This document shows, in pieces, positions 1-64,000 of a stretch of DNA of 64,000 bases. Each line of letters starts with the position of its first letter. Positions within the stretch are counted from its first letter, which is position 1. The notes below the pieces were generated by a model. The model worked only from the letters and a program-made list of their open reading frames with translations, was not told the origin of the DNA and did not search any database. Source of the DNA: Weeksellaceae bacterium TAE3-ERU29 (GTDB taxonomy: Bacteria; Bacteroidota; Bacteroidia; Flavobacteriales; Weeksellaceae); contig JAHUUM010000003.1 in assembly GCA_019218445.1 (NCBI GenBank), positions 62,001 through 126,000 on the forward strand, in the 5' to 3' direction. Both the position numbers and the translations under genes were made by a program.

Positions 1-1851
1 AAACACATCAGTACCATTCAAAGAATCGTGAACGATAATTTTGTTTGGTTAGACTCTTTCACCGTTCGAAATTTAGAAATATTTGATTCGCCTCATCGTG
101 ATTCGGTTACGTTGTTAGACGTTATAAATCATACTTTAACGCCAATGGGAACGCGAATGCTGAGACGTTGGTTGGCATTACCACTTAATCAAGTAAAACC
201 GATTCAGCAAAGACAAAATACTGTTCATTACTTTTTAAATCAAGAAGAAACCTCAATTTTATTAACTGAAGAATTAAAAAATATTGCAGATATAGAACGC
301 CTTTGTGCAAAAATTGCCACAGGTAAAATCACACCAAAACAACTGACTCAACTTACAGATTCTTTAAAATCAATTCAATCAATAATGGAAATTTTAAAGG
401 ATTATAATGCGAAAGAGTTAAACAGCGTTGATTTTAAATTAGATGCTTTAAGCAATTTATGTACTCAATTAGAGGAATCTTTGACCGAAGACCCACCACA
501 TTTTATTAATAAAGGAAATGTGATAGCACCGGGTGTAAGTGTGGAATTAGACGAACTTCGTCAGATTTTAACCAACGGAAAAGATTTTATTGAAGACATG
601 AAAAATCGGGAAATTGAGAATACCGGAATTTCAAGTCTTAAAATAAGTTTTAATAATGTTTTCGGGTATTATATTGAGGTGCGAAACACACATAAAGACA
701 AAGTTCCTGAGGATTGGGTGAGAAAACAAACACTCACGAATTGTGAACGTTACATTACCGAAGAGTTAAAACGATACGAAGAAAAAATACTGGGGGCAGA
801 AGAGAAAATTCTTCAGCTCGAAACGCAATTATTTCAGGATTTAATCATGGCTATTATGCCGTTGATTCCGAGATTGCAAGAAAATGCAAATGCACTTGCT
901 AAGTTAGATTGTTTATTGAATTTTTCTCGTTTGGCAAATAGAAATCATTATGTAAAGCCAAACCTAAATGAATCAAAAATAATTCATATAGAAGACGGGC
1001 GACACCCGGTGATTGAGCAGCAACTACCTCCAACTTCGCCTTATATTGCCAATAGTATTTATTTAGATGATAAGGAGCAACAAATCATTATGATTACTGG
1101 TCCGAATATGTCGGGTAAATCGGCGTTATTACGTCAGGTTGCTTTGATTGTACTCATGGCTCAGATAGGAAGTTATGTTCCGGCAAAATCGGCAGAAATT
1201 GGTTTGGTAGATAAGATTTTTACTCGTGTAGGTGCGTCCGATAATCTTTCGGTGGGAGAGAGTACCTTTATGGTAGAAATGAACGAAACGGCTCAAATTC
1301 TAAATAATTTAACCGACAGGAGTTTAATTCTGTTAGATGAAATCGGGCGTGGAACAAGTACTTATGACGGAATTTCGATTGCGTGGTCTATCACCGAGTT
1401 TTTACACGAGCATAAAGGTCGCCCCAAAACGCTTTTCGCAACGCATTATCATGAATTAAATGAAATGGCAAAAAGTTTTGAACGAATCAAAAATTACAAT
1501 GTAAGTATCAAGGAAACAAAGGATACTATATTGTTTTTAAGAAAACTTCAGCCGGGTGGTAGTGAGCATAGTTTCGGGATTCACGTGGCGAAATTAGCGG
1601 GAATGCCTCAAAAAGTTTTAAGACGTGCCGATGAGGTTTTAAAACATTTGGAAGACACGCATACAAATGATGCTTTGAGTAAGAAAACACAGAAAATAAC
1701 TCAGGAAAATATGCAGTTGAGTTTCTTTCAGTTAGACGACCCGATTTTAGTTGATATCCGAGAGGAAATAGAAAATACCGAAATAGATACGCTGACACCC
1801 GTAGAAGCTTTAATGAAACTTAATGAAATAAAGAAAAAATTAGGCAAGTAA
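1..1851 (+). CDS. mutS: DNA mismatch repair protein MutS (3' part; 5' end outside window)
   Basis: MutS recognises mismatches and, as an ATPase clamp, recruits MutL. The reading frame is open from base 1, so the gene enters from the left edge; the GTG at 28 is an internal valine codon and not the start. About 616 codons are visible: the connector, lever and clamp domains, then the ABC-type ATPase with Walker A GPNMSGKS near visible residue 366 and the signature/Walker B stretch DEIGRGTSTYDG near 446, then the C-terminal helix-turn-helix. The N-terminal mismatch-binding domain (Phe-x-Glu) lies upstream and cannot be checked. The sequence is typical for the family, with no internal damage. Confidence 0.97.
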   Translation, partial: KHISTIQRIVNDNFVWLDSFTVRNLEIFDSPHRDSVTLLDVINHTLTPMGTRMLRRWLALPLNQVKPIQQRQNTVHYFLNQEETSILLTEELKNIADIERLCAKIATGKITPKQLTQLTDSLKSIQSIMEILKDYNAKELNSVDFKLDALSNLCTQLEESLTEDPPHFINKGNVIAPGVSVELDELRQILTNGKDFIEDMKNREIENTGISSLKISFNNVFGYYIEVRNTHKDKVPEDWVRKQTLTNCERYITEELKRYEEKILGAEEKILQLETQLFQDLIMAIMPLIPRLQENANALAKLDCLLNFSRLANRNHYVKPNLNESKIIHIEDGRHPVIEQQLPPTSPYIANSIYLDDKEQQIIMITGPNMSGKSALLRQVALIVLMAQIGSYVPAKSAEIGLVDKIFTRVGASDNLSVGESTFMVEMNETAQILNNLTDRSLILLDEIGRGTSTYDGISIAWSITEFLHEHKGRPKTLFATHYHELNEMAKSFERIKNYNVSIKETKDTILFLRKLQPGGSEHSFGIHVAKLAGMPQKVLRRADEVLKHLEDTHTNDALSKKTQKITQENMQLSFFQLDDPILVDIREEIENTEIDTLTPVEALMKLNEIKKKLGK

Positions 1852-1866
1852 AATTTTTTAGTATTT

Positions 1867-1924
1867 TGTCATGTTGAATTTATTTCAGCATCTCATGAGA
1901 TTCTAAAGCAAGTTAAGAGTGATA
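1867..1924. repeat. Decayed intergenic palindromic repeat
   Basis: The stretch begins TGTCATGTTGAATTTATTTC and ends in a degenerate reverse complement (about 17 of 27 positions still pair around a CTCATGAGAT-like centre). It looks like an eroded copy of the long palindromes of the type TGTCATTCTGAA...TTCAGAATGACA that I recall from intergenic regions of Flavobacteriia. The family assignment is from memory. The imperfect inverted symmetry is seen directly. No gene is visible between mutS and the next ORF. Confidence 0.4.
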
Positions 1925-2024
1925 GTAATTATTTATTTGTATTTGTTTTAAATAATATCTAATTACGTGGTCTTTATCCATTTATTTCTCTGATTATTGT
2001 ATTTTGCAACCATAATTCTAAGCT

Positions 2025-2651
2025 ATGCCTGTAATAGATTATATAAAAGATTTTGACTTTGAGATTATCACTTGGGATGTTTTTGAACCTTCTGAGGAGT
2101 TAATTTCCAGACTAAAATTACCTGCGGAGAAGATTGCTAAATTTGAATCTTTTCCCGAAAAACAGGGTAGAGAATACTTAGGCTTATATTCGTGTTTACA
2201 TGCTTTGAATATTCATGCAAATGTACTTTATTCAGAAAAAGGAAAACCATATTTAGATACGGGGAAAGAAATTTCTATTTCTCATTCTTATCAAAAAGTT
2301 TCGGTTGCAGTTGGGCGAGGTGCAATCGGTTTGGATATCGAAAAAAAACGAGATGATAAAATCTTAAATATTGAGCAAAAGTTCATTCGAGAAGATGAAC
2401 GGAAATGGATTCCGAGAAACCAAGATTTAGCTGATTATTTACATATTATTTGGGGAATAAAAGAAGGACTTTACAAAATTAATGGCGGGAATCTATGGAA
2501 TTTCTTACATCATTATCGTGTAGAGCCTTTTGAATTAGTCCCAAATAAGCGAATTACTTGCTGGATTACAGACCACGAAACAGAAACTAAATATAGAGCA
2601 TTTTATAAACGCCTTAACGATTATTATTTAGTTTGGGTTGTGGCTTATTAA
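2025..2651 (+). CDS. 4'-phosphopantetheinyl transferase superfamily protein
   Basis: Predicted to move the phosphopantetheine arm of coenzyme A onto a serine of a carrier protein. The 208-residue length fits the Sfp/AcpT group. Visible motifs are GKPYL (residues 73-77), ISHS with H87, the metal-binding GLDIE (D104, E106) and W144-GIKE with K147 and E148, the conserved W/FxxKEa/g core. It is a single gene after mutS and ends at a bidirectional hairpin terminator. Whether it serves fatty-acid ACP or a secondary-metabolite carrier cannot be told; no carrier or synthase gene lies nearby. Confidence 0.88.
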   Translation: MPVIDYIKDFDFEIITWDVFEPSEELISRLKLPAEKIAKFESFPEKQGREYLGLYSCLHALNIHANVLYSEKGKPYLDTGKEISISHSYQKVSVAVGRGAIGLDIEKKRDDKILNIEQKFIREDERKWIPRNQDLADYLHIIWGIKEGLYKINGGNLWNFLHHYRVEPFELVPNKRITCWITDHETETKYRAFYKRLNDYYLVWVVAY

Positions 2652-2653
2652 TA

Positions 2654-2680
2654 AAAAACCACCTCAGCTGAGATGGTTTT
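2654..2680. terminator. Bidirectional hairpin terminator
   Basis: AAAACCA-C-CTCAGCTGAG-A-TGGTTTT forms a stem with one mismatch and flanking A and T runs, between two convergent genes (2651 and 2706). Confidence 0.8.
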
Positions 2681-2705
2681 ATTTATTTTATAAAAGTTTT
2701 TCTAT

Positions 2706-3272
2706 TTAAAAGAATTTACCTCTTCTTCTCATATTTGGATTTTGCATATTTCTCCCTACATTCATTCTTTTCAATTGCTCCTCCATTGTTTTTATATGTT
2801 CTGTCATCATATTCTGTTTATCCTCTTTTTTAGCTTCGTCTAACCATCTTTTAGCCTCGTTCTTTCTTCCTTGTGACATAGCTCCGGCAGCTAAATTAAG
2901 TTTAGCCATTGCTCTATCATGTGCAAAAGAAAGTCCGTAATCTAAAGCTTTTTTCATGTGATTAACAGAACCGGTTAAGTTTTCTTGCCCCATGGTAATC
3001 CCATTCATAAAATGATAATATCCCATTTGCTTTCTAACAAGTTGCTTTTCGGGAGAAGTGATTTTAGACAACCACATTTGAGCTTTAGCTAAATTCTGCT
3101 TTCTCATTTCCCAAAAGGCAAGCAATATATATTCATTTCTAAAATATAATAAAATTGGAATAGCTGCTAATAATGTTACAATAATTCCCCAACCATAACT
3201 ACCGTCGTAGAATAAGTAACCAGCTGCTATTATAAGTAAAACTGCAAGAGATATTTTTATGTTTTTGTTCAT
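2706..3272 (-). CDS. Membrane-anchored TPR-like protein of unknown function
   Basis: The 188-residue protein has two closely spaced N-terminal hydrophobic segments (about residues 7-24 and 27-45). A soluble helical part follows with repeated alanine- and leucine-rich pairs (roughly residues 60-155), resembling one to two tetratricopeptide-like repeats. The tail is basic, with Arg/Met/Asn (RRRGKFF end). I do not recognise a characterised family; similar short TPR-like membrane proteins are common in Flavobacteriia. It is probably monocistronic: a terminator lies behind it and a TAAATTTG -7-like box lies on the minus strand at 3296-3303. Confidence 0.7.
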   Translation of the reverse strand: MNKNIKISLAVLLIIAAGYLFYDGSYGWGIIVTLLAAIPILLYFRNEYILLAFWEMRKQNLAKAQMWLSKITSPEKQLVRKQMGYYHFMNGITMGQENLTGSVNHMKKALDYGLSFAHDRAMAKLNLAAGAMSQGRKNEAKRWLDEAKKEDKQNMMTEHIKTMEEQLKRMNVGRNMQNPNMRRRGKFF

Positions 3273-3350
3273 TTTTGAATTTTTATTGAATTACGCAAAT
3301 TTAAAAATCTTTATTCGGTTTAAGAAATTAGAAAGTTATTTAAATCAATT

Positions 3351-4331
3351 TTACTTCTCTGCCAAACGATATTTTTCTATTTTAAAAGAAATCTCCTCTC
3401 CTTTTTCTAAATAAGAATCATGGTAAAATACCAAAAAAATATCATTGTACTTAACGTCTAATTCATAGCCATTCCCAATGAAACGACAATGTAAAACTTT
3501 AGCTTTTAAACCATTATCTGAAGTTTTGATTTCATGCGGATAAATAAGTAAATTTCCTTTCTTTTTATTCTCTAATGAAATATTAAATTCATTTGCTTTT
3601 CCACTCGGAATATTATTTACTTTCCCAAATAATTCTGCTACATAAATATTTTTAGGATTTAAATAAACATCTTTGGGGCTCCCCTCTTGTATAATTTCTC
3701 CTTTTTTAAGAATCAATAAATTATCTGCATATCCTAATGCATCATCCGCTCGGTGAGATGAAAATATTACCCCCATATTTTTCTCCTCACAATACTCCAT
3801 TAATCTCTGCCTGATTTTTATATGCAAAGAGGCATCTAAATGACTAAACGGTTCGTCTAAAACCAACATTTTCGGCATTTTCGCCAATGTCCGAGCAATA
3901 GCAACACGCTGCATTTGTCCGCCGCTAAGCTCCACCGGTTTTTTATGAGCAAATTCTGATAAGTACAGTACTTCTAAAATCTCTTTTACTCGCTCTTTCT
4001 TTTTAGTCATATAAATATTACTTAAATGTTTTCCTACATTTTCAGCAACAGTCATATAAGGTGATAAATCGAAATCCTGAGCAACATATTTCATATCATC
4101 ATGTCCCGGAATTAATTGATATCTAGGACCTCTAATCTTATCATTATTAAAGATTATCTCACCTGATTCAGGGTCTAAAGTACCATAAATTAATTTAAGT
4201 AAAGTAGATTTTCCGCTACCACTCTCTCCTAATATACAAGTTCTTTCATTTATTGCTACCGAAAAAGAAACATCATTTAAGATAAGTACCTCATCATCAT
4301 AGCGGAAATTTAGTTTCTTTACTTTCAGCAT
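3351..4331 (-). CDS. ABC transporter ATP-binding protein (orphan)
   Basis: This is the nucleotide-binding subunit of an ABC importer-like system. The 326 residues carry Walker A GESGSGKST (about 35-43), Q-loop VAQDFDL, signature LSGGQ, Walker B LVLDEP and the H-loop SSHRADD. A C-terminal extension of about 90 residues looks like a TOBE-type regulatory domain. No permease or binding protein is adjacent: the upstream gene, 6 nt away, is a DUF3108 protein. The transported substrate is therefore unknown. It most likely acts with a permease encoded elsewhere or has a non-transport role. Confidence 0.88.
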   Translation of the reverse strand: MLKVKKLNFRYDDEVLILNDVSFSVAINERTCILGESGSGKSTLLKLIYGTLDPESGEIIFNNDKIRGPRYQLIPGHDDMKYVAQDFDLSPYMTVAENVGKHLSNIYMTKKKERVKEILEVLYLSEFAHKKPVELSGGQMQRVAIARTLAKMPKMLVLDEPFSHLDASLHIKIRQRLMEYCEEKNMGVIFSSHRADDALGYADNLLILKKGEIIQEGSPKDVYLNPKNIYVAELFGKVNNIPSGKANEFNISLENKKKGNLLIYPHEIKTSDNGLKAKVLHCRFIGNGYELDVKYNDIFLVFYHDSYLEKGEEISFKIEKYRLAEK

Positions 4332-4337
4332 TTAATA

Positions 4338-5093
4338 TTATTTAAAATTTAATGGATATTTTGTGTTTTTATACTCATTGATAGACATTTTTAAAGAACC
4401 TACCGCTAACTCCGCTTCTAATAACATTGGGATTAAATTATCATCATCAGACACCCAAAGTGTAACACTTTCTTGTGCTTTAAAAACTCTTCCACTTTGA
4501 ACATAAGGGCGTATTTTTATACAATCTATTTTCCCAAACTTTGTTTTTATAGTTTCTCTTCCTAAAACTTTAAGCCTAAAAGAGTAAATTTGTTCATCCA
4601 TGAAAACTGATACAGTTTTAGATGTCCCTGTGACAAAATCGGTATTTTTGAAACTTCTTAAATAATAAAAAGCTGACAGCATATCTTGAACATCAGTATT
4701 ATAACTATATGTAGTCTTTTTATTATTTTCTAAATTATGCTCCTTAACTATTCTTTTATCATGGTCAAAAAGCAAAATTTTGTTCTTTGTATAACCTCCT
4801 TCGTTTATATCTCGAATAAATTTAGATGGTTTGTTAGTAGACTTATCTATATAAGTTTCATACCTATCGTCCACTTTAAAAAACAACCGAACTGCTCCCG
4901 AAGAATTTCCTTTTCCTACAATATGTAAATGAGGCTTCCCCGCATAATTCTCTTCCGTTATATTTAATGTGGCAAATCCGGCATTAAGAATACCATAATG
5001 TATTCTATATTTTAAATACTCATTACCGGAAATCGTTTGTGCTTGGGTAAAATACCCTATAATTATTAATATAAACAGAAATACCTTTCTCAT
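4338..5093 (-). CDS. DUF3108 domain-containing exported protein
   Basis: The 251-residue protein has an N-terminal signal peptide (hydrophobic MRKVFLFILIIIGYF followed by TQAQ). The rest is beta-rich and matches the DUF3108 pattern: an early YKIHYGILNAG-like strand, a middle section with the YSYNTDVQDMLSAFYYLRS stretch, and IDCIKIRPY near residue 190. DUF3108 proteins are periplasmic or outer-membrane associated in Bacteroidota, with no established biochemical role. It lies 6 nt upstream of the orphan ABC ATPase and 50 nt downstream of korA, so co-transcription with either is possible. Confidence 0.8.
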   Translation of the reverse strand: MRKVFLFILIIIGYFTQAQTISGNEYLKYRIHYGILNAGFATLNITEENYAGKPHLHIVGKGNSSGAVRLFFKVDDRYETYIDKSTNKPSKFIRDINEGGYTKNKILLFDHDKRIVKEHNLENNKKTTYSYNTDVQDMLSAFYYLRSFKNTDFVTGTSKTVSVFMDEQIYSFRLKVLGRETIKTKFGKIDCIKIRPYVQSGRVFKAQESVTLWVSDDDNLIPMLLEAELAVGSLKMSINEYKNTKYPLNFK

Positions 5094-5143
5094 AATTAAT
5101 TTGTTTAGCTAAACAAAGACAAACACTTTGCCATAATCATAAA

Positions 5144-6964
5144 TTAAATAAAATGATTAACAAAATCATAGATTTCGTTCGCAGTAAACGGAGTTCCTTT
5201 TGTCTTTGTAATAGACTTTGCATCTACTAAAAACTTATCTCTGATAATCTTTACTAATTGCCCTTGATTAATCTCAGGAATAAACACATGCTTATGATTT
5301 TTCAATATTTCTTCTAAGTTTTTAGGGAATGGATTTATATAGTTTAATTGCACATGAGCTACACTAATGTTATCCTCTTTAAATTTTGCCATAGCAGCTT
5401 GAATGGAGCCATAAGTACTACCCCAGCCTAATAATAAAACATCAGCATTTTCATCACCTTCCTCATACTCCACAAGTGGGATAAACTCTTTTATTTTATC
5501 GATTTTAGCCTCTCTTTGTTTAACCATAAACTCATGATTATCAGGATTATAACTAACATCTCCTGTTAAATGTTGTTTTTCTAATCCTCCTACTCTATGC
5601 TCTAATCCCGGCATTCCCGGAATAGCCCATTCTCTCACTCCATTTTCATCTCTAAGGTAAGGCATGAATTGCTCTTCTTCTCTTTGTACTGGTTTTTTTA
5701 TCGTAATTTTTTCTAAATCCTCTGTTTTAGGAAATTTCCATGGTTCAGAGCCATTTCCTAAATACCCATCAGAAAGTAAAATAACCGGAGTCATATGTTC
5801 TACTGCAATTTTACAAGCCTTAAAAGCCATATCAAAACAATCTTTAGGTGATTTTGCTGCAAGAACAGCAACCGGAGCTTCTCCATTTCTACCATAAACT
5901 GCTTGTAATAAATCTGCTTGCTCTGTTTTTGTAGGTAATCCGGTAGAAGGCCCTCCTCTTTGTACATTTACAATAACTGCGGGTAATTCTAACATTAAAG
6001 CCAAACCTATAGCTTCTGTTTTTAAAGCAATTCCCGGACCTGAAGAGGCTGTAACTGCCAAATCTCCTGCATAAGACGCCCCTATTACAGAGCCCATTGC
6101 AGCAATTTCATCTTCTGCCTGAAAGGTTTTCACCCCAAAGTTTTTATATTTTGCTAAAAAATGTAGAATATCAGATGCCGGAGTAATTGGATAACCACCA
6201 TAAAACAACTCTAATCCCATTCTTTTTGCAGCGGCTACTAAACCAATTGCCAACGCATGATTCCCTGTAATATTTCTATATTTTCCGGGAGCCATTTTTG
6301 CAGATTTCACTTCAAATCTTTCAGTGAAAGCATCACTGATTTCTCCAAAATGATAACCGGCTTTTAATACTTTTATATTAGCCTCTAAAATTTCAGGCTT
6401 TTTAGCAAATTTCTGTTCCAAAAATTGCAACGTAAAGTCTAACGGACGATTATATAACCAATAAACAAAACCAAGTGCAAACATATTTTTGGTTTTGCCT
6501 TTATCTTTCATTCCTAAAGAAGAATCTTTTAGACATTCAGACGTTTGTCCGGTAATATCTATTTCGTAGACCTTATAAAGTTTTTTAGCATCTTCTAACG
6601 GATTAGTATCTGCTTTAGCTAACTTCAAGTTTTTAGCATTAAACCCGTCAGAATTTGCTATAATAATTCCATTCGGTTTTATTTTTTCGCTATTCTTTAT
6701 TAATGCAGCAGCATTCATGGCAACCAAAACATCGCAACCATCTCCGGGCGAAGTTATTTCTACACTACCAAAATGAAGCTGAAATCCGGACACTCCCGCA
6801 ATTGTTCCTCCCGGTGCTCGTATTTCCGCGGGGAAATCAGGGAAAGTACTAATATCATTTCCTATTCGTGCCGAAGTATTAGTAAATTGGGTTCCCGTTA
6901 ATTGCATTCCATCTCCGGAATCTCCTGCAAATAATATAACTACTTGCTTTAGCTCTTTTTTCAA
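5144..6964 (-). CDS. korA: 2-oxoacid:ferredoxin oxidoreductase, fused gamma-alpha subunit
   Basis: Catalyses ferredoxin-linked oxidative decarboxylation of 2-oxoglutarate (or a related 2-oxoacid) to the acyl-CoA. The 606 residues combine an N-terminal gamma domain (residues 1-190; FAGDSGDGMQLTG, FPAEIRAPGGT) with the alpha domain. The alpha part shows GGYPITPASDIL, the QAEDEIAAMG stretch and TASSGPGIALKTE, all typical of KorA. The gene sits 9 nt behind an NfuA-like protein and Mrp, forming an Fe-S-themed operon. The TPP-binding beta subunit (korB), usually directly downstream, is missing here. The enzyme needs that partner from elsewhere in the genome. Confidence 0.92.
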   Translation of the reverse strand: MKKELKQVVILFAGDSGDGMQLTGTQFTNTSARIGNDISTFPDFPAEIRAPGGTIAGVSGFQLHFGSVEITSPGDGCDVLVAMNAAALIKNSEKIKPNGIIIANSDGFNAKNLKLAKADTNPLEDAKKLYKVYEIDITGQTSECLKDSSLGMKDKGKTKNMFALGFVYWLYNRPLDFTLQFLEQKFAKKPEILEANIKVLKAGYHFGEISDAFTERFEVKSAKMAPGKYRNITGNHALAIGLVAAAKRMGLELFYGGYPITPASDILHFLAKYKNFGVKTFQAEDEIAAMGSVIGASYAGDLAVTASSGPGIALKTEAIGLALMLELPAVIVNVQRGGPSTGLPTKTEQADLLQAVYGRNGEAPVAVLAAKSPKDCFDMAFKACKIAVEHMTPVILLSDGYLGNGSEPWKFPKTEDLEKITIKKPVQREEEQFMPYLRDENGVREWAIPGMPGLEHRVGGLEKQHLTGDVSYNPDNHEFMVKQREAKIDKIKEFIPLVEYEEGDENADVLLLGWGSTYGSIQAAMAKFKEDNISVAHVQLNYINPFPKNLEEILKNHKHVFIPEINQGQLVKIIRDKFLVDAKSITKTKGTPFTANEIYDFVNHFI

Positions 6965-6973
6965 AACTTAATG

Positions 6974-7207
6974 TTATTGTTGATTGATTACTTCTTTTAT
7001 CTCAGGAGCGTATTTTTTTATTGTCATTTCCACTCCGGATTTCAAGGTCATCTGGTTAACTGTACAATCTGTACATGTCCCTAATAGACGAACAACTACA
7101 ATATCATCTTTTAAATCAAGTAGTTCTATATCCCCACCATCTGATTTTAAAAAAGGTCTTATTTCATCTAAAGCCTTTATTACTTTGTTTTTTAATTCTT
7201 CTTGCAT
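6974..7207 (-). CDS. NifU C-terminal-domain Fe-S scaffold protein
   Basis: The 77-residue protein consists solely of the NifU C-terminal (Nfu) domain. The cluster-binding CxxC is seen in GTCTDCTVNQMTLKSGVE; SDGGDIEL near residue 23 is the family's other landmark. Nfu proteins carry 4Fe-4S clusters to client enzymes. It is located between mrp (9 nt upstream) and korA (9 nt downstream), and both the Mrp carrier and 2-oxoacid:ferredoxin oxidoreductases depend on Fe-S clusters. Lack of the A-type N-terminal domain makes it an Nfu-only protein and not full NfuA. Confidence 0.92.
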   Translation of the reverse strand: MQEELKNKVIKALDEIRPFLKSDGGDIELLDLKDDIVVVRLLGTCTDCTVNQMTLKSGVEMTIKKYAPEIKEVINQQ

Positions 7208-7216
7208 ATTTTCTAT

Positions 7217-8329
7217 TTATTTTGAGCAACCTGCCATTGTTGTTATTCTAACTATTTCAGTTGGGGGTAAATTTGTATTTCTTTCCGCTAAACTTGCTAC
7301 CATATTTTTTGCTATCTCATGATAAGCCACAGAAGCTGTTGTATTCCCTTGTAATGCTGCCGGTCTCCCCACATCCCCGGCCTCTCTTATACTCTGAATT
7401 AATGGGACTTCTCCCAAAAATGGAACATTATGTTTCTCTGCCAAATTCTTTGCCCCGTTTTGTCCAAAAATATAATATTTATTTTCCGGTAATTCTTCGG
7501 GTGTAAAATAAGACATATTTTCTACAATACCCAATACCGGAACATTTATCGCATCTAATTTAAACATACTCAATCCTTTTCTGGCATCTGATAACGCAAC
7601 ACTTTGCGGAGTACTTACGATAACCGCCCCTGTCACAGGAATTTGCTGTACTAAAGATAATTGAATATCTCCTGTCCCAGGAGGTAAATCTATAATTAAA
7701 AAGTCTAATTTTCCCCAATTAGAATCGTGTATTAATTGTTGTAGTGCTTTTGATGCCATTGCACCTCTCCAAACAACGGCTTGATCGGGCTCGGTAAAAA
7801 AACCTATCGAAAGTAATTTTATACCGTAGCTTTCCACCGGTTGCATCATAGAACGCCCTTCTACTTGCACAGACTGGGGTTTTGCATTTTCCACATCAAA
7901 CATTAATGGAACAGATGGCCCATGAATATCCGCATCTAACAATCCCACAGAAAAGCCCATATTCTTTAAACTAATGGCTAAATTAGAAGCCACCGTAGAT
8001 TTCCCTACCCCTCCTTTTCCTGATGCTACTGCAATTACATTTTGAATTCCGGGTACTTCTTTCCCTAAAATCTTAGGATTTTCAGGAGATATTTCCGGTT
8101 TTTTAGGTTGTGGTTTTACAAATACTCTTACCTCTACTTTAGCCTCCGGAAATTCTTTTGATAGTCCGTTTACTATTGTATCTTCTAAGTTTTTCTTATC
8201 GTGCATGGCCGGTGTTGGTGATTCGGCATCTATCATGATTTTCTCACCAAAAACCTGAATGTTTCTTACCCAATCTCCTATACCTATTTTATCTATTGTT
8301 TCTTTAACTCTATTTCTTGTAACACTCAT
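7217..8329 (-). CDS. mrp: Mrp/ApbC/NBP35-family Fe-S cluster carrier ATPase
   Basis: P-loop ATPase that assembles or transfers Fe-S clusters. An N-terminal MIP18/DUF59-like domain (about residues 1-85) is followed by the deviant Walker A GKGGVGKST (near 108), the LLDADIHGPSVP segment and LIIDLPPGTGD. The C-terminal CxxC found in many ApbC proteins after NMSYF is replaced by TPEELPENKYYIFG. I believe this is usual in Flavobacteriia, so it is probably a clade feature and not damage. First gene of an operon with nfu and korA; a -7-like TATCTTTG lies on the minus strand at 8347-8354. Confidence 0.93.
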   Translation of the reverse strand: MSVTRNRVKETIDKIGIGDWVRNIQVFGEKIMIDAESPTPAMHDKKNLEDTIVNGLSKEFPEAKVEVRVFVKPQPKKPEISPENPKILGKEVPGIQNVIAVASGKGGVGKSTVASNLAISLKNMGFSVGLLDADIHGPSVPLMFDVENAKPQSVQVEGRSMMQPVESYGIKLLSIGFFTEPDQAVVWRGAMASKALQQLIHDSNWGKLDFLIIDLPPGTGDIQLSLVQQIPVTGAVIVSTPQSVALSDARKGLSMFKLDAINVPVLGIVENMSYFTPEELPENKYYIFGQNGAKNLAEKHNVPFLGEVPLIQSIREAGDVGRPAALQGNTTASVAYHEIAKNMVASLAERNTNLPPTEIVRITTMAGCSK

Positions 8330-8346
8330 AATATTATGTATTCTTG

Positions 8347-8354
8347 CAAAGATA
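8347..8354 (-). promoter_or_regulatory. Candidate -7 box for mrp-nfu-korA
   Basis: CAAAGATA on the plus strand reads TATCTTTG toward mrp, an exact TAnnTTTG match 17 nt before the ATG. No clear TTTG at the -33 position. Confidence 0.45.
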
Positions 8355-8474
8355 ATGAAAGTTAAAGTTTAGTCTTATAATTTTAAACAGAATTTATTTT
8401 CTTTATGATTTATTTATTAATAATTAGTTGAGCTGATTTAAGCACTTTTTATAAGCCAAAATAGGAAATTTATT

Positions 8475-8482
8475 TATCTTTG
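8475..8482 (+). promoter_or_regulatory. Candidate -7 box of a near-leaderless era promoter
   Basis: TATCTTTG matches the Bacteroidota -7 consensus TAnnTTTG and ends 4 nt before the era ATG, so transcription would start at or next to the start codon. The -33 element is weak. Confidence 0.5.
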
Positions 8483-8486
8483 CTTT

Positions 8487-9374
8487 ATGCAGAAAAAATT
8501 TAAATCAGGTTTTGTAAATATTGTAGGGAATCCTAACGTGGGAAAATCAACACTAATGAATCAATTAGTTGGGGAAAGGTTGTCTATCATCACTAATAAA
8601 GTGCAGACTACAAGACACCGTATTATGGGGATTGTAACCACAGAGGATATGCAGATTGTATTCTCTGACACTCCGGGAATTTTACAACCTGCATACGAAT
8701 TACAATCTCGTATGATGAATTTTGTTGAGGAGGCTTTTAAAGATGCTGACATCGTTTTGTATGTAGTAGAGCCTCAAGAAAAAGAATTATTAAACGAAGA
8801 GTTTAATAAGAAACTAAAAAATATAAAACAACCCGTAATTGTTTTAATTAATAAAATTGACAGCTCTGACCAAGAGGCAATTGAATCTGCAGTGAATTAC
8901 TGGCACGAGCAATTACCGGAGGCTGAAATCTTACCTATATCTGCATTAGAAGGTTTCAATACTGATTTATTACTTGAGAAAATTAAAAGTTTATTGCCTT
9001 ACGGGCCTCAATATTATCCGGAAGATCAATTAACAGACAAATCTGAACGATTTATTGTGAATGAGGTAATCCGAGAGAAAATTTTAGAAAATTATCAAAA
9101 AGAAATTCCTTATTCTGTAGAAGTGGTTACAGAACGCTTTAAAGAAGAATTAGATATAATCCGTATTGATTCCGATATTTATGTAGAACGAGATTCCCAA
9201 AAAGGAATTTTAATCGGGCATAAAGGAAGTTCTCTTTCTAAAGTGGGGAAAGAGGCTCGTTTACAATTAGAGAAATTCTTTCAGAAAAAAGTATTTCTTC
9301 AGTTATATGTAAAAGTTAGAAAAAACTGGCGTAAAAAAGATTCAGATTTAGAGAGATTCGGATATACTAAATAA
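8487..9374 (+). CDS. era: GTPase Era
   Basis: Ribosome-associated GTPase that helps mature the 30S subunit and binds the 3' end of 16S rRNA. The 295 residues show G1 GNPNVGKST, G2 region TTRHRIMG, G3 DTPG, G4 NKID and G5 SALEG. The C-terminal KH domain follows, with the GHKGSSLSKVG loop near residue 245. Length is normal. The chosen ATG is preceded by a -7-like TATCTTTG only 4 nt upstream. It converges with rnpA, with just 10 nt between the stop codons. Confidence 0.97.
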   Translation: MQKKFKSGFVNIVGNPNVGKSTLMNQLVGERLSIITNKVQTTRHRIMGIVTTEDMQIVFSDTPGILQPAYELQSRMMNFVEEAFKDADIVLYVVEPQEKELLNEEFNKKLKNIKQPVIVLINKIDSSDQEAIESAVNYWHEQLPEAEILPISALEGFNTDLLLEKIKSLLPYGPQYYPEDQLTDKSERFIVNEVIREKILENYQKEIPYSVEVVTERFKEELDIIRIDSDIYVERDSQKGILIGHKGSSLSKVGKEARLQLEKFFQKKVFLQLYVKVRKNWRKKDSDLERFGYTK

Positions 9375-9384
9375 ATTATACATT

Positions 9385-9771
9385 TTAGTCTTTCCCGTTT
9401 TCTTCAATTTGATTTAATAACTGAATTATACATTTTTCTATTTTATTAAAATCCATTTCTTTACCGGAAATATAGATAAACATTATAGCGTAGTTTTTTT
9501 TCAGCTTAAACTGATTTAACCTATAAGCTTCTCTTATTAAACGCTTTACTCTATTTCTATCAACTGCTTTCTTAAATAGTTTTTTAGGAACAGATACACC
9601 TATCTTAGAAGTTTCCAACTCATCTAATGGTAAATAAATTGCCTTTATGGGATAACTTTTATAAGATTTTCCTTCTTTAAAAAGTTTCTCTATGAGCTTT
9701 ATGCTTTTAAGTTTACTCTTTTTTCTGAAAAAAAGTTTACTCGCAGTTATATTTTCTAATTTTTCTTCCAA
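9385..9771 (-). CDS. rnpA: Ribonuclease P protein component
   Basis: Protein cofactor of the tRNA 5'-processing ribozyme. The 128-residue protein is basic and has the family hallmark KKAVDRNRVKRLIREAYR (about residues 68-85), the RNR motif that contacts M1 RNA, and the early SKLKSIKLIEKLFKEGKS segment. rpmH, the usual upstream partner, is absent; the 115 bp upstream lead to a divergent bacilliredoxin gene. Such uncoupling is not rare outside the classic oriC arrangement. Confidence 0.93.
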   Translation of the reverse strand: MEEKLENITASKLFFRKKSKLKSIKLIEKLFKEGKSYKSYPIKAIYLPLDELETSKIGVSVPKKLFKKAVDRNRVKRLIREAYRLNQFKLKKNYAIMFIYISGKEMDFNKIEKCIIQLLNQIEENGKD

Positions 9772-9820
9772 AAACTTGTATTATATAATTTTAATAATCA
9801 ATTTTGTAAAATAAGAATGA

Positions 9821-9854
9821 TTTGTAAAAATACAAAACTAAAATTGTATTTTTG
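9821..9854 (+). promoter_or_regulatory. Candidate promoter (TTTG-N22-TATTTTTG)
   Basis: TTTG at 9821-9824 and TATTTTTG at 9847-9854 match the Bacteroidota -33 and -7 elements with a 22-nt spacer, 32 nt before the bacilliredoxin ATG. Confidence 0.6.
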
Positions 9855-9886
9855 CAGAACATAATACAAATTTAAAAATAAAATAT

Positions 9887-10300
9887 ATGTATCCGGAAGA
9901 AATAGTATTACCAATGAAGCAAGAATTAATAGTAAATGGATTTGAAGATCTGTCTACTGTAGAAAAAGTTAATGCTTTTTTGGCAAAAAAAGGAACAAGT
10001 TTATTAGTTGTGAACAGTGTATGTGGTTGTGCTGCAGGGGGAGCAAGACCGGGAATCATCGGTTCTTTAGCAAATGAAAAAACTCCTGATAATTTAGGGA
10101 CTGTTTTCGCAGGTTTCGATATTGAGGCTACAAAAGTTGCCAGAGAGGCTATGTTACCATTCCCTCCAAGTTCACCATCAATTGCTTTATTTAAAGACGG
10201 GGAGTTAGTTCATATGTTAGAACGTCACCATATAGAAGGACACTCACCTGAAATGATTGCAGAAAATTTAAAATCTGCATACGATGAATTTTGTAAATAA
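9887..10300 (+). CDS. BrxA/BrxB-family bacilliredoxin (YphP/YqiW family)
   Basis: The 137-residue protein matches the thioredoxin-fold family whose Bacillus members remove bacillithiol from mixed disulfides on proteins. The active-site CGC triad is in NSVCGCAAGGARPG (about residues 44-57). The N-terminal MYPEEIVLPMKQEL and the C-terminal HMLERHHIEGHSPEMI segments are also typical. Bacillithiol itself has been reported in some Bacteroidota, which is consistent but not shown here. It is followed 14 nt later by asd on the same strand. Confidence 0.92.
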   Translation: MYPEEIVLPMKQELIVNGFEDLSTVEKVNAFLAKKGTSLLVVNSVCGCAAGGARPGIIGSLANEKTPDNLGTVFAGFDIEATKVAREAMLPFPPSSPSIALFKDGELVHMLERHHIEGHSPEMIAENLKSAYDEFCK

Positions 10301-10314
10301 AAAATAAGAATATT

Positions 10315-11301
10315 ATGAAAGTAGCTGTAGTCGGAGCCACCGGAATGGTGGGAGAACGTATGTTAAAAGTCTTAGAGGAAAGAAAGTTTCCTGTAGATGA
10401 GTTAGTGCCTGTTGCCTCTGAGAGATCTGTAGGTAAAGAGGTTGAGTTTAACGGTAAAAAGTATAAAGTAATTTCTTTACAAGATGCTGTTGATGCTAAA
10501 TGTGATGTTGCTTTATTTTCTGCCGGTGGAAGTATTTCTACGGAATGGGCTCCAAAATTTGCAGAAGCCGGTACAACCGTAGTAGATAATTCTTCTGCAT
10601 GGCGTATGGATCCTGATAAGAAATTAGTAGTTCCGGAAATTAATGCAAATGTCTTAACTAAAGAGGATAAGATTATTGCTAACCCTAACTGTTCTACGAT
10701 TCAATTAGTAGTAGCTTTAAAACCCTTACACGATAAATATAAAATAAAAAGAGTAGTTGTTTCTACTTATCAATCTGTTACGGGAACAGGGAAAGCTGCT
10801 GTTGACCAATTAAATGGAGAAGTATCCGGAGAGGAAGTTAAAAAAGTATATCCATATCAAATCTTTAAAAATGCATTACCTCATTGTGATGTTTTTGAAG
10901 ATAATGGCTATACTAAAGAAGAAATGAAACTTACCAGAGAAACTAAGAAAATTCTTGATCCAAATATTGATGTTACCGCAACTGCTGTAAGAGTTCCTGT
11001 TCAAGGTGGACACTCAGAGGCTGTAAACGTTGAGTTTGAAAATGATTTCGACTTAGATGAAGTAAGAACTCTTTTAAAAGATGCCCCGGGAGTTACACTT
11101 CAAGATAATCCTGATACCAATACTTATCCTATGTGTTTATACGCAGAAGGAAAAAATGATGTGTTTGTAGGGCGAATCAGACGAGATTTCTCTCAACCAA
11201 ATACATTAAATATGTGGGTAGTTTCCGATAATTTAAGAAAAGGAGCTGCTACAAATACTATTCAGATTGCTGAATATTTAATTGAAAATAATTTATTATA
11301 A
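10315..11301 (+). CDS. asd: Aspartate-semialdehyde dehydrogenase
   Basis: Reduces aspartyl phosphate to aspartate semialdehyde for lysine, diaminopimelate, threonine and methionine synthesis. The 328 residues begin with the NADP-binding GATGMVGERML. They contain the catalytic cysteine in NPNCSTIQ (near residue 125) and the base histidine in PVQGGHSEAV near 226. Length and motifs are those of a complete enzyme. It lies 14 nt downstream of the bacilliredoxin gene, and a strong hairpin terminator follows at 11325. Confidence 0.97.
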   Translation: MKVAVVGATGMVGERMLKVLEERKFPVDELVPVASERSVGKEVEFNGKKYKVISLQDAVDAKCDVALFSAGGSISTEWAPKFAEAGTTVVDNSSAWRMDPDKKLVVPEINANVLTKEDKIIANPNCSTIQLVVALKPLHDKYKIKRVVVSTYQSVTGTGKAAVDQLNGEVSGEEVKKVYPYQIFKNALPHCDVFEDNGYTKEEMKLTRETKKILDPNIDVTATAVRVPVQGGHSEAVNVEFENDFDLDEVRTLLKDAPGVTLQDNPDTNTYPMCLYAEGKNDVFVGRIRRDFSQPNTLNMWVVSDNLRKGAATNTIQIAEYLIENNLL

Positions 11302-11324
11302 TTCAATTAGTTTAAAGTTTATAC

Positions 11325-11358
11325 AAAAAAGAGTCTTTAATATTGAAGACTCTTTTTT
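11325..11358. terminator. Bidirectional hairpin terminator
   Basis: AAAAAAGAGTCTT, an 8-nt loop, then AAGACTCTTTTTT: a perfect 13-bp stem with A and T flanks. It serves asd on the plus strand and the broken mscL/DUF192/lgt set on the minus strand. Confidence 0.88.
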
Positions 11359-11374
11359 AGTTTGTTCTTATATC

Positions 11375-11733
11375 TTATTTACTTTTAAGTAAATCTCTAA
11401 TTTGCATTAATAACTCTTCTTGAGTTGGTCCTGCAGTTGCTGTTTCTTTCGGAGCTTCTTTTTCTTAGTGCTATTAATTCCTTTTATTATTAAGAATAAT
11501 GCAAATGCAATAATAATAAAGTTAATAATTGCTGCTAAAAAGTTACCATAGAAAAACCCATTCCAACTTAGCTCAGCAATCTTATCTGCTCCTGCTGCTT
11601 TTAATGCCGGATTTAAAATAAGTGGAGTTATAATATCATCTGTAAAAGAACTTTCAATTTTACCGAAAGCAACTCCTATAACTACCGCAATTACTAAGTC
11701 TTTAAATTTTAAAAATCCTATTTTATTAATTAT
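11375..11733 (-). pseudogene. mscL: Broken large-conductance mechanosensitive channel gene
   Basis: The minus strand still encodes MscL-like sequence: LVIAVVIGVAFGKIESSFTD (first transmembrane helix), then NGFFYGNFLAAIINFIIIAF (second helix) and the C-terminal bundle EELLMQIRDLLKSK. It is damaged twice. First, no ATG, GTG or TTG lies between the in-frame stop TAG (11734-11736) and the conserved helix, and about ten residues of the usual N-terminal helix are missing. Second, a five-T run at 11459-11463 (five A on the coding strand) appears to have lost one base, so the C-terminal bundle continues in another frame. It sits directly behind a DUF192 gene. A sequencing error could explain the frameshift but not the missing start. 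Confidence 0.8.
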
Positions 11734-12229
11734 CTAATTTCCAATTTAGCTTAGTAATTCCTTCTTCTACCCCCCATTTATCTGCACTTCCTCCATTTAC
11801 TTCCAAAACATATCTATAAGGGGCTGTTGCAGGGTAATTAGTTCTATCATAAGGTTTAGCGTTTTTCTGAACATTAATTACAGTACTATCTGCTCCTACA
11901 AAAATTATATCTAAAGGAATTCTTGTATCCTTCATCCAAAAGCCGGTAGAATTATCTTCATCAAATACGAATAACATTCCCTTATCTTCATCCATTTGAC
12001 TTCGGTTCATTAATCCAATTTGTCTTTTAGATTCAGTATTTGCAATTTCTATTTCAACATTTTTTATAATAGAATCGTTATTTTTTAAACTTAAATCTCC
12101 TTCTTTTATAAATTCTATTTCAATTTTCTCATCAGAAGTATTATTATTCTGAGACGACTTTAAATCACATGAAGTAATTATGACTAAACCTAATATTGCT
12201 ACAAATAATGTTGTTTTAATTTTTTTCAT
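11726..12229 (-). CDS. DUF192 domain-containing lipoprotein
   Basis: The 167-residue protein has a lipoprotein signal peptide (hydrophobic core, then ITSCD with the lipidated cysteine near residue 21). A C-terminal DUF192 fold follows: VEIANTESKRQIGLMNRSQM, GMLFVFDEDNSTGFWMKDTRIPLDIIFV and YRVLEVNGGSADKWGVEEG-like segments. DUF192 proteins are small exported beta-barrels of unknown function. Its start overlaps the 3' end of lgt by 14 nt, so the two are translationally coupled. Lgt lipidates exactly this type of protein. Confidence 0.9.
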   Translation of the reverse strand: MKKIKTTLFVAILGLVIITSCDLKSSQNNNTSDEKIEIEFIKEGDLSLKNNDSIIKNVEIEIANTESKRQIGLMNRSQMDEDKGMLFVFDEDNSTGFWMKDTRIPLDIIFVGADSTVINVQKNAKPYDRTNYPATAPYRYVLEVNGGSADKWGVEEGITKLNWKLDN

Positions 12230-13109
12230 TTCTAAAGTTTTTTGAATAATACATTACAAAGATTCCCGCTATAATAAATGGAATACTTAACACTTGTCCG
12301 TTGTTTAAATCAATGTTTAAAGTTTGTGCCACCCACTCTACTCCTTGACTTTCTTTAAAGAACTCTACTATAAATCTAATGGTAAATAAAATGGTGAAAA
12401 ACAATCCAAGAATATATCCATTCTGATATTTTTTGTTTGTCTTTTTATAAATATGCCACAGAATTACAAATAGTATAATATAACTAATTGCTTCATAAAG
12501 CTGAGCCGGATGTCTCGGTACAATTTCTCCATAACTTAAACTTTGCCTTTCAAACAAAACAGCCCACGGCATATCACTTGGCTTTCCTATAATTTCCGAA
12601 TTTGCAAAATTCCCTATTCTCACAAAAGCACCACCTATCGCCGCACAAATAGCCATACGGTCTAATAACCAAAGTATATTCTTTCTCGGTAAATATTTCT
12701 TTGTGTATAAATAAGATGATATTATTAATCCGAGTGTAGCTCCGTGACTGGCTAATCCTTGAAAGCCTACAAATTTATAGTCCTTAATTAAGCCAAAAAA
12801 GACTTCGTCCCCAGGTGAATGTTGAATTGGTAAAAATACTTCTAATGGTTTATCTATAAATGCACTGGGATCATAAAATAAATATTCTCCTAATCGAGCC
12901 CCTAATATTGCTCCAAAGAAAGAATACATAAAAAGCGGATCTAATAATTCTTTAGAAACTCCATCTTTTTTAAACATCTTTGCCATAATAAACCAACCTA
13001 CGACAAAGGCCATTAACCACATTAAACTATAAAAGTGTAATGTAAACCACCCTAAAATATCTATTCCACCTGAGCCTCCCCAAGTAATGTATGCTAATAA
13101 GTTATCCAT
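12216..13109 (-). CDS. lgt: Prolipoprotein diacylglyceryl transferase
   Basis: Inner-membrane enzyme that attaches diacylglycerol to the lipobox cysteine of prolipoproteins. The 297 residues contain about seven hydrophobic segments. Landmarks are the LASHGATLG histidine motif and the Lgt signature GAFVRIGNFANSEIIGKP with the essential arginine (near residue 160), and RHPAQLYEA near 195. The window is rich in lipoproteins that need it. Gene order is yidD-lgt-DUF192 on the minus strand, with 5 nt between yidD and lgt. Confidence 0.96.
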   Translation of the reverse strand: MDNLLAYITWGGSGGIDILGWFTLHFYSLMWLMAFVVGWFIMAKMFKKDGVSKELLDPLFMYSFFGAILGARLGEYLFYDPSAFIDKPLEVFLPIQHSPGDEVFFGLIKDYKFVGFQGLASHGATLGLIISSYLYTKKYLPRKNILWLLDRMAICAAIGGAFVRIGNFANSEIIGKPSDMPWAVLFERQSLSYGEIVPRHPAQLYEAISYIILFVILWHIYKKTNKKYQNGYILGLFFTILFTIRFIVEFFKESQGVEWVAQTLNIDLNNGQVLSIPFIIAGIFVMYYSKNFRNEKN

Positions 13110-13114
13110 ATTCT

Positions 13115-13354
13115 TTATTTTTTTGGTACAGGATCTTTTCCGCTACCGCCCCACGGGTGACAACGCAACACCCTTTTTACTGTTAAATAAATGCCATAGA
13201 AAAATCCGTGAGTTTTTAATGCTTCTATTGCGTATTGCGAACAAGTGGGTGTATATCTGCAATTACCTCCTAACCACGGCGAAATAATTGTTTGATATAA
13301 TTTTATTAATCCTATTGCAGGCAATACTAATAGTTTCTGAATCAGTCTTGACAT
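13115..13354 (-). CDS. yidD: Membrane protein insertion efficiency factor YidD
   Basis: Small (79 residues) membrane-associated factor thought to assist YidC-dependent insertion. It shows the family pattern: an N-terminal amphipathic helix, then [20 protein letters not shown] with the conserved cysteines, [12 protein letters not shown], and [14 protein letters not shown] at the end. In many bacteria it neighbours rnpA; here it is 3.3 kb away and heads the lgt operon. The ATG lies 4 nt after a TACCTTTG box. Confidence 0.95.
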
Positions 13355-13358
13355 GTTG

Positions 13359-13366
13359 CAAAGGTA
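13359..13366 (-). promoter_or_regulatory. Candidate -7 box of a near-leaderless yidD promoter
   Basis: CAAAGGTA on the plus strand reads TACCTTTG toward yidD and ends 4 nt before its ATG. No recognisable -33 element. Confidence 0.45.
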
Positions 13367-13407
13367 ATTATTTTTATACTAAAATATTATTTATATTTCT
13401 ATTTTAG

Positions 13408-13914
13408 TTATTCTCTTATTGTTTGTTGCCAAATTTTACAGATTTTTTCAAAATTGATTCTTGCATTTGCAGGACTGGAACTCGGTAAATAACTATACTT
13501 TAAGTGTTTTTTTCTATCAAAATATTTATTAAAAAGAGCCTCTGATTTCTTTCCGTTAAACGCGATAATTTTTAAATTTTTATGGTTTTCTACAAACCTC
13601 TCTAAATCATTTGGGAGTTCATTTTTTATAGCACTATCCATACTTCCTTTTCTATCTGCTTTATAAACAATATCCCAAACTCCAATTTTTTCTTTTAGTA
13701 ATAATTCTTTTTTATCTTCATAAGTAATCGGTAGCTCATTATCTGTTATAGTCGCTATTATTTTCCAAAATCTATTTCTTGTATGACCGTAATACTCATT
13801 AAGCTCAATAGACTTATCTCCCGGCATAGAACCCAAAATCAAAACTTCTGTTTCTTTATTAGAAATTGGTTTAAACGAATATTTAGCCTCACTATTTACA
13901 TTACTTTCCTTCAT
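13408..13914 (-). CDS. DNA-deoxyinosine glycosylase (uracil-DNA glycosylase superfamily, family 6 type)
   Basis: Base-excision repair enzyme predicted to remove hypoxanthine (deaminated adenine) from DNA. The 168 residues show the superfamily motif 1 as LILGSMPGDKS followed by YYGHTRNRFW, and motif 2 as YLPSSSPANAR near residue 143. The RNRFW stretch and SSSPAN end are features of the hypoxanthine-DNA glycosylase branch more than of the Ung or Mug branches. It is a single gene whose upstream region contains the terminator of the sulfatase operon. Confidence 0.85.
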   Translation of the reverse strand: MKESNVNSEAKYSFKPISNKETEVLILGSMPGDKSIELNEYYGHTRNRFWKIIATITDNELPITYEDKKELLLKEKIGVWDIVYKADRKGSMDSAIKNELPNDLERFVENHKNLKIIAFNGKKSEALFNKYFDRKKHLKYSYLPSSSPANARINFEKICKIWQQTIRE

Positions 13915-13933
13915 GATTTATTTTTTAATAAAA

Positions 13934-13958
13934 AAAGCCTTGCTTAAAACAAGGCTTT
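13934..13958 (-). terminator. Terminator of the lyase-sulfatase unit
   Basis: Perfect 9-bp stem AAAGCCTTG/CAAGGCTTT with a 7-nt loop and A/T runs, 17 nt past the sulfatase stop codon. Confidence 0.85.
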
Positions 13959-13974
13959 AAATATAATAATTTAA

Positions 13975-15384
13975 TTAAGGATACATTCTTTCCATATCTC
14001 TACCAACCGTACTCATTTTATGTTTTATAATGGTATTTCGAGGACCGTAAGCCCCTTTCCATCTTGCGGGTGGCAATTCTTTTTCCCAATCGCTTAATTT
14101 CTTCATTAATTCTTTTACTTTTTCAGGATAACCCTCTGCTAAGTTTACTTGCTCAGACTCATCTATTCCTAAGTTAAATAATAATGGTGGATTGGTATCT
14201 ACACGTATCAATTTCCAATCATGTGATTGAACAGCCGCCGCTGCTCCTCTCTTCCAGAATAATTCTTCGTGTGGCGTTTTTATCGGGTCACCTAAATATT
14301 CTATTAAGTTTACTCCGTCTAACGGTTTATATTGCTTGTTATTTCCAGCAACTGCTAAAGAAGTAGCCATAATATCTAATGAAGAAACCGATTTATTATA
14401 AACTTTTCCGGCTTCTACAACTCCCGGCCATCTCATGATGTAACCCACACGAACGCCTCCTTCCCACATAGAACCTTTCATTCCTCTTAATTGTCCGTTA
14501 TCTGAATAATTAGTAGTTGCTCCTCCGTTATCATTTAAGAAGATGATTAATGTATTATCATCTATTCCATCTTCTTTCAAAGTTTTTAATACTCGTCCTA
14601 TATTAGTATCCATGTTGGAGAGCATTGCATCATAAGTCTGTCTTCCCTCACTTTCTACATTAGAAAATTTATTTAAATCTTCTTGTTTTGCTTGTAATGG
14701 TGTGTGAACACAGTTATACGCCAAATACATAAAGAACGGCTCTTTTTTCTGAGCTCTTTCGTTTATATAACGGATTGCTTTATTAGTAAACATATCCGTT
14801 AAATAAGTAATTTCATCTTCCGGAATGATGTTATCATTATCATATAAAGCATGATTATCATCTCTTTCTTCTTTATAACTAAAGAAATCTCTATGCCCTT
14901 CTTTAAATCCGTAAAATTCGTCAAAACCTCTTTTTAACGGGAAAAATTTATCTTCGTTTCCTAAGTGCCATTTCCCAATTGCTAAAGTATTGTAACCTAC
15001 TTCTTTTAATCTATCTGCAATGGTTTTTTCCTCTAAATCCACTCCCATATCTTCTTTGGTATAGCCATTTATAGGCTCGCCGGTAGGGTTGTTTTCAAAG
15101 CCGAACCTCTGCTGATATCGCCCTGTTAATAATCCTGCTCGAGACGGTGCACAAACAGAAGCTGAAACGTATCCACGAGTAAATAAAGTTCCTTCTTTTG
15201 CCAATGAATTAATATATGGTGTCGGTACTTCATTATTACCATAAGGTTCTAAATCTGCATACCCCGCATCATCACTTAAGATAACAATAATGTTTGGTTT
15301 TTGATTTGTCTGAGCACTGAGTGTCATCGTGAAATAAATCATCATTGACGTAATCAGCCACTTTTTAAAAAACGACATCTCCAT
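13975..15384 (-). CDS. Exported S1-family sulfatase
   Basis: Formylglycine-dependent sulfatase, probably removing sulfate from glycosaminoglycan fragments. The 469 residues start with a signal peptide (hydrophobic to about residue 24, SAQ). Metal ligands D38-D39 are in ILSDDAGYADL, the modified cysteine is C78 in CAPSRAGLLTGR, and GKWHLG follows near residue 138. The overall pattern resembles N-acetylgalactosamine/arylsulfatase A-like enzymes. It lies 7 nt behind the chondroitinase-ABC-like lyase, which suggests chondroitin or dermatan sulfate as source. Maturation needs an anaerobic or FGE-type maturase, not seen in the window. Confidence 0.93.
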   Translation of the reverse strand: MEMSFFKKWLITSMMIYFTMTLSAQTNQKPNIIVILSDDAGYADLEPYGNNEVPTPYINSLAKEGTLFTRGYVSASVCAPSRAGLLTGRYQQRFGFENNPTGEPINGYTKEDMGVDLEEKTIADRLKEVGYNTLAIGKWHLGNEDKFFPLKRGFDEFYGFKEGHRDFFSYKEERDDNHALYDNDNIIPEDEITYLTDMFTNKAIRYINERAQKKEPFFMYLAYNCVHTPLQAKQEDLNKFSNVESEGRQTYDAMLSNMDTNIGRVLKTLKEDGIDDNTLIIFLNDNGGATTNYSDNGQLRGMKGSMWEGGVRVGYIMRWPGVVEAGKVYNKSVSSLDIMATSLAVAGNNKQYKPLDGVNLIEYLGDPIKTPHEELFWKRGAAAAVQSHDWKLIRVDTNPPLLFNLGIDESEQVNLAEGYPEKVKELMKKLSDWEKELPPARWKGAYGPRNTIIKHKMSTVGRDMERMYP

Positions 15385-15391
15385 GATTTAA

Positions 15392-18300
15392 TTATATTTT
15401 TTTAAGGTTTAATTTAGTTGCAATTCCATATTCGCAATGAACATATAAATAAGTTTCATTTTTTCCGTATTCTACTTTTTGCACTTTTGCACTATCCCCC
15501 TCAACTTTCCATTTTCCTTTTAAAGTTACTTTCATAACCGAAGGAATTGACGGTGTTGTATACCATTCTCTTGAATAAATACTAACCTCTTGACGTTTTC
15601 CGTCTACTACCGGCGAATCATCTTCTCCTTCATAGAAAGCTAAATCCGGATCTGTAATAGCAATCTCATAATTTTTATTAGAAAGCTCTTTATACATTAT
15701 TAAACTTGGCTTATCAGTATTTTTTACAAGTTCATTATTTAATGGTTTGTTAGCTTTAAATATTGCTAAACCGCTCATATTTAACGGCTCATATTCTAAA
15801 ATATGTGCGACACCATCTTGCTGTTTTACCTTATAAACTTTACCTTCTTTTACTTGTTTAGCAAAATTACTAAGTTGACTATCATCTACATCAATCAGCA
15901 TTGCATACTCGTAAGAAGCATTTTTAGGTGCTTTCCCATGATTGAATGTAAGTGTTTCAAAATACCCTTGAGTATCTTTTTTATCTTTCTGATCACGAGA
16001 TTTTTGTTCCCCGATATATAAGTCTAAATCAGATGAATTCGGAATAACATAACCAATTCTTCTATTATCTAAAATATATGCTTGATTACCATTCCATTTT
16101 GTCATGTTCACAGCTTTGTCCACTCCTATTCCATTAATAAATAATTTATTTTCATTATCTAATACTCTTCCTAAGAAATTTTGGAATAAAGTAGTTTTTG
16201 TAGGATAATCAGTTCTGGTATTTGTAATATTTGACCCTAAAGCAATTACTACATTATCAAACGTAAACCAAGATTTATTGGCTCTAAAACTACCCATATC
16301 ATACTTATCATGTCCGTGTATTTTCATAGAGAACAATCCTTGATCGTCTAAGTTTGTTCCCCCTGCAAACATTTCATCAGAAATCAACATTTCTTCTACT
16401 CCACTATACTCATCTGCATTTATAATGTTTGCTCGCATTAAATCAACCGGTAAATTTAAAGTAGTAGTACCCGGAATCAAACTCCAATCCCAACCTTCAT
16501 CAATAAAGTTAGTCGGCACTTTGTCATTTTCGTTATATAGCACTTCTAACTGACCATAAGCGATAAATCTACCAAAAACGTTTGCTCCAGGATAAGATTC
16601 ATGAGAAATGAAGTAACGGTTATGCCCACGAACAGTTAATAACCAATCGTTTCTACGATGAATATCTAATAATCCGTAATTAACATTCCAGTGTCCTGTT
16701 TGTAGCTTTGGCTCTATATTTTGTTTTTTAAATTCTTTTGTCCATTTATCATTCGGATCATTTTTAATCAGCATATAAGCAGATGCTAAATCCTTATCTA
16801 CTCCTCCTTTTCCTGCAAGTGCTGTGTATAAAAACGGCGTAGCTTTTACTCCCCAATTTCCGGTAGGATGCCTTCCTGAAACACTCATCGACCATGCGTT
16901 TGGATTAGTAAATCGGTGCATTGTCATTAATACATTTTTGAAGGTTTTATAAGCCTCATCACTTACCTGAAATGAAGTTCCGTGTAGATCATACACTATT
17001 GCAGATAATCCGTCAATTCCTCCCACTCCATACGCAGGATATAAGTTACCGTGGTGTACAATTGAACCATCTATTTTTAACGCTCCTTTTATACTCAACT
17101 GAGGTAACATATTTGTAGAAATCCAATCTGAAAAAGCTAACATTCTGGTAGCTTCTGTTTTTTCATTTTCCGTAATTAAAATAGCACTCATCATTCCACC
17201 TAAGATTGTATTAAATACATCTACGTTAGAATGTGGTAAATCTTCTTTATCTTGGAATATTCTACCTAAGCCGGAGAACCAATACATTGCATCTTCGGTT
17301 CTTTTTAAAATACCCGCTTCCGCAATTTCTTTTTTCATTATAAGACATGAAGCATAGAATCCTTTAAAGTTATACCCTAAATGGTGTAACGCTCCCATTC
17401 CACTACCTGCAGCCCAACCTTGATCATCCATATAATTTAACATGGATATATACATTTTATTAAGTTCAGCTTTTTCTTGTGGATTTTTAGAGTAGTTATA
17501 TTTTAATGCTATGTTAAGCATTAAATCTGTGTATTCTTTTACAATTTTCTTTGGTAATTTTTCTTTAGGGAAAATCTCTCTATCGTTCATTGTGAAAATT
17601 GGTTTCCCATGATAGAACCCGTCAACTTTCTTAATATCCCAGTAATCATATTCTTCTTTCAGTTTTTCTAAAGTCATACTACTTGGTAGACGACGCTCCA
17701 ATATCGCTGAATTTACTCGGTCTGAAATTGTTTTTAAATCTGCTTTCATTTCAGGAGAAAGCTCATCATAAATATAGTTTTTCTCAGGGAATTGAGAAAA
17801 ATTATATAATGCAGACCAGTGTGCATTTGCTGTTTTTTCCACTCCTTTGTTAACATAAGGTAATTGGTTGTCTTGCATATGAGAACGTGGGTCTGAGTCT
17901 GCTATAATTCTCACATCTTGTAAAAATAACTCTCCATTTTTTTGTGATTTCGGAGCGTATATTTTAACTGAATTAACAACGGTAGGCTTTCCTACAATCT
18001 TTACATCTCGACTGAATAATAACCATGCGGTTCTCCACCCTGTAAAGTTTAACCCAAAATCAAATGTATAGTAATTATTTTTATCCTGCTCAACAACAAC
18101 AGTAAGGTTGTCTTTTAAAGGTTTTTGATTATAAACCCAAAAAGAGAACATACTTCTATCATTTTTAGAAATAATATCTTTGGGGAAATTTTTGATTTGT
18201 AAATAAGCATTCGACTTATCCCAATTCCATTTCATAGACGAGCCGTTGTAAATTTTACTTACATTAGACCTAAAAATTGTTCCGTCTATGGCGTTCCAAG

Positions 18301-18406
18301 TTAACCTAAGCTCATCATTATTGATGCTCTCCATTGTCTGTTGCTGTGCTTTTGTATTTGTAAAAAACAAAACAAAAACAAAAAATAACTTTATATAATT
18401 CTTCAT
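15392..18406 (-). CDS. Chondroitinase ABC-like polysaccharide lyase (PL8)
   Basis: Predicted endolyase that cleaves chondroitin, dermatan or related chains by beta-elimination. The 1004 residues have a signal peptide (to about residue 20), an N-terminal jelly-roll (SFWVYNQKPL near 107), the alpha/alpha toroid and the C-terminal beta-sandwiches. Candidate catalytic residues are H452 and Y459 in HHGNLYPAYGVGG and R512 in SGRHPTGNWG. The 7-residue H-Y spacing and the position of the arginine match His501/Tyr508/Arg560 of Proteus chondroitinase ABC I as I recall them. It has its own leader region behind a terminator and is followed by the sulfatase. Exact substrate is inferred. Confidence 0.92.
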   Translation of the reverse strand: MKNYIKLFFVFVLFFTNTKAQQQTMESINNDELRLTWNAIDGTIFRSNVSKIYNGSSMKWNWDKSNAYLQIKNFPKDIISKNDRSMFSFWVYNQKPLKDNLTVVVEQDKNNYYTFDFGLNFTGWRTAWLLFSRDVKIVGKPTVVNSVKIYAPKSQKNGELFLQDVRIIADSDPRSHMQDNQLPYVNKGVEKTANAHWSALYNFSQFPEKNYIYDELSPEMKADLKTISDRVNSAILERRLPSSMTLEKLKEEYDYWDIKKVDGFYHGKPIFTMNDREIFPKEKLPKKIVKEYTDLMLNIALKYNYSKNPQEKAELNKMYISMLNYMDDQGWAAGSGMGALHHLGYNFKGFYASCLIMKKEIAEAGILKRTEDAMYWFSGLGRIFQDKEDLPHSNVDVFNTILGGMMSAILITENEKTEATRMLAFSDWISTNMLPQLSIKGALKIDGSIVHHGNLYPAYGVGGIDGLSAIVYDLHGTSFQVSDEAYKTFKNVLMTMHRFTNPNAWSMSVSGRHPTGNWGVKATPFLYTALAGKGGVDKDLASAYMLIKNDPNDKWTKEFKKQNIEPKLQTGHWNVNYGLLDIHRRNDWLLTVRGHNRYFISHESYPGANVFGRFIAYGQLEVLYNENDKVPTNFIDEGWDWSLIPGTTTLNLPVDLMRANIINADEYSGVEEMLISDEMFAGGTNLDDQGLFSMKIHGHDKYDMGSFRANKSWFTFDNVVIALGSNITNTRTDYPTKTTLFQNFLGRVLDNENKLFINGIGVDKAVNMTKWNGNQAYILDNRRIGYVIPNSSDLDLYIGEQKSRDQKDKKDTQGYFETLTFNHGKAPKNASYEYAMLIDVDDSQLSNFAKQVKEGKVYKVKQQDGVAHILEYEPLNMSGLAIFKANKPLNNELVKNTDKPSLIMYKELSNKNYEIAITDPDLAFYEGEDDSPVVDGKRQEVSIYSREWYTTPSIPSVMKVTLKGKWKVEGDSAKVQKVEYGKNETYLYVHCEYGIATKLNLKKI

Positions 18407-18475
18407 TTTATGGTATTTTAATGCCCTATACTAAATTTAATTTATGATTTCTTATTTAACTAAAATCAACTTTAT

Positions 18476-18483
18476 CAAAGATA
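18476..18483 (-). promoter_or_regulatory. Candidate -7 box for the ABC lyase-sulfatase unit
   Basis: CAAAGATA reads TATCTTTG toward the lyase gene, 69 nt before its ATG, in the 264-bp gap behind the preceding terminator. The rest of the gap is A/T-rich with a TATATATAcTATATATA inverted repeat at about 18496-18512; I see no gene in it. Confidence 0.4.
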
Positions 18484-18591
18484 AAAAAACTTTGGTATAT
18501 ATACTATATATAAGATTCCTATTTTAAATTAATATGAATAATTTATTTTAATTTTTAAATTTTATTAACTTAATTATTGTGATTACTTAAA

Positions 18592-18631
18592 AAAAGAGCC
18601 TATAAATTTAAATATTCATAGACTCTTTGAT
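18592..18631 (-). terminator. Terminator behind the tandem PL8 genes
   Basis: On the minus strand AAAGAG-T-CTAT ... ATAG-G-CTCTTT forms a stem followed by a T run, 40 nt past the stop codon of the 708-residue lyase. It separates that unit from the ABC-like lyase. Confidence 0.75.
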
Positions 18632-18670
18632 TTTAAATATACCCGTTGTGTATTTTGTTTGAAATAAAAA

Positions 18671-20797
18671 TTAAAATGTTCTTTGGACTGTCTGCCCTCT
18701 ATACGGAGCGTTAGGAAACTGAATATTTAGTTTATGATCTTTTCCTGATTTTATATAAGTAATATTTACTTCTGTTTCTGTTTGATTAGGGTCTGCAACA
18801 CTTATTACTGTACTTTTATTTGGCAATTCCCTCAGTTGTAAAATACATGGCTTATCTACTATTACTTTATCTTTTCCCCATGCAAGAGTTCCCGGCTCAA
18901 AAAATACGGCTTGAGTAATATTTAACTTTGTATCTTCTACTGCTTGTATTTTTCCGTTATTCTCTAAAACTTTGATGTATTGGTTTGCATAATTATTTAC
19001 CAATTCATCTTTAGAAATCCCCGGCAATACAATATATTCATAAGTTGCATTTGTAGGACTAACTCCTTGATTTATCCAAAGTTTAAATATTTTATCTTCT
19101 AATTCGGTTAAAGGAAACCTTTTATTGATTTGCCCCCAACTTCCTCGCTGATTTTTATTACTCAGCTCTAACTTAGTCTTTTTAGGAAAAACATAACCTA
19201 TATCATTATGCCAAATAGCATCTGCTGTTATATTTCCTTCATTTGTAATTGAAGTTATTTGTCCGTTTTGTAATCCATAGATATCTCCTCTACTATAGGT
19301 CTGATTAACAGTTGTTGTTATATTTTCTTTCTCTTTACTTGTAATATCACTCCCTAAACATACAACTGCATCATCAAAAAAGAAATACGATTTTTTAGCT
19401 TTTACACCATCATAATCTTGTGTATAAACCGTAGCTCCATATACTCCGTCTGAAACTCCTCCTACAAAAGATGAAGTTCCTGCTTCTTTCCCCCAATTAA
19501 TTGTAATCTCTTTATCTTCATCATAATCCCGAGCTGTAACTCCCGGAATTTTATCCCATTCCCAAAACGGCATAATATTACGATATTCTCCCCCATATAC
19601 TTGAATGTTAGTAGAGCCGTCCGGTAATACTCTTCCCAGTAAATTTTCGTTATTTCCTCGTTCAGTTCTACGAGTTCTTGGGGAAACAGCCCTTACATTA
19701 AATGAATATTCCGGTCTTTTGTGAATTGTATAGTCTGCTTTCCAAAAATAAATATGCTCCGGAGTTATCCCTTCTCCAACAGCATTGTAGTCAGTAAGTC
19801 TTTTCTTAAGATCTTCTACTTTCTTAGAATAAGCACTACCCGCTACCAAAGCTATTTTAGATAAAAGATTATCTTCATTTTTAAAATCAGCAATCCACCC
19901 TTTATCTAATGCGTCTTGTCTGGAAATACCCCTCCCTTCTAAATTAAAGTCCATATTTCGTCCTCTAATTCCGGAAACATAAGTATCAAAGAAATATTTA
20001 TTAAGAATAGCTGCTTTCTCTTTTGGCAAAGCATACGGAGTCCCCACAAACCAATAAGCAGTTGTATATGCTCCTTTTATAAACTCCGATCCATAACTGG
20101 AAATATGTAATTGAGGTCCATGTTGAAAATAAGAATAATCATATTGTATTCCTTCATCTTCTAAAGTTAACGCAATCGGCTCATACACATATTCCACAGA
20201 TTTTTCCATTAAAGGTGCATCCTCAGAAATAGCTGCTCTATAAATATTCTGAATGGCAATGTCTACTTTATTTGCACCTGTCATTTCATCTGCCGAACGA
20301 GTATCTTTCATTTGTGAAAGGCATTCATCAATTACTGTCTGGTTAATTGATCCCAAAGCAGTAGACATTACAATAAGTACTCTCCCTAATTGTTTAGGAG
20401 CGTTTATATCATTATGCCACCAGTTTGTACTTTTAGGATGTGCTTTAGCCCAAAATTTAAGTCCCTTTTCTATTTTCTTTAATAGCTCGGGGTTTTTATA
20501 ATACTGATTCCCCTCAGTAGTATAAGCAATTGCCAAAAGCTCTAACCTCTTTAAATGCTCTATGGGCTTCCAATTAGTATCAGTTGTATCTTTATAATCA
20601 ACATCATTAAAAGCACCGTCATTCATTTTATCCATGTACTCCTTTATTCTATTTTTATTTGCATAACGACCTTTTTCTGATACTACACCTTGTGCAATTC
20701 TATCTCTAATTACTTTAAAATCTTGTGTATAACCAATACTTATACTTGCAAAAAATAGTATAATTACTAAAATTCTTATATAACCCCTTTTCTCCAT
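18671..20797 (-). CDS. Chondroitinase AC-like polysaccharide lyase (PL8), copy 2
   Basis: Exported lyase predicted to cleave chondroitin or hyaluronan to unsaturated disaccharides. The 708 residues have a signal peptide (to about residue 24). Landmarks fit chondroitinase AC of Pedobacter heparinus closely: W126-W127 in NWWHNDINAP, N176 in TGANKVDI, H226 and Y235 in QHGPQLHISSYG, R289 and R293 in EGRGISR, and E384 in the RTERGNNENL region. It is a tandem paralogue of the next gene upstream (about half of residues identical by eye in the N-terminal third), 14 nt apart, and the last gene before a terminator. Confidence 0.93.
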   Translation of the reverse strand: MEKRGYIRILVIILFFASISIGYTQDFKVIRDRIAQGVVSEKGRYANKNRIKEYMDKMNDGAFNDVDYKDTTDTNWKPIEHLKRLELLAIAYTTEGNQYYKNPELLKKIEKGLKFWAKAHPKSTNWWHNDINAPKQLGRVLIVMSTALGSINQTVIDECLSQMKDTRSADEMTGANKVDIAIQNIYRAAISEDAPLMEKSVEYVYEPIALTLEDEGIQYDYSYFQHGPQLHISSYGSEFIKGAYTTAYWFVGTPYALPKEKAAILNKYFFDTYVSGIRGRNMDFNLEGRGISRQDALDKGWIADFKNEDNLLSKIALVAGSAYSKKVEDLKKRLTDYNAVGEGITPEHIYFWKADYTIHKRPEYSFNVRAVSPRTRRTERGNNENLLGRVLPDGSTNIQVYGGEYRNIMPFWEWDKIPGVTARDYDEDKEITINWGKEAGTSSFVGGVSDGVYGATVYTQDYDGVKAKKSYFFFDDAVVCLGSDITSKEKENITTTVNQTYSRGDIYGLQNGQITSITNEGNITADAIWHNDIGYVFPKKTKLELSNKNQRGSWGQINKRFPLTELEDKIFKLWINQGVSPTNATYEYIVLPGISKDELVNNYANQYIKVLENNGKIQAVEDTKLNITQAVFFEPGTLAWGKDKVIVDKPCILQLRELPNKSTVISVADPNQTETEVNITYIKSGKDHKLNIQFPNAPYRGQTVQRTF

Positions 20798-20811
20798 ACT
20801 TTTATTAATAA

Positions 20812-22965
20812 TTAAATTCTTATTCTCTTCTGAATTGTTTTTCCTTTATAAACTCCTTTAGGTAAATCAAATTTTAGATTTTTAGATTTTCTTGAAGAAG
20901 TATAAACCACATTGATTTCCTCCTCTGTTTGATTTGGGTCTGCTACACTTATTTCCGTATTTCTGCGTGATAATTTTCTTACTTGTAAGATACAAGGTTT
21001 ATCAACTTTTATTTCTTGATTATCCCATTTCAAACTTCCTGATTCGTAAAAAATGATTTGTACAATATTCAATTTTTTGTTTTGTACCGCTTGAATTTTA
21101 GCATCATTTCTTAAAATCTGAATATCTTTATTATTGAAATTTACCGCTAAATTTTCTTTGGTAGAATTCGGATAAACCATATATTCATAACTTGCATTTA
21201 CAGGCTTCACACCTTGATTTATCCAAAGTTTAAAGACTTTTTCTTCCACATCGGGCAAATCGGTATGAGCTGTGTTGATTCTTCCCCAACTTCCTTTTTG
21301 GATTTCATTTGTCAATGATAAATCTGTTTTTTGAGGAAAAATATACGCTACATTATTATGCCAAATTGCATCAGCAGAAATTTTTCCGTTGGTTGTGATT
21401 TCATTGATTTTTCCATTTTGCAAAGCATAAATATTTCCTTTGCTTAATGTTTGATTGATAGTGGTTACAATCGGCTCATCGGCTTGGCTGTTAATATCCG
21501 TTCCCAAACAAACTACTGCATTGTCAAAGAAAAAATATCCTTTTTTAGCAGTAATGCTGTCATAATTTTGAGTATAAACGGTCGCTCCGTACAATCCGTC
21601 TGAAACACCGCCTACAAAAGTGGTCGTTCCGTCAATTCCCCATTCTTTTTCTTTGGGAACAGCTTCGTATTCTACGTAATCTCTGGAAGTTACACCCGGA
21701 ATTTTATCCCATTCCCAAACGGGCATAATATTAAAATATTCATCGCCTTTTACTTGAATATTTGTTGCTCCGTCAGCTAAAACATCGGCGAATAAATTCT
21801 CGTCATTTCCTCGCTCGGTTCTTTTGGTTCGAGTGGAATTGGTACGGACATTAAACGAATATCCGGGTCTTTGGTGCAATGTATAATCGCCTTTCCAAAA
21901 ATAAATATGCTGAGGTTTTACACCAAAATCAGAAGGTTTTTCTTCCAAAGTTCTCGCTACAAAATTTTCAAAATCTTTCTTTTGAGATTTGTCCACTACC
22001 ACTTCGGCAAAAGGCAAAAATCCTTCTTCAAAACCAATCTCATTCAAACTCTTTTTATCCAAAGCATTCGGGCGGGAAATTCGTCTTCCTACAATATTAA
22101 AATCAGCATATCGTCCGCGTATTGCGGGAACATAAGTATTAAAAAAATAATCATTTAAAATATCCGTTTTCTCTTTTGACAAGGCATAATTTGTCCCGAC
22201 CAACCACGATGCCACCATATATTCTCCCGACAAAAAAACTTGTCCGTAGCTGGCAATATGCAACTGAGCTCCGTGCTGTTGGTACGAATTATCATATTGA
22301 ATTCCCTCTTCTTCGGTAAATTGCAAAGGTTGGAAAGCCTCTTCCGTAGCGAATTTCATCAATTTATCATCATCAGTAACACTCGCTCGGTAAATATTAT
22401 GAATGGCAATATCCAATTTGTTTGCTCCCGTTTTTTCTTTGGGCGATGGGGCTTTCTCCATTAAGGCTATCATCTTATTTTTCAAAGATAAATCCAACGG
22501 TTTAGGTGCCACCGACATCACAACAAGAATTCTTCCCAATAATTTCGGTGCATTGATATCATTATGCCACCAGTTATTACTGGTGGGTTGCACTTCGCAC
22601 CAATAATTAAGTCCTTTATTTATAGACTCATACAAAGAATTGTCATTGTAATATTTAGTCCCTTTTTTTGTGAAAGCAATTGCTAAAGTTTCAACATTAT
22701 ATAAATGATAAATAGGTTTCCAATCTACCATAGATTTATCATGATAATCAACTGCATTCCACATTCCGTTGCATTGCTCGGTTTTCAGTAATTCGGGAAC
22801 TTCTTTTTGCAAAGTTTCGTCCGAAGTTTGAGCAATTATCATTTTGGCAATTCGCTCTCTAATGGTTTTGAAATCAGACTTATTTTGAGCAGAGACTTTC
22901 CCTACCATTACTAATAGTAATAAAGGGAGAAGACCACGATAAACACTTTTTTTTAAAGCATTCAT
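20812..22965 (-). CDS. Chondroitinase AC-like polysaccharide lyase (PL8), copy 1
   Basis: This 717-residue exported lyase is a paralogue of the following gene. The signal peptide ends near residue 26 (KVSAQ). Catalytic landmarks are complete: W132-W133 in NWWHNDINAP, N182 in GANKLDI, H231 and Y240 in QHGAQLHIASYG, R294 and R298 in VGRRISR, and the RTERGNDENL stretch. The middle of the gene is more G+C-rich than its sister: one 60-base block at 21601 has 45 percent against 37 percent for a roughly corresponding block at 19681. It sits 9 nt behind the DUF4861 gene. Divergent specificity (hyaluronan versus chondroitin) is possible but unproven. Confidence 0.93.
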   Translation of the reverse strand: MNALKKSVYRGLLPLLLLVMVGKVSAQNKSDFKTIRERIAKMIIAQTSDETLQKEVPELLKTEQCNGMWNAVDYHDKSMVDWKPIYHLYNVETLAIAFTKKGTKYYNDNSLYESINKGLNYWCEVQPTSNNWWHNDINAPKLLGRILVVMSVAPKPLDLSLKNKMIALMEKAPSPKEKTGANKLDIAIHNIYRASVTDDDKLMKFATEEAFQPLQFTEEEGIQYDNSYQQHGAQLHIASYGQVFLSGEYMVASWLVGTNYALSKEKTDILNDYFFNTYVPAIRGRYADFNIVGRRISRPNALDKKSLNEIGFEEGFLPFAEVVVDKSQKKDFENFVARTLEEKPSDFGVKPQHIYFWKGDYTLHQRPGYSFNVRTNSTRTKRTERGNDENLFADVLADGATNIQVKGDEYFNIMPVWEWDKIPGVTSRDYVEYEAVPKEKEWGIDGTTTFVGGVSDGLYGATVYTQNYDSITAKKGYFFFDNAVVCLGTDINSQADEPIVTTINQTLSKGNIYALQNGKINEITTNGKISADAIWHNNVAYIFPQKTDLSLTNEIQKGSWGRINTAHTDLPDVEEKVFKLWINQGVKPVNASYEYMVYPNSTKENLAVNFNNKDIQILRNDAKIQAVQNKKLNIVQIIFYESGSLKWDNQEIKVDKPCILQVRKLSRRNTEISVADPNQTEEEINVVYTSSRKSKNLKFDLPKGVYKGKTIQKRIRI

Positions 22966-22974
22966 TTTATTTCA

Positions 22975-24207
22975 TTATTTAACAACTGTTACTTGTAGAG
23001 GATTGTCAATACTTTTTTCAAAATTTTGAAGATAAGTAATCCAATCTTTTTCTGTAGGGATTGAACCTTTTGTCCAACCTGCACCCCAATAATAAACAAA
23101 TGGCTCATTTGGCACATAAGTATTGATTGCTAACAAATGTCCATAAGCTTTTATCGCTTTGATTTTCTCTTCATCAAAAGGAAGAGTTTTCATTTCTTTT
23201 GCAGATTTTGGGAATACTGCTCCCACAAAAATTTCTCCGTTAGATTTGTCCGGTGTATTCGTCGGATCTATATAACTCATATATCTTTTATTTGGAGCTA
23301 TATTGATTCTTTGTATGCTATCATGTAATACAATTCCTGTCCCAAGAAGACTTTCTTTTGTTAGTCCGTCATAAGTTATTTTCGTTTTATTTAATTGAGA
23401 ACCTACATCTAAAGAAATTACTCTTTGCTCTATTACCTCCTCATTATCATATACTAATGGTGTAAAAGTTAATTTTACAGTAAAGCGTAATGGTCCGTTA
23501 TCTAATATTTTATAATCTTTATAACAATAAGGATAAACAATTGTATCGCCTTTCATAAGTGCAGTAACGCCTGAACCTAAAGTAGGGCCAACACTATAAC
23601 AATCTAATCCGTAACCTCTGTCATAGTGATAAGAAATAGATTGCCATAGTTTTAATGAACGTTCCGGGTCGGTTTCTTTTAATTCGTTAGAAAGTTTACG
23701 GGTTTCCTCATCGGTTTCTTTAGCATAAAGCGTATCTAAAACCGGTAAATCTGTTCCTCTTTTCGGGAATAAATCATAACCATAAGAAGTTTCTCCGGTC
23801 TGCTGTAAAGAAGGTCCATACGCACGGAATCCCATAACATCATTTTCCCATGCCATATCGTCTAAACGCTCAGGATATTGTCGTCCTTGTGCTTTATTCG
23901 GAAATTTTTGTGGTGTTCCTTTTTTAATGGTAAATTTACTTACACTATTAGCCGGAATAGATGCTAAAAAGATAAGTTTATCATCATACGTAAATTGAAA
24001 CGGAATCTCTGTTCCTGCCGAATCTACAACAATAATAGTATTTTTATCTCTGTAAAAATCAGGTAATTCCTTGATATTTACTTCTACCATTTCGTTATTT
24101 CTGTCTATTTCAAGTGTGTTTTTAACTTCAATAACAGGATCTGTTTTTTTCTCACATGCAGTCAACAGTATAAAACCTAATACGAAATAAAAGAGTTTCT
24201 TTTTCAT
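22975..24207 (-). CDS. DUF4861 domain-containing lipoprotein
   Basis: The 410-residue protein has a lipobox (LLTACEKK, cysteine near residue 18), so it is membrane-anchored outside the cytoplasm. The body matches the DUF4861 pattern: WENDVMGFRAYGPSLQQTGE near 120, a YHYDRGYGLDCYSVGPTLGSG stretch near 195 and the terminal FVYYWGAGWTKGS. DUF4861 genes frequently accompany polysaccharide-lyase and uronate loci. Here it heads the operon with the two PL8 lyases, and no GH88 unsaturated glucuronyl hydrolase is present. It is therefore the best local candidate for processing unsaturated oligosaccharides, which is inference from context only. Confidence 0.85.
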   Translation of the reverse strand: MKKKLFYFVLGFILLTACEKKTDPVIEVKNTLEIDRNNEMVEVNIKELPDFYRDKNTIIVVDSAGTEIPFQFTYDDKLIFLASIPANSVSKFTIKKGTPQKFPNKAQGRQYPERLDDMAWENDVMGFRAYGPSLQQTGETSYGYDLFPKRGTDLPVLDTLYAKETDEETRKLSNELKETDPERSLKLWQSISYHYDRGYGLDCYSVGPTLGSGVTALMKGDTIVYPYCYKDYKILDNGPLRFTVKLTFTPLVYDNEEVIEQRVISLDVGSQLNKTKITYDGLTKESLLGTGIVLHDSIQRINIAPNKRYMSYIDPTNTPDKSNGEIFVGAVFPKSAKEMKTLPFDEEKIKAIKAYGHLLAINTYVPNEPFVYYWGAGWTKGSIPTEKDWITYLQNFEKSIDNPLQVTVVK

Positions 24208-24265
24208 TATATTTTATTTAATAATTTCCTTATTTTAAGACATTCTCAATGCACTAAAGTACAAA

Positions 24266-24300
24266 AAAAATCGCTAATTTTTAAGTTTTTAGCGATTTTT
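24266..24300 (-). terminator. Terminator behind the uronate catabolic genes
   Basis: Perfect 12-bp stem AAAAATCGCTAA/TTAGCGATTTTT with an 11-nt loop between eda and the DUF4861 gene, 26 nt past the eda stop. Confidence 0.85.
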
Positions 24301-24325
24301 GATATTATTATTTTTTATACTTTAA

Positions 24326-24994
24326 TTACCCTCTCGCTTCTTGAACGTATTTTAATGCATTTTTACAATTTTCAGTAATCTCATCCCAGTTTTTACCATC
24401 TATTTTGTCTTTAGGGAATAATTTAGATCCCATTCCTACACATTTCGCTCCAGCTCCTAACCATTTGCTAATGTTTTCTTTAGATGGCTCTACTCCGCCG
24501 GTTACCATAATTTTTGTCCAAGGGAGTGGTGCTAATAATGATTTTACAAAACTTGCTCCTAAAACATCTCCAGGGAATACTTTACATAAATCACAACCTA
24601 CTTCTTGTGCAAATCCTACTTCAGATACGCTTCCACAACCCGGTACATAAGGTACTGAACGACGGTTACAAACTTTCGCTACATCCGGATTGAATAATGG
24701 TCCTACTACGAAATCTGCTCCTAATTGCATATAAAGTGCTGCTGTAGGTGCATCTACGATAGATCCTATTCCGATTGCCATATCCGGACATTCTTTACGA
24801 ACGAATTTCGATAATTCACCGAATATTTCATGAGCGAAATCCCCACGATTAGTGAACTCAAAAGCTCTTACACCTCCGGCGTAACAAGCTTTTATTACGT
24901 TTTTAGAAACCTCAACATCGCTGTTATAAAATACAGGTACCATTCCTGTTGAGATTACTTTATCCAATACTTGAACTTTATCAAACTTTGCCAT
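24326..24994 (-). CDS. eda: 2-dehydro-3-deoxy-phosphogluconate (KDPG) aldolase
   Basis: Last enzyme of the uronate route: splits KDPG into pyruvate and glyceraldehyde-3-phosphate. The 222 residues form the class I TIM-barrel of the Eda family. Markers are GMVPVFYN near the start, EFTNRGD (with the general glutamate), [25 protein letters not shown] with the Schiff-base lysine (near residue 138) and the phosphate-binding MVTGGVEPS. It is the last gene before a terminator, 86 nt behind the second KDG kinase. That gap has a GTTTAAA-N7-TTTAAAC inverted repeat of unclear meaning. Confidence 0.95.
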
Positions 24995-25080
24995 TTTTAT
25001 ATTTTTTTGTTTATTTCTGAATAATTATTTAATAATAAGCGTTTAAACTAATAATTTAAACCTTTTTTCACACTATTATT

Positions 25081-26103
25081 TTAGCGTTTTATATGCCCTG
25101 AACCTCCGCTCTCTATGAAAGTTTCTACATCTTCTACAGAAACTTGGTTAAAGTCTCCTCGAATAGTAAGTTTTAAAACAGAAGCTGCAACACCAAACTC
25201 TAAAGCTTCTTGTTTATCTTTTCCGGAAACCAACCCGTGAATTAGTCCGCCTGTAAAAGCATCTCCACCACCTACTCTTCCTATAATATTATCTACATCA
25301 TAGTATTTAGAAGTATATAATTTATCTTCGCTATAAAGCAAAACTTTCAATCCGTTGTGCGTAGCCGAAAAAGATTCTCTTAATGGATTGGCTATGATTT
25401 CAAAATTAAATCTTTCTTTCATTTCACGAAAAGATTCTTCAAATTCTTCAGGTGATTTATCCATTGCAATATTTCCGCTGGACGGCGTAAAACCTAAGGC
25501 GGCTTGTGCATGGTATTCATTCCCTATATACACATCTACATATTCCATTAAAGGAATCATAACAGATTGTGCTTTTTCTTTACTCCATAATTTCTCTCTG
25601 TAGTTAAGATCTACTGAAACTTTTACGTTATGCCTCTTTGTAGCTTTACAGGCTAAGCGTGTTATTTCTGCTACATTATCGCTTAAAGCCGGGGTAATTC
25701 CTGACCAGTGAAACCAATCGGCATCTTTCATAATAGCATCAAAATCAAAATCCTCCGGTTTTGCTTCTGCTATTGCTGATCTTTCTCTGTCATATACAAT
25801 TTTACTTCGTCTAATAGAGTCGCCTTCTTCCAAAAAATAAATTCCTAATCGGCGTCCTCCTTTGGCTATATGGCGAGTAGATATTCCATACTGCCTTAAA
25901 TTGTTGATAACGGCTTGTCCTAATTCGTTATCGGGCACTTTTGATATAAAATATACATCATGCCCAAAATTCGCACAACTCACAGCTACATTGGCTTCTC
26001 CTCCTCCATATACTGCATCAAAACCCGTTGCCTGAATTATTTTTAGATTTTTTACGGTAGATAATCTAAGCATTATCTCCCCCAATGTTACTATTTTAGC
26101 CAT
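25081..26103 (-). CDS. kdgK: 2-dehydro-3-deoxygluconokinase (PfkB family), copy 2
   Basis: Phosphorylates 2-keto-3-deoxygluconate to KDPG. The 340 residues have the PfkB layout: GEIMLRLS at the start, GGGEANVAVSCANFG near 33, VDLNYREKLW near 164 and the anion-hole/catalytic-base motif GRVGGGDAFTGGLIHG near 276. It is a paralogue of the gene upstream, about half identical by eye, but is separated from it by a terminator-like hairpin. Two kinases in one locus may mean one acts on a different deoxy-keto sugar; both keep the active-site aspartate. Confidence 0.9.
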   Translation of the reverse strand: MAKIVTLGEIMLRLSTVKNLKIIQATGFDAVYGGGEANVAVSCANFGHDVYFISKVPDNELGQAVINNLRQYGISTRHIAKGGRRLGIYFLEEGDSIRRSKIVYDRERSAIAEAKPEDFDFDAIMKDADWFHWSGITPALSDNVAEITRLACKATKRHNVKVSVDLNYREKLWSKEKAQSVMIPLMEYVDVYIGNEYHAQAALGFTPSSGNIAMDKSPEEFEESFREMKERFNFEIIANPLRESFSATHNGLKVLLYSEDKLYTSKYYDVDNIIGRVGGGDAFTGGLIHGLVSGKDKQEALEFGVAASVLKLTIRGDFNQVSVEDVETFIESGGSGHIKR

Positions 26104-26141
26104 AATTCCTATTAGCTTTATGTTGTTGAGTTGAATTTTTT

Positions 26142-26177
26142 AACAAAAACTCCCATTGAAAAATGGAAGTTTTTGTT
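26142..26177 (-). terminator. Hairpin between the two KDG kinase genes
   Basis: AACAAAAACT-C-CCATT, a GAAA loop, AATGG-A-AGTTTTTGTT: a stem of about 15 bp with one mismatch, 22 nt past the first kinase gene. It may terminate or attenuate transcription into the second kinase and eda. Confidence 0.75.
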
Positions 26178-26198
26178 ATTAAAAGATTTCTCTTTTTC

Positions 26199-27239
26199 TT
26201 ATCTTACAACTCGTCCTGAACCGTCTCCACCCATAAGGTTTTCAACTTCTTCAGGTTTCACAAGGTTAAAGTCACCGTAAACAGTGTGTTTTAAGCAAGA
26301 TGCGGCTACTGCAAAATTAAGGGCTTTTTGATCATCATTCGGGTAAGTAATTAATCCGTAAATTAATCCTCCCATAAATGAATCTCCACCTCCTACTCTA
26401 TCAACAATGTGAGTAATGTCGTAACGACGAGATTGGTATAATTTATCAGAATATAAACATCCGCCCCAAGTGTTGTGGTTGGCATTGATAGAACCTCTTA
26501 AAGTAATAATTACTTTTTTAGCTCTTGGGAATTTCTGCATTAATTGTTTACATACTGATTCAAATTCAGCAGCATTTACTTCACCACCGGTATGCTCAAC
26601 CTCAAATCCTTCAGGTTTGATTCCGAATACTTTTTCAGCATCTTCCTCGTTTCCTAAGATTACATCACAACCTTCTACTAAAGCAGGCATAATATCTGAT
26701 GCTTTTTTACCGTATTTCCATAAGTTTTTACGGAAGTTTAAATCACAAGATACAGTAACCCCCATCTCGTTAGCAACTTTAATTGCCTCTAAACAAGCAT
26801 CTGCCGCTCCTTGAGAAAGTGCAGGTGTAATACCTGTCCAGTGGAACCATTGTGCATCTTTAAATATTTCTTTCCAGTCAATCGTTCCAGGTTTAATTTC
26901 TGAAATAGCTGAATTAGCTCTGTCATAAACTACTTTAGATGGACGAGCTACTGCTCCTGTCTCTAAGAAATAGATACCCACACGGTCACCTCCTCTAAGA
27001 ATGTGAGATGTTCCTACGTTATATTTTCTTAAATCTGACAAACACCATTCTGCAATATCATTTTTAGGCAATTGTGTTACGAATTCTGTTGGAATTCCGT
27101 AATTAGCTAATGATACTGCTACGTTTGCCTCTCCACCACCAAAAGTGGCATTTAAACTGTTTGATTGAATGAATCTATTATATCCCGGTGTTGCTAAACG
27201 CAACATAACTTCTCCAAAAGTTACTACTTTTTTTTGCAT
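26199..27239 (-). CDS. kdgK: 2-dehydro-3-deoxygluconokinase (PfkB family), copy 1
   Basis: The 346-residue PfkB-family sugar kinase is predicted to make KDPG from 2-keto-3-deoxygluconate. It shows GEVMLRLATPGYNRFIQ near the start, FGGGEANVAVSLANYG near 32, VSCDLNFRKNLW near 167 and DRVGGGDSFMGGLIYG near 283 with the catalytic aspartate. It follows kduI by 54 nt and ends at a hairpin before its paralogue. The order kduD-IIC-kduI-kdgK matches the pathway order after the lyases, which supports the assignment. Confidence 0.92.
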   Translation of the reverse strand: MQKKVVTFGEVMLRLATPGYNRFIQSNSLNATFGGGEANVAVSLANYGIPTEFVTQLPKNDIAEWCLSDLRKYNVGTSHILRGGDRVGIYFLETGAVARPSKVVYDRANSAISEIKPGTIDWKEIFKDAQWFHWTGITPALSQGAADACLEAIKVANEMGVTVSCDLNFRKNLWKYGKKASDIMPALVEGCDVILGNEEDAEKVFGIKPEGFEVEHTGGEVNAAEFESVCKQLMQKFPRAKKVIITLRGSINANHNTWGGCLYSDKLYQSRRYDITHIVDRVGGGDSFMGGLIYGLITYPNDDQKALNFAVAASCLKHTVYGDFNLVKPEEVENLMGGDGSGRVVR

Positions 27240-27293
27240 AAAATATATTTTAATTATTTATAAACTTATTAATTCTTAAACTTGATTAGAGTA

Positions 27294-28196
27294 TTATTGT
27301 AACTCTTCTACTGTAAGTTTGTTCATATCAGTATAATCAAGGTTTTCACCTGCCATACCCCAAACAAAATCATAGTTAGTTGTTCCTGCTCCTGCATGGA
27401 TAGACCATTCCGGAGAAATTACAACTTGTTGGTTTTGCACCCAAATATTACGAGTTTCTTTAGGCTCTCCCATAAAGTGTGCTACTGACTGTCCTTTCGG
27501 AAGGTTAAAGTATAAATATGCCTCCATTCTTCTACCATGAGTATGTGGTGGCATCGTGTTCCATACGCTACTTTCTTTTAATTCAGTCATTCCTAATTGA
27601 AGTTGACAAGTTTGAACTGTTTCGTTTACAATATATTTAGTAATTGTTCTCGCATTAGATTCTTTTAAACTTCCCGCTTCTACTACAGGAGCCTCTTTAC
27701 GAGTTATCTTCTTAGTAGGATATGATGTATGAGCTGTAGCTGAGTTAAAGTAGAATAACGCAGGCTCTTTGCTTGATGCGGATGCAAAAGTGATTTTTTG
27801 ATCACCTCTACCAATATAAAGAGCTTCTTTGTTTTCTAATTCATACTTTTTATTCCCTACAGTAACTGTACCTTTTCCTCCTATATTAATAATTCCTACC
27901 TCTCTGTGTGTAGTAAAATATTCTGATTTGATAGGATCAATCGCTTGTAACTCAAGTGTACGCCCTACAGGCTTTGCTCCTCCCATTATAAAACGGTCAA
28001 ACATTGTGTAGACCATATTTACTTGATTGTCTTCAAATATTTTCTGTACTAGAAACTCACCTCTTAATCTCTCAGTACTATAATTTTGAGCATCTTTCGG
28101 ATGACTTGCGTGTCTCACTTCGTAATTCGTATAATCATTCTGTCCATACGCCACTACAAGTGCAAAAATTGAGAATAAAGTGATTAATTTTTTCAT
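27294..28196 (-). CDS. kduI: 5-dehydro-4-deoxy-D-glucuronate isomerase with N-terminal signal peptide
   Basis: Isomerises 5-keto-4-deoxyuronate, the open form of the unsaturated uronate released after lyase cleavage, to 3-deoxy-D-glycero-2,5-hexodiulosonate. The 300-residue protein has the cupin metal site H218, H220 and E225 in PPHTHGRRMEAYLYF plus H267 in SIHAGAGT. The KduI start pattern (here YEVRHASHPKDAQNYSTERL) begins only at residue 25. Before it lies MKKLITLFSIFALVVAYGQ, a typical signal peptide with no equivalent in the cytoplasmic enzymes. So this copy is probably periplasmic. It sits 2 nt behind the IIC transporter gene. Confidence 0.92.
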   Translation of the reverse strand: MKKLITLFSIFALVVAYGQNDYTNYEVRHASHPKDAQNYSTERLRGEFLVQKIFEDNQVNMVYTMFDRFIMGGAKPVGRTLELQAIDPIKSEYFTTHREVGIINIGGKGTVTVGNKKYELENKEALYIGRGDQKITFASASSKEPALFYFNSATAHTSYPTKKITRKEAPVVEAGSLKESNARTITKYIVNETVQTCQLQLGMTELKESSVWNTMPPHTHGRRMEAYLYFNLPKGQSVAHFMGEPKETRNIWVQNQQVVISPEWSIHAGAGTTNYDFVWGMAGENLDYTDMNKLTVEELQ

Positions 28197-28198
28197 TT

Positions 28199-29659
28199 TT
28201 ACTTATCTTTTAAATCGTTTAATTTACTGTCGTTATGTTCTTTTAATATTATTCTACGGTTATACCAAAGCATTACTAAAGTAATTAGAACAAGGATACC
28301 TTCTCCTATATAACCTAAGGTATGAGTTGCATGGAAAATAATCCATGTGAAAATGCTTGACGCAAAATCTAAAGCTCCACCTTGGAACCCTTCAGGGATG
28401 TTTACCGCTGAATCCCCTGTTGCAGCATATACATCTCTTGCTGCTAAAGTAAAGGAAGGTGCTAAATCTGTTACAAAATAAAGCCCTACTACTAAGACTA
28501 CTAATCCCACAATAAATGATTTTACTACATTTCCGTTAGTGATAGGTAATACTAATGGGAATAAATAGAACATTCCTGCCAAAGAGGCTAACGGTAAAAA
28601 CTCATTCCCAGGTAAAAACACTGCCATAAGTAATGTTACAGGAATTAAAAGTAATGAAACAACTAAAGTTGTTGGGTGTCCAATAACTAAAGCAGGTGTC
28701 ATACCTATATTTAAATCTATTTTCCCTTGGAATTTTTTGGCAATTATCTTACGAGTTGCATCAGATATAGGCATTAACCCTTCTATGAAAAGTCTGGTAA
28801 TACGTGGGATTAATTCCATTACAGCCCCCATTTTTATACCTAATCCTAAAATATAAGGTAAGTTATCCATAAAACTTGCTCCTCCAACACTTTTTACACT
28901 CCCAAAAGTACTGAGACTAAAAAAATGACTAAAATCATAGCGTGCGAAAACCCCAACACCTGCACCTATTACAATTCCTAAGAAAAGAGGCTCTCCAAGA
29001 AGACCGAATTTCTTTTTCATCCCTTCGGCATCAATATATAATTTATCAAATCCCGGTATTTTATCTAATACTTTATTGATAACTATTGCAAAAGGAACCA
29101 TTCCTTGACAAAAAGGTTGAGGTATTGAAATACCATCCATATTATCATAGAAATTCTGGAACTTCTTAGCTGTTAAATCTGCCATTACAAGTGTAATGAT
29201 ATAACAAATTATAGCTGCAAAGAATCCTAAATATAAGTTACCACTGGCAAAATAAACTATCGCTCCAATAAACGCAAAGTGCCAATAGTTCCAAAGGTCA
29301 ATATTTACAGTTTTTGTAAATCTTAGTAGTAGTAATACAATATTAACACCTAAACATACAGGGATAATCAAAGCTCCTACTGCTGTATTATAAGCTACAG
29401 ATGCAGCAGCCGGCCATCCCATGTCAAACACTTTCAGTTTTAAATCATAGATTTCCACTACATTATTAAGACCAGGTCCTAAACTACTGGTAAGTAATGC
29501 CGTGATTATAGATAATCCGACAAACCCTACCCCTACATATAAACCGGAAAGGACAGCCTTTCCGGGTTTAATTCCTAATAAGAGCCCTAAAATACTGAAA
29601 ATGATTGGCATCATTACAGCTGCCCCAAGACTAATTATATAAGCAAATACGTCTTGCAT
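28199..29659 (-). CDS. Gat-type PTS IIC-like transporter without visible EIIA/EIIB
   Basis: The 486-residue polytopic membrane protein resembles the IIC component of galactitol-type (Gat/SgcC) phosphotransferase systems. Visible are the N-terminal MMPIIFSILGLLLGIKPGKA, the internal NMDGISIPQPFCQGMVPFAI, then GLGIKMGAVMELIPRITRLF and GHPTTLVVSLLLIPVTLL, with about ten hydrophobic stretches. No EIIA, EIIB, HPr or EI gene is in the window. The gene lies between kduD (5 nt) and kduI (2 nt), so its natural cargo is probably the keto-deoxyuronate or a derivative, moved perhaps without phosphorylation. Function is inferred from context. Confidence 0.85.
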   Translation of the reverse strand: MQDVFAYIISLGAAVMMPIIFSILGLLLGIKPGKAVLSGLYVGVGFVGLSIITALLTSSLGPGLNNVVEIYDLKLKVFDMGWPAAASVAYNTAVGALIIPVCLGVNIVLLLLRFTKTVNIDLWNYWHFAFIGAIVYFASGNLYLGFFAAIICYIITLVMADLTAKKFQNFYDNMDGISIPQPFCQGMVPFAIVINKVLDKIPGFDKLYIDAEGMKKKFGLLGEPLFLGIVIGAGVGVFARYDFSHFFSLSTFGSVKSVGGASFMDNLPYILGLGIKMGAVMELIPRITRLFIEGLMPISDATRKIIAKKFQGKIDLNIGMTPALVIGHPTTLVVSLLLIPVTLLMAVFLPGNEFLPLASLAGMFYLFPLVLPITNGNVVKSFIVGLVVLVVGLYFVTDLAPSFTLAARDVYAATGDSAVNIPEGFQGGALDFASSIFTWIIFHATHTLGYIGEGILVLITLVMLWYNRRIILKEHNDSKLNDLKDK

Positions 29660-29664
29660 ACTAT

Positions 29665-30462
29665 CTATTTAGGTTGTTTTCCGATATATGCTAATATTCC
29701 TCCGTCCACATATAATACGTGTCCATTTACAAAGTCAGAAGCTTTAGATGCTAAGAAAACAACCGGTCCTTGTAAATCTTCAGGAGTACCCCAACGAGCT
29801 GCCGGTGTTTTCGCAATAATAAATGAATCAAATGGGTGCGGACTTCCGTCAGCTTGTTTTTCTCTAAGTGGAGCAGTTTGCGGAGTTGCAATATATCCGG
29901 GACCTATTCCATTACATTGAATGTTGTGCTCTCCATACTCTGAAGCGATGTTACGAGTCAGCATTTTTAACCCTCCTTTTGCAGCCGCATAAGCAGAAAC
30001 AGTTTCTCTACCTAATTCAGACATCATAGAACAGATATTAATAATTTTCCCTTGTCCTTTTTTAATCATACTCGGAATAACCGCTTTTGCTACAATAAAT
30101 GGAGCATTTAAATCTACATCTATTACTTGGCGGAACTCAGCAGCACTCATTTCATGCATTGGCGTACGTTTAATAATACCTGCATTATTTACTAAAACAT
30201 CTATAACGCCTACTTCTTTTTCTATTTTAGCAACAAGATCATTTACAGCGTTTTCATCTGTCACGTCACATACATAGCCATGAGCTTCTATTCCGTCTTC
30301 TTTATAAGCCGCTAATCCTTTATCTACTAATTCTTGTTTTATATCATTGAATACTATTTTTGCTCCGGCTTTTGCTAATGCACTTGCCATTGCGTATCCA
30401 ATTCCGTAAGACGCTCCTGTTACAAGAGCCACTTTTCCGTCTAATGAAAAATTTGTCATCAT
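29665..30462 (-). CDS. kduD: 2-deoxy-D-gluconate 3-dehydrogenase / KduD-type short-chain dehydrogenase
   Basis: Predicted to reduce 3-deoxy-D-glycero-2,5-hexodiulosonate to 2-keto-3-deoxygluconate with NAD(P)H. The 265 residues show the Rossmann motif TGASYGIGYAMA (about 15-26), NNAG at 92, the catalytic Ser near SMMSELGRE, and Tyr/Lys in SAYAAAKGG near 159. The end VDGGILAYIGKQ is typical of KduD. It has no signal peptide and so works in the cytoplasm. First gene of the catabolic operon; a perfect palindrome lies 109 nt upstream. Confidence 0.92.
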   Translation of the reverse strand: MMTNFSLDGKVALVTGASYGIGYAMASALAKAGAKIVFNDIKQELVDKGLAAYKEDGIEAHGYVCDVTDENAVNDLVAKIEKEVGVIDVLVNNAGIIKRTPMHEMSAAEFRQVIDVDLNAPFIVAKAVIPSMIKKGQGKIINICSMMSELGRETVSAYAAAKGGLKMLTRNIASEYGEHNIQCNGIGPGYIATPQTAPLREKQADGSPHPFDSFIIAKTPAARWGTPEDLQGPVVFLASKASDFVNGHVLYVDGGILAYIGKQPK

Positions 30463-30570
30463 TTCTATTTAATTTTAAATTAATTTTAATTTTTAAATAA
30501 ATCTTTTTTAAGTATTAGTTAAAAAAATATTTTAAATATATTACTCCTGCTAATGTATCCTTTTTTTTCC

Positions 30571-30584
30571 TCAATTGCAATTGA
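30571..30584. promoter_or_regulatory. Palindrome upstream of the kduD operon (candidate operator)
   Basis: TCAATTGCAATTGA is a perfect 14-bp palindrome in the 203-bp gap between ppc and kduD. I found no second copy in the gaps I read. The rest of the gap is A/T-rich without a clear TAnnTTTG box on the minus strand. A regulator-binding role is a guess from position. Confidence 0.35.
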
Positions 30585-30665
30585 AGTAAAGGTTTTTTTC
30601 TTAAATCTGTAGAAATCTCATAAAAAATCTATGGAAATATTATTTGATAACATTTTTAAAATGTT

Positions 30666-33212
30666 TTATGCTGAATTTCTACTTGCATTGATATTACCGA
30701 ATAAACATCTCATCACCATTTTTTCATATTCATTTTTAAACTTTGTTTTTTCTTGAATTTTCTGTAGTGCATATTGCTGTATAGTAAGTAACGGTAATAC
30801 AATTCTTTCTCTTAAATCTACTGAAGCTTTTGATATTGGCTCATCATCCATTAAATCTTTATAACCGGAGATTTCCAGCATCATTTCTTTAGACAATAAG
30901 AATTCATTGTATAATAGGTTCCAAAATTCTCCAAATTCTTTATCTTCTCTCATATAAAAAGTTAAAGGGAAATAGGTTTTTGTCATAGACATCATACTAT
31001 TTTGTACTAAAGTCTTAAAGAATGTTGAATTTCTAAATAGCTCTTTTACTTCATCCAATCTTCCTGCTTCTTTTAATTTACTAATTGCCGTTCCAAATCC
31101 GTAATATCCCGGCACATTTTGCTTTAACAAACTCCACGAGCCAACAAATGGAATTGCTCTTAAATCTGCAAATGAAAGTTTATCGCTTTTTCCTCTTTTG
31201 CTCGGACGGCTACCTATGTTTGTTTTACCATAGTATTTTAATGTACTCATTTTTTCTAAATAAGGTACAAATTTATCGTGGGCTTTTAGTTCAGAATATT
31301 TCTGATAACTCAATTCCGCAAGTTCATCTAACAATGTTCTTTCTTCTTGAGTTAATTGAATTTTCTGATCCTTGAATACCGCATTATTTACCCCGGCAGT
31401 TAATAATTGCTCAAAATTATAGTACGATTGTTCTTTTGTTCCGTAAACAGAAGTAATTGTCTGCCCTTGTATTGTAAGCTGAATTTGATGATTTGCAATG
31501 GTATCTCCCTGCGATTCATAGAACTGGTGTGTTTTCCCTCCTCCTCTGGCAGGTGGACCTCCTCTACCATCAAAGAAAATTACTTTTATTCCGTTTTGAT
31601 TAGCTATTTTGGTTAATAATTCTTTGGTTTCATAAATTTCCCAGTTTGCTTTTACGTATCCGGCATCTTTTGTTCCATCAGAGAAACCAAGCATAATTGT
31701 TTGGTTATTATTTCTTCTTTTTAAATGTTTGGAGTAAATTGGTAATTTATATAATTCATCTGTTGTTTTCTCAGCTGCAGACAGACCTTTTATAGTTTCA
31801 AATAACGGAATAATATCAAAATTGATATTATCATCTGTATAGCCTGTATATTTGAATAAGGCGTAAACATGAAGCACATCAAATATAGTTTCACTATTTG
31901 AAATTATATACCTGTGAACTCCCTTTTCTCCGTTTCTTTGCTGAATTTCTTTTAGCTGCAATACATTTTCTAATGTATCTTTTATAATTTCTTCGTCGTA
32001 ATCATTTGGGTTGATTTGAATACTTCTGTTTGTTAAATATTCTATTTTCTCTTCTTTACTAAGTGAATTATAATCTACATTAAATTCTTTTTTAAATATT
32101 TTCTCTATTATATTTAAATGAACTCTACTGTCTTGTCTAATGTCTAAGGTCGCAAAATGTGTCCCGAATAGTTTTACTCTATCTATAAAAGCATCTAAAT
32201 CTTTAGCATATAAGGAATTGTGTTTCTCTATAATCTCATTTTTTATTTCAGTAAACCCATCTATTAATTCTTTAGAAGAAATACTACCTTTCTCTAAAAA
32301 TATATGATTATAAAGTTTATCACTTAATTTTTCTATTTTTTTATCTACTCCTCTAAATGTTATTTTCTTTTTAAGTTCTTTAACGTGGTTATAATAACAT
32401 TTTAAAATTGTGATATTCAGTTCTTTTGCTACTTTTTCTGTAGTAGATGCTTTTACAAAAGGGTTTCCGTCTCGGTCTCCTCCCGGCCAAAACCCTAATT
32501 GAATTACTTGATTATTTTCGTTTGTAACTTCTTCTCCGAAAAGGTCTTTGATATCGGTGCAAAGTTCCCCTAAAGAATCATAATAAACATTTCGTAAATA
32601 ATATATTATACTTTTCGCTTCATCATAAGGAGTAGGTTTTTCGTTGGAAACAAAAGGTGTTAAACCTAATTGTTGTAATAATATATCTATTCTGGTAACC
32701 GAATCATCTTTTATTGCTGAACGTAATTCTTGAAGAATTTTCTGAACATTATTGGTATAAAATTGTGTAGGATGAGCCGTAAATACTACACGTACCGAGA
32801 AATCCTTTAATTTATCTTTTACTTCTTGCAGTTTTCCTTTTTCACTTGCCATTTGGTATAAACGAGAAATTGTTCCGATTGCTGATTTATCTGCAATTTT
32901 AGGAAAAGCAGCGTCCTCAATACTATCAAAAAGAACAACTTGTCTTTCAATATATTGTATCATTCTAAAAAGCAAGTCTATTTTCTTTTCTTCTGAGCGT
33001 ATTTCGGTATGATCCTCAAAAAAATTATCTATAATTTCAGTCGGTGTTTCTCCTTTAGGAAAACCTTGCTCACTTTCTTGATACAAAAATGGCAACAGCA
33101 TCGCTATATTAGACATTTTATCATAAGGCAATGTCATAAATAAACTGTTGTATATCTGAAACTTATTACTTACTATGTGCCGGAATGTTTGTAATCGTTG
33201 AAGTTCTTTCAT
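30666..33212 (-). CDS. ppc: Phosphoenolpyruvate carboxylase
   Basis: Carboxylates PEP to oxaloacetate, replenishing the TCA cycle. The 848-residue protein is slightly shorter than the E. coli enzyme (883) but complete. It has the catalytic VFTAHPTQF near 143, GFWPGGDRDGNPF near 241, GFSDGTKDAGYVKANW near 515 and the glycine loop FDGRGGPPARGGG near 550, and it ends in the conserved N(I)NASRNSA-type tail. It is a single gene with a -7-like box 29 nt upstream. Confidence 0.96.
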   Translation of the reverse strand: MKELQRLQTFRHIVSNKFQIYNSLFMTLPYDKMSNIAMLLPFLYQESEQGFPKGETPTEIIDNFFEDHTEIRSEEKKIDLLFRMIQYIERQVVLFDSIEDAAFPKIADKSAIGTISRLYQMASEKGKLQEVKDKLKDFSVRVVFTAHPTQFYTNNVQKILQELRSAIKDDSVTRIDILLQQLGLTPFVSNEKPTPYDEAKSIIYYLRNVYYDSLGELCTDIKDLFGEEVTNENNQVIQLGFWPGGDRDGNPFVKASTTEKVAKELNITILKCYYNHVKELKKKITFRGVDKKIEKLSDKLYNHIFLEKGSISSKELIDGFTEIKNEIIEKHNSLYAKDLDAFIDRVKLFGTHFATLDIRQDSRVHLNIIEKIFKKEFNVDYNSLSKEEKIEYLTNRSIQINPNDYDEEIIKDTLENVLQLKEIQQRNGEKGVHRYIISNSETIFDVLHVYALFKYTGYTDDNINFDIIPLFETIKGLSAAEKTTDELYKLPIYSKHLKRRNNNQTIMLGFSDGTKDAGYVKANWEIYETKELLTKIANQNGIKVIFFDGRGGPPARGGGKTHQFYESQGDTIANHQIQLTIQGQTITSVYGTKEQSYYNFEQLLTAGVNNAVFKDQKIQLTQEERTLLDELAELSYQKYSELKAHDKFVPYLEKMSTLKYYGKTNIGSRPSKRGKSDKLSFADLRAIPFVGSWSLLKQNVPGYYGFGTAISKLKEAGRLDEVKELFRNSTFFKTLVQNSMMSMTKTYFPLTFYMREDKEFGEFWNLLYNEFLLSKEMMLEISGYKDLMDDEPISKASVDLRERIVLPLLTIQQYALQKIQEKTKFKNEYEKMVMRCLFGNINASRNSA

Positions 33213-33240
33213 AAATAAAGTATTTCTCTTGTTTTCACTG

Positions 33241-33248
33241 CAAAAATA
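33241..33248 (-). promoter_or_regulatory. Candidate -7 box for ppc
   Basis: CAAAAATA reads TATTTTTG toward ppc, 28 nt before its ATG; it overlaps the edge of the terminator of the haem operon. Confidence 0.4.
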
Positions 33249-33278
33249 AAACCATTAAAACAGATATTCTAATGGTTT
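33249..33278 (-). terminator. Terminator of the haem-uptake operon
   Basis: Perfect 9-bp stem AAACCATTA/TAATGGTTT with a 12-nt loop, followed on the minus strand by TTATTTTTG, 13 nt past the last gene. Confidence 0.75.
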
Positions 33279-33291
33279 CTATTATTTATTT

Positions 33292-33711
33292 TCACTTCTT
33301 ATAATACATGTTCCAACCTTGGTTATGATTGGCTTTATAATCTTTAGGAGGCATAGGGAAATTCATTGCATCATCAAAGGTTTCTTTGCTTTCCTTAAAT
33401 ATCTCAATGGAATCTTTATGTGGCTCTACAAACATTACAAAATATTGATTTTTGCTATGAGAAATTATCTTGTTATCAATAATTGTATCTATTGCTATTT
33501 TATAATCTAAATTTACCGCTGCTCCATGCAATGAGTATGCAACTGAATCTTTATCTATTTCATACTCTACATGATGTGTTGCATTAGGCATCGGGTCAAA
33601 ATCTCTTTGCCAAACTCCATAAAATTCTTTATTATCATCTGATTTATCGGTATTATTCTTACAACCGATTATTAATAATATTACGCTTAAAAGTACTAAT
33701 TTGTTTTTCAT
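33292..33711 (-). CDS. Small lipoprotein of unknown function (haem operon)
   Basis: The 139-residue protein has a lipobox in LIIGCKNN (cysteine near residue 17) and a beta-rich body with FYGVWQRDFDPMP near 30 and a methionine- and proline-rich stretch (NFPMPPKD) near 118. No family is recognised. It is the last gene of the haem-uptake operon, 5 nt behind the PepSY-type protein, so a role in metal or haem handling is plausible only by position. Confidence 0.7.
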   Translation of the reverse strand: MKNKLVLLSVILLIIGCKNNTDKSDDNKEFYGVWQRDFDPMPNATHHVEYEIDKDSVAYSLHGAAVNLDYKIAIDTIIDNKIISHSKNQYFVMFVEPHKDSIEIFKESKETFDDAMNFPMPPKDYKANHNQGWNMYYKK

Positions 33712-33716
33712 AATTC

Positions 33717-34298
33717 TTAACTTAAATAATAAATTATAATTGCTATAAGTGGTGGGAGAAAGCCTGCAAGAAAGTAGATTTTACCTCTCCTTTTAAAACT
33801 ATATTTTCCGGAGGCTATAAATAGCCCTGTGATTGTTACTATAATTAATCCTACTGCAAAAATATCTGAAACCCATCGCCACCCCTTTACATTATTCCGA
33901 TGTAAAATATTGGATTCATAAAAAATCGGACGTCTTTGGATGCTTTCATAAACTCCTTCTCCTTTATCTAAATTAACATGAAAGCTTGCATTTTTAAAGT
34001 AAATCTTCACCTGATTATTTGTCGGAAAATCGTATAATTTATATGAATCTTCTCCACACAGTTCTGAAAGATATTCTGCATCTGTTTCCGTAAAATGCTT
34101 TTTACTGAGTTTTTTTTCAACTTTTATATCTTCTTTATTTAATATAAAATCAGGATCCCAATCATCCATATGATTAAACGCTAAACCCGAAAGACAATAA
34201 ATTATAATTAAACCTGAGAAAAAATAACCTAAATCTCTGTGATAGTCTCTATTTAGTTTTTTTAATTTTTTATTTCTTTTTTTAGTCTTATAACTCAT
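33717..34298 (-). CDS. PepSY-associated TM helix family membrane protein
   Basis: The 193-residue protein has about three hydrophobic segments (roughly 24-43, 145-165 and 175-192) around a periplasmic PepSY-like domain. Histidines sit at membrane borders: NRDYHRDLGYFF, LAFNHMDDWDP and SNILHRNNVKGWRW. These are features of the PiuB/FbpB-like proteins often placed in iron or haem uptake loci, where a membrane ferric or haem reduction role has been proposed. Its start overlaps the chelatase gene by 11 nt, so the two are coupled. Confidence 0.8.
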   Translation of the reverse strand: MSYKTKKRNKKLKKLNRDYHRDLGYFFSGLIIIYCLSGLAFNHMDDWDPDFILNKEDIKVEKKLSKKHFTETDAEYLSELCGEDSYKLYDFPTNNQVKIYFKNASFHVNLDKGEGVYESIQRRPIFYESNILHRNNVKGWRWVSDIFAVGLIIVTITGLFIASGKYSFKRRGKIYFLAGFLPPLIAIIIYYLS

Positions 34299-35223
34299 TA
34301 TTATTTGCCTTTGTTACATATTCTGTCGCTACATCAACCACCCATTTTTCTACATTTTCATCCGGCAGAACTGCATCCGGCTTATAAATAACTCTTTCTT
34401 TATTATTTGCTACTTTTTCTATTCCTCCACCGATTATCCTTATCTGAAAGTTTTCATCATGTGCTACCAATACCGGTATTACAATATCCGTTTTCTTTTT
34501 TTCTAATATTTTTTCTATTGCTTCTTTAGTCGGCTCAGAACTATATCCGGCAATGTGACCACACCAAGCGTGGTTTAAATCGGTAATTCCTAAGCTATCT
34601 TTTACTGTTTTTCCTATTTTTTTAAATAAATCACTCCATTCTTTTTCGTAATCGGTATCTCCATACCCTACAAGAGTTACCCCTTCATTTTCAGGATCTT
34701 TAGAAAGAGATTTCACTCTTCTTAAAACATTTTTTTGTAAAATATCTGTAAAATCTAATAATGGAGTGATATGAACATTCGCTTTAGCTACGTATCTTTC
34801 TATATTTTCTATTTTTAGAGTTTCCCGAGAAGACGGACTGTCTTTTAACCCAACAATCGTAGGTATATCCTCAAATGAGTGCGGACTTACAGTTAAAAAT
34901 ATAGGTATAACAACAACATCTGTATATCCTTCTTTATCGAACTCTTTGAGCCTGGTTGCAATAGAAGGCTCATTGTATTCCATAAAAGCTGTTTTCACAT
35001 CTTGTGCGTCTGTTCCTTCTAAAATTTGAGGTTCAACTGTTTTTTCTAAATCTAGTAATGTATTTCTCCATGTTTCCGAATGGGAACCGTGATTCACTAA
35101 TAGGACTCCTATTTTTTTATTTGTATCAACCGGTGTTTGTTGAACTTGTTCTTGTTTTTTATTACAAGAAAAACATACTATTAATAATAAAATAGCACTT
35201 ACAAAAATCTTCAATTTATTCAT
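34288..35223 (-). CDS. Lipoprotein CbiK/CbiX-type chelatase-like protein in haem operon
   Basis: The 311-residue protein begins with a lipoprotein signal (ILLLIVCFSCNKK, cysteine near 20), then a sirohydrochlorin cobaltochelatase-like fold. Visible are GVLLVNHGSHSETWR near 39 (first chelatase motif, with histidines), VVVIPIFLTVSPHSFEDIP near 110, LNHAWCGHIAGYSSEPTKEA near 218 and IVIPVLVAHDENFQIRIIGGG near 250. Cobalt or iron chelatases are normally cytoplasmic, so anchoring outside the inner membrane is notable. Its position behind a TonB receptor and HmuY suggests that it handles haem or porphyrin and metal in the periplasm. Confidence 0.88.
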   Translation of the reverse strand: MNKLKIFVSAILLLIVCFSCNKKQEQVQQTPVDTNKKIGVLLVNHGSHSETWRNTLLDLEKTVEPQILEGTDAQDVKTAFMEYNEPSIATRLKEFDKEGYTDVVVIPIFLTVSPHSFEDIPTIVGLKDSPSSRETLKIENIERYVAKANVHITPLLDFTDILQKNVLRRVKSLSKDPENEGVTLVGYGDTDYEKEWSDLFKKIGKTVKDSLGITDLNHAWCGHIAGYSSEPTKEAIEKILEKKKTDIVIPVLVAHDENFQIRIIGGGIEKVANNKERVIYKPDAVLPDENVEKWVVDVATEYVTKANNNEL

Positions 35224-35224
35224 T

Positions 35225-37372
35225 TTAATTTAAGTTTATATTTACATTGATTTTATAAAGCACCCCGTCTACAATCGGAGTATAAAAGTCGTAATTTTTT
35301 GGTTTATAATTTAACGCATTCTCTGCTCCTATATTAACTGATAAAAAGTTCTTATATTTTAAAATTGCATTTAAATCCATTAAAAAATAAGCCGGATATC
35401 TTATTTTGTAATACTCCCCATCATCTTCTGAATATAAATCTAATTTACTGTGATAGTTCCCACTACAGGACAAATTAACTCCAAAAGTTTCGTTAGAGAT
35501 AGGAAGTTTATAATTAACATTAAAATTAGCAGAATGCGGTCTTGTATCTGAAAAATTACGTCCGTTTTCTATTTTTTTATCTCCGGTATAACTATAGCCC
35601 ATACTCAAACGTAAATCTCTGTTTATATTTATTTTAGAAATAAAGTCTATTCCCCATAGTTTCTGTTTATTATAATTACGATAATAAAGCGTATCATGAG
35701 AGGCATTATTCCATTCCATGCCTATTTTTTGCCCAATATCACTTTTAAATAAACTCACAGAAGCATACACTTTTTTTCCCTCTTTTTCTATGGTAAGCAT
35801 ATAGTTATTACTCTTCTCGGGTTGCAACTCTTTATTTCCTATTATCCTGAAAATCCCTAAATGATCCCAATCCGTATAAAGTTCTTTTAAGGTTGGCGAC
35901 CTAAAGCCTGTGGAAAAGTTCCACCGTGCATTTATATTTCTCCATAAATTATGTTTAAGTGCGATTTTAGGTGTAAATGCAACTCCATAATACTGGTGTT
36001 TATCTATACGTAAGCCCCCTACAAGAAAGGCTTTGTCTACGAAATTCCAATCAACCTCAGACAATGCACTAAGAGTATAAGCACTTCTAATATCCTTATC
36101 TAAAAACATATACGTTTTTAGACCATCATTAATGTACTCAACTCCATTCAGCCAGTTTATTTTTTCTTTTTTGTAGTTTAAAAGATATTTAAAATTATGA
36201 ATGTTACTTTTATAATTCTCATTTTTTTCATTCACTTTTAAAAATTCCTCTTCTTTTGTATAATAATTATAATTATAAAATAATTGATGATTCCATGTGG
36301 GAGATTGTGCCCAATTAGAACTAAAAATAATTCCTGTACTGCGGTAATTATCTTTCACTATCGGTTTCTCTGCACCGGGACGCTCTTGATAACGCTCATA
36401 ATGATCTGCTTTTAAATTTAGCTTTAAATCATCATTTACTTTATAACCTATTTCTTGTTGAACACTCCATAGTTTTTTAGCTCTGTGATACATTTTTCGA
36501 GAAACTGAATCTATTTTCACATTTCCATTATCATAAATATAAGAGCCAAAACCTCTGTCCTCATAAACTTTTTCTTTATTTGTATTGAAACGAATGCCTG
36601 TTTTTAAATAAAATTTATTCAAATTAACACTGCCCGATACACTGGATTTTAAATTCTTATCTGAATTATAAAAAGTTGATAAATTATAACTTCTTGATTT
36701 CGTATTTACTTTTGTAATTATATTTATCACTCCTCCTATTGCTCCCGAACCATACAATGTAGACGATGCTCCTTGTACCACTTCTATTTTTTCTATATCA
36801 TTTACGTCAATTAGGGAATAATCTATATTATTACGTGTTTCACCCGCAATTCGCTCTCCATTCAATAAAAACAGTACTCGATTTCCTCCTAATCCATGAA
36901 GCTGAATATTAGGCACTCCTGCATGATTTGTAAAAGTGATTGCCGGTATTTCTCTTTCTAACACAGACTCTAAGTCTATATTCCCTCCGGACATAATCTC
37001 TTGAGTTGTAATCACTCTTGTATAAATAGCTGATTCACTAAGTGGTTTCATGGTCCGAGTTCCTGTAACTACTAAAGGATTTAATTCTAATTGATTTGTT
37101 TTCTCTTTTAAAACTATTTTTTTTAATGTGTTTGAAACTTTTATTCTTTCAGGTAAATAACCTTCTTTTTTTATTATTAGATAATCTCCCTCTCCTATTA
37201 AAAAAGGAAATTTATTAGATGTACATTTATAGTTTCTATTTTTATATTCTATTTCATATTCTTTTAATTGTTCTCCTTTTTCATTAAAGATATAAATACC
37301 TTGTGGGCATTGTGCATAAAGCACTTGCCCACAAAATATTATTAATAAAAGATATGTAAGCTTTCTTAACAT
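35225..37372 (-). CDS. hmuR: TonB-dependent haem receptor (HmuR-like)
   Basis: The 715-residue outer-membrane receptor has a signal peptide (to about residue 20), a short carboxypeptidase-regulatory-like N-terminal domain, then the plug with VVTGTRTMKPLSES near 100 and VVQGASSTLYGSGAIGGVIN near 200. The 22-strand barrel follows. A GFRSPTLKELY stretch followed by a GNKELQPEKS-type segment resembles the FRAP and NPNL boxes of haem/haemoglobin receptors. It sits between an HmuY-like gene (4 nt) and the chelatase-like lipoprotein (1 nt), which supports haem as ligand. Confidence 0.88.
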   Translation of the reverse strand: MLRKLTYLLLIIFCGQVLYAQCPQGIYIFNEKGEQLKEYEIEYKNRNYKCTSNKFPFLIGEGDYLIIKKEGYLPERIKVSNTLKKIVLKEKTNQLELNPLVVTGTRTMKPLSESAIYTRVITTQEIMSGGNIDLESVLEREIPAITFTNHAGVPNIQLHGLGGNRVLFLLNGERIAGETRNNIDYSLIDVNDIEKIEVVQGASSTLYGSGAIGGVINIITKVNTKSRSYNLSTFYNSDKNLKSSVSGSVNLNKFYLKTGIRFNTNKEKVYEDRGFGSYIYDNGNVKIDSVSRKMYHRAKKLWSVQQEIGYKVNDDLKLNLKADHYERYQERPGAEKPIVKDNYRSTGIIFSSNWAQSPTWNHQLFYNYNYYTKEEEFLKVNEKNENYKSNIHNFKYLLNYKKEKINWLNGVEYINDGLKTYMFLDKDIRSAYTLSALSEVDWNFVDKAFLVGGLRIDKHQYYGVAFTPKIALKHNLWRNINARWNFSTGFRSPTLKELYTDWDHLGIFRIIGNKELQPEKSNNYMLTIEKEGKKVYASVSLFKSDIGQKIGMEWNNASHDTLYYRNYNKQKLWGIDFISKININRDLRLSMGYSYTGDKKIENGRNFSDTRPHSANFNVNYKLPISNETFGVNLSCSGNYHSKLDLYSEDDGEYYKIRYPAYFLMDLNAILKYKNFLSVNIGAENALNYKPKNYDFYTPIVDGVLYKINVNINLN

Positions 37373-37376
37373 TTAA

Positions 37377-37982
37377 CTACTTTAAATTAGTAGAGCCATC
37401 TTTCTGGAAAGCGTATTGCCAAGTAATTATCAGGTTCTCATTTCTATCTCCTTTATAGCTCAAAAATTTTATTTTAGCATATTTCCCATTAGCTGTTTTA
37501 ATCACAAAAACGTTATCTTGTAAAGTATAAATAGGCGGTGGAGTCCTTGTGTCTATATCTAACCAACTCACTGCTTTATTGAAAGGCTCTTTTCCAAATT
37601 TAGGAGCGGGCATAACATAAGCAATCACTATAGTTCCTTCTGTATCCTTAACATAACCACTTGTTGGAGCTTCCACAACTTTACTTAAATCTTTTTCGTC
37701 TAATTTTACGGCCTCACCTTTTCCTTTTCCGGATTCTCCTCCGTTTAATCGTACATTATTTCTATGGAATGCAATATCCCAATTTAATGAGTTTTTAGAA
37801 TCAGAAACTTCTACTTCTTTCCCTGTTTCGATAGAGTAATAAACCCAAGCATCATACTTTCTTGCGTCTGTTTTTACTGTATTTACAGTTAATTCAGACT
37901 TACTTTCAGGATTTTTTTCATCATCAGAACTACATGAAACGAAAAGTAATGCACTACATAATGCTAAACAAAACTTCTTCAT
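37377..37982 (-). CDS. hmuY: HmuY-family haem-binding lipoprotein
   Basis: The 201-residue protein has a lipobox in LLFVSCSSDD (cysteine near 17) and the HmuY pattern: YDAWVYYSIETGKEVE near 43, LNWDIAFHRNNVRLNGGESG near 66 and YALQDNVF-like strands near the end (IYTLQDNVFVIKTANGKYAKIKF). HmuY proteins capture haem at the cell surface and pass it to HmuR. The two axial histidines of Porphyromonas HmuY are not obvious; a methionine in AYVMPAPKFG may serve instead, as in Met-ligated relatives. First gene of the five-gene haem operon. Confidence 0.85.
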   Translation of the reverse strand: MKKFCLALCSALLFVSCSSDDEKNPESKSELTVNTVKTDARKYDAWVYYSIETGKEVEVSDSKNSLNWDIAFHRNNVRLNGGESGKGKGEAVKLDEKDLSKVVEAPTSGYVKDTEGTIVIAYVMPAPKFGKEPFNKAVSWLDIDTRTPPPIYTLQDNVFVIKTANGKYAKIKFLSYKGDRNENLIITWQYAFQKDGSTNLK

Positions 37983-38094
37983 AATTTTTTATTTTTATTA
38001 TTTCTAAATTGAGTGCAATTTAAATTTATTTAGATTAAATACAAAGAAAGTATTTGGGTTTATCTTTAAATATGACAAATATCTTTTTCTCATA

Positions 38095-38129
38095 AAAAAT
38101 CCGTTTAGATATTCTCTAAACGGATTTTT
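38095..38129. terminator. Terminator of the ATP synthase operon
   Basis: Perfect 15-bp stem AAAAATCCGTTTAGA/TCTAAACGGATTTTT with a 5-nt loop, 25 nt past the atpG stop codon. Confidence 0.92.
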
Positions 38130-38154
38130 ATTATTTATATACTATTAAGGTTTA

Positions 38155-39021
38155 TCATCCTGATAGAGCATCTGCTCCTCCCACAATCTCAGTAATCTCA
38201 TTGGTAATTGCTGCCTGACGTGCTTTATTATATTGCAATTTCAATTCTTTCTGTAAATCAGTTGCATTATCTGTAGCTTTGTGCATTGCGGTCATACGTG
38301 CTCCGTGTTCTGATGCAAAAGAGTCTGATAATGCTTTAAATAATTGAGTTTTTAAAGTTCTTGGCAATAAATCTTGCAAAATTTCTTTTTTATTCGGTTC
38401 AAAAATATAGTCAGTATTTGGTGTTACTATCTCTTGAGTACTATCAATTGCTATTGGCAAAAACTGTTCATCAGTAACAATTTGAGTAGCTGCATTTTTA
38501 AATTGATTATAAATGACTCTTACTTCATCATACTTTCCTTTTTTGAAATCTTCCATTACTTCCAAAGCTATTCTGGAAGATTCGGCAAAGGTAAAATTAT
38601 CCCAAATAAAAGACTGATTAGAAGCTATCTCATATTCTTTTTTTAATAAATCATTTCCCTTTTTACCAATTGTTAAAATAGAAACTTTTTTGTCTTTATA
38701 ATCTTCTTTTATTACTTCTACTGCTTTTTTAATTACATTAGAATTAAAAGCTCCTGCCAAACCTCTGTTAGAAGTTACAACAATTACTAATACATTATTT
38801 ACCTCTCTTACTTGAGTAAGCTCGCTTAATACAGAATCTCCTATTGATCCACTTAAATTATTAGTAAGCTCTCTCATTTTATTGGCGTAAGGTCTCATTT
38901 GCTCAATGGCATCTTGTGCTTTTTTTAATTTAGCCGCAGAAACCATTTTCATTGCATTAGTAATCTGCATTGTTGAGCCAATGGAGGTAATTCTGCTTCT
39001 TATTTCTTTTAAATTCGCCAT
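38155..39021 (-). CDS. atpG: ATP synthase F1 subunit gamma
   Basis: Central rotor stalk of the F1 motor. The 288 residues have both coiled-coil ends: [20 protein letters not shown] at the N-terminus and [27 protein letters not shown]-type sequence at the C-terminus (signature EITEIVGGA). The middle Rossmann-like part holds [13 protein letters not shown]. It is the last gene of the operon; the beta and epsilon genes (atpD, atpC) that usually follow are not here, a split known from Bacteroidota. Confidence 0.96.
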   Translation of the reverse strand: [288 protein letters not shown]

Positions 39022-39084
39022 ATTTAATAGATTACTCTATTTAAATTTTTTAAAACAAAGAGTTTTTCTCTGTTTATAATATTA

Positions 39085-40662
39085 TTAATTATACTTTGCG
39101 GAAATATCTTTTGCTACGTGGTCTAAAACATTAGTCTGCTCGTCTCCGTATTTACCTTGTCTTAATTGTTCTAGCGTATCTTTATGTTTCGCGTTTAAGA
39201 AAGCTAAAAATTCTTCTTGGAATTCTTTAACCTTTTCTACAGGTACATTTCTTAACAGTCCTTTTGTTCCTGCATAAACAATAGCTACTTGTTCCTCTAC
39301 CGGCATTGGAGAGTTTACTTGTTGCTTCAATAACTCCACGTTTCTTTCTCCTTTCCCGATTACATTCATTGTCGCTGCGTCTAAGTCTGATCCAAATTTA
39401 GAGAACGCTTCTAATTCTCGGAACTGAGCTTGGTCTAATTTCAATGTTCCTGATACTTTTTTCATAGATTTAATCTGTGCAGAACCTCCTACACGAGATA
39501 CTGATACCCCTACGTTAATCGCCGGTCTCACTCCTTCATTAAATAAATCTGACTCTAAGAAAATTTGACCATCTGTAATAGAGATTACGTTAGTCGGGAT
39601 ATACGCAGAAACATCTCCTGCTTGTGTTTCTATAATAGGTAAAGCAGTCAAAGAACCTCCTCCTTTTACTTTGTCTTTTAAAGATTCAGGTAAGTCGTTC
39701 ATATTTTTAGCAACCTCATCATTATTTATGATTTTAGCTGCACGCTCTAAAAGTCTTGAGTGCAAATAGAATACGTCCCCAGGATAAGCCTCACGTCCCG
39801 GTGGTCTTCTTAACAATAGAGACACCTCTCTATACGCTACCGCTTGTTTAGATAAATCATCATATATAATTAAAGCCGGACGACCTGTATCTCTAAAATA
39901 CTCTCCGATTGCAGCTCCTGCAAATGGTGCCCAAACCTGCATTGGAGCAGGGTCAGAAGCATTAGCGGCTACAATTACGGTATAGTCCATAGCTCCGTGC
40001 TTTTCTAAAACGTTTACAGTTTGTGCTACTGTAGATGCTTTTTGCCCTACAGCCACATAAATACAATAAACAGGCTCTCCTCTGTCAAAAAATTCTTTTT
40101 GATTAAGGATCGTATCAATAGCCACAGTAGATTTTCCGGTTTGTCTATCTCCAATAATTAACTCCCTTTGTCCTCTTCCGATTGGCACCATTGAATCTAT
40201 CGCAACAATACCTGTTTGCAAAGGTTCAGATACCGGCTCTCTAAATAATACCCCCGGAGCTTTACGCTCTAAAGGTAATTCATATAGCTCTCCGGATAGA
40301 GGTGCTTTTCCATCTATCGGATGTCCTAAGGTATCTACTACACGCCCCAACATACTCTCTCCTACTTTAATAGAAGCGATTCGGTTAGTTCTTCTTGCCG
40401 TATCTCCTTCCTTAACATTTTGAGATGCTCCTAAAAGCACAACCCCTACGTTATCTTCCTCTAAGTTTTGCACAAGACCTTCTTCTCCATTTTCAAATTT
40501 AATCAACTCTCCGTATTGTGCATTTTCTAATCCATAAATACGAGCAATACCGTCTCCGATTTGCAGTACTGTACCTACTTCAGATAAATCATAATCTGAA
40601 TCTACATTGGATAATTGTTGTTTTAATATTGCTGATACTTCAGCCGGATTTATTTCTGCCAT
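39085..40662 (-). CDS. atpA: ATP synthase F1 subunit alpha
   Basis: Non-catalytic nucleotide-binding subunit of F1. The 525 residues show the Walker [10 protein letters not shown] near 173, the [15 protein letters not shown] stretch near 356 and the family signature [17 protein letters not shown]. Length is slightly above the 502-513 usual elsewhere, as in other Bacteroidota. It lies between atpH (21 nt upstream) and atpG (63 nt downstream). Confidence 0.98.
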
Positions 40663-40683
40663 GACTCTTTATAGTTAAATCAG

Positions 40684-41238
40684 TTATGATATAATTTGTT
40701 TTGTATCAAACTCTTGTTTTATTTTATTTAATCTTGTTTTTATAGAAGTATCAAATTGCTTATCATCTACTCTTAGAATAAATCCACCTATTAGAGATTC
40801 ATCTATTTTCTGTTCTACTTCTATTTTTTTACTTTCTATTGCTAAATTACGTGTTACTTCTTGTACTATATCGTTTAATTGTTCTTCTGTTAGCGGAGTA
40901 GCTGAAGTGATTATAGCCTTCTTTATTCCGTTAAGTGTACGATATTGTTCTATTACAGAATTAGCTACTTCTTTTAGATTTTCGCTTCTTCCATTTTTTA
41001 TTAAAAGCATTATTAAATTCTGAGTTTCGTTAGAAAAGGCTTTAAATATATCTTTAGAAATACTTAATTTTTTTTCTTCAGAAATAATCGGACTTCCCAA
41101 AAAAGCTCGTAAATTTTTGTTTGCTTTTAAAGATTTTATAATATCCCTCATTTCACCTATGACAACCTCTTGTCTCTCGGCAGGAAGTACCTCCATAAAT
41201 GCTTTTGCATATCTTTTAGCAACTCTGTAATTTGCCAT
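40684..41238 (-). CDS. atpH: ATP synthase F1 subunit delta
   Basis: Peripheral stalk protein joining F1 to the b subunits. The 184 residues begin AVAKRYAKAFMEV-like (VAKRYAKAFMEVLPAERQE) and end with the OSCP-type VDESLIGGFILRVDDKQFD segment (near 148), both typical. It follows atpF with 1 nt between stop and start. Low sequence conservation is normal for this subunit; position in the operon makes the call secure. Confidence 0.95.
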   Translation of the reverse strand: MANYRVAKRYAKAFMEVLPAERQEVVIGEMRDIIKSLKANKNLRAFLGSPIISEEKKLSISKDIFKAFSNETQNLIMLLIKNGRSENLKEVANSVIEQYRTLNGIKKAIITSATPLTEEQLNDIVQEVTRNLAIESKKIEVEQKIDESLIGGFILRVDDKQFDTSIKTRLNKIKQEFDTKQIIS

Positions 41239-41239
41239 T

Positions 41240-41740
41240 TTAGCTTAATTTTATTTCTTTTATCATCTTATCAACTAATTGTCTTTGTTGATCTTCTGAT
41301 TTCATCTTCTCTTGTAATACTTTTTCTGCTATCTCAACAGATAATGTTGCTACTTGCTTTTTCATATCTGCAATTGCCGCATTTTTCTCGTTGATGATTG
41401 TATTTCTTGCTGCTACAATAATCTTATCAGCTTCTTCTCTGGCAATATCTTTTGCAGACTCTATAGTCTCATCTCTCATTACTCTCGCTTCTTTAAGCAT
41501 AGCATCTCTTTCCTCTCTGGCTTTCTGCATTATAGCTTCATTCTCAGAGTTTAATTTAATCATCTCTTCTCTTGCCTTTTTTGCTTGTAGCAAAGATTCC
41601 TCTATTCCTCTCTCTCTTTCATCTATTGCATTTAAAATTGGTTTCCATGCAAATTTTCTTAATACAAAAAGCAATATAAGAAATAAAAGTGTTAACCAAA
41701 AAAACACTCCAAAACTAAAGTCATTAATTAATTTATCCAT
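41240..41740 (-). CDS. atpF: ATP synthase F0 subunit b
   Basis: Peripheral stator stalk. The 166 residues have one N-terminal membrane helix (FGVFFWLTLLFLILLFVLRKF, about 10-29) and then a long charged, alanine- and glutamate-rich coiled coil with EERERGIEESLLQAKKAREE-like heptads. A hairpin-containing gap of 94 nt separates it from atpE; atpH follows immediately. Length and layout are normal. Confidence 0.96.
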   Translation of the reverse strand: MDKLINDFSFGVFFWLTLLFLILLFVLRKFAWKPILNAIDERERGIEESLLQAKKAREEMIKLNSENEAIMQKAREERDAMLKEARVMRDETIESAKDIAREEADKIIVAARNTIINEKNAAIADMKKQVATLSVEIAEKVLQEKMKSEDQQRQLVDKMIKEIKLS

Positions 41741-41790
41741 TTTATACCTATTTATAATTATAGCCTTTACGGGCTTTATTTTTCTAATAA

Positions 41791-41826
41791 AACACCACCT
41801 TCAGCCAACCGCTTTCGGGTGGTGTT
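41791..41826 (-). promoter_or_regulatory. Intercistronic hairpin between atpE and atpF
   Basis: Perfect 9-bp stem AACACCACC/GGTGGTGTT around an 18-nt loop, followed on the minus strand by TTATTAG and a second weak AGCC/GGGCT hairpin (41762-41775). It may partially terminate or stabilise the upstream mRNA, raising subunit c relative to later genes. Confidence 0.6.
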
Positions 41827-41834
41827 CTTCATTA

Positions 41835-42026
41835 TTAAGCTGCGAATAAAGCAGCAAATGCTAAACCTTCTATCAGGGCCGCTGCAATAATCATTGCAAT
41901 TTGTATTTTCCCTGATGCTTCTGGCTGACGTGCAATAGCTTCCATAGCAGAACTACCGATTTTACCGATACCATATCCTGCTCCTATTAGAATTAAACCT
42001 GCACCTACAATGTTTGGAATTGTCAT
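41835..42026 (-). CDS. atpE: ATP synthase F0 subunit c
   Basis: Proteolipid that forms the rotor ring. The 63 residues give two membrane hairpin helices joined by the polar loop ARQPEASGKIQ, with the ion-binding glutamate in AALIEGLAFAALF (near residue 53). The Na+-binding signature (Q in the first helix and ES/ET in the second) is not present, so protons are the likely coupling ion. At 63 residues it is on the short side for subunit c but complete. Confidence 0.96.
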   Translation of the reverse strand: MTIPNIVGAGLILIGAGYGIGKIGSSAMEAIARQPEASGKIQIAMIIAAALIEGLAFAALFAA

Positions 42027-42058
42027 AATATAAAAATTAAAATTAATGATTTAAAAAA

Positions 42059-43180
42059 TTAATGTTCTGCATGTTCTTCTGATGCCATACCAAAATATAA
42101 TGCAGACAATGTTGTAAATATATATGCTTGCAATGCCGCTACAAAAAACTCTATAAACGAAATTGCTATTGACAGGAATAACGACATCGCTCCTCCTGAT
42201 ACATTTCTAAATAAAAACATTAAACCTATTAAACTCATCAATACAATATGCCCCGCTGTAATATTCGCATAAAGACGTATCATAAGTGAGAATGGTTTAA
42301 CAAACAATCCTAATATTTCTATTGGGATTAAAATTATATATATTGGGATTTTTGCAATCCAAGGCATAGTATTCCCCAATGGATCAAAAATATGTGACCA
42401 ATACGTTTTCTTTCCTGTAAAGTTAGTGATAAAAAATGTAAATAAAGCTAATGCAAAAGTAACTGCAATATTTCCTGTAACATTTATACCAAAAGGCATT
42501 AATCCAAAAATATTTAAAATCCAGATAAAAAAGAATATGGTTAATAAATACCCCATGTATTTTCTGTAATGTTTTTCTCCAATATTAGGAATAGCAATCT
42601 CATCTCTTACATAAAGAATAAGCGGTTCTAAAAAACGTGCAGAACCTTTAGGTACCTGCGAGTTTTTATAGTTTTTAGCAACTGCTCTAAATAAGAAAAA
42701 TAATAAGAAACAAACCACCATTACCACAAAAACAGTTTTTGTGATAGAAAAATCTAAAGGCTTTGCATTTATAGGATGATGATGCTCATCATAGGTAATA
42801 GTACCTTGTGCATCTGTTTTGTATATTTTATTGTGGTAAAGTTTATAATAATTATCTCCTTTTTGCACGATTTGTTTACCGTGATCAAACTCAGAAGACA
42901 TAAAAACTTTCAGTCCGTCATCCCATAAAATTACCGGTAATGGAAACCCATAATGTGTATCTGTTTCGCTATCGTGTAAGATATCAAAGTAATGAGAATC
43001 CAACAAATGATGATGAATATCTTTTTTTATTTCATCTTTTAAGGAAACCTCTTCCTTCAAATCATGGTGCTCATCCCCTTCTCTTTCCGCCACATCTCCC
43101 AATACTTCCTGTCCATACAGACTAAGAGAGAAAAAACTCACAATTAATAGAAACAAGAATCTATTAGAACTTTTTAACAT
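42059..43180 (-). CDS. atpB: ATP synthase F0 subunit a
   Basis: Proton channel of the motor. The 373-residue protein is longer than the E. coli subunit (271). It starts with a signal peptide (to about residue 23) and an extra periplasmic section rich in His, Asp and Glu (about 24-125), a layout I know from Bacteroidota. The channel part follows, with the essential arginine in PFSLMIRLYANITAGHIVL near 300 and the last helices FVAALQAYIFTTLSALYF. A -7-like box lies 22 nt upstream, so the structural genes may have their own promoter. Confidence 0.96.
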   Translation of the reverse strand: MLKSSNRFLFLLIVSFFSLSLYGQEVLGDVAEREGDEHHDLKEEVSLKDEIKKDIHHHLLDSHYFDILHDSETDTHYGFPLPVILWDDGLKVFMSSEFDHGKQIVQKGDNYYKLYHNKIYKTDAQGTITYDEHHHPINAKPLDFSITKTVFVVMVVCFLLFFLFRAVAKNYKNSQVPKGSARFLEPLILYVRDEIAIPNIGEKHYRKYMGYLLTIFFFIWILNIFGLMPFGINVTGNIAVTFALALFTFFITNFTGKKTYWSHIFDPLGNTMPWIAKIPIYIILIPIEILGLFVKPFSLMIRLYANITAGHIVLMSLIGLMFLFRNVSGGAMSLFLSIAISFIEFFVAALQAYIFTTLSALYFGMASEEHAEH

Positions 43181-43201
43181 TACTTTAATTATTTAGTTTC
43201 G

Positions 43202-43209
43202 CAAAAATA
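43202..43209 (-). promoter_or_regulatory. Candidate -7 box before atpB
   Basis: CAAAAATA reads TATTTTTG toward atpB, 21 nt before its ATG. A CAAA (TTTG) lies only 13 nt further upstream, shorter than the usual spacer. Confidence 0.35.
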
Positions 43210-43238
43210 TATAAATACTTTCCAAATGTAAAAAAAAT

Positions 43239-43616
43239 CTACCTTTTTTTCGAATTAAATTTAATATTTTTTAATTCCTGTATTAAAAATAAAACTAATT
43301 CTAATAGGTATATAAAAAATGAAGATAATAAAACAAGCTTCACCCCCCTATCAATATCAGTTGAATCCAACTTTCTTTCCACTAAAACTTTAAATAATAT
43401 TATAGAAAGTGTCAACCCAAACATAAAAATAAACCCTACACTATTCGGAATTTTTTTTAGCCCAAAATACAGCATCCCCACCATGGGTGTAAAAACAATA
43501 AGATTTATTAATTGAATATCCTTCCAAATACTAAATTCTATCCCATAATTACTACATAAAATATAATTTAGACTTAGTAAAGCAATAAATATTAACAAGT
43601 AAATTACTCTCTTCAT
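43239..43616 (-). CDS. Small membrane protein in the ATP synthase operon (AtpI-like position)
   Basis: The 125-residue protein has four hydrophobic segments (about 4-21, 33-52, 60-78 and 90-113), a topology like the I protein or AtpI assembly factors. I see no diagnostic motif. Its ATG overlaps the atpZ stop codon by one base (TAATG), and atpB follows 58 nt later. A role in assembling the c ring or a subunit is inferred from position. Confidence 0.75.
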   Translation of the reverse strand: MKRVIYLLIFIALLSLNYILCSNYGIEFSIWKDIQLINLIVFTPMVGMLYFGLKKIPNSVGFIFMFGLTLSIILFKVLVERKLDSTDIDRGVKLVLLSSFFIYLLELVLFLIQELKNIKFNSKKR

Positions 43617-43822
43617 TAGTTCATTTTTTTTATTGTTTTAAAAAGCAAAAACATAGAAATACCAACGCCTATCATAGATAAGCTCAATGCAAACCAAGGC
43701 TTTTCCAATTGATACCTACTATCTAAAAACTTCCCTAATTGAGCAAACAAATAAATAGTTATCCCCATTTGTACACCTATGGAACTTAACCGTAACCAAT
43801 TAATTTTATCGTTTTTTGCCAC
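43616..43822 (-). CDS. atpZ: AtpZ/AtpI-family protein
   Basis: The 68-residue protein has two membrane helices with the family pattern: WLRLSSIGVQMGITIYLFAQLGKFLD followed by KPWFALSLSMIGVGISMFLLF. AtpZ/AtpI proteins assist F0 assembly or carry divalent cations near the ATP synthase. It is the first gene of the operon, divergent from dusB with 25 nt between the start codons; promoter boxes for the two must overlap (TAAATTTG on the minus strand at 43841-43848). Confidence 0.85.
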   Translation of the reverse strand: MAKNDKINWLRLSSIGVQMGITIYLFAQLGKFLDSRYQLEKPWFALSLSMIGVGISMFLLFKTIKKMN

Positions 43823-43830
43823 TTAAATTG

Positions 43831-43838
43831 TATTTTTG
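43831..43838 (+). promoter_or_regulatory. Candidate -7 box for dusB
   Basis: TATTTTTG matches TAnnTTTG and ends 9 nt before the chosen ATG, giving a 5' leader of only a few bases. Confidence 0.4.
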
Positions 43839-43847
43839 CCCAAATTT

Positions 43848-44822
43848 ATGATAAAAATAGGAAATATAGAGCTTCCGGACTTCCCTTTACTGTTAGCTCC
43901 AATGGAAGATGTAAGCGATCCGCCCTTTCGCAGAGTGTGTAAAGAAAGTGGAGCAGATTTAATGTATTCTGAATTTATTTCTTCAGAAGGCTTAATTCGG
44001 GATGCTATAAAAAGTAAAAAGAAATTAGATATTTTTGATTATGAGCGTCCCATAGGAATACAAATCTTTGGAGGAGATGAGGAAGCCATGGCTATGTCTG
44101 CCCGAATTGTAGAAACCGTAAAGCCTGATTTGGTAGACATCAACTTCGGGTGTCCCGTAAAAAAAGTGGTCTCTAAAGGAGCCGGTGCGGGAGTTCTAAA
44201 AGATATAGATTTAATGGTTCGCCTCACAGAGTCTGTTGTAAAATCCACGTCATTACCGGTTACAGTGAAAACGCGATTGGGTTGGGACAATGATTCTATA
44301 CATATATATGAAGTCGCCGAACGTTTACAAGACGTAGGAATACAAGCTCTTTCAATTCACGGAAGAACAAGAGCTCAAATGTATAAAGGGGAAGCCGATT
44401 GGACAGAAATAGCCAGAGTAAAAAACAATCCACGTATTCATATTCCTATCTTTGGGAACGGAGATATAGATTCTCCTCAAAAAGCCTTGGAGTATAAAAA
44501 TAGATACGGGGTAGACGGTATCATGATTGGGCGTGCTGCTATCGGCTACCCTTGGATTTTTAGAGAAATAAAACATTTTATTGCTACAGGAGAAGTTCTG
44601 TCCGAGCCAACTATGAATGAGCGTGTAAACATTGTTAAAAGACATTTAGAATTTTCTTGCGAATGGAAAGAAGAAAAAACAGGCATTCTGGAAATGAGAA
44701 AGCATTACGCTAATTACTTTAAAGGAATCCCTAATTTTAAACCCTTTAGAAAACAATTAGTCTCTTTAGATAATAAAGATAATTTACTTCATTTACTATC
44801 AAAAATAGAACAGGAGTATTAA
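43848..44822 (+). CDS. dusB: tRNA-dihydrouridine synthase
   Basis: FMN enzyme that reduces uridines in the tRNA D-loop. The protein shows LLAPMEDVSDPPFRRVC near the start, the catalytic cysteine in DINFGCPVKKVVSKGAGAG (near residue 100), SIHGRTRAQMYKG near 170 and GVDGIMIGRAAIGYPW near 225. The open frame begins at a TTG (43836), but I place the start at ATG 43848 (MIKIGNIELPDF), because the upstream TTG lies inside a -7-like box. The paralogue type (DusB) is the best guess from the GCPVKKV pattern. Confidence 0.93.
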   Translation: MIKIGNIELPDFPLLLAPMEDVSDPPFRRVCKESGADLMYSEFISSEGLIRDAIKSKKKLDIFDYERPIGIQIFGGDEEAMAMSARIVETVKPDLVDINFGCPVKKVVSKGAGAGVLKDIDLMVRLTESVVKSTSLPVTVKTRLGWDNDSIHIYEVAERLQDVGIQALSIHGRTRAQMYKGEADWTEIARVKNNPRIHIPIFGNGDIDSPQKALEYKNRYGVDGIMIGRAAIGYPWIFREIKHFIATGEVLSEPTMNERVNIVKRHLEFSCEWKEEKTGILEMRKHYANYFKGIPNFKPFRKQLVSLDNKDNLLHLLSKIEQEY

Positions 44823-44915
44823 AGTTTAGAATGATTTTTAGAAGGCTTTTTCAATGTTTATAACTTCAGTTCAATTAATAATTTAGCTCGAAAATATTAT
44901 ATAAGAACTTCTACT

Positions 44916-45833
44916 CTATGATTTTTCGATTAAGCGATTTAATAAAACTTGTTTTTTGTATAAAGCCCTTCCCTCTTCTGCCGGAGTTCCCATATATAAT
45001 TTACCCCCCGGAATAGATTTCGTTACACCTGCTTTTCCTCCAATTGTCGCCCCCTCCCCTACTCTAATTCCGCTGGTGGTTGCACATTGTCCCCAAAAAG
45101 TTACATTATCTTCTATAACGCAACATCCTGCAATTCCTGTTTGGGAAGCGATTAAACATCTTTTCCCTATGATTGTATCATGCCCAATTTGAATAAGATT
45201 ATCTAATTTAGAACCTTCGCCTATAATAGTAGAAGCTGTTACTCCTCTGTCTATTGTACAATTCGCGCCGATTTCTACATCTTTTTCAATCACGACATTT
45301 CCTACTGATTTTAATTTATCGTAGCCCGTTTCACGTTTTTTATAATAGAAAGCATCTCCACCTAAAACTGTTCCTGCATGAATGATTACATTATCCTCTA
45401 TAATTGTTCTGTCGCCTATGGTAACATTTGCATGAATAAAACAATTATCCCCTATTTTTACATCTTTCCCAATGAATACATTAGGAGAAATATGTGTATT
45501 TTTACCAATAACAGCAGAATTATGGTGTAATTGGGTTTGTTTATTTTCTTCAATAAAATACTGACCGATTTTTACAAAATCTCTAAAAGGATCATCACTG
45601 ATTAGTAAAGATTTTCCTTCAGGGCATTCTACTTTTTTATTGATTAAAATAGTTGTAGCATCGCTATTTAAAGCTTTGTCATAATATTTTGGATGATCTA
45701 CGAAAACAATATCTCCGTTATTTACACAATGAATTTCATTTATTCCCAACACATCAAAATCGGGAGAACCAATAAATTCACAGTTTATAATTTCGGCTAT
45801 TTCTTTTAAGGAATAAGGCTTTGGAAAACGCAT
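44916..45833 (-). CDS. LpxD-like UDP-3-O-acylglucosamine N-acyltransferase paralogue
   Basis: The 305-residue protein has the LpxD uridine-binding N-terminal domain (SLKEIAEIINCEFIGSPDF) and a left-handed beta-helix of hexapeptide repeats (about 100-260) with IGDNCFIHANVTIG. The candidate catalytic histidine lies in NLIQIGHDTIIG near 220. It is shorter than the lpxD at 55888, with the bis-tyrosine-like end replaced by a basic tail. Flavobacteriia often carry such a second copy. It may acylate a different sugar nucleotide or act in lipid A; this cannot be settled here. Confidence 0.82.
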   Translation of the reverse strand: MRFPKPYSLKEIAEIINCEFIGSPDFDVLGINEIHCVNNGDIVFVDHPKYYDKALNSDATTILINKKVECPEGKSLLISDDPFRDFVKIGQYFIEENKQTQLHHNSAVIGKNTHISPNVFIGKDVKIGDNCFIHANVTIGDRTIIEDNVIIHAGTVLGGDAFYYKKRETGYDKLKSVGNVVIEKDVEIGANCTIDRGVTASTIIGEGSKLDNLIQIGHDTIIGKRCLIASQTGIAGCCVIEDNVTFWGQCATTSGIRVGEGATIGGKAGVTKSIPGGKLYMGTPAEEGRALYKKQVLLNRLIEKS

Positions 45834-45884
45834 TTTAATATAAATTTAAGTACAAAAGTAATGATTTAATATGTAGATTGGTTT

Positions 45885-46562
45885 TTAAATATTCTTTCCT
45901 TCTACAACTAAAACCATTTCTCCTTTTAGATTTCTTTGTTTTGTAATTTCATAAAGTTCGGACAAAGAACCGCGTAAAGTTTCTTCAAATTTCTTTGTGA
46001 GTTCTCTGGATAAAGAGGCTTTTCTTTCTTCTCCAAAATACTCGCATAAGTCTTTTAAAGTACGTTCTATTTTATGAGGAGATTCGTAGAAAATAAGTGT
46101 TCTTTCTTCGTTTACTAATTTTTCCAGCTTTGTTTTTCTTCCTTTTTTTACGGGAAGAAATCCTATAAAAGTAAACTCATGATTAGGCAAGCCTGAAAGA
46201 ATTAAACCCGGAACAAAAGCTGTAGCACCGGGTAAAACTTCTGTTTTTATATCGTTTTCTATACAAGCACGGAGCAATAAAAATCCGGGATCTGAAATAC
46301 CGGGAGTTCCGGCATCGGTAATTAGAGCAAAATTCCTCCCCTGCTTTAATTGATTGATTATATTTTCCGTATCCGAATGCTCATTATGTGCATGATGCGC
46401 TCGCATAGGCGTATTTATATCGTAATGATTTAATAACTTTCCACTGTTCCTGGTATCTTCAGCCAATATAATATCTACTGATTTCAGGATTTCTATTGCC
46501 CGAAATGTAATATCTGCCAAATTACCAATAGGTGTAGGGACTAAATATAAAGTGCCACTCAT
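45885..46562 (-). CDS. rsmI: 16S rRNA (cytidine(1402)-2'-O)-methyltransferase
   Basis: Methylates the ribose of C1402 in the decoding centre. The 225 residues have the tetrapyrrole-methylase fold: LYLVPTPIGNLADITFRAIE at the N-terminus, ILAEDTRNSGKLL near 34, LITDAGTPGISDPG near 80 and LPGATAFVPGLILSGLP near 107. The length fits the single-domain form. Its ATG overlaps the stop of the upstream acidic protein gene by one base. Confidence 0.95.
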   Translation of the reverse strand: MSGTLYLVPTPIGNLADITFRAIEILKSVDIILAEDTRNSGKLLNHYDINTPMRAHHAHNEHSDTENIINQLKQGRNFALITDAGTPGISDPGFLLLRACIENDIKTEVLPGATAFVPGLILSGLPNHEFTFIGFLPVKKGRKTKLEKLVNEERTLIFYESPHKIERTLKDLCEYFGEERKASLSRELTKKFEETLRGSLSELYEITKQRNLKGEMVLVVEGKNI

Positions 46563-47362
46563 TAATCAAAACGTTTTAAGACCAATTCTTTTAATCTTTC
46601 AAAATACTCTTCTTGATCCTCGTTCCAATTCATTTCTCGCTTTAAATCATCTAAATACATATTAGACGAACGAACATCAGAAATTCTATTAAGTGTATTT
46701 ATCACAAGATTCATAGACTCTTCATCGCCTAAAAATAATTGATTTAAAAAGCCTATTCTATCATTAAAATCTAAAGAAATTTCTTTTATTTTATTCTCAG
46801 GAGGAACAGTATCATCATAACTTATGGAGTCAAAAAGCCCTTCATTAATTTCATTTTTATCAAATTCTTCTTCGGTATTTTCTTGTTTTAATTCTTGTTG
46901 CTCCTCCTCTACTTCTTTTTCCTCAGGAATATCCTCAGACGACGGAGTAAGATATTTGTTAACCTCCTCAAGCTTTTCTGCCTCTTCTAAAACTCTCTCT
47001 ATTTCCTCATCTAAGAGTTCTTCGGTTATATCTTCTTTTTCTTCAACTGTTTCTTCTTCTATATATTCCTCTTCTTGTTTTACATCAAAATCAAAGATTA
47101 CGGGTTGTTCATCTTCAAAAAAGCCTTCGTGCTCTAATACTTCTCTTTTTTCGTCTTGAGTTAAAATTGGCAAATCAAAAACATCCAAACTTAATTTTCT
47201 TTGTTCTAAAAACTTAAGAACTATAAATTTTTCTTGTAATGATCTAAATTTTATTTCGTTAGAAAGTAAACCTATATAGCTTTCTGATGTAGCAATGGAT
47301 TGTGCTAAATCTTTTATTTCCTGAACTAAATCTTTCTTGAGTTGCTCTAATTTATTATCCAT
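46562..47362 (-). CDS. Acidic protein of unknown function upstream of rsmI
   Basis: The 266-residue protein has a helical N-terminal part (about 1-75), a very acidic, low-complexity middle dominated by Glu (about 85-185) and a conserved-looking C-terminal module. That module has DFNDRIGFLNQLFLGDEESM near 197 and EDQEEYFERLKELVLKRFD at the end. No signal or membrane segment is seen. I recall similar Glu-rich proteins with this C-terminal module in Bacteroidota without assigned function. It is coupled to rsmI by a one-base overlap. Confidence 0.75.
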   Translation of the reverse strand: MDNKLEQLKKDLVQEIKDLAQSIATSESYIGLLSNEIKFRSLQEKFIVLKFLEQRKLSLDVFDLPILTQDEKREVLEHEGFFEDEQPVIFDFDVKQEEEYIEEETVEEKEDITEELLDEEIERVLEEAEKLEEVNKYLTPSSEDIPEEKEVEEEQQELKQENTEEEFDKNEINEGLFDSISYDDTVPPENKIKEISLDFNDRIGFLNQLFLGDEESMNLVINTLNRISDVRSSNMYLDDLKREMNWNEDQEEYFERLKELVLKRFD

Positions 47363-47401
47363 AAACTTATTTTTGAGTTGTAAAGTTAAGTTATAATCTA
47401 T

Positions 47402-47893
47402 TTAAAATTGATAATGTTCCTTTAATTTTTGTATGATTTTATATGCCGCAGGGCAAATTTCTATATTTTTAATAGTCAAATTATTTATTTGATACAATTT
47501 TCGCCTATCCGTATGCGGAAATTCTCGACAAGCTCGTGGTCTATTTTCGTAAATGAAACAATAATTATCATCGCCCAAAAAAGGGCACGGAACAGATTTA
47601 AAAACCCAATCACCTTCTTCATCTTTTCTTAAATACTGATTGGCGAAATCTCCTTCTTTCATTTTTAAAGATTTAGAAACTCGTTCTATATCTTTTTCTA
47701 TAAATAACGGACCTGTTCCTCGGCAACAGTTTCCACATTCCAAGCAATCTATTTCTGTAAAAACCTCATCATGAAACTCTTTGGCTTTTGTATCTAAATC
47801 CTTTGGTTTTTTCTTTTTTAATTGATTTAAAAATGTTTTGTTTTCCTGAAATTTACTTATGGCAAAATTCTTATGTGCTTCTATATCAATCAT
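47402..47893 (-). CDS. YkgJ-family cysteine cluster protein
   Basis: The 163-residue cytoplasmic protein has the CxxCxxCC cluster in CLECGNCCRGTGPLF near residue 55, then CPFLGDDNYCFIYENRPRAC near 102 and a final ICPAAY. This is the pattern of the YkgJ (UPF0153) family, predicted to bind zinc or an iron-sulfur centre; its function is unknown. The start overlaps the end of the exonuclease gene by 8 nt, so the pair is probably co-translated. Confidence 0.9.
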   Translation of the reverse strand: MIDIEAHKNFAISKFQENKTFLNQLKKKKPKDLDTKAKEFHDEVFTEIDCLECGNCCRGTGPLFIEKDIERVSKSLKMKEGDFANQYLRKDEEGDWVFKSVPCPFLGDDNYCFIYENRPRACREFPHTDRRKLYQINNLTIKNIEICPAAYKIIQKLKEHYQF

Positions 47894-48587
47894 TATTTAC
47901 CGTTAATAAAGTTTCTCCTCTAAATTTTCTAAATATCTGAGCAACAGTTAAAACATCTTTTTCGCAATATACTCTAATCCTTTCTAAGTCTTTTTCCTCG
48001 TAATATACTTTTGCCACCATACTGCCGTCTATATCGTCTTTTGGTGTAGGAATTCCCAATAATTCTGCTAATAAATTAAGTGAAGTAAAATTTTTATAAT
48101 CCCCGAATTTCCATAATTCCATCGTATCCAAATGTTGAATATTCCATGGTTTTTTACCAAACATATTTAAGATTTCGGGCAAATCTAAACCATTTATGAT
48201 AATTCTGCGAGCTATATACGGAAAATCAAACTCCTTTCCGTTATGAGCACATAAAATGGAATCTTTTGTATTATAATACTTATTTAAAAGCGTTATAAAT
48301 TTGCTTAAAACTTCAACTTCGTTATCTCCGTAAAAGCTCTTTACCTTAAACTGATTTTCTTTATAAATAAATCCGCAAGATATACACACAATCTTCCCGA
48401 ATTCTGCCCAAATCCCGGCACTATTAGTATAGAATTCTTCTACCGAAAAATCCTCTAATTCTCTTTTATAACGCGTTTTTTTATCAAAAAGCGACTGCAT
48501 TTTTTCTGAGAGGTTTCCCCAATGAGTTCCCGGGACAGTTTCTATGTCCAGAAATAATATTTTATTGGGTTTTAGTTGTCGAAGCAT
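47886..48587 (-). CDS. 3'-5' exonuclease of the DnaQ-like/PolB-exonuclease superfamily
   Basis: Predicted DNA (or RNA) 3'-5' exonuclease. Motif Exo I is LFLDIETVPG near the start, Exo II is SILCAHNGKEFDFPYIARR (about 110-128) and Exo III-like residues are in RVYCEKDVLTVAQIF near the end (Tyr/Asp). The open frame reaches 48620, but I choose the ATG at 48587 (MLRQLKPNKILF), because a TATTTTTG -7 box ends 4 nt before it and would otherwise lie inside the coding region. It is the first gene of the pair with the YkgJ-like gene. Confidence 0.88.
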   Translation of the reverse strand: MLRQLKPNKILFLDIETVPGTHWGNLSEKMQSLFDKKTRYKRELEDFSVEEFYTNSAGIWAEFGKIVCISCGFIYKENQFKVKSFYGDNEVEVLSKFITLLNKYYNTKDSILCAHNGKEFDFPYIARRIIINGLDLPEILNMFGKKPWNIQHLDTMELWKFGDYKNFTSLNLLAELLGIPTPKDDIDGSMVAKVYYEEKDLERIRVYCEKDVLTVAQIFRKFRGETLLTVNND

Positions 48588-48591
48588 AGTC

Positions 48592-48599
48592 CAAAAATA
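48592..48599 (-). promoter_or_regulatory. Candidate -7 box of a near-leaderless exonuclease promoter
   Basis: CAAAAATA reads TATTTTTG toward the gene and ends 4 nt before ATG 48587. A TTG lies 18 nt further upstream (CCAAT at 48617), at the right spacing for -33. Confidence 0.55.
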
Positions 48600-48673
48600 G
48601 TAAATAAAAAGGAATACCAATATATTTATAAAATACTAAGAATAATTATTTTAGATTATTTAAAATAAAATTA

Positions 48674-48681
48674 TATATTTG
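48674..48681 (+). promoter_or_regulatory. Candidate -7 box for the 69-residue membrane protein
   Basis: TATATTTG exactly fits TAnnTTTG, 22 nt before the ATG. Confidence 0.4.
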
Positions 48682-48703
48682 TGTTTGTTAAACATAATAA
48701 GTT

Positions 48704-48913
48704 ATGATTCAGTTTGCAGGATTTTTATTCTTTTTAGTAATGGCTATGATAGGATTTTGGTGTCTAACTTTCTTAGTTGGAATCGTTCCTTATTGGCTTA
48801 CTTTTGGTGTAGCAGAGCGTTTTGATAAAATAAATAAAGACAGTGATCCGGACGAGGTAAGGTCTAAATTATTATCCGAACAACCGGATGTAGAAGTTTT
48901 ATATAGAAGATAA
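48704..48913 (+). CDS. Small membrane protein of unknown function
   Basis: The 69-residue protein has a long hydrophobic N-terminal half (about 3-36, probably one or two helices) and a charged cytoplasmic tail DKINKDSDPDEVRSKLLSEQ. A -7-like box lies upstream and a terminator hairpin downstream, so it looks like a real single gene. The family is not recognised. Confidence 0.65.
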   Translation: MIQFAGFLFFLVMAMIGFWCLTFLVGIVPYWLTFGVAERFDKINKDSDPDEVRSKLLSEQPDVEVLYRR

Positions 48914-48936
48914 TTTTTTTAAGGAAAGAAATATAT

Positions 48937-48962
48937 TGCCCTAAATTTGATGATTTAGGGCA
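48937..48962. terminator. Bidirectional hairpin terminator
   Basis: Perfect 10-bp stem TGCCCTAAAT/ATTTAGGGCA with a 6-nt loop between the convergent small membrane protein and tyrA genes. Confidence 0.75.
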
Positions 48963-48995
48963 TTTAAATTATTAAAAAACTTGTATTTTAAAGAA

Positions 48996-49844
48996 CTATT
49001 TATCTTTATTAAGTACTGCTCTTATTCTGTTAGCATCATTAATGAACTTTTCTACATTTTCGTAGTTTTCTAAAATCAAATCTTTCCTAAATTTCTCTAA
49101 TTGATTAATATGTTCATCCAGCACATCTAAAACATTTTCTCTGTTATGTTTAAAAATAGGAAGCCACATTGCCGAATGAGATTTTGCCAAACGAACGGTA
49201 CTGGAAAATCCTGAACTCGCCAACTGAAAAATTCTATCTTCCTCTTTTTCTTTTTCTAATACGGTATTCGCTAAAGCATAAGAGGTTACATGGGAAATAT
49301 GACTGACGTATGCGGTATGCACATCATGCTCTTTCGCCTCCATTTCTAAGACATTCATACCTATTTGAGTGTAAATATCTCGTATTATCTGAACTTTTTC
49401 TGTATCAGAATCTTTTGCATTACAAATTACAAGAGAACGCCCCTCAAAAGAGTTTTCAGTAGCTGCAGAAGGACCGCTATTTTCTGTTCCCCACATAGGG
49501 TGAGTTGCAACGTAATTGGCTCTTTTCGAGTGATTTTTGACACTTTCTATTATGCTCGATTTTGTTGATGCCACATCAAAAACGATTTGATTTTTTACTT
49601 GGTCCAAAACCAATGGTAAAACCTGCATCGTATTTTCTACAGGAACGGCAATCATTACCAAATCAGCTTGATTGATTCCATCTTTTAAATTTGCGGAATC
49701 ATCTATAATTCCAAGTTTTTTCGCTTCTTCTAAGTGTTTTTCGTTTTTATCTATTCCAATTATTTCGGTAAATAAATTCAATTTTTTACTCCTTAAAGCA
49801 AATGAGCCACCAATAAGTCCTACTCCTATAATTGCTAATTTCAT
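48996..49844 (-). CDS. tyrA: Prephenate dehydrogenase
   Basis: Converts prephenate to 4-hydroxyphenylpyruvate in tyrosine synthesis. The 282 residues start with the NAD-binding IIGVGLIGGSFALR, followed by the catalytic histidine region ATHPMWGTENSGP near 135 and the HDVHTAYVSHISHVTSYALA segment near 190. It is monofunctional: no chorismate mutase or ACT domain is fused. Its ATG directly abuts the stop of the DUF4296 lipoprotein gene. Confidence 0.94.
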   Translation of the reverse strand: MKLAIIGVGLIGGSFALRSKKLNLFTEIIGIDKNEKHLEEAKKLGIIDDSANLKDGINQADLVMIAVPVENTMQVLPLVLDQVKNQIVFDVASTKSSIIESVKNHSKRANYVATHPMWGTENSGPSAATENSFEGRSLVICNAKDSDTEKVQIIRDIYTQIGMNVLEMEAKEHDVHTAYVSHISHVTSYALANTVLEKEKEEDRIFQLASSGFSSTVRLAKSHSAMWLPIFKHNRENVLDVLDEHINQLEKFRKDLILENYENVEKFINDANRIRAVLNKDK

Positions 49845-50222
49845 TTAATCAATTTCTAATTCTTCATTTAACATTATTAATTCTTCTCGTTCTTGCTGTG
49901 TTCCTTCAGGAAGAAGTTGTTGTAGAGAATCTTGTATTTCTTTTAAAATATTTTCATAATCAGTATTTTCTACCATATAATATTCCATAGAAGATTTAAA
50001 TTGGTCAATAGGAATATTATGTTTTTTTAGTATCGATATACTTATATTATCCTGCTCCTTATAATTCATGTCAGAAGATGCAGGTATCTGTTTGTAAACA
50101 TACATCTCTGCCAATATAGATTTGAAAACATCTCTTTTTATAAGATTATCAGGTCTTTCTATTTCTCGATTACAACTTAAAAAAGTTAATAAAGAGAAAG
50201 TGAATAAAATTATTTTTTTCAT
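49845..50222 (-). CDS. DUF4296 lipoprotein
   Basis: The 125-residue protein has a lipobox in LLTFLSCNRE (cysteine at about residue 17) and a helical DUF4296 domain with LIKRDVFKSILAEMYVYKQ and FKSSMEYYMVENTDYENIL. DUF4296 proteins occur next to the same glycosyltransferase in many Flavobacteriia; their function is unknown. It overlaps the glycosyltransferase stop codon by one base. Confidence 0.88.
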   Translation of the reverse strand: MKKIILFTFSLLTFLSCNREIERPDNLIKRDVFKSILAEMYVYKQIPASSDMNYKEQDNISISILKKHNIPIDQFKSSMEYYMVENTDYENILKEIQDSLQQLLPEGTQQEREELIMLNEELEID

Positions 50223-50947
50223 TATTTATATTTACCGGTTAATGAATTCAGTTTTAGTTTTATAACACCTAACAGGCCTTCTTGTACTATAGAATTACTT
50301 ATTTTTGATTCTCCCAAAGTTCTATCTGTGAAAATAATAGGAACTTCAACAATTTTTAAACCTTTTTTCCAGATTTTGAACTTCATTTCTATTTGAAAGC
50401 CGTAGCCTTTAAATTCAATTTTATCTAAATTCAGAGCTTGTAGCGTTTCTTTTTTATAACAAACGAATCCGGCTGTTGTATCATGTACAGGAATATTTGT
50501 AATTATTCTTACATATTTAGAAGCAAAATAAGACAATAAAACCCTTTTCATTGGCCAATTTACAACATTTACCCCTTGAGAGTATCGAGAACCGACAGCC
50601 ATATCTGCACCTTCTTGGCAAGCATTGAGTAATCTAGGTAAATCCTTAGGATTATGAGAGAAATCGGCATCCATTTCAAAAATATAATCATAATTCTTAG
50701 CCAAAGCCCATTTAAAACCGTGGACATACGCACGTCCTAAACCATCCTTAACCTTTCTTACCTCCAAAAAAAGCCTTTCAGGAAAAACTTTAATTAATTC
50801 CGTAACAATTTTTCCTGTTCCATCAGGAGAAGAGTCGTCTACCACCAAGATATCAAATTGCTCAGGCAGAGCCAAAGTCGCCCTTACGATTTCCTCTATA
50901 TTACTTTTCTCGTTATAAGTAGGAATTATAACTAATTTCTGAATCAT
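50222..50947 (-). CDS. Polyprenol monophosphomannose synthase-like GT2 glycosyltransferase
   Basis: Predicted to transfer mannose (or a related hexose) from a nucleotide sugar to a polyprenyl phosphate. The 241 residues show the GT2 A-fold: IIPTYNEKSNI near 8, LVVDDSSPDGTG near 34, the DxD-like EMDADFSHNPKDLP near 92 and FVCYKKETL near 162. There is no C-terminal membrane domain, as in the soluble DPM1 group. It heads a three-gene unit with DUF4296 and tyrA; the ATG is 4 nt after a -7-like box. Confidence 0.9.
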   Translation of the reverse strand: MIQKLVIIPTYNEKSNIEEIVRATLALPEQFDILVVDDSSPDGTGKIVTELIKVFPERLFLEVRKVKDGLGRAYVHGFKWALAKNYDYIFEMDADFSHNPKDLPRLLNACQEGADMAVGSRYSQGVNVVNWPMKRVLLSYFASKYVRIITNIPVHDTTAGFVCYKKETLQALNLDKIEFKGYGFQIEMKFKIWKKGLKIVEVPIIFTDRTLGESKISNSIVQEGLLGVIKLKLNSLTGKYK

Positions 50948-50951
50948 TTTA

Positions 50952-50959
50952 CAAATATA
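50952..50959 (-). promoter_or_regulatory. Candidate -7 box of a near-leaderless glycosyltransferase promoter
   Basis: CAAATATA reads TATATTTG toward the gene and ends 4 nt before the ATG; no clear -33 element. Confidence 0.45.
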
Positions 50960-50982
50960 CTAAGCTAAGAGATTAATTTTAT

Positions 50983-50990
50983 TAAATTTG
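50983..50990 (+). promoter_or_regulatory. Candidate -7 box for the DUF4271-hemD pair
   Basis: TAAATTTG fits TAnnTTTG, 17 nt before the TTG start; divergent from the preceding promoter. Confidence 0.4.
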
Positions 50991-51007
50991 CCCAAAACTT
51001 AAATAAA

Positions 51008-51643
51008 TTGAACGGAACCCTCAGGCTTGTAGAAGATAAAGATTGGATTTTTATTCTACTAATTACCATTTGCGGATTAATTCTTTTTACTCGTTGGGCA
51101 TTTGAAAAATATTATTCAGACTTGTCCAGCTTTGAGAGATTTAATGAGAAGAAAGATAATTTACTTCTTTTCAATGGGATTTATATGGTGCTATTTTCCA
51201 CTATTTTAAGCCTATTACTTCTCCCCTATGCAAATAAGTTTATAGATTTAGAAAAGTATACAGACATTTCTCAAATTACAATTCTAAGTAGTATAATGTT
51301 AGGATTTATTATTTTTAAATTAATCATAAACACATTAATTTTTATCTCAATTAATCGGCGAGATTCTCTACGGGATTTTATAATTTCTAAATCATATTTT
51401 AAAGTATGGGCAACTTTAGGATTACTTATTTTTTCTTTTTTCTACTTTTTTTCAGGAATAAATCATGAGTATTTAAAAATAATAGCACTCGGTTTCATGG
51501 GGGCAATAATGATAGGCGATTATTATTTCTATTATAAAAATAGTTCTAAAGAATATAAATTCTCTATTTACTATATTATTTTGTACCTTTGCACTCTCGA
51601 AATTTTACCATTTATGATAGTGAGCAAAATTATACTATCATAA
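51008..51643 (+). CDS. DUF4271 membrane protein
   Basis: The 211-residue protein has about six hydrophobic helices (starting near 16, 50, 90, 125, 150 and 185). It begins LVEDKDWIFILL, the typical start of DUF4271 proteins that sit directly before hemD in Flavobacteriia. No ATG is available before this conserved start, so TTG at 51008 is the likely initiation codon. Function is unknown; the fixed neighbourhood hints at a link to tetrapyrrole or envelope biology. Confidence 0.85.
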   Translation: MNGTLRLVEDKDWIFILLITICGLILFTRWAFEKYYSDLSSFERFNEKKDNLLLFNGIYMVLFSTILSLLLLPYANKFIDLEKYTDISQITILSSIMLGFIIFKLIINTLIFISINRRDSLRDFIISKSYFKVWATLGLLIFSFFYFFSGINHEYLKIIALGFMGAIMIGDYYFYYKNSSKEYKFSIYYIILYLCTLEILPFMIVSKIILS

Positions 51644-51668
51644 ATAGGGAAAAAAGAAGTAGTTATTT

Positions 51669-52409
51669 ATGAAGATAAAATCTATTTTGGTATCTCAACC
51701 AAAACCCGTCTCGGAGGCGTCTCCTTTTTTTAATTTAGAAAAAGATCTAAAAGTAAAGATAGATTTTCATCCATTTATTCAAGTGGAGGGCTTAACAGCT
51801 AAAGAATTGAGAAAGCAAAAGATAGATTTAAGTAAGTTTACCGGAATTGTATTGACGAGTAGAAATGCTGTAGATCACTTCTTTAGAGTAGCAGAAGAAA
51901 TGCGCTTTCACGTTCCGGATGCTATGAAATACTATTGCCAAAGTGAGGCTGTAGCTTATTACTTACAAAAATATATAGTTTATAGAAAAAGAAAGGTTTA
52001 TATTGGAGGAAAAGCATTTTCTGATCTTAAACCAATCCTTAAAAAACTTAAAAAAGAGCGTCTGCTCCTCCCCTCTTCTAACATTTTGAAGCCGGATGTT
52101 CCTGCAGTGATGGATGAGCTTAAGTTAGATTGGAAAAGAGCGGTTATGTACCAGACTGTAAGCAGTGATTTAACCGATGTAGAGATTAATAATTACGATA
52201 TTTTGGTATTTTTTAGTCCGCTGGGTATAAAATCAATGTATAATAATTTTCCTGATTACAAACAAGGTAAAAGTCTAATTGCTGTTTTTGGAAAATCTAC
52301 ATTAGAAGAAGCAGAAAAAAATGGCTTAAAAGTGGACATAAAAGTACCGACTCCGGAAACTCCGTCTATGACAATGGCTTTAGAGAATTATATAAAAGAA
52401 AATAATTAA
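51669..52409 (+). CDS. hemD: Uroporphyrinogen-III synthase
   Basis: Cyclises hydroxymethylbilane to uroporphyrinogen III in haem synthesis. The 246-residue protein has the two-lobed HemD pattern at low conservation: ILVSQPKPVSEASPFFNLE at the start, FTGIVLTSRNAVDHFFRVAE near 57, RAVMYQTVSSDL near 155 and ILVFFSPLGIKSMYNNF near 179. It follows DUF4271 by 25 nt and precedes a small outer-membrane barrel gene by 17 nt. Confidence 0.88.
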   Translation: MKIKSILVSQPKPVSEASPFFNLEKDLKVKIDFHPFIQVEGLTAKELRKQKIDLSKFTGIVLTSRNAVDHFFRVAEEMRFHVPDAMKYYCQSEAVAYYLQKYIVYRKRKVYIGGKAFSDLKPILKKLKKERLLLPSSNILKPDVPAVMDELKLDWKRAVMYQTVSSDLTDVEINNYDILVFFSPLGIKSMYNNFPDYKQGKSLIAVFGKSTLEEAEKNGLKVDIKVPTPETPSMTMALENYIKENN

Positions 52410-52426
52410 GATAAATTTTTAGCAAT

Positions 52427-52924
52427 ATGAAAAAGTTAAGTATTTTAGTAGCACTTATCTGTAGTGCTGTTTTTGTGCAAGCTCAAAAGAAAGGAACAGA
52501 TTGGTTAAAGTTAGGAATCCATGCAGGAATTCCTGTTGCGGATTCTAAAGATGGTTCTTCTTTTGCCTTAGGAGCTGATGTAAAATACCAATTCTTAGAT
52601 TTTCAAAGCTTTGGTTTAGGTGTGGCTACCGGCTATACAAATTATTTTGGGAAAGATAACAATAAAGATACTGGAGTAATCCCTGTAGCTGCTTTATTAC
52701 GTTATTATCCAACTCAAAGTTTCTTTATAGGAAGTGATTTAGGTGTAGGATTTGTTACAGGAGGAAATGATACTGAAACAGGTTTTTATTATAGACCGGA
52801 AGTAGGATATCATAGTGATGAGTGGAATCTATTCTTATTTTACCAAGGAACTAAGATAGATACTGGAAACGTAGGTAGTGTAGGGTTAGGTGTTAATTAC
52901 AACCTTGTTCGTCCTATGAGATAA
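52427..52924 (+). CDS. Small outer-membrane beta-barrel protein
   Basis: The 165-residue protein has a signal peptide (MKKLSILVALICSAVFVQAQ) and alternating hydrophobic strands rich in Gly, Tyr and Phe (FALGADVKYQF, FGLGVATGYTNYF, FIGSDLGVGFVTG, VGSVGLGVNYNLV). This suggests an eight-strand barrel of the OmpA/OmpW-like porin family. No C-terminal peptidoglycan domain is present. Function is unknown. It ends just before a strong terminator. Confidence 0.8.
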   Translation: MKKLSILVALICSAVFVQAQKKGTDWLKLGIHAGIPVADSKDGSSFALGADVKYQFLDFQSFGLGVATGYTNYFGKDNNKDTGVIPVAALLRYYPTQSFFIGSDLGVGFVTGGNDTETGFYYRPEVGYHSDEWNLFLFYQGTKIDTGNVGSVGLGVNYNLVRPMR

Positions 52925-52950
52925 TAGTTAATTAAGAATTTAATTAAAAG

Positions 52951-52987
52951 AAGCCGTTTCAAAACTAATTGAAACGGCTTTTTATTG
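52951..52987. terminator. Bidirectional hairpin terminator
   Basis: Perfect 12-bp stem AAGCCGTTTCAA/TTGAAACGGCTT with a 6-nt loop and a T-rich tail between convergent genes. Confidence 0.88.
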
Positions 52988-53033
52988 TTTTTTTATTCCA
53001 CAGAAATAGCACTAAAATCTCAAAGAGGTTTTT

Positions 53034-54581
53034 TTATTTATTTTCTAAAACCACAAACGGAATTATCATTTCTTCCATGGAAATTCCACCATGTTGATAG
53101 GTGTTTTTGTAGTAATTTACAAAGTAATTATAATTTTTAGGATAAGCTAAAAACGTATCATTTGTAGCAAAAATATATTTAGAAGTTACATTAACTTTTG
53201 GTAAATAATAATTCTCAGGCTTTTCTACTGCAAAAACATAGTTCTTGTCATATTGTAAGTTTCTGCCTAATTTGTAACGTAAATTAACACTGGTTTCTTT
53301 ATCCCCGACTACTTGTGTAGGATTTTTTACATAAATAGTTCCATGGTCTGTTGTTAATAAAACTTTTATTCCGTTTTCTGCCGCTAATTTTATAATCTCT
53401 AATAAATAACTGTTTTTAAACCAATTATGAGTGACTGAACGATAAGTTTTATCATCTCTAATCATTTCACTTATAATTTTATTATCAGTTTTTGCGTGAG
53501 AAAGAATATCCACAAAATTATAAACAATCACAGTTAAATCATTATTTTTATAATTTCCGAAATCGTCTAAAACTTTTTTCTCAAAAGAAGAATTAAGTAT
53601 TTTGTAATATTTAGTTTTCAGGTTTTTAAGTCCTAAACGAGAAAGATTATCTTGTAAAAACTCCGGTTCATATTCGTTTTTATTCCCCTCATCGGTATCA
53701 TTTTTCCATTTGTCGGGAAAACGTTTTTCTATTTCTAAAGGCAACAACCCCGAAAACAAAGAATTTCTGGCATATTGAGTGGTAGAAGGCAGAATGCTGT
53801 AATACATTTCCTCATTTACATGATTATAATGTTTTTGGAATAATGGTTGAATTATCTTCCATTGGTCATACCTCAAATTGTCTATAACAAGGAGCAATGT
53901 TTTTTCACCTTTATCCAAATGTGGACGTACCATTTCTTTAAAAAGCGTATGAGATAAAGTTGGGCGTTCTTCTCCATGTAACCAGCTATGATATTCTTTT
54001 TCTATAAATTTACAAAACTGAAGGTTTGCATCTTGTTTTTGATTATTTAAAATCTCCAGCATATTAGAATCTTCAATATTTTCTAAATTTATTTCCCAGT
54101 AAACCAGTTTTTTATAAATATTTTCCCAATCATTAAAATCCCGAGCATTCATTATCTCCATAAAGATATTTCTAAACTCTTGCTGATAGTTAACCACGGC
54201 TTTTTCTGTTCTTAATTTAGAACCATCTAAAATCTTTTTAAGGCTTAATAAAATCTGATTTGGATTTACGGGTTTTATTAGGTAATCTGCGATATGAGAG
54301 CCAATGGCTTCCTCCATAATATGTTCCTCCTCATTTTTGGTAACCATTATTATTGGGAGATTGGGTCTAATTTCTTTAATCTTTTGGATTGCCTCTAACC
54401 CACTAATTCCCGGCATATTTTCGTCAAGTAACAAAGCACTGAAATTTTCTTCTTTTAGAAGTTCAATCGCATCAGTTGCATTATTGATTTGAGTAGTCGT
54501 GTATCCTTTCTTTTCTAAGAAAAGTGCATGAGATTTTAATAATTCTACCTCATCATCTACCCATAATATTTTTATAGCCAT
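53034..54581 (-). CDS. porX: PorX: response regulator/PglZ-domain protein of the type IX secretion system
   Basis: Two-component effector that controls type IX secretion and gliding in Bacteroidota. The 515 residues start with a receiver domain (VDDE at 8-11, phosphorylation site D53 in LLLDENMPG, K102-region DYLIKP). A helical linker follows, then a PglZ/alkaline-phosphatase-superfamily domain from about residue 215 (LLLVIDNLRYDQW, LPSTTQYARNSLFSG, LLTTDHGTIYVKNP). This architecture is specific to PorX. Its sensor kinase partner PorY is not adjacent, as is common. Confidence 0.93.
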   Translation of the reverse strand: MAIKILWVDDEVELLKSHALFLEKKGYTTTQINNATDAIELLKEENFSALLLDENMPGISGLEAIQKIKEIRPNLPIIMVTKNEEEHIMEEAIGSHIADYLIKPVNPNQILLSLKKILDGSKLRTEKAVVNYQQEFRNIFMEIMNARDFNDWENIYKKLVYWEINLENIEDSNMLEILNNQKQDANLQFCKFIEKEYHSWLHGEERPTLSHTLFKEMVRPHLDKGEKTLLLVIDNLRYDQWKIIQPLFQKHYNHVNEEMYYSILPSTTQYARNSLFSGLLPLEIEKRFPDKWKNDTDEGNKNEYEPEFLQDNLSRLGLKNLKTKYYKILNSSFEKKVLDDFGNYKNNDLTVIVYNFVDILSHAKTDNKIISEMIRDDKTYRSVTHNWFKNSYLLEIIKLAAENGIKVLLTTDHGTIYVKNPTQVVGDKETSVNLRYKLGRNLQYDKNYVFAVEKPENYYLPKVNVTSKYIFATNDTFLAYPKNYNYFVNYYKNTYQHGGISMEEMIIPFVVLENK

Positions 54582-54599
54582 CTTAAATGTTTATATTTG
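54569..54599 (+). promoter_or_regulatory. Candidate promoter for the HD-domain gene
   Basis: TTTT at the -33 position and TATATTTG at 54592-54599 (exact TAnnTTTG), about 18 nt apart, 22 nt before the TTG start. It lies inside the first codons of the divergent porX gene. Confidence 0.45.
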
Positions 54600-54621
54600 T
54601 ATTAGTTAATAAAATTATCTT

Positions 54622-55869
54622 TTGAAAAAGAGCAATAAACTCAAAATATTCAACGATCCAATTTATGGATTTATTTCCATACCGGACGAAATAATCTTTG
54701 ATCTTATAGAACATAAGTATTTTCAAAGATTACGCCGAATTTCGCAAACCGGCTTAAGCTACTATGTTTATCCGGGTTGCACACATTCAAGATTTTTACA
54801 TGCAATGGGTTGTTTACAACTGATGCAGAGAGCAATAGAAACACTTCGTTTAAAGAATGTAAAGATAACCGAAGAAGAAGAAAAGGCGGTTTACATTGCA
54901 ATTTTGCTACACGATGTAGGGCATGGTCCTTTTTCTCACACGTTGGAATCTACGATTGTAGAAGGAGTTCATCATGAAGATATTTCTTTAAGATTAATGG
55001 AAAAGCTAAATAAAGAAACAAACGGAAAGTTAGATTTAGCCATTCAGTTATTTAAAAAAGAATATCCTAAGAAATTTTTATCTCAATTAATTGCCAGTCA
55101 ATTAGATATTGATAGGTTAGATTATTTAAAAAGGGATAGTTTCTTCAGTGGAGTAGAAGAGGGGAATATAAATTCTAACCGAATTATTTCTATGATGAAC
55201 GTCCATGACAATGAATTAGTAATAGACATAAAAGGAATTTATTCGGTAGAAAAGTTCTTGATTTCCAGAATGTTTATGTATTGGCAAGTATATTTACACA
55301 AAACTTCTATGGCTGCCGAAATTTATTTAACTCAATCATTAAAAAGAGCGAGAGAATTGGCATTAATAGGAGAGGAGGTGCAATCTACACCTGGCTTAGC
55401 TTATTTTTTAAACAGAAAAGAAACGAGCACTTTTAATGAGGACGATTTAGAGAAATTCACTCAATTAGATGATACAGACGTTACGGCATCTTTAAAATTA
55501 TGGCAAAATAATGAAGATTTAATCTTAAAAACACTGTCAACTTCTATTTTAGAAAGAAAATTACCAAAAGCAGTAATTAAAAACGAAAAAATCTCTGAAG
55601 AAGAAATCAGTAAAAAGAAAGAAAAATGTAATAATTTAATGGGGACAGACTGTGCCGATTACTTTGTACATGCAACTAAAATGGTGGTTACGCCTTATGA
55701 TGCGGGCAAACACCCTATACTTTTATTAAATAAAAATGGAAGTTGTGTGGATATTGCAAAATCTGATAAGCAGATATTAACGAAACCTCTGTACGAAAAA
55801 ACGGAAAAATATCATTTCTGTTATTGGAATACGGAGAAATTCAAAAAGTTAAAGTTAAATAATAATTAA
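54622..55869 (+). CDS. HD-domain phosphohydrolase (dNTPase-like)
   Basis: The 415-residue cytoplasmic protein belongs to the HD superfamily of the dGTPase/SAMHD1-like type. It shows RISQTGLSYYVYPGCTHSRF near 40, H60 in FLHAMG, the metal-binding H97-D98 in LLHDVGHGPFSH and the later QLIASQLDIDRLDYLKRDS with Asp ligands near 165. Such proteins hydrolyse deoxynucleotides or related phosphates; some act in defence. Start is TTG at 54622 (MKKSNKLKIFNDPIYGF); no ATG is suitably placed. lpxD follows 18 nt later. Confidence 0.88.
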   Translation: MKKSNKLKIFNDPIYGFISIPDEIIFDLIEHKYFQRLRRISQTGLSYYVYPGCTHSRFLHAMGCLQLMQRAIETLRLKNVKITEEEEKAVYIAILLHDVGHGPFSHTLESTIVEGVHHEDISLRLMEKLNKETNGKLDLAIQLFKKEYPKKFLSQLIASQLDIDRLDYLKRDSFFSGVEEGNINSNRIISMMNVHDNELVIDIKGIYSVEKFLISRMFMYWQVYLHKTSMAAEIYLTQSLKRARELALIGEEVQSTPGLAYFLNRKETSTFNEDDLEKFTQLDDTDVTASLKLWQNNEDLILKTLSTSILERKLPKAVIKNEKISEEEISKKKEKCNNLMGTDCADYFVHATKMVVTPYDAGKHPILLLNKNGSCVDIAKSDKQILTKPLYEKTEKYHFCYWNTEKFKKLKLNNN

Positions 55870-55875
55870 TTTTTT

Positions 55876-55883
55876 TACTTTTG
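55876..55883 (+). promoter_or_regulatory. Candidate -7 box of a near-leaderless lpxD promoter
   Basis: TACTTTTG fits TAnnTTTG and ends 4 nt before the lpxD ATG; -33 element weak. Confidence 0.45.
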
Positions 55884-55887
55884 CAGA

Positions 55888-56907
55888 ATGGACTTTACAG
55901 CTGAACAAATAGCTCAATTAATAAACGGGGAAATTATTGGAGATCCGCAAAGAGCAGTAAATAACTTTGCTAATATAGACGTGGCAGAGAAAAACGATCT
56001 CACATTTTTAGGAAATCCAAAATACATTGGCTTTTTAAAAGATTCTAAAGCCGGGGTAGTAATCATTTCTAAACAATTTGAGTTTAAAAAAGCTGAAGAT
56101 AAAACATTTATTGTCGTTTCGGATGCTTATGAGGCAATTACAAGTTTATTGACTTATTACTCTCAGTTGATAAATGCAAAATCGGGTAGAGAAAATCCTA
56201 TATTTATTTCTGATTCGGCTACAATAGGTGAGGGCGAATATATTGGGGCATTTGCCTATATTGGGGAAAATGTAAAGTTGGGAAATAACGTAAAGGTATA
56301 TCCTCACGTTTATATTGGTGATAATGTAGAAGTTGGTGATGATACAGTTATTAATACAGGAGTAAAAATCTATAATGATTGTAAAATTGGGAAAAACTGT
56401 ATAATTCATGCATCTTCGGTAATTGGCAGTGACGGTTTTGGGTTTAATCCTAATGAAAAAGGAGAATTTATAAAAGTGCCTCAAATTGGGAATGTTATCA
56501 TCGAAGATGATGTAGAAATTGGAGCTTGTTGTACGATAGATAGAGGAACAATGGGAGCTACCATTATAAGAAAAGGAACAAAATTAGATAATCAAATTCA
56601 AGTTGCACACAATGTGGAGATTGGAGAACATAATGTAATTGCGGCACAAACAGGAATTGCAGGATCTACAAAAATTGGTAAATACAATATGATTGGCGGA
56701 CAAGTAGGAGTTGCAGGGCATTTAACGATTGGAGATAAAAATCAAATTCAGGCACAGAGTGGAATAAATAAAAACGTGAAAAACGGAGAGCAGTTATATG
56801 GTTCTCCGGCGATAGATGCTATGAATTACAGAAAATCATATATTCATTTCAAAAGACTGAATGAATTAGTAAAGAAAATAGACGAAATACAAAAAAATAA
56901 ATCTTAA
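55888..56907 (+). CDS. lpxD: UDP-3-O-(3-hydroxyacyl)glucosamine N-acyltransferase
   Basis: Third enzyme of lipid A synthesis. The 339 residues have the N-terminal uridine-binding domain (AEKNDLTFLGNPKY near 31), a long left-handed beta-helix of hexapeptide repeats (about 100-310) and the catalytic histidine in QIQVAHNVEIGEHN near 236. The C-terminal helix RKSYIHFKRLNELVKKID follows. It heads the block lpxD-lpxC/fabZ-lpxA-efp on the plus strand, with gaps of 9-16 nt. Confidence 0.96.
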   Translation: MDFTAEQIAQLINGEIIGDPQRAVNNFANIDVAEKNDLTFLGNPKYIGFLKDSKAGVVIISKQFEFKKAEDKTFIVVSDAYEAITSLLTYYSQLINAKSGRENPIFISDSATIGEGEYIGAFAYIGENVKLGNNVKVYPHVYIGDNVEVGDDTVINTGVKIYNDCKIGKNCIIHASSVIGSDGFGFNPNEKGEFIKVPQIGNVIIEDDVEIGACCTIDRGTMGATIIRKGTKLDNQIQVAHNVEIGEHNVIAAQTGIAGSTKIGKYNMIGGQVGVAGHLTIGDKNQIQAQSGINKNVKNGEQLYGSPAIDAMNYRKSYIHFKRLNELVKKIDEIQKNKS

Positions 56908-56922
56908 TAAGAGATTAGTTAA

Positions 56923-58317
56923 ATGGGAGAGAAACAAAAAACGCTAAAATCAGAGGTTACGCTGGAGGGAGTAGGTTTACATACAGGGAAAGCTGTAACT
57001 ATGACATTAAAACCGGCTCAGCCTAATACAGGGTTTGTTTTTGTTAGAACAGATTTAGAGGGAACACCGACAGTAGAAGCAGATGCTAATTATGTAACCT
57101 TTACAGAAAGAGGTACTATTTTAGAGAAAAAAGGAGTTAAAATACATACAACAGAACATATTTTAGCTGCTCTTTCCGGATTGGATTTAGACAATGCAAT
57201 TATAGAATTAAATAATGTAGAGCCACCGATTATGGACGGGTCTGCCAAGTTTTTCGTAGAAGCAATAGAAAAAGCAGGAGTAGAGGAGCAAGATGCCGAA
57301 AGAGAATATTACGAAATAAAAGAAATAGTAACTTATACCGATAAAGAAACAGGTTCTGAGATTACAGCCATTCCTGCCGATAAGTTTGAGGTTGCTACAA
57401 TGGTAGATTTCGGGACAAGAGTATTAGGAACACAAAATGCGACATTAAAAAATATTTCAGATTTTAAAGATGAAATTGCTGATGCCAGAACATTTAGCTT
57501 TTTACATGAGTTAGAACAGCTTTTAAACGCTGGTTTAATAAAAGGAGGCGACATAAGCAATGCCATTGTGTATGTAGATAAAGAAATTACACCGGAAACA
57601 GAAGAAAAATTAAAAAAAGCCTTTAATAAAGAATCTGTATCTATAAAGCCTAACGGTATATTAGATAATTTAACCTTACATTACCCAAATGAGGCTGCAC
57701 GTCATAAACTATTAGATGTAATAGGAGACTTAGCTTTAGTAGGTAAAAAAATAAAAGGTAAAATAATTGCCGTAAAACCCGGGCACCTTGTCAATACGCA
57801 ATTCGCCAAAAAATTGAGTAAACAAATAAAAGAAGAAGAACGTAAAAACGTTCCCAATATAGATTTAAATGCAATCCCGGTTTATGATGTAAACCAAGTA
57901 ATGGAATTACTACCGCACAGGCCACCGTTTCTTTTGATAGATAAAATCATGTATCTGGATAAAAAAACAGTAGTAGGTGTTAAAAACGTAACCATGAACG
58001 AGCCGTTTTTCGTAGGACATTTTCCGGCAGAACCTATTATGCCGGGAGTTTTGCAAGTAGAAGCCATGGCACAAGCCGGAGGAATTTTATTTTTAAGTGA
58101 TGTTCCGGATCCTAAAACTTACTCAACTTATTTTATGAAAATAGACAAAGTTAAGTTCAAGAAAAAGGTAGTGCCGGGAGATACACTCATTATAAAATGC
58201 GAACTATTACAACCTATAAGAAGAGGAATTGTAAATATGCAAGCAACCGGTTACACCAATGGAGAAATAGCAGTAGAGGCAGAGATGATGGCAAGAATAG
58301 TTAAAAACAAAGAATAA
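56923..58317 (+). CDS. lpxC/fabZ: Fused UDP-3-O-acyl-N-acetylglucosamine deacetylase and 3-hydroxyacyl-ACP dehydratase
   Basis: Bifunctional protein coupling the committed lipid A step to fatty-acid elongation. Residues 1-305 are LpxC: GVGLHTGKAV, the zinc-site region HTTEHILAALSGL near 77, and HKLLDVIGDLALVG near 262. Residues 315-464 are FabZ: VMELLPHRPPFLLIDK near 326 and the active-site GHFPAEPIMPGVLQVEAMAQ near 366. The fusion is characteristic of Bacteroidota. Both parts look intact. Confidence 0.97.
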   Translation: MGEKQKTLKSEVTLEGVGLHTGKAVTMTLKPAQPNTGFVFVRTDLEGTPTVEADANYVTFTERGTILEKKGVKIHTTEHILAALSGLDLDNAIIELNNVEPPIMDGSAKFFVEAIEKAGVEEQDAEREYYEIKEIVTYTDKETGSEITAIPADKFEVATMVDFGTRVLGTQNATLKNISDFKDEIADARTFSFLHELEQLLNAGLIKGGDISNAIVYVDKEITPETEEKLKKAFNKESVSIKPNGILDNLTLHYPNEAARHKLLDVIGDLALVGKKIKGKIIAVKPGHLVNTQFAKKLSKQIKEEERKNVPNIDLNAIPVYDVNQVMELLPHRPPFLLIDKIMYLDKKTVVGVKNVTMNEPFFVGHFPAEPIMPGVLQVEAMAQAGGILFLSDVPDPKTYSTYFMKIDKVKFKKKVVPGDTLIIKCELLQPIRRGIVNMQATGYTNGEIAVEAEMMARIVKNKE

Positions 58318-58326
58318 AACAATAAC

Positions 58327-59118
58327 ATGAATCAACCATTAGCATACATTCACCCTGACGCCAAAATTGCAGAAAATGTCGTAGTAGAGCCATTTTCTAC
58401 TATTTCCAAAAATGTAGTAATAGGAGAAGGTTCTTGGATAGGACCGAATGTTACTATAATGAATGGAGCAAGGATAGGTAAAAACTGCAGAATATTTCCG
58501 GGTGCGGTGATTGCTGCTATACCACAAGATTTAAAGTACAAAGGAGAAGAGACCACCGTAGAAATAGGCGATAATACCACAATAAGAGAATGCGTAACCA
58601 TAAACAGAGGAACAGTAGACAGAATGAGAACTGTGGTAGGAGAAAATTGCTTAATAATGGCATACTCCCATATTGCCCATGACTGCAAAGTAGGAAATAG
58701 TTGTATATTCTCTAACAATACAACTTTAGCCGGTCACGTAACAGTAGAGGACTTCGTGATTATGGCAGGGATGACGGCAGTACATCAGTTTTGCCATGTA
58801 GGGAAACATGCTTTTGTAACCGGAGGAGCCTTAGTTAGAAAAGACGTTCCACCTTATGTAAAAGCCGCACGAGAGCCATTATCTTACATGGGAATAAACT
58901 CTGTAGGATTAAGAAGAAGAGGTTTCTCTCCAGAAAAGATTAAAGAAATACAAGATATTTACAGAATTTTATACCAAAAGAAATATAACAATTCCCAAGC
59001 ATTAGAAATCATAGAGGCAGAAATGGAAGCAACTCCTGAAAGAGATGATATTTTATCTTTTGTAAAAGACTCACAAAGAGGAATAATGCGGGGATATACA
59101 CCAAGTAACACAATTTAA
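58327..59118 (+). CDS. lpxA: Acyl-ACP--UDP-N-acetylglucosamine O-acyltransferase
   Basis: First enzyme of lipid A synthesis, a trimeric left-handed beta-helix. The 263 residues start with AYIHPDAKIAENVVVEPFS and include the catalytic histidine in NCLIMAYSHIAHDCKVGN near 118. GMTAVHQFCHVGKHAFVTGG and the C-terminal helical domain GLRRRGFSPEKIKEIQDIYR follow. Complete; 9 nt behind lpxC/fabZ and 15 nt before efp. Confidence 0.97.
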   Translation: MNQPLAYIHPDAKIAENVVVEPFSTISKNVVIGEGSWIGPNVTIMNGARIGKNCRIFPGAVIAAIPQDLKYKGEETTVEIGDNTTIRECVTINRGTVDRMRTVVGENCLIMAYSHIAHDCKVGNSCIFSNNTTLAGHVTVEDFVIMAGMTAVHQFCHVGKHAFVTGGALVRKDVPPYVKAAREPLSYMGINSVGLRRRGFSPEKIKEIQDIYRILYQKKYNNSQALEIIEAEMEATPERDDILSFVKDSQRGIMRGYTPSNTI

Positions 59119-59133
59119 AAAAATAAAAAACAT

Positions 59134-59700
59134 ATGGCAACAACTTCTGATATTAGAAAAGGAATGTGTATCGAGTGGAATAACGATACTTATAAAATTA
59201 TTGAATTCTTACATGTAAAACCCGGAAAAGGACCGGCTTTCGTACGTACAAAATTAAAAAGTGTAACCAACGGGAAAGTATTGGATAATACATTTTCTGC
59301 CGGACATAAAATAGACGATGTACGAGTAGAAACAAGGAAATATCAATATTTATACGATGATGAAAATGGATTCCATTTTATGAATAATGAAGATTACTCT
59401 CAAGTATATTTAAATAAAGAAATGATTGAATCGCCTGAATTCATGAAAAATGGAGAGGAAGTTACCATTATTTTCCGTGCAGACGACGAAACCCCACTTT
59501 CTGCAGAGCTACCTGCGACTGTAATCATGGAAGTTACACATACAGAACCAGGAGTAAAAGGAGATACTGCAACTAACGCAACTAAACCTGCAACAACAGA
59601 GACAGGAGCAGAGATTAGAGTTCCGTTATTTATTCAAGAAGGAGACAAAGTAAAAATCAGTACAGAAGACGGCTCTTACCAAGAAAGAATTAAAGAATAG
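59134..59700 (+). CDS. efp: Elongation factor P
   Basis: Relieves ribosome stalling at polyproline stretches. The 188 residues form the three-domain protein: domain I with the potentially modified lysine in HVKPGKGPAFVRTKLK (near residue 34), the central OB fold, and the C-terminal signature TATNATKPATTETGAEIRVP near 147. No modification enzyme genes are adjacent. Last gene of the lipid A block. Confidence 0.97.
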   Translation: MATTSDIRKGMCIEWNNDTYKIIEFLHVKPGKGPAFVRTKLKSVTNGKVLDNTFSAGHKIDDVRVETRKYQYLYDDENGFHFMNNEDYSQVYLNKEMIESPEFMKNGEEVTIIFRADDETPLSAELPATVIMEVTHTEPGVKGDTATNATKPATTETGAEIRVPLFIQEGDKVKISTEDGSYQERIKE

Positions 59701-59714
59701 TATTTTATAATAAT

Positions 59715-59762
59715 ATTCAATGCATTCGGGTATGCTTAGGTTATACCTCGAATGTATTGAAT
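59715..59762. repeat. Long hairpin downstream of efp
   Basis: ATTCAATGCATTCG-GGTAT, a 9-nt loop, then ATACCTCGAATGTATTGAAT: about 19 pairs with one G-T wobble and one bulged base. It lacks the T run of a terminator; a normal terminator follows at 59926. The rest of this 289-bp gap (59763-59925) shows nothing I recognise. Confidence 0.7.
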
Positions 59763-59925
59763 AGGATTCATAACCTACCGAAAATAAGTCCTAAATGTAG
59801 TGATAACACGTTGTTTTAAGTTAGGTAATTATTAATCTAAGCTCTTAAAATTACTATTTTAATAGTTCTTTATCTATCTTAAAATAATATTTAAAGTTTA
59901 CTTACACACTTTGTGATATACTGCC

Positions 59926-59963
59926 AAAAAACCGCCTCATGTTAATTTTGAGACGGTTTTTTT
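59926..59963. terminator. Bidirectional hairpin terminator
   Basis: AAACCG-C-CTCA ... TGAG-A-CGGTTTTTTT stem with one mismatch between the convergent efp and YceI genes. Confidence 0.82.
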
Positions 59964-59989
59964 GCTTTAGAATGTGATATTCTTTGTTA

Positions 59990-60643
59990 CTACATTTTAT
60001 GATTAGCAATAATATTTGCTCTTAAAACCACATTATCTTTTATTACAGCACCTTTCCCTTTAAAAGTAATTCCGAACTCCTGACGATCTATCGTAAAATC
60101 TTCAGTATTTATTTTAAGAACATGGTCTTCTAATATTACATTTGCTTTAAAAGAAATATTTTTTTCGATATCTCTCATTTTAAAGTTTCCACTAATTTGG
60201 CTATTGTAAGCTCCCGTCAGCGGTGAAACTTCTGTAATCGTAAATGTAGCTGTAGGATAATTAGCAACATCTAAAAAATCTTCTGACTTTAAATGCCCGT
60301 CTAATTTTTCTTTATCATCCGGAGAATCATTTAAATCTACACTCTCAATAGAAGCTACATCTATTACAAAATCTCCTGCAGTAATAATATCATTCTCATA
60401 AGAGATTGTACCACTCTGTAACTTCATAAATCCATGATGTCCTTGTTCTTCAGTTTCTCCTTCATAAACTTTAAACCCTCTCCACTCCACATTAGAATCT
60501 ACTGTGTTAACATCATACATCATAGCTTGTTCTGTTGCCGTTGCTACATCTTGTTTTTCTGTTGTTTCTACAGGGGTTTTCTTTTCACATGAAGTAACAG
60601 AAAGTACCGAAATAGCTGAAAATACTAATAAAACCTTTTTCAT
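59990..60643 (-). CDS. YceI-family lipoprotein
   Basis: The 217-residue protein has a lipobox (VTSCEKK, cysteine near residue 19) and the YceI lipocalin-like fold: YDVNTVDSNVEWRGFKVYEG near 44, KLDGHLKSEDFLDVANYPTATF near 113, and the end with DFTIDRQEFGITFKGKGAVI. YceI proteins bind polyisoprenoid or amphiphilic lipids in the periplasm; this one is membrane-anchored. A -7-like TATTTTTG lies upstream at 60665-60672 on the minus strand. Confidence 0.9.
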   Translation of the reverse strand: MKKVLLVFSAISVLSVTSCEKKTPVETTEKQDVATATEQAMMYDVNTVDSNVEWRGFKVYEGETEEQGHHGFMKLQSGTISYENDIITAGDFVIDVASIESVDLNDSPDDKEKLDGHLKSEDFLDVANYPTATFTITEVSPLTGAYNSQISGNFKMRDIEKNISFKANVILEDHVLKINTEDFTIDRQEFGITFKGKGAVIKDNVVLRANIIANHKM

Positions 60644-60783
60644 ATTCTAAAATTTTAATTTCTACAAAAATAAACTTTATAAATTATAATCCACATATAA
60701 AATCCATAGAATCTACTTATAAACAATAAAAAAATACATTAGAATATTTAATTAAATTTTTTTAGTTTTTTTTGAATAAATAT

Positions 60784-60814
60784 TTTGTAAATTAAAAAAC
60801 CTGTTTTATATTTG
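60784..60814 (+). promoter_or_regulatory. Promoter of the tRNA pair
   Basis: TTTG, a 19-nt spacer and TATATTTG: an exact match in sequence and spacing to the Bacteroidota housekeeping promoter, 35 nt before tRNA-Gly. Confidence 0.8.
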
Positions 60815-60849
60815 CAGTCCGTTTGAGAGAAGAACGAACGGAAAGAATC

Positions 60850-60922
60850 GCGAAAATAGCTCAGCTGGTAGAGCGCAACCTTGCCAAGGTTGAGGTCGCG
60901 GGTTCGAACCCCGTTTTTCGCT
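60850..60922 (+). tRNA. tRNA-Gly (anticodon GCC)
   Basis: Full cloverleaf: acceptor stem GCGAAAA/TTTTCGC with discriminator T, D-loop AGCTCAGCTGGTAGAGC, anticodon arm CAACCTTGCCAAGGTTG reading GCC, and T-arm with GGTTCGAACCC. CCA is not encoded. Confidence 0.96.
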
Positions 60923-60970
60923 CAGTTAAAAGGATAGTTCTTTAATAGAAATATATTAGGCACACAAGCC

Positions 60971-61054
60971 GCCCGGGTGGTGGAATTGGTAGACACGCAG
61001 GACTTAAAATCCTGTGGCCATTAGGCTGTGCGGGTTCAAGTCCCGCCCCGGGTA
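60971..61054 (+). tRNA. tRNA-Leu (anticodon UAA)
   Basis: Class II tRNA with a long variable arm: acceptor GCCCGGG/CCCGGGT (one G-U pair), anticodon arm CAGGACTTAAAATCCTG reading TAA, T-arm GCGGGTTCAAGTCCCGC, discriminator A. It is 48 nt behind tRNA-Gly; the accessory island begins right after its terminator. Confidence 0.96.
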
Positions 61055-61056
61055 CT

Positions 61057-61096
61057 AAAAACGCTGGTAACTTTATTGTTATCAGCGTTTTTTTTT
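61057..61096 (+). terminator. Terminator of the tRNA unit
   Basis: AAAACGCTG-G-TAAC, a 7-nt loop, GTTA-T-CAGCGTTTTTTTT: strong stem plus a T run directly behind tRNA-Leu. Confidence 0.9.
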
Positions 61097-61336
61097 AGGG
61101 GTGGCTTACATTATATACTCTGAGTGATATTATTTACCAAATAAACTTATTAAGTTGTTTTTAATACTTCATTTAGTGACGTTCGTAGAAAATATGTCAT
61201 ATTTCTTTTAATTAGATACAAAGCTTTATAAAAGAGTAAAAAATGTCTTTTTAAATTTAAAAAGAAAAAATCAATTGATTAATGAGTAAAACAAATCCAT
61301 AAAAAACTTATAAAAATCATATAAAAGTGTTACTTG

Positions 61337-61370
61337 TTGTAGACTATTGTCCGTTGTATATTGTCTACAA
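61337..61370 (+). promoter_or_regulatory. Candidate C-box operator of the controller protein
   Basis: Outer inverted repeat TTGTAGAC-N18-GTCTACAA with two inner TATTGTC copies and a GTCCG centre, ending 17 nt before the GTG start. It resembles the double C-boxes (GACT...AGTCCG...AGTC) of controller proteins of restriction-modification systems. The 240 bp between this site and the tRNA terminator are A/T-rich and hold no gene I can see. Confidence 0.6.
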
Positions 61371-61387
61371 AGTATTGATATTGCAAT

Positions 61388-61600
61388 GTGGATAAAGTTG
61401 AACAAAAGTTAGCTAAAAAAATAAAAGTTCTTCGTAAAGAAAAAGGATGGTCTCAGGAAAGATTAGCGTTTGAAGCTAATATTGATCGTACATACGTACA
61501 AAGTATAGAAAAGGGAGAAAGAAATGTTTCCTTGAAAATACTTGCAAAACTTTCTGAAGCTTTTGGAATAACAATTTCAATGTTAACAAAAGATTTATAA
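61388..61600 (+). CDS. Controller-type (C-protein-like) XRE regulator
   Basis: The 70-residue protein is little more than one XRE/Cro helix-turn-helix: LRKEKGWSQERLAFEANIDR (about 15-34), the recognition helix TYVQSIEKGERN (35-46), then NVSLKILAKLSEAFGI. Length and wording (RTY...IE.GERN.SL) match controller proteins such as C.PvuII, which time expression of restriction enzymes. It starts with GTG; a C-box-like repeat ends 17 nt upstream, and no good ribosome site is seen. Its stop codon shares a base with the ATG of the helicase gene (TAATG), so both are coupled. Confidence 0.85.
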   Translation: MDKVEQKLAKKIKVLRKEKGWSQERLAFEANIDRTYVQSIEKGERNVSLKILAKLSEAFGITISMLTKDL

Positions 61601-63807
61601 TGGGATTAAAAGAAATCAAATATCCGGAGTCTTTGAGGTACTCTTTTAATAAAAAGGAGAAGCCTTATGAGTTTTATTGCGAATCTTTTTCTAACTCAAA
61701 TAAGATAAAATTTTTATTAGGCTATTTTAGCTCTAATGCTTTTCAAAGTTTAATTCCTTCCTTTTGTCAATTCTTACTTAATGAAGGGGAAATAACCTTT
61801 GTGATGAATCATATAGTGTCAAAGGATGATTATGAAGAGTTATTTAATTGTAAGGTTGATGAAGCTCAAGGAGAGAGCATCGACATTTTTAAGGATATTA
61901 AAGAGTTTCGAGATAAGATGTCTCGAGATCGTAAATTCTTTTTTAATTGTTTGAGATATTTAAAAAATCAAGGGAGACTAAAGTTTATAGTTATACGACC
62001 TAAAGGGAGTAGCATGTCTCATTATAAAGAGGCTCTTTTCTATGATGGAGAAGACTGTATTTTTTCGGCAGGAAGTGCAAACTTTACTTGTAATGGATTG
62101 CTTGGCAATGCCGAGAGTATTTCTATTAATAGAAGTTGGGGTGAAAAGTCGGAAAAGTGTAAGATTAAAGAGTTTGAAGAAGAGTATAGAGAGATTGAAA
62201 ATCAGGAATCAAAGAAATATGAGTATTTAAATGCGGATCAATTAAATGTCATTGATAGAGTTTCTGAGGATAAAACCTTAAATGAACTGATAGAAGATGG
62301 AGTTGCTCTGCTTTCTGAAATGAGAGAGAAGGACAAGGATATAGAGTCAATTTTAAAAAAACAAGAGTCTAAGTTTAGAAAAAAAGTAGAAGAATTGGAA
62401 AATAAACCAAGATTTCCGTATCCTAAGCCACGTGATTATCAAGTTGAAGCCTATAATAATTGGGTGGAAAATGGTTATAAAGGTATTTTTGCCATGGCAA
62501 CCGGAACGGGGAAGACACTTACTGCATTGAATTGTGTCATAGAAGAAAGTGTAAAAAGCAACCAAAATATTTTAGTTGTAGTTCCGGGAAAAGAACTAGT
62601 GGAGCAGTGGGAAGATGAGTTAAGACTATGTAACTTTAAGAAACCTATTTTATTATATTCAGGTAATAAAAACATTAAAAAGGATAGAAATTCGATTAAA
62701 CTAAAGAAATATATAAACTTTGAGAATTTAAATATCATTACCACATACGATACATTTAAAAGTAAAACTTTTCAGAGTTTAATAGAAGATATAATTGAAA
62801 AATTTATTTTAATTTTTGACGAGTGTCATAACATGGGAGCCCATCAAGTTATGAAAGCTCTAAAAAATATAGAGGATAAAAAAATTAAAAAAATCGGGCT
62901 TTCAGCTACACCTATAAGAATATGGGATGAAGATGGGGAGAATGAATTTATTGAAGATTTTTTTGACTCAAAACCGCCATATACGTATGAATATTCAATG
63001 GAAGATGCCATCAAAAACGGCTTTTTGTGTAAATATAAATATAGACCATATTTTGCAAGTTTCAATAATGATGAATGGGAAGAATATATGGAACTCACTA
63101 AGCAAATCCCCAAAGCTAAAGAAGGAGAGAAAATTAATACTACAGCGGCTTTAAAAAGACAACTTTTAAAGGATCAGATTGCGAGTAAAAAAATAGTTTT
63201 GAAAGAAGTCATAAAACATATAAAAGAGTCTTTTGTGTTAGATTACAATAACACAATTGTGTATTGCATGAAAGGTAGTAATAATGAAACAGAAGAAAAA
63301 TACATTTATGAATTACAAGACTATATAAAAGAAGAGTTTCCAGAGATTAATACCGCCACATTTACAAGCGAAACAGAAGAGAGAGATTTATTACTCCAAG
63401 ATTTTGAAAATGAGAAAGTGTCAATATTATATGCTATAAAGTGTTTGGATGAAGGGGTGAATATTCCAAAGGTTATGAACGCAATATTTTTAGCAAACGG
63501 TCAAAATTACAGGGAATATGTACAAAGAAGAGGTAGAGTATTAAGAAATTACTCTGATGCAGAAACTAACTTTGTTAAAGAGTATGCTCATCTGTTTGAT
63601 GTTTTAGCAATGCCTACAGTTGACCAATTCAATAGCAATAGAAGCACGGGATTAAATTTAATAGTAAGTGAATTTAAAAGATTATATGAGTTTTATAAAA
63701 ATGCAGAGCAAGAAATATCAGTATTCAATACTTTGGATAATGAACTGAAAAAATATGGATTAACAAAAGAATATATCAAAAATAAAATATTAAAAAATGA
63801 ACAATAG
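61600..63807 (+). CDS. PLD-nuclease/superfamily 2 helicase fusion, putative restriction or defence enzyme
   Basis: The 735-residue protein joins an N-terminal phospholipase-D-type nuclease domain (about 20-200; H141 and K143 in SHYKEALFYDG, then GSANFTCNG at 158-166) to a DEAH-like helicase. Helicase motifs are QVEAYNNW, Walker A ATGTGKT (300-306), DECH (407-410), SAT (435-437) and QRRGRVLR (642-649). A glutamate- and lysine-rich helical linker (about 200-275) separates them; a short helical tail ends the protein. ATP-dependent restriction enzymes with PLD nucleases exist (NgoAVII/CglI type, there as separate chains). It is coupled to the controller gene, which supports restriction or defence. 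DNA target and partner are unknown. Confidence 0.87.
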   Translation: MGLKEIKYPESLRYSFNKKEKPYEFYCESFSNSNKIKFLLGYFSSNAFQSLIPSFCQFLLNEGEITFVMNHIVSKDDYEELFNCKVDEAQGESIDIFKDIKEFRDKMSRDRKFFFNCLRYLKNQGRLKFIVIRPKGSSMSHYKEALFYDGEDCIFSAGSANFTCNGLLGNAESISINRSWGEKSEKCKIKEFEEEYREIENQESKKYEYLNADQLNVIDRVSEDKTLNELIEDGVALLSEMREKDKDIESILKKQESKFRKKVEELENKPRFPYPKPRDYQVEAYNNWVENGYKGIFAMATGTGKTLTALNCVIEESVKSNQNILVVVPGKELVEQWEDELRLCNFKKPILLYSGNKNIKKDRNSIKLKKYINFENLNIITTYDTFKSKTFQSLIEDIIEKFILIFDECHNMGAHQVMKALKNIEDKKIKKIGLSATPIRIWDEDGENEFIEDFFDSKPPYTYEYSMEDAIKNGFLCKYKYRPYFASFNNDEWEEYMELTKQIPKAKEGEKINTTAALKRQLLKDQIASKKIVLKEVIKHIKESFVLDYNNTIVYCMKGSNNETEEKYIYELQDYIKEEFPEINTATFTSETEERDLLLQDFENEKVSILYAIKCLDEGVNIPKVMNAIFLANGQNYREYVQRRGRVLRNYSDAETNFVKEYAHLFDVLAMPTVDQFNSNRSTGLNLIVSEFKRLYEFYKNAEQEISVFNTLDNELKKYGLTKEYIKNKILKNEQ

Positions 63808-64000
63808 AGAAAATATTTTAAGGGCAATATTAAATGATGAAGACTTAAAAAAAGAGTACTGGCCTAAACTAGAAACAGAAGCAATAAGTAATACAACGAT
63901 TAAAAGAGAAAGTGATCGTGAACGTAACATTTACCTAAAATATTTAGCATTACTTTTAGATACTAATACAGATACAAATAGTAGATTATTTAATAATACT
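63797..64000 (+). CDS. Start of an unidentified third island gene (cut by window end)
   Basis: An ATG at 63797 overlaps the last 11 bases of the helicase gene and opens a frame without stop for 68 codons to the window edge. The visible part (MNNRENILRAILNDEDLKKE, then charged and helical residues ending RLFNNT) is hydrophilic, with no signal or membrane segment. No family is recognised from this fragment. The overlap shows it belongs to the same operon. A methyltransferase or DNA-recognition subunit would be expected in such a system, but nothing in the fragment proves either. Confidence 0.7.
   Translation, partial: MNNRENILRAILNDEDLKKEYWPKLETEAISNTTIKRESDRERNIYLKYLALLLDTNTDTNSRLFNNT

Follow-up and report, generated by a model that had tools for sequence, protein, structure and literature searches.

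What is the operon that begins beside two tRNA genes at the right end of this 64,000-nucleotide stretch (the window) of Weeksellaceae bacterium TAE3-ERU29? An earlier note had read it as a candidate new restriction-like defence system. The gene structure described there was confirmed: an XRE gene (61388-61600), a 735-residue PLD-helicase ORF (61600-63807) whose start and the XRE stop have a base in common (TAATG), and a third ORF that begins at 63797, overlaps the second by 11 bases and runs off the window edge. The contig extends beyond the window to 152719, and the remainder of the operon can be read there. Features outside the window are given below in the coordinates of the locus L002 (window coordinate minus 59999).

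60850-61055, forward strand: tRNA-Gly (60850-60923) and tRNA-Leu (60971-61055), found by ARAGORN; left border, context only, outside the system
61339-61368, forward strand: predicted controller operator GTAGACTATTGTCCGTTGTATATTGTCTAC, sequence and distance to the start kept in 7/7 loci
61388-61600, forward strand: XRE/C-protein-like controller, 70 aa, GTG start, from PADLOC and PDB relatives
61600-63807, forward strand: PbeA, 735 aa, with a PLD/HKD nuclease domain at about 20-180 and an SF2 helicase at about 275-660
63797-64000 in the window, forward strand: PbeB, 73 aa in full, ending at L002:4019, 18 bases beyond the window
L002:4022-6238, forward strand: PbeC, outside the window
L002:6245-6769, forward strand: PbeD, outside the window
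L002:6766-7146, reverse strand: DndE, outside the window
L002:7130-9214, reverse strand: DndD, outside the window
L002:9217-10566, reverse strand: DndC, outside the window
From L002:11162: hisS

The XRE-pbeABCD genes are convergent with dndEDC. These ORFs are real genes rather than chance ones, because homologues in the same order occur in other genomes. Judged by homology, the locus is a complete DndCDE-PbeABCD phosphorothioate (PT) defence cassette, a system that already has a name.

The PADLOC PbeA model covered residues 14-719 of PbeA (E 2.1e-181), and a profile of five other PbeA proteins, with that of the window excluded, found it at 3.4e-163. Pfam detected ResIII (9e-27) and Helicase_C (5e-14), while PLDc_2 (2e-4) and NCBIfam TIGR04095 (8.5e-94) matched below their cut-offs. 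The protein contains the PLD-type residues (H141-x-K143, S159-x-N161, N170-x-E172) and the helicase motifs TGTGKT, DECH, SATP and QRRGRVLR; H141, K143, D149, S159, N161, N170 and E172 were invariant across 18 PbeA proteins. The top Foldseek match to the PbeA model was SauUSI (7clg, E 2.7e-19), a single-chain ATP-dependent restriction endonuclease built of PLD plus helicase. SauUSI acts alone; PbeA, by contrast, is part of a set of four genes accompanied by PT genes. These results indicate that PbeA is a fusion of PLD and ResIII/SF2 helicase. The earlier reading of nuclease and motor in one chain, and of a restriction-like defence with an ATP motor, was right, but the arrangement is not new, since PbeA has been described in this way and SauUSI is a solved example.

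The smaller effector proteins were less easily recognized. As the first profiles of PbeB, PbeC and PbeD had been seeded with the window's own proteins, the test was repeated without them. Searches with PADLOC, Pfam and NCBIfam models did not hit PbeB, and a profile built from 8 PbeB proteins of other loci matched it weakly (E 0.0019). Its 73-aa ORF sits between PbeA and PbeC, and related loci hold PbeB ORFs at the same position (67-85 aa, one of 120 aa). PbeC is a zinc-hook ABC ATPase (CFVC at 394) that the Pfam scan did not match. Within residues 250-500, the zinc-hook CxxC was present in 17/18 PbeC proteins checked, the remaining one having CxC, and neither form was found in 4 DndD proteins. 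The profile of other PbeC proteins separated the window PbeC (8.2e-34) from DndD (2.5e-6). The PADLOC PbeC models scored this DndD (1e-132) above this PbeC (2e-17) and therefore do not identify PbeC. For PbeD, the profile built without the window protein gave 1.1e-10, and hhalign gave 94.9%. The model of a relative from locus L035, 20% identical to the window PbeD, had its best alignments with structures of DndE (Z 8.8 for 7x4e, over 111 residues; Z 8.5 for 4lrv, over 101 residues at 2.8 A), followed by the F-plasmid relaxosome (Z 7.0) and the rest at 3.9 or below; this VIA-align comparison is a re-examination of Foldseek's list and not an independent search. Foldseek itself gave 4lrv only at E 1.2 for the PbeD model, and HHalign found no link of PbeD to DndE (probability 1.6%). 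The modelled structure of the relative, and not the sequence profile, suggests that PbeD is a cognate of DndE.

The modification genes were detected together, with DndC, DndD and DndE at 417 bits for TIGR03183 (cut-off 290), 284 for TIGR03185 (246) and 101 for PF08870 (25); TIGR03184 reached 64, below its cut-off of 72. A scan of the 8 locus proteins detected no dndA, dndB or cysteine desulfurase. The genome itself encodes SufS above cut-off and a NifS/IscS/DndA-like enzyme below cut-off, and IscS has been reported as a cysteine desulfurase substitute (PMC10853773). The earlier note had proposed to look for a methyltransferase past 64000, and a controller beside a PLD-helicase does recall type II or ATP-dependent restriction. 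Instead, the DndCDE phosphorothioation genes lie there. The eight scanned genes up to hisS include no clear methyltransferase, and one PADLOC type II methyltransferase model matched DndC more weakly (5e-86) than the DndC models did (1e-139). A truly new restriction system with a methyltransferase partner is hardly credible and is refuted by these downstream genes.

The DndCDEA-PbeABCD system of Haloterrigena jeotgali (PMC6459918) is the same as the CxC ABC-ATPase system (PMC10853773). The four effector genes stand there in the identical order beside dndCDE, with PbeB of 66 aa (73 aa here) and PbeD of 152 aa (174 aa here). Unlike in that archaeon, dndEDC is convergent here, dndA and dndB are missing from the scanned proteins, and the effector operon opens with an operator and a C-protein-like controller. 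The whole operon of the candidate new system matches one described in PMC6459918, a result that the earlier note had itself listed as refuting its reading, and a new restriction type is ruled out, the operon being PbeABCD with DndCDE.

The flank was also compared among congeners. In 2/3 congeneric genomes (G741, G743), efp adjoins hisS at about 150 bp. In the genome studied, the efp-hisS gap is 11.5 kb and holds a YceI-like gene, the two tRNAs and the defence system. In the third congener (G742) the gap measures 16.7 kb, and inspection by eye revealed neither Pbe nor dnd genes in it. A tRNA-directed integration is unsupported, as direct repeats between the ends tested did not exceed 11 bp.

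If the cassette is a known one, what is the XRE gene doing at its head? This small HTH protein matched PADLOC Control_protein (4.5e-20) and Pfam HTH_3 (8e-17), and its best solved relatives in the PDB are restriction-modification controllers (C.AhdI 2e-10, 3clc 6e-10, C.BclI 8e-10). Its GTG start aligns with the ATG starts of relatives, and it overlaps pbeA, a putative nuclease gene, by one base. The window controller is 49-56% identical to six other PT-linked controllers. Its identity is higher, at 54-60%, with controllers that stand ahead of Schlafen-group helicase genes, a McrB-like gene and a methyltransferase operon, and by this measure the PT-linked group is not its nearest. In a tree of 17 rows and 70 aa, the seven PT-linked controllers fell on one side of a branch (77/99; 78% of bootstrap trees). 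From these sequence comparisons, the regulator is a homologue of the restriction-type controllers (C-proteins), which is the claim of the earlier note that has been most strengthened.

A candidate operator of 30-31 bp (GTAGAC…GTCTAC) was found 19 bp upstream of the controller start codon in 7/7 loci (4 Pbe, 3 DptF). Its left half is an OL-like GAC-TATT-GTC (61342-61351), and its right half an imperfect OR-like GTA-TATT-GTC (61356-61365) after a 4-bp spacer; the outer arms enclose 18 bp in the window, against 19 bp in the six relatives. The inverted repeat alone was not significant (176/500 Markov controls had arms of at least 8), so only its conservation counts. The pattern had one site in the 2.37-Mb genome, against 0 for the reversed-pattern control, and no further matches in the 1.39 Mb of partly overlapping DNA examined; a looser pattern gave one match away from any controller (L117). 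GAC-N4-GTC was absent from the dndC upstream regions of 7/7 loci, and in this genome an isolated TAGAC half site occurs 226 bp upstream of dndC. As in the C.AhdI and C.Esp1396I systems, a small HTH controller with the effector gene directly downstream has a GAC-N4-GTC operator whose second half is imperfect and lies about 4 bp off. Unlike in those systems, a multi-gene PT effector would be governed, and no operator was found at the modification genes.

We surveyed 38 loci with PbeA homologues. Twenty were retained from one set of 25, after removal of L050-L052 (partial or helicase-only matches) and of L029 and L030 (same contigs as L023 and L024, judged by length), and 18 came from others; the 38 include near copies (L034/L043, L045-L047) and incomplete ends (L044, L047). 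The convergent pbe/dnd arrangement was found in 11/38 loci from several genera. The search for regulators used a model built from two sequences (E <= 0.01), which may miss others; among the 11 it showed this controller in 4, other XRE genes in 2 and none in 5. DptF was found in 4/395 genomes, and 3/4 of these loci are preceded by the same controller and operator as the Pbe loci; the fourth has a second regulator type, which also stands ahead of pbeABCD in Flavobacterium limi. NCBIfam named DptF/G/H of L130 above cut-off. The DndBCDE-DptFGH (DndFGH) restriction system shares dndCDE with the present locus, and in relatives DptFGH is accompanied by this controller, its operator and dnd genes in convergent orientation. 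The effector differs, being PbeABCD in this genome, where DptF had no match at E <= 1e-20. When Pbe loci were compared with Dpt loci by blastn, similarity spanned the regulator and dnd genes (and the flank in one pair) but not the effector, and PbeABCD and DndFGH are said to share no homology (PMC6459918). From sequence, then, controller and dndCDE form a socket in which relatives carry DptFGH in place of PbeABCD. The same controller and operator before two unrelated attack modules suggests a regulated socket for exchangeable weapons. The 14-row DndD tree did not separate Pbe from Dpt rows (split support 49/22), and this tree and the 17-row controller tree are too weak for dating or counting swaps. 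The named system is known; in the searched portion of the literature, no text connected Pbe or Dpt with an XRE gene or controller, and the controller-regulated variant is absent there.

We consider it quite probable that this is a DndCDE-PbeABCD cassette in which a C-type controller governs only the effector operon and a socket frame swaps effectors. An ordinary DndCDE-PbeABCD system whose XRE protein is a simple autorepressor, setting dosage or responding to phage with neither activation nor delay, seems rather unlikely. Small XRE proteins of similar length often act as plain repressors, and the nearest NCBIfam names, none of which reached its cut-off, belonged to families of antitoxins, repressors and other regulators. 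C-proteins nevertheless account for both the closest solved structures and the top PADLOC model, and relatives of the controller also stand ahead of C5-methylase genes and of others for modification or defence. The canonical left and imperfect right halves about 4 bp apart likewise resemble C.Esp1396I (PMC3758141, PMC4321490). More favourable to a plain repressor is the haloarchaeal work (Xiong 2019, PMC6459918), which observed no pbeABCD toxicity without PT and thereby removes the obvious need for delayed expression.

That pbeABCD and dndCDE are independent neighbours acting separately in a common defence hot spot is more doubtful still. In Xiong 2019 (PMC6459918), dndCD lay within 10 kb of only 233/553 PbeAC, and the pairing is questioned in Rakesh 2024 (PMC10853773). 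In our survey, a clear dndCDE set was lacking from the retrieved flank of 26/38 Pbe loci, some of these flanks being short, and other genes intervene between the two operons in some loci. Against independence, the operons are convergent neighbours in the 11 loci, and the dnd genes remain in place when the effector changes.

The reading we regard as best is that marking would be free, while the effector would be timed by the C-protein-like switch and exchanged as a cassette, the timing being argued from type II restriction-modification controllers. By homology, DndC, DndD and DndE with a housekeeping cysteine desulfurase would add sulphur marks to self DNA. As the papers and conserved residues suggest, PbeC and PbeD may scan DNA as a pair of ABC ATPase and DndE fold, PbeA would translocate and probably nick or cut unmarked DNA through its PLD site, and PbeB may be a small regulatory subunit. 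The controller is predicted to bind the tandem operator just ahead of its own start. At a low level it would promote its own transcription and that of pbeABCD, and at a high level repress it. In a new cell, the marks could be laid before the effector appears, because no such operator site was found at dndC.

A wider proposal, to which we give somewhat less than an even chance, is that the Flavobacteriales have a PT socket, with a controller and operator on one side, convergent dndEDC on the other and PbeABCD or DptFGH in the middle, in which two controller types each serve both effectors with delay, and that PbeABCD actively restricts here. A controller common to both effectors would imply a delay until self DNA is marked, as for type II endonucleases. 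Such a required delay would make PbeABCD an active restriction machine, unlike the harmless, non-cleaving archaeal inhibitor. In the haloarchaeon, according to Xiong 2019 (PMC6459918), PbeABCD activity needs PT and viral DNA was uncut. On how PT cassettes spare new hosts and on DNA cutting by PbeABCD, the two main papers (PMC6459918, PMC10853773) disagree. If the timing of the effector is set by the controller on its side, which Pbe and Dpt share, toxicity of Pbe in the absence of PT would be expected, and the paired loci offer a ready comparison of two effectors behind a similar regulator and dnd genes.

The window edge falls within an operon; the contig runs further, and the remaining genes are visible in L002, the fetched stretch holding the whole locus. 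The XRE, PLD-helicase and third genes described in the earlier note are real. That note had proposed a new restriction-like system and asked for extension of the contig past 64000. The extension recovered the rest of the operon, but the system is DndCDE-PbeABCD, which is already known. The locus contains:

+ strand, in order:
operator
XRE controller, 70 aa
PbeA, 735 aa
PbeB, 73 aa
PbeC, 738 aa
PbeD, 174 aa
Minus strand, convergent with the Pbe operon:
DndE, 126 aa
DndD, 694 aa
DndC, 449 aa

The + strand genes are linked by overlaps or short gaps (XRE-PbeA 1 base, PbeA-PbeB 11 bases), which fits a single operon. The next gene after dndC is presumably hisS. No DndA or DndB was detected among the 8 locus proteins scanned. 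The same genome encodes SufS (above cut-off) and a NifS/IscS/DndA-like enzyme (below cut-off), and DptF was absent from it in our DptF search. A 464-aa ORF at window 56923-58317 resembles an LpxC-FabZ fusion, an arrangement usual in Bacteroidota.

Gene content and protein families identify the locus as PbeABCD/DndCDE. PbeA matched its PADLOC model over almost its full length (2.1e-181), and NCBIfam TIGR04095 (DNA phosphorothioation restriction enzyme) only below cut-off. DndC and DndE matched in PADLOC (1e-139 and 1.5e-14); in NCBIfam, DndC and DndD were over cut-off and DndE slightly under, and DndE was far over the cut-off of the Pfam DndE model. PbeB and PbeD had no match in PADLOC, Pfam or NCBIfam; PbeC matched nothing in Pfam and gave weak matches in the other two. 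The PADLOC PbeC models are not discriminating, as the window DndD scores better than the window PbeC. Profiles built from other loci, with the window's own proteins left out, recovered PbeA (3.4e-163), PbeC (8.2e-34, versus 2.5e-6 on DndD) and PbeD (1.1e-10), and matched PbeB weakly (E 0.0019). A zinc hook was present in 18/18 PbeC examined (CxxC in 17, CxC in 1) and in none of the 4 DndD examined. The fold of PbeD was tested on the family member from L035, 20% identical to the window PbeD. Its predicted model (mean pLDDT 80) aligned to solved DndE with Z 8.8 and 8.5 (mutant entry 7.8), to F-plasmid relaxosome chains with 6.8-7.0 and to other folds with at most 3.9. This agrees with PMC10853773, an excerpt of which describes PbeD as a DndE cognate and DndE as two ribbon-helix-helix units.

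The closest solved proteins to the window controller are restriction-modification controllers; 4iwr, in the 3clc group of matches, is C.Esp1396I (PMC3758141, excerpt). Exactly 19 bp separate a putative operator of 30-31 bp from the start codon in all seven loci compared, namely L002, L031, L032 and L035, whose controllers share 49-80% identity, and three DptFGH loci. In the window it reads GTAGAC-TATT-GTC-CGTT-GTA-TATT-GTCTAC, with a canonical left site (GAC-N4-GTC) and an imperfect right site. According to excerpts, C.Esp1396I contacts GAC/GTC flanking a TATA spacer, its right site being weaker (PMC3758141), and a gap of about 4 bp between controller sites is typical (PMC4321490). The inverted repeat by itself may be chance (equalled in 176/500 controls); its conservation argues against this. 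Across 1.39 Mb of partly overlapping loci, GTNGAC-N18-19-GTCKAC (first N not G) matched only in DNA upstream of controllers. GTAGAC-N17-20-GTCTAC occurred once in the window's genome, and the reversed-pattern control not at all. GAC-N4-GTC was absent from the 400 bp before dndC in 7/7 loci.

A profile of four Pbe controllers matched 37 of 395 genomes (E <= 1e-12), and surroundings were inspected at 13 loci. Apart from the window, the three best matches (L100-L102) share its operator and are followed by DptF, DptG and DptH; dndC, dndD and dndE face these genes convergently, separated from them by some other genes. DptF, DptG and DptH are all over the NCBIfam cut-off in L130. Elsewhere, relatives of the controller stand before genes for a C5 DNA methylase (L109 and L116, over the Pfam cut-off) or a Schlafen-group helicase (L136, also over cut-off), and before two genes identified under cut-off, a MAD2-like methyltransferase gene (L132) and an McrB-like gene (L133). 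The window controller shares 49-56% identity with the other six phosphorothioate (PT)-linked controllers and 54-60% with those before Schlafen-group helicase genes, an McrB-like gene and a methyltransferase operon, which counts against a PT-specific lineage. The controller tree nonetheless unites the seven PT-linked controllers (support 77/99). In the literature searched, we found no report of a controller on Pbe or of a socket common to Pbe and DptFGH.

To avoid bias toward controller-found loci, DptF was searched directly in 395 same-order genomes. It was found in four, over cut-off in each. Three carry the window-type controller; the fourth, G734, has a different XRE (91 aa). In Flavobacterium limi this second regulator type, together with its preceding DNA and a 16-bp palindrome, is found ahead of pbeABCD. 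Between these two, blastn similarity was 83% in the regulator region, 84% in dndE plus as much of dndD as was available, and 64% in the upstream flank, with no effector similarity at E <= 1e-10. In nine further blastn comparisons (L031, L032 and L035 each against L129-L131), matches fell in two places only: a stretch of 217-276 bp covering operator and controller, and the dnd genes with the DNA right next to them. These results show an exchange of the effector between similar ends, with one or more replacements, in either direction, under each regulator type.

The second regulator type and its GGTCGAATTCGACC palindrome also occur at L163:17345-17623 and L164:4282-4551 (genomes G285 and G324). 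Neither the 19.5 kb nor the 13.3 kb fetched around them contains a recognised Pbe or dnd gene; in G324 the same contig carries a Pbe operon some 30 kb away. These lone regulators are perhaps relics of lost cassettes or have a separate function.

With the PbeA model PDLC02706, PbeA was found in 10/395 genomes of a phylum sample (E <= 1e-30) and 15/395 of an overlapping order sample (E <= 1e-100). After five of 25 loci from a second collection were dropped (L050-L052, L029, L030), 38 loci were compared overall. The dnd genes are convergent downstream in 11 (L002, L023, L024, where the fetched DNA stops within dndD, L028, L031, L032, L033, L035, L043, L048, L092), and upstream on the same strand in L025. 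In some dnd-linked loci the two operons are separated by extra genes; Psychroflexus and Flavobacterium are among the named hosts. In 7/38 loci pbeA is preceded, at no more than 300 bp, by an XRE gene (L002, L024, L031, L032, L035, L091, L092), as detected with a two-sequence model (E <= 0.01) that may miss others.

Many Bacteroidota Pbe operons start with a DndA-like cysteine desulfurase directly before pbeA (L019-L022, L036, L038, L085, L087, L088, L090). No dndCDE set was found in their fetched flanks, and weak DndC-like matches only in those of L020 and L038. L026 and L027 (genomes G167 and G270) have a divergent PbeA, a weakly DndC-like gene upstream (E about 1e-6) and large additional genes downstream (about 632 and 790 aa), a different Pbe-type layout. 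At L031:12443-14637 (Flavobacterium MAG), PbeC is split in two (353 + 354 aa) and PbeD lies within a 346-aa ORF, so this copy may be broken or mis-assembled. The Pbe contigs L045, L046 and L047 have identical PbeC/PbeD lengths and scores, yet their MAGs are assigned to Flavobacteriaceae, Thiotrichales and Rhodobacterales, three unrelated groups; this suggests contamination during binning.

PbeA residues H141, K143, D149, S159, N161, N170 and E172 and the helicase motifs are invariant among 18 homologues; D149 is not invariant in another set of nine PbeA including one distant member. The best Foldseek match of the predicted PbeA structure (pLDDT 80) was SauUSI (E 2.7e-19), followed by XPB helicases. 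SauUSI is described as an ATP-dependent restriction endonuclease in an excerpt of PMC7913695. DNA cleavage by PbeA is argued for in the PMC10853773 excerpt, and PbeABCD is modelled as non-cleaving in that of PMC6459918. The intact PLD site favours cleavage, which we infer for PbeA, against the non-cleaving model.

In the proposed mechanism, the dnd products would mark self DNA with PT, PbeC-PbeD would scan DNA and PbeA would cleave DNA that lacks the marks. The controller would activate and then repress, and the effector would appear later than the marks. The most serious published evidence against this picture is that pbeABCD without PT was not toxic in a haloarchaeon (PMC6459918, excerpt). 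Should pbeABCD be equally non-toxic here, the role of the controller would be to adjust dosage and not to shield the host.
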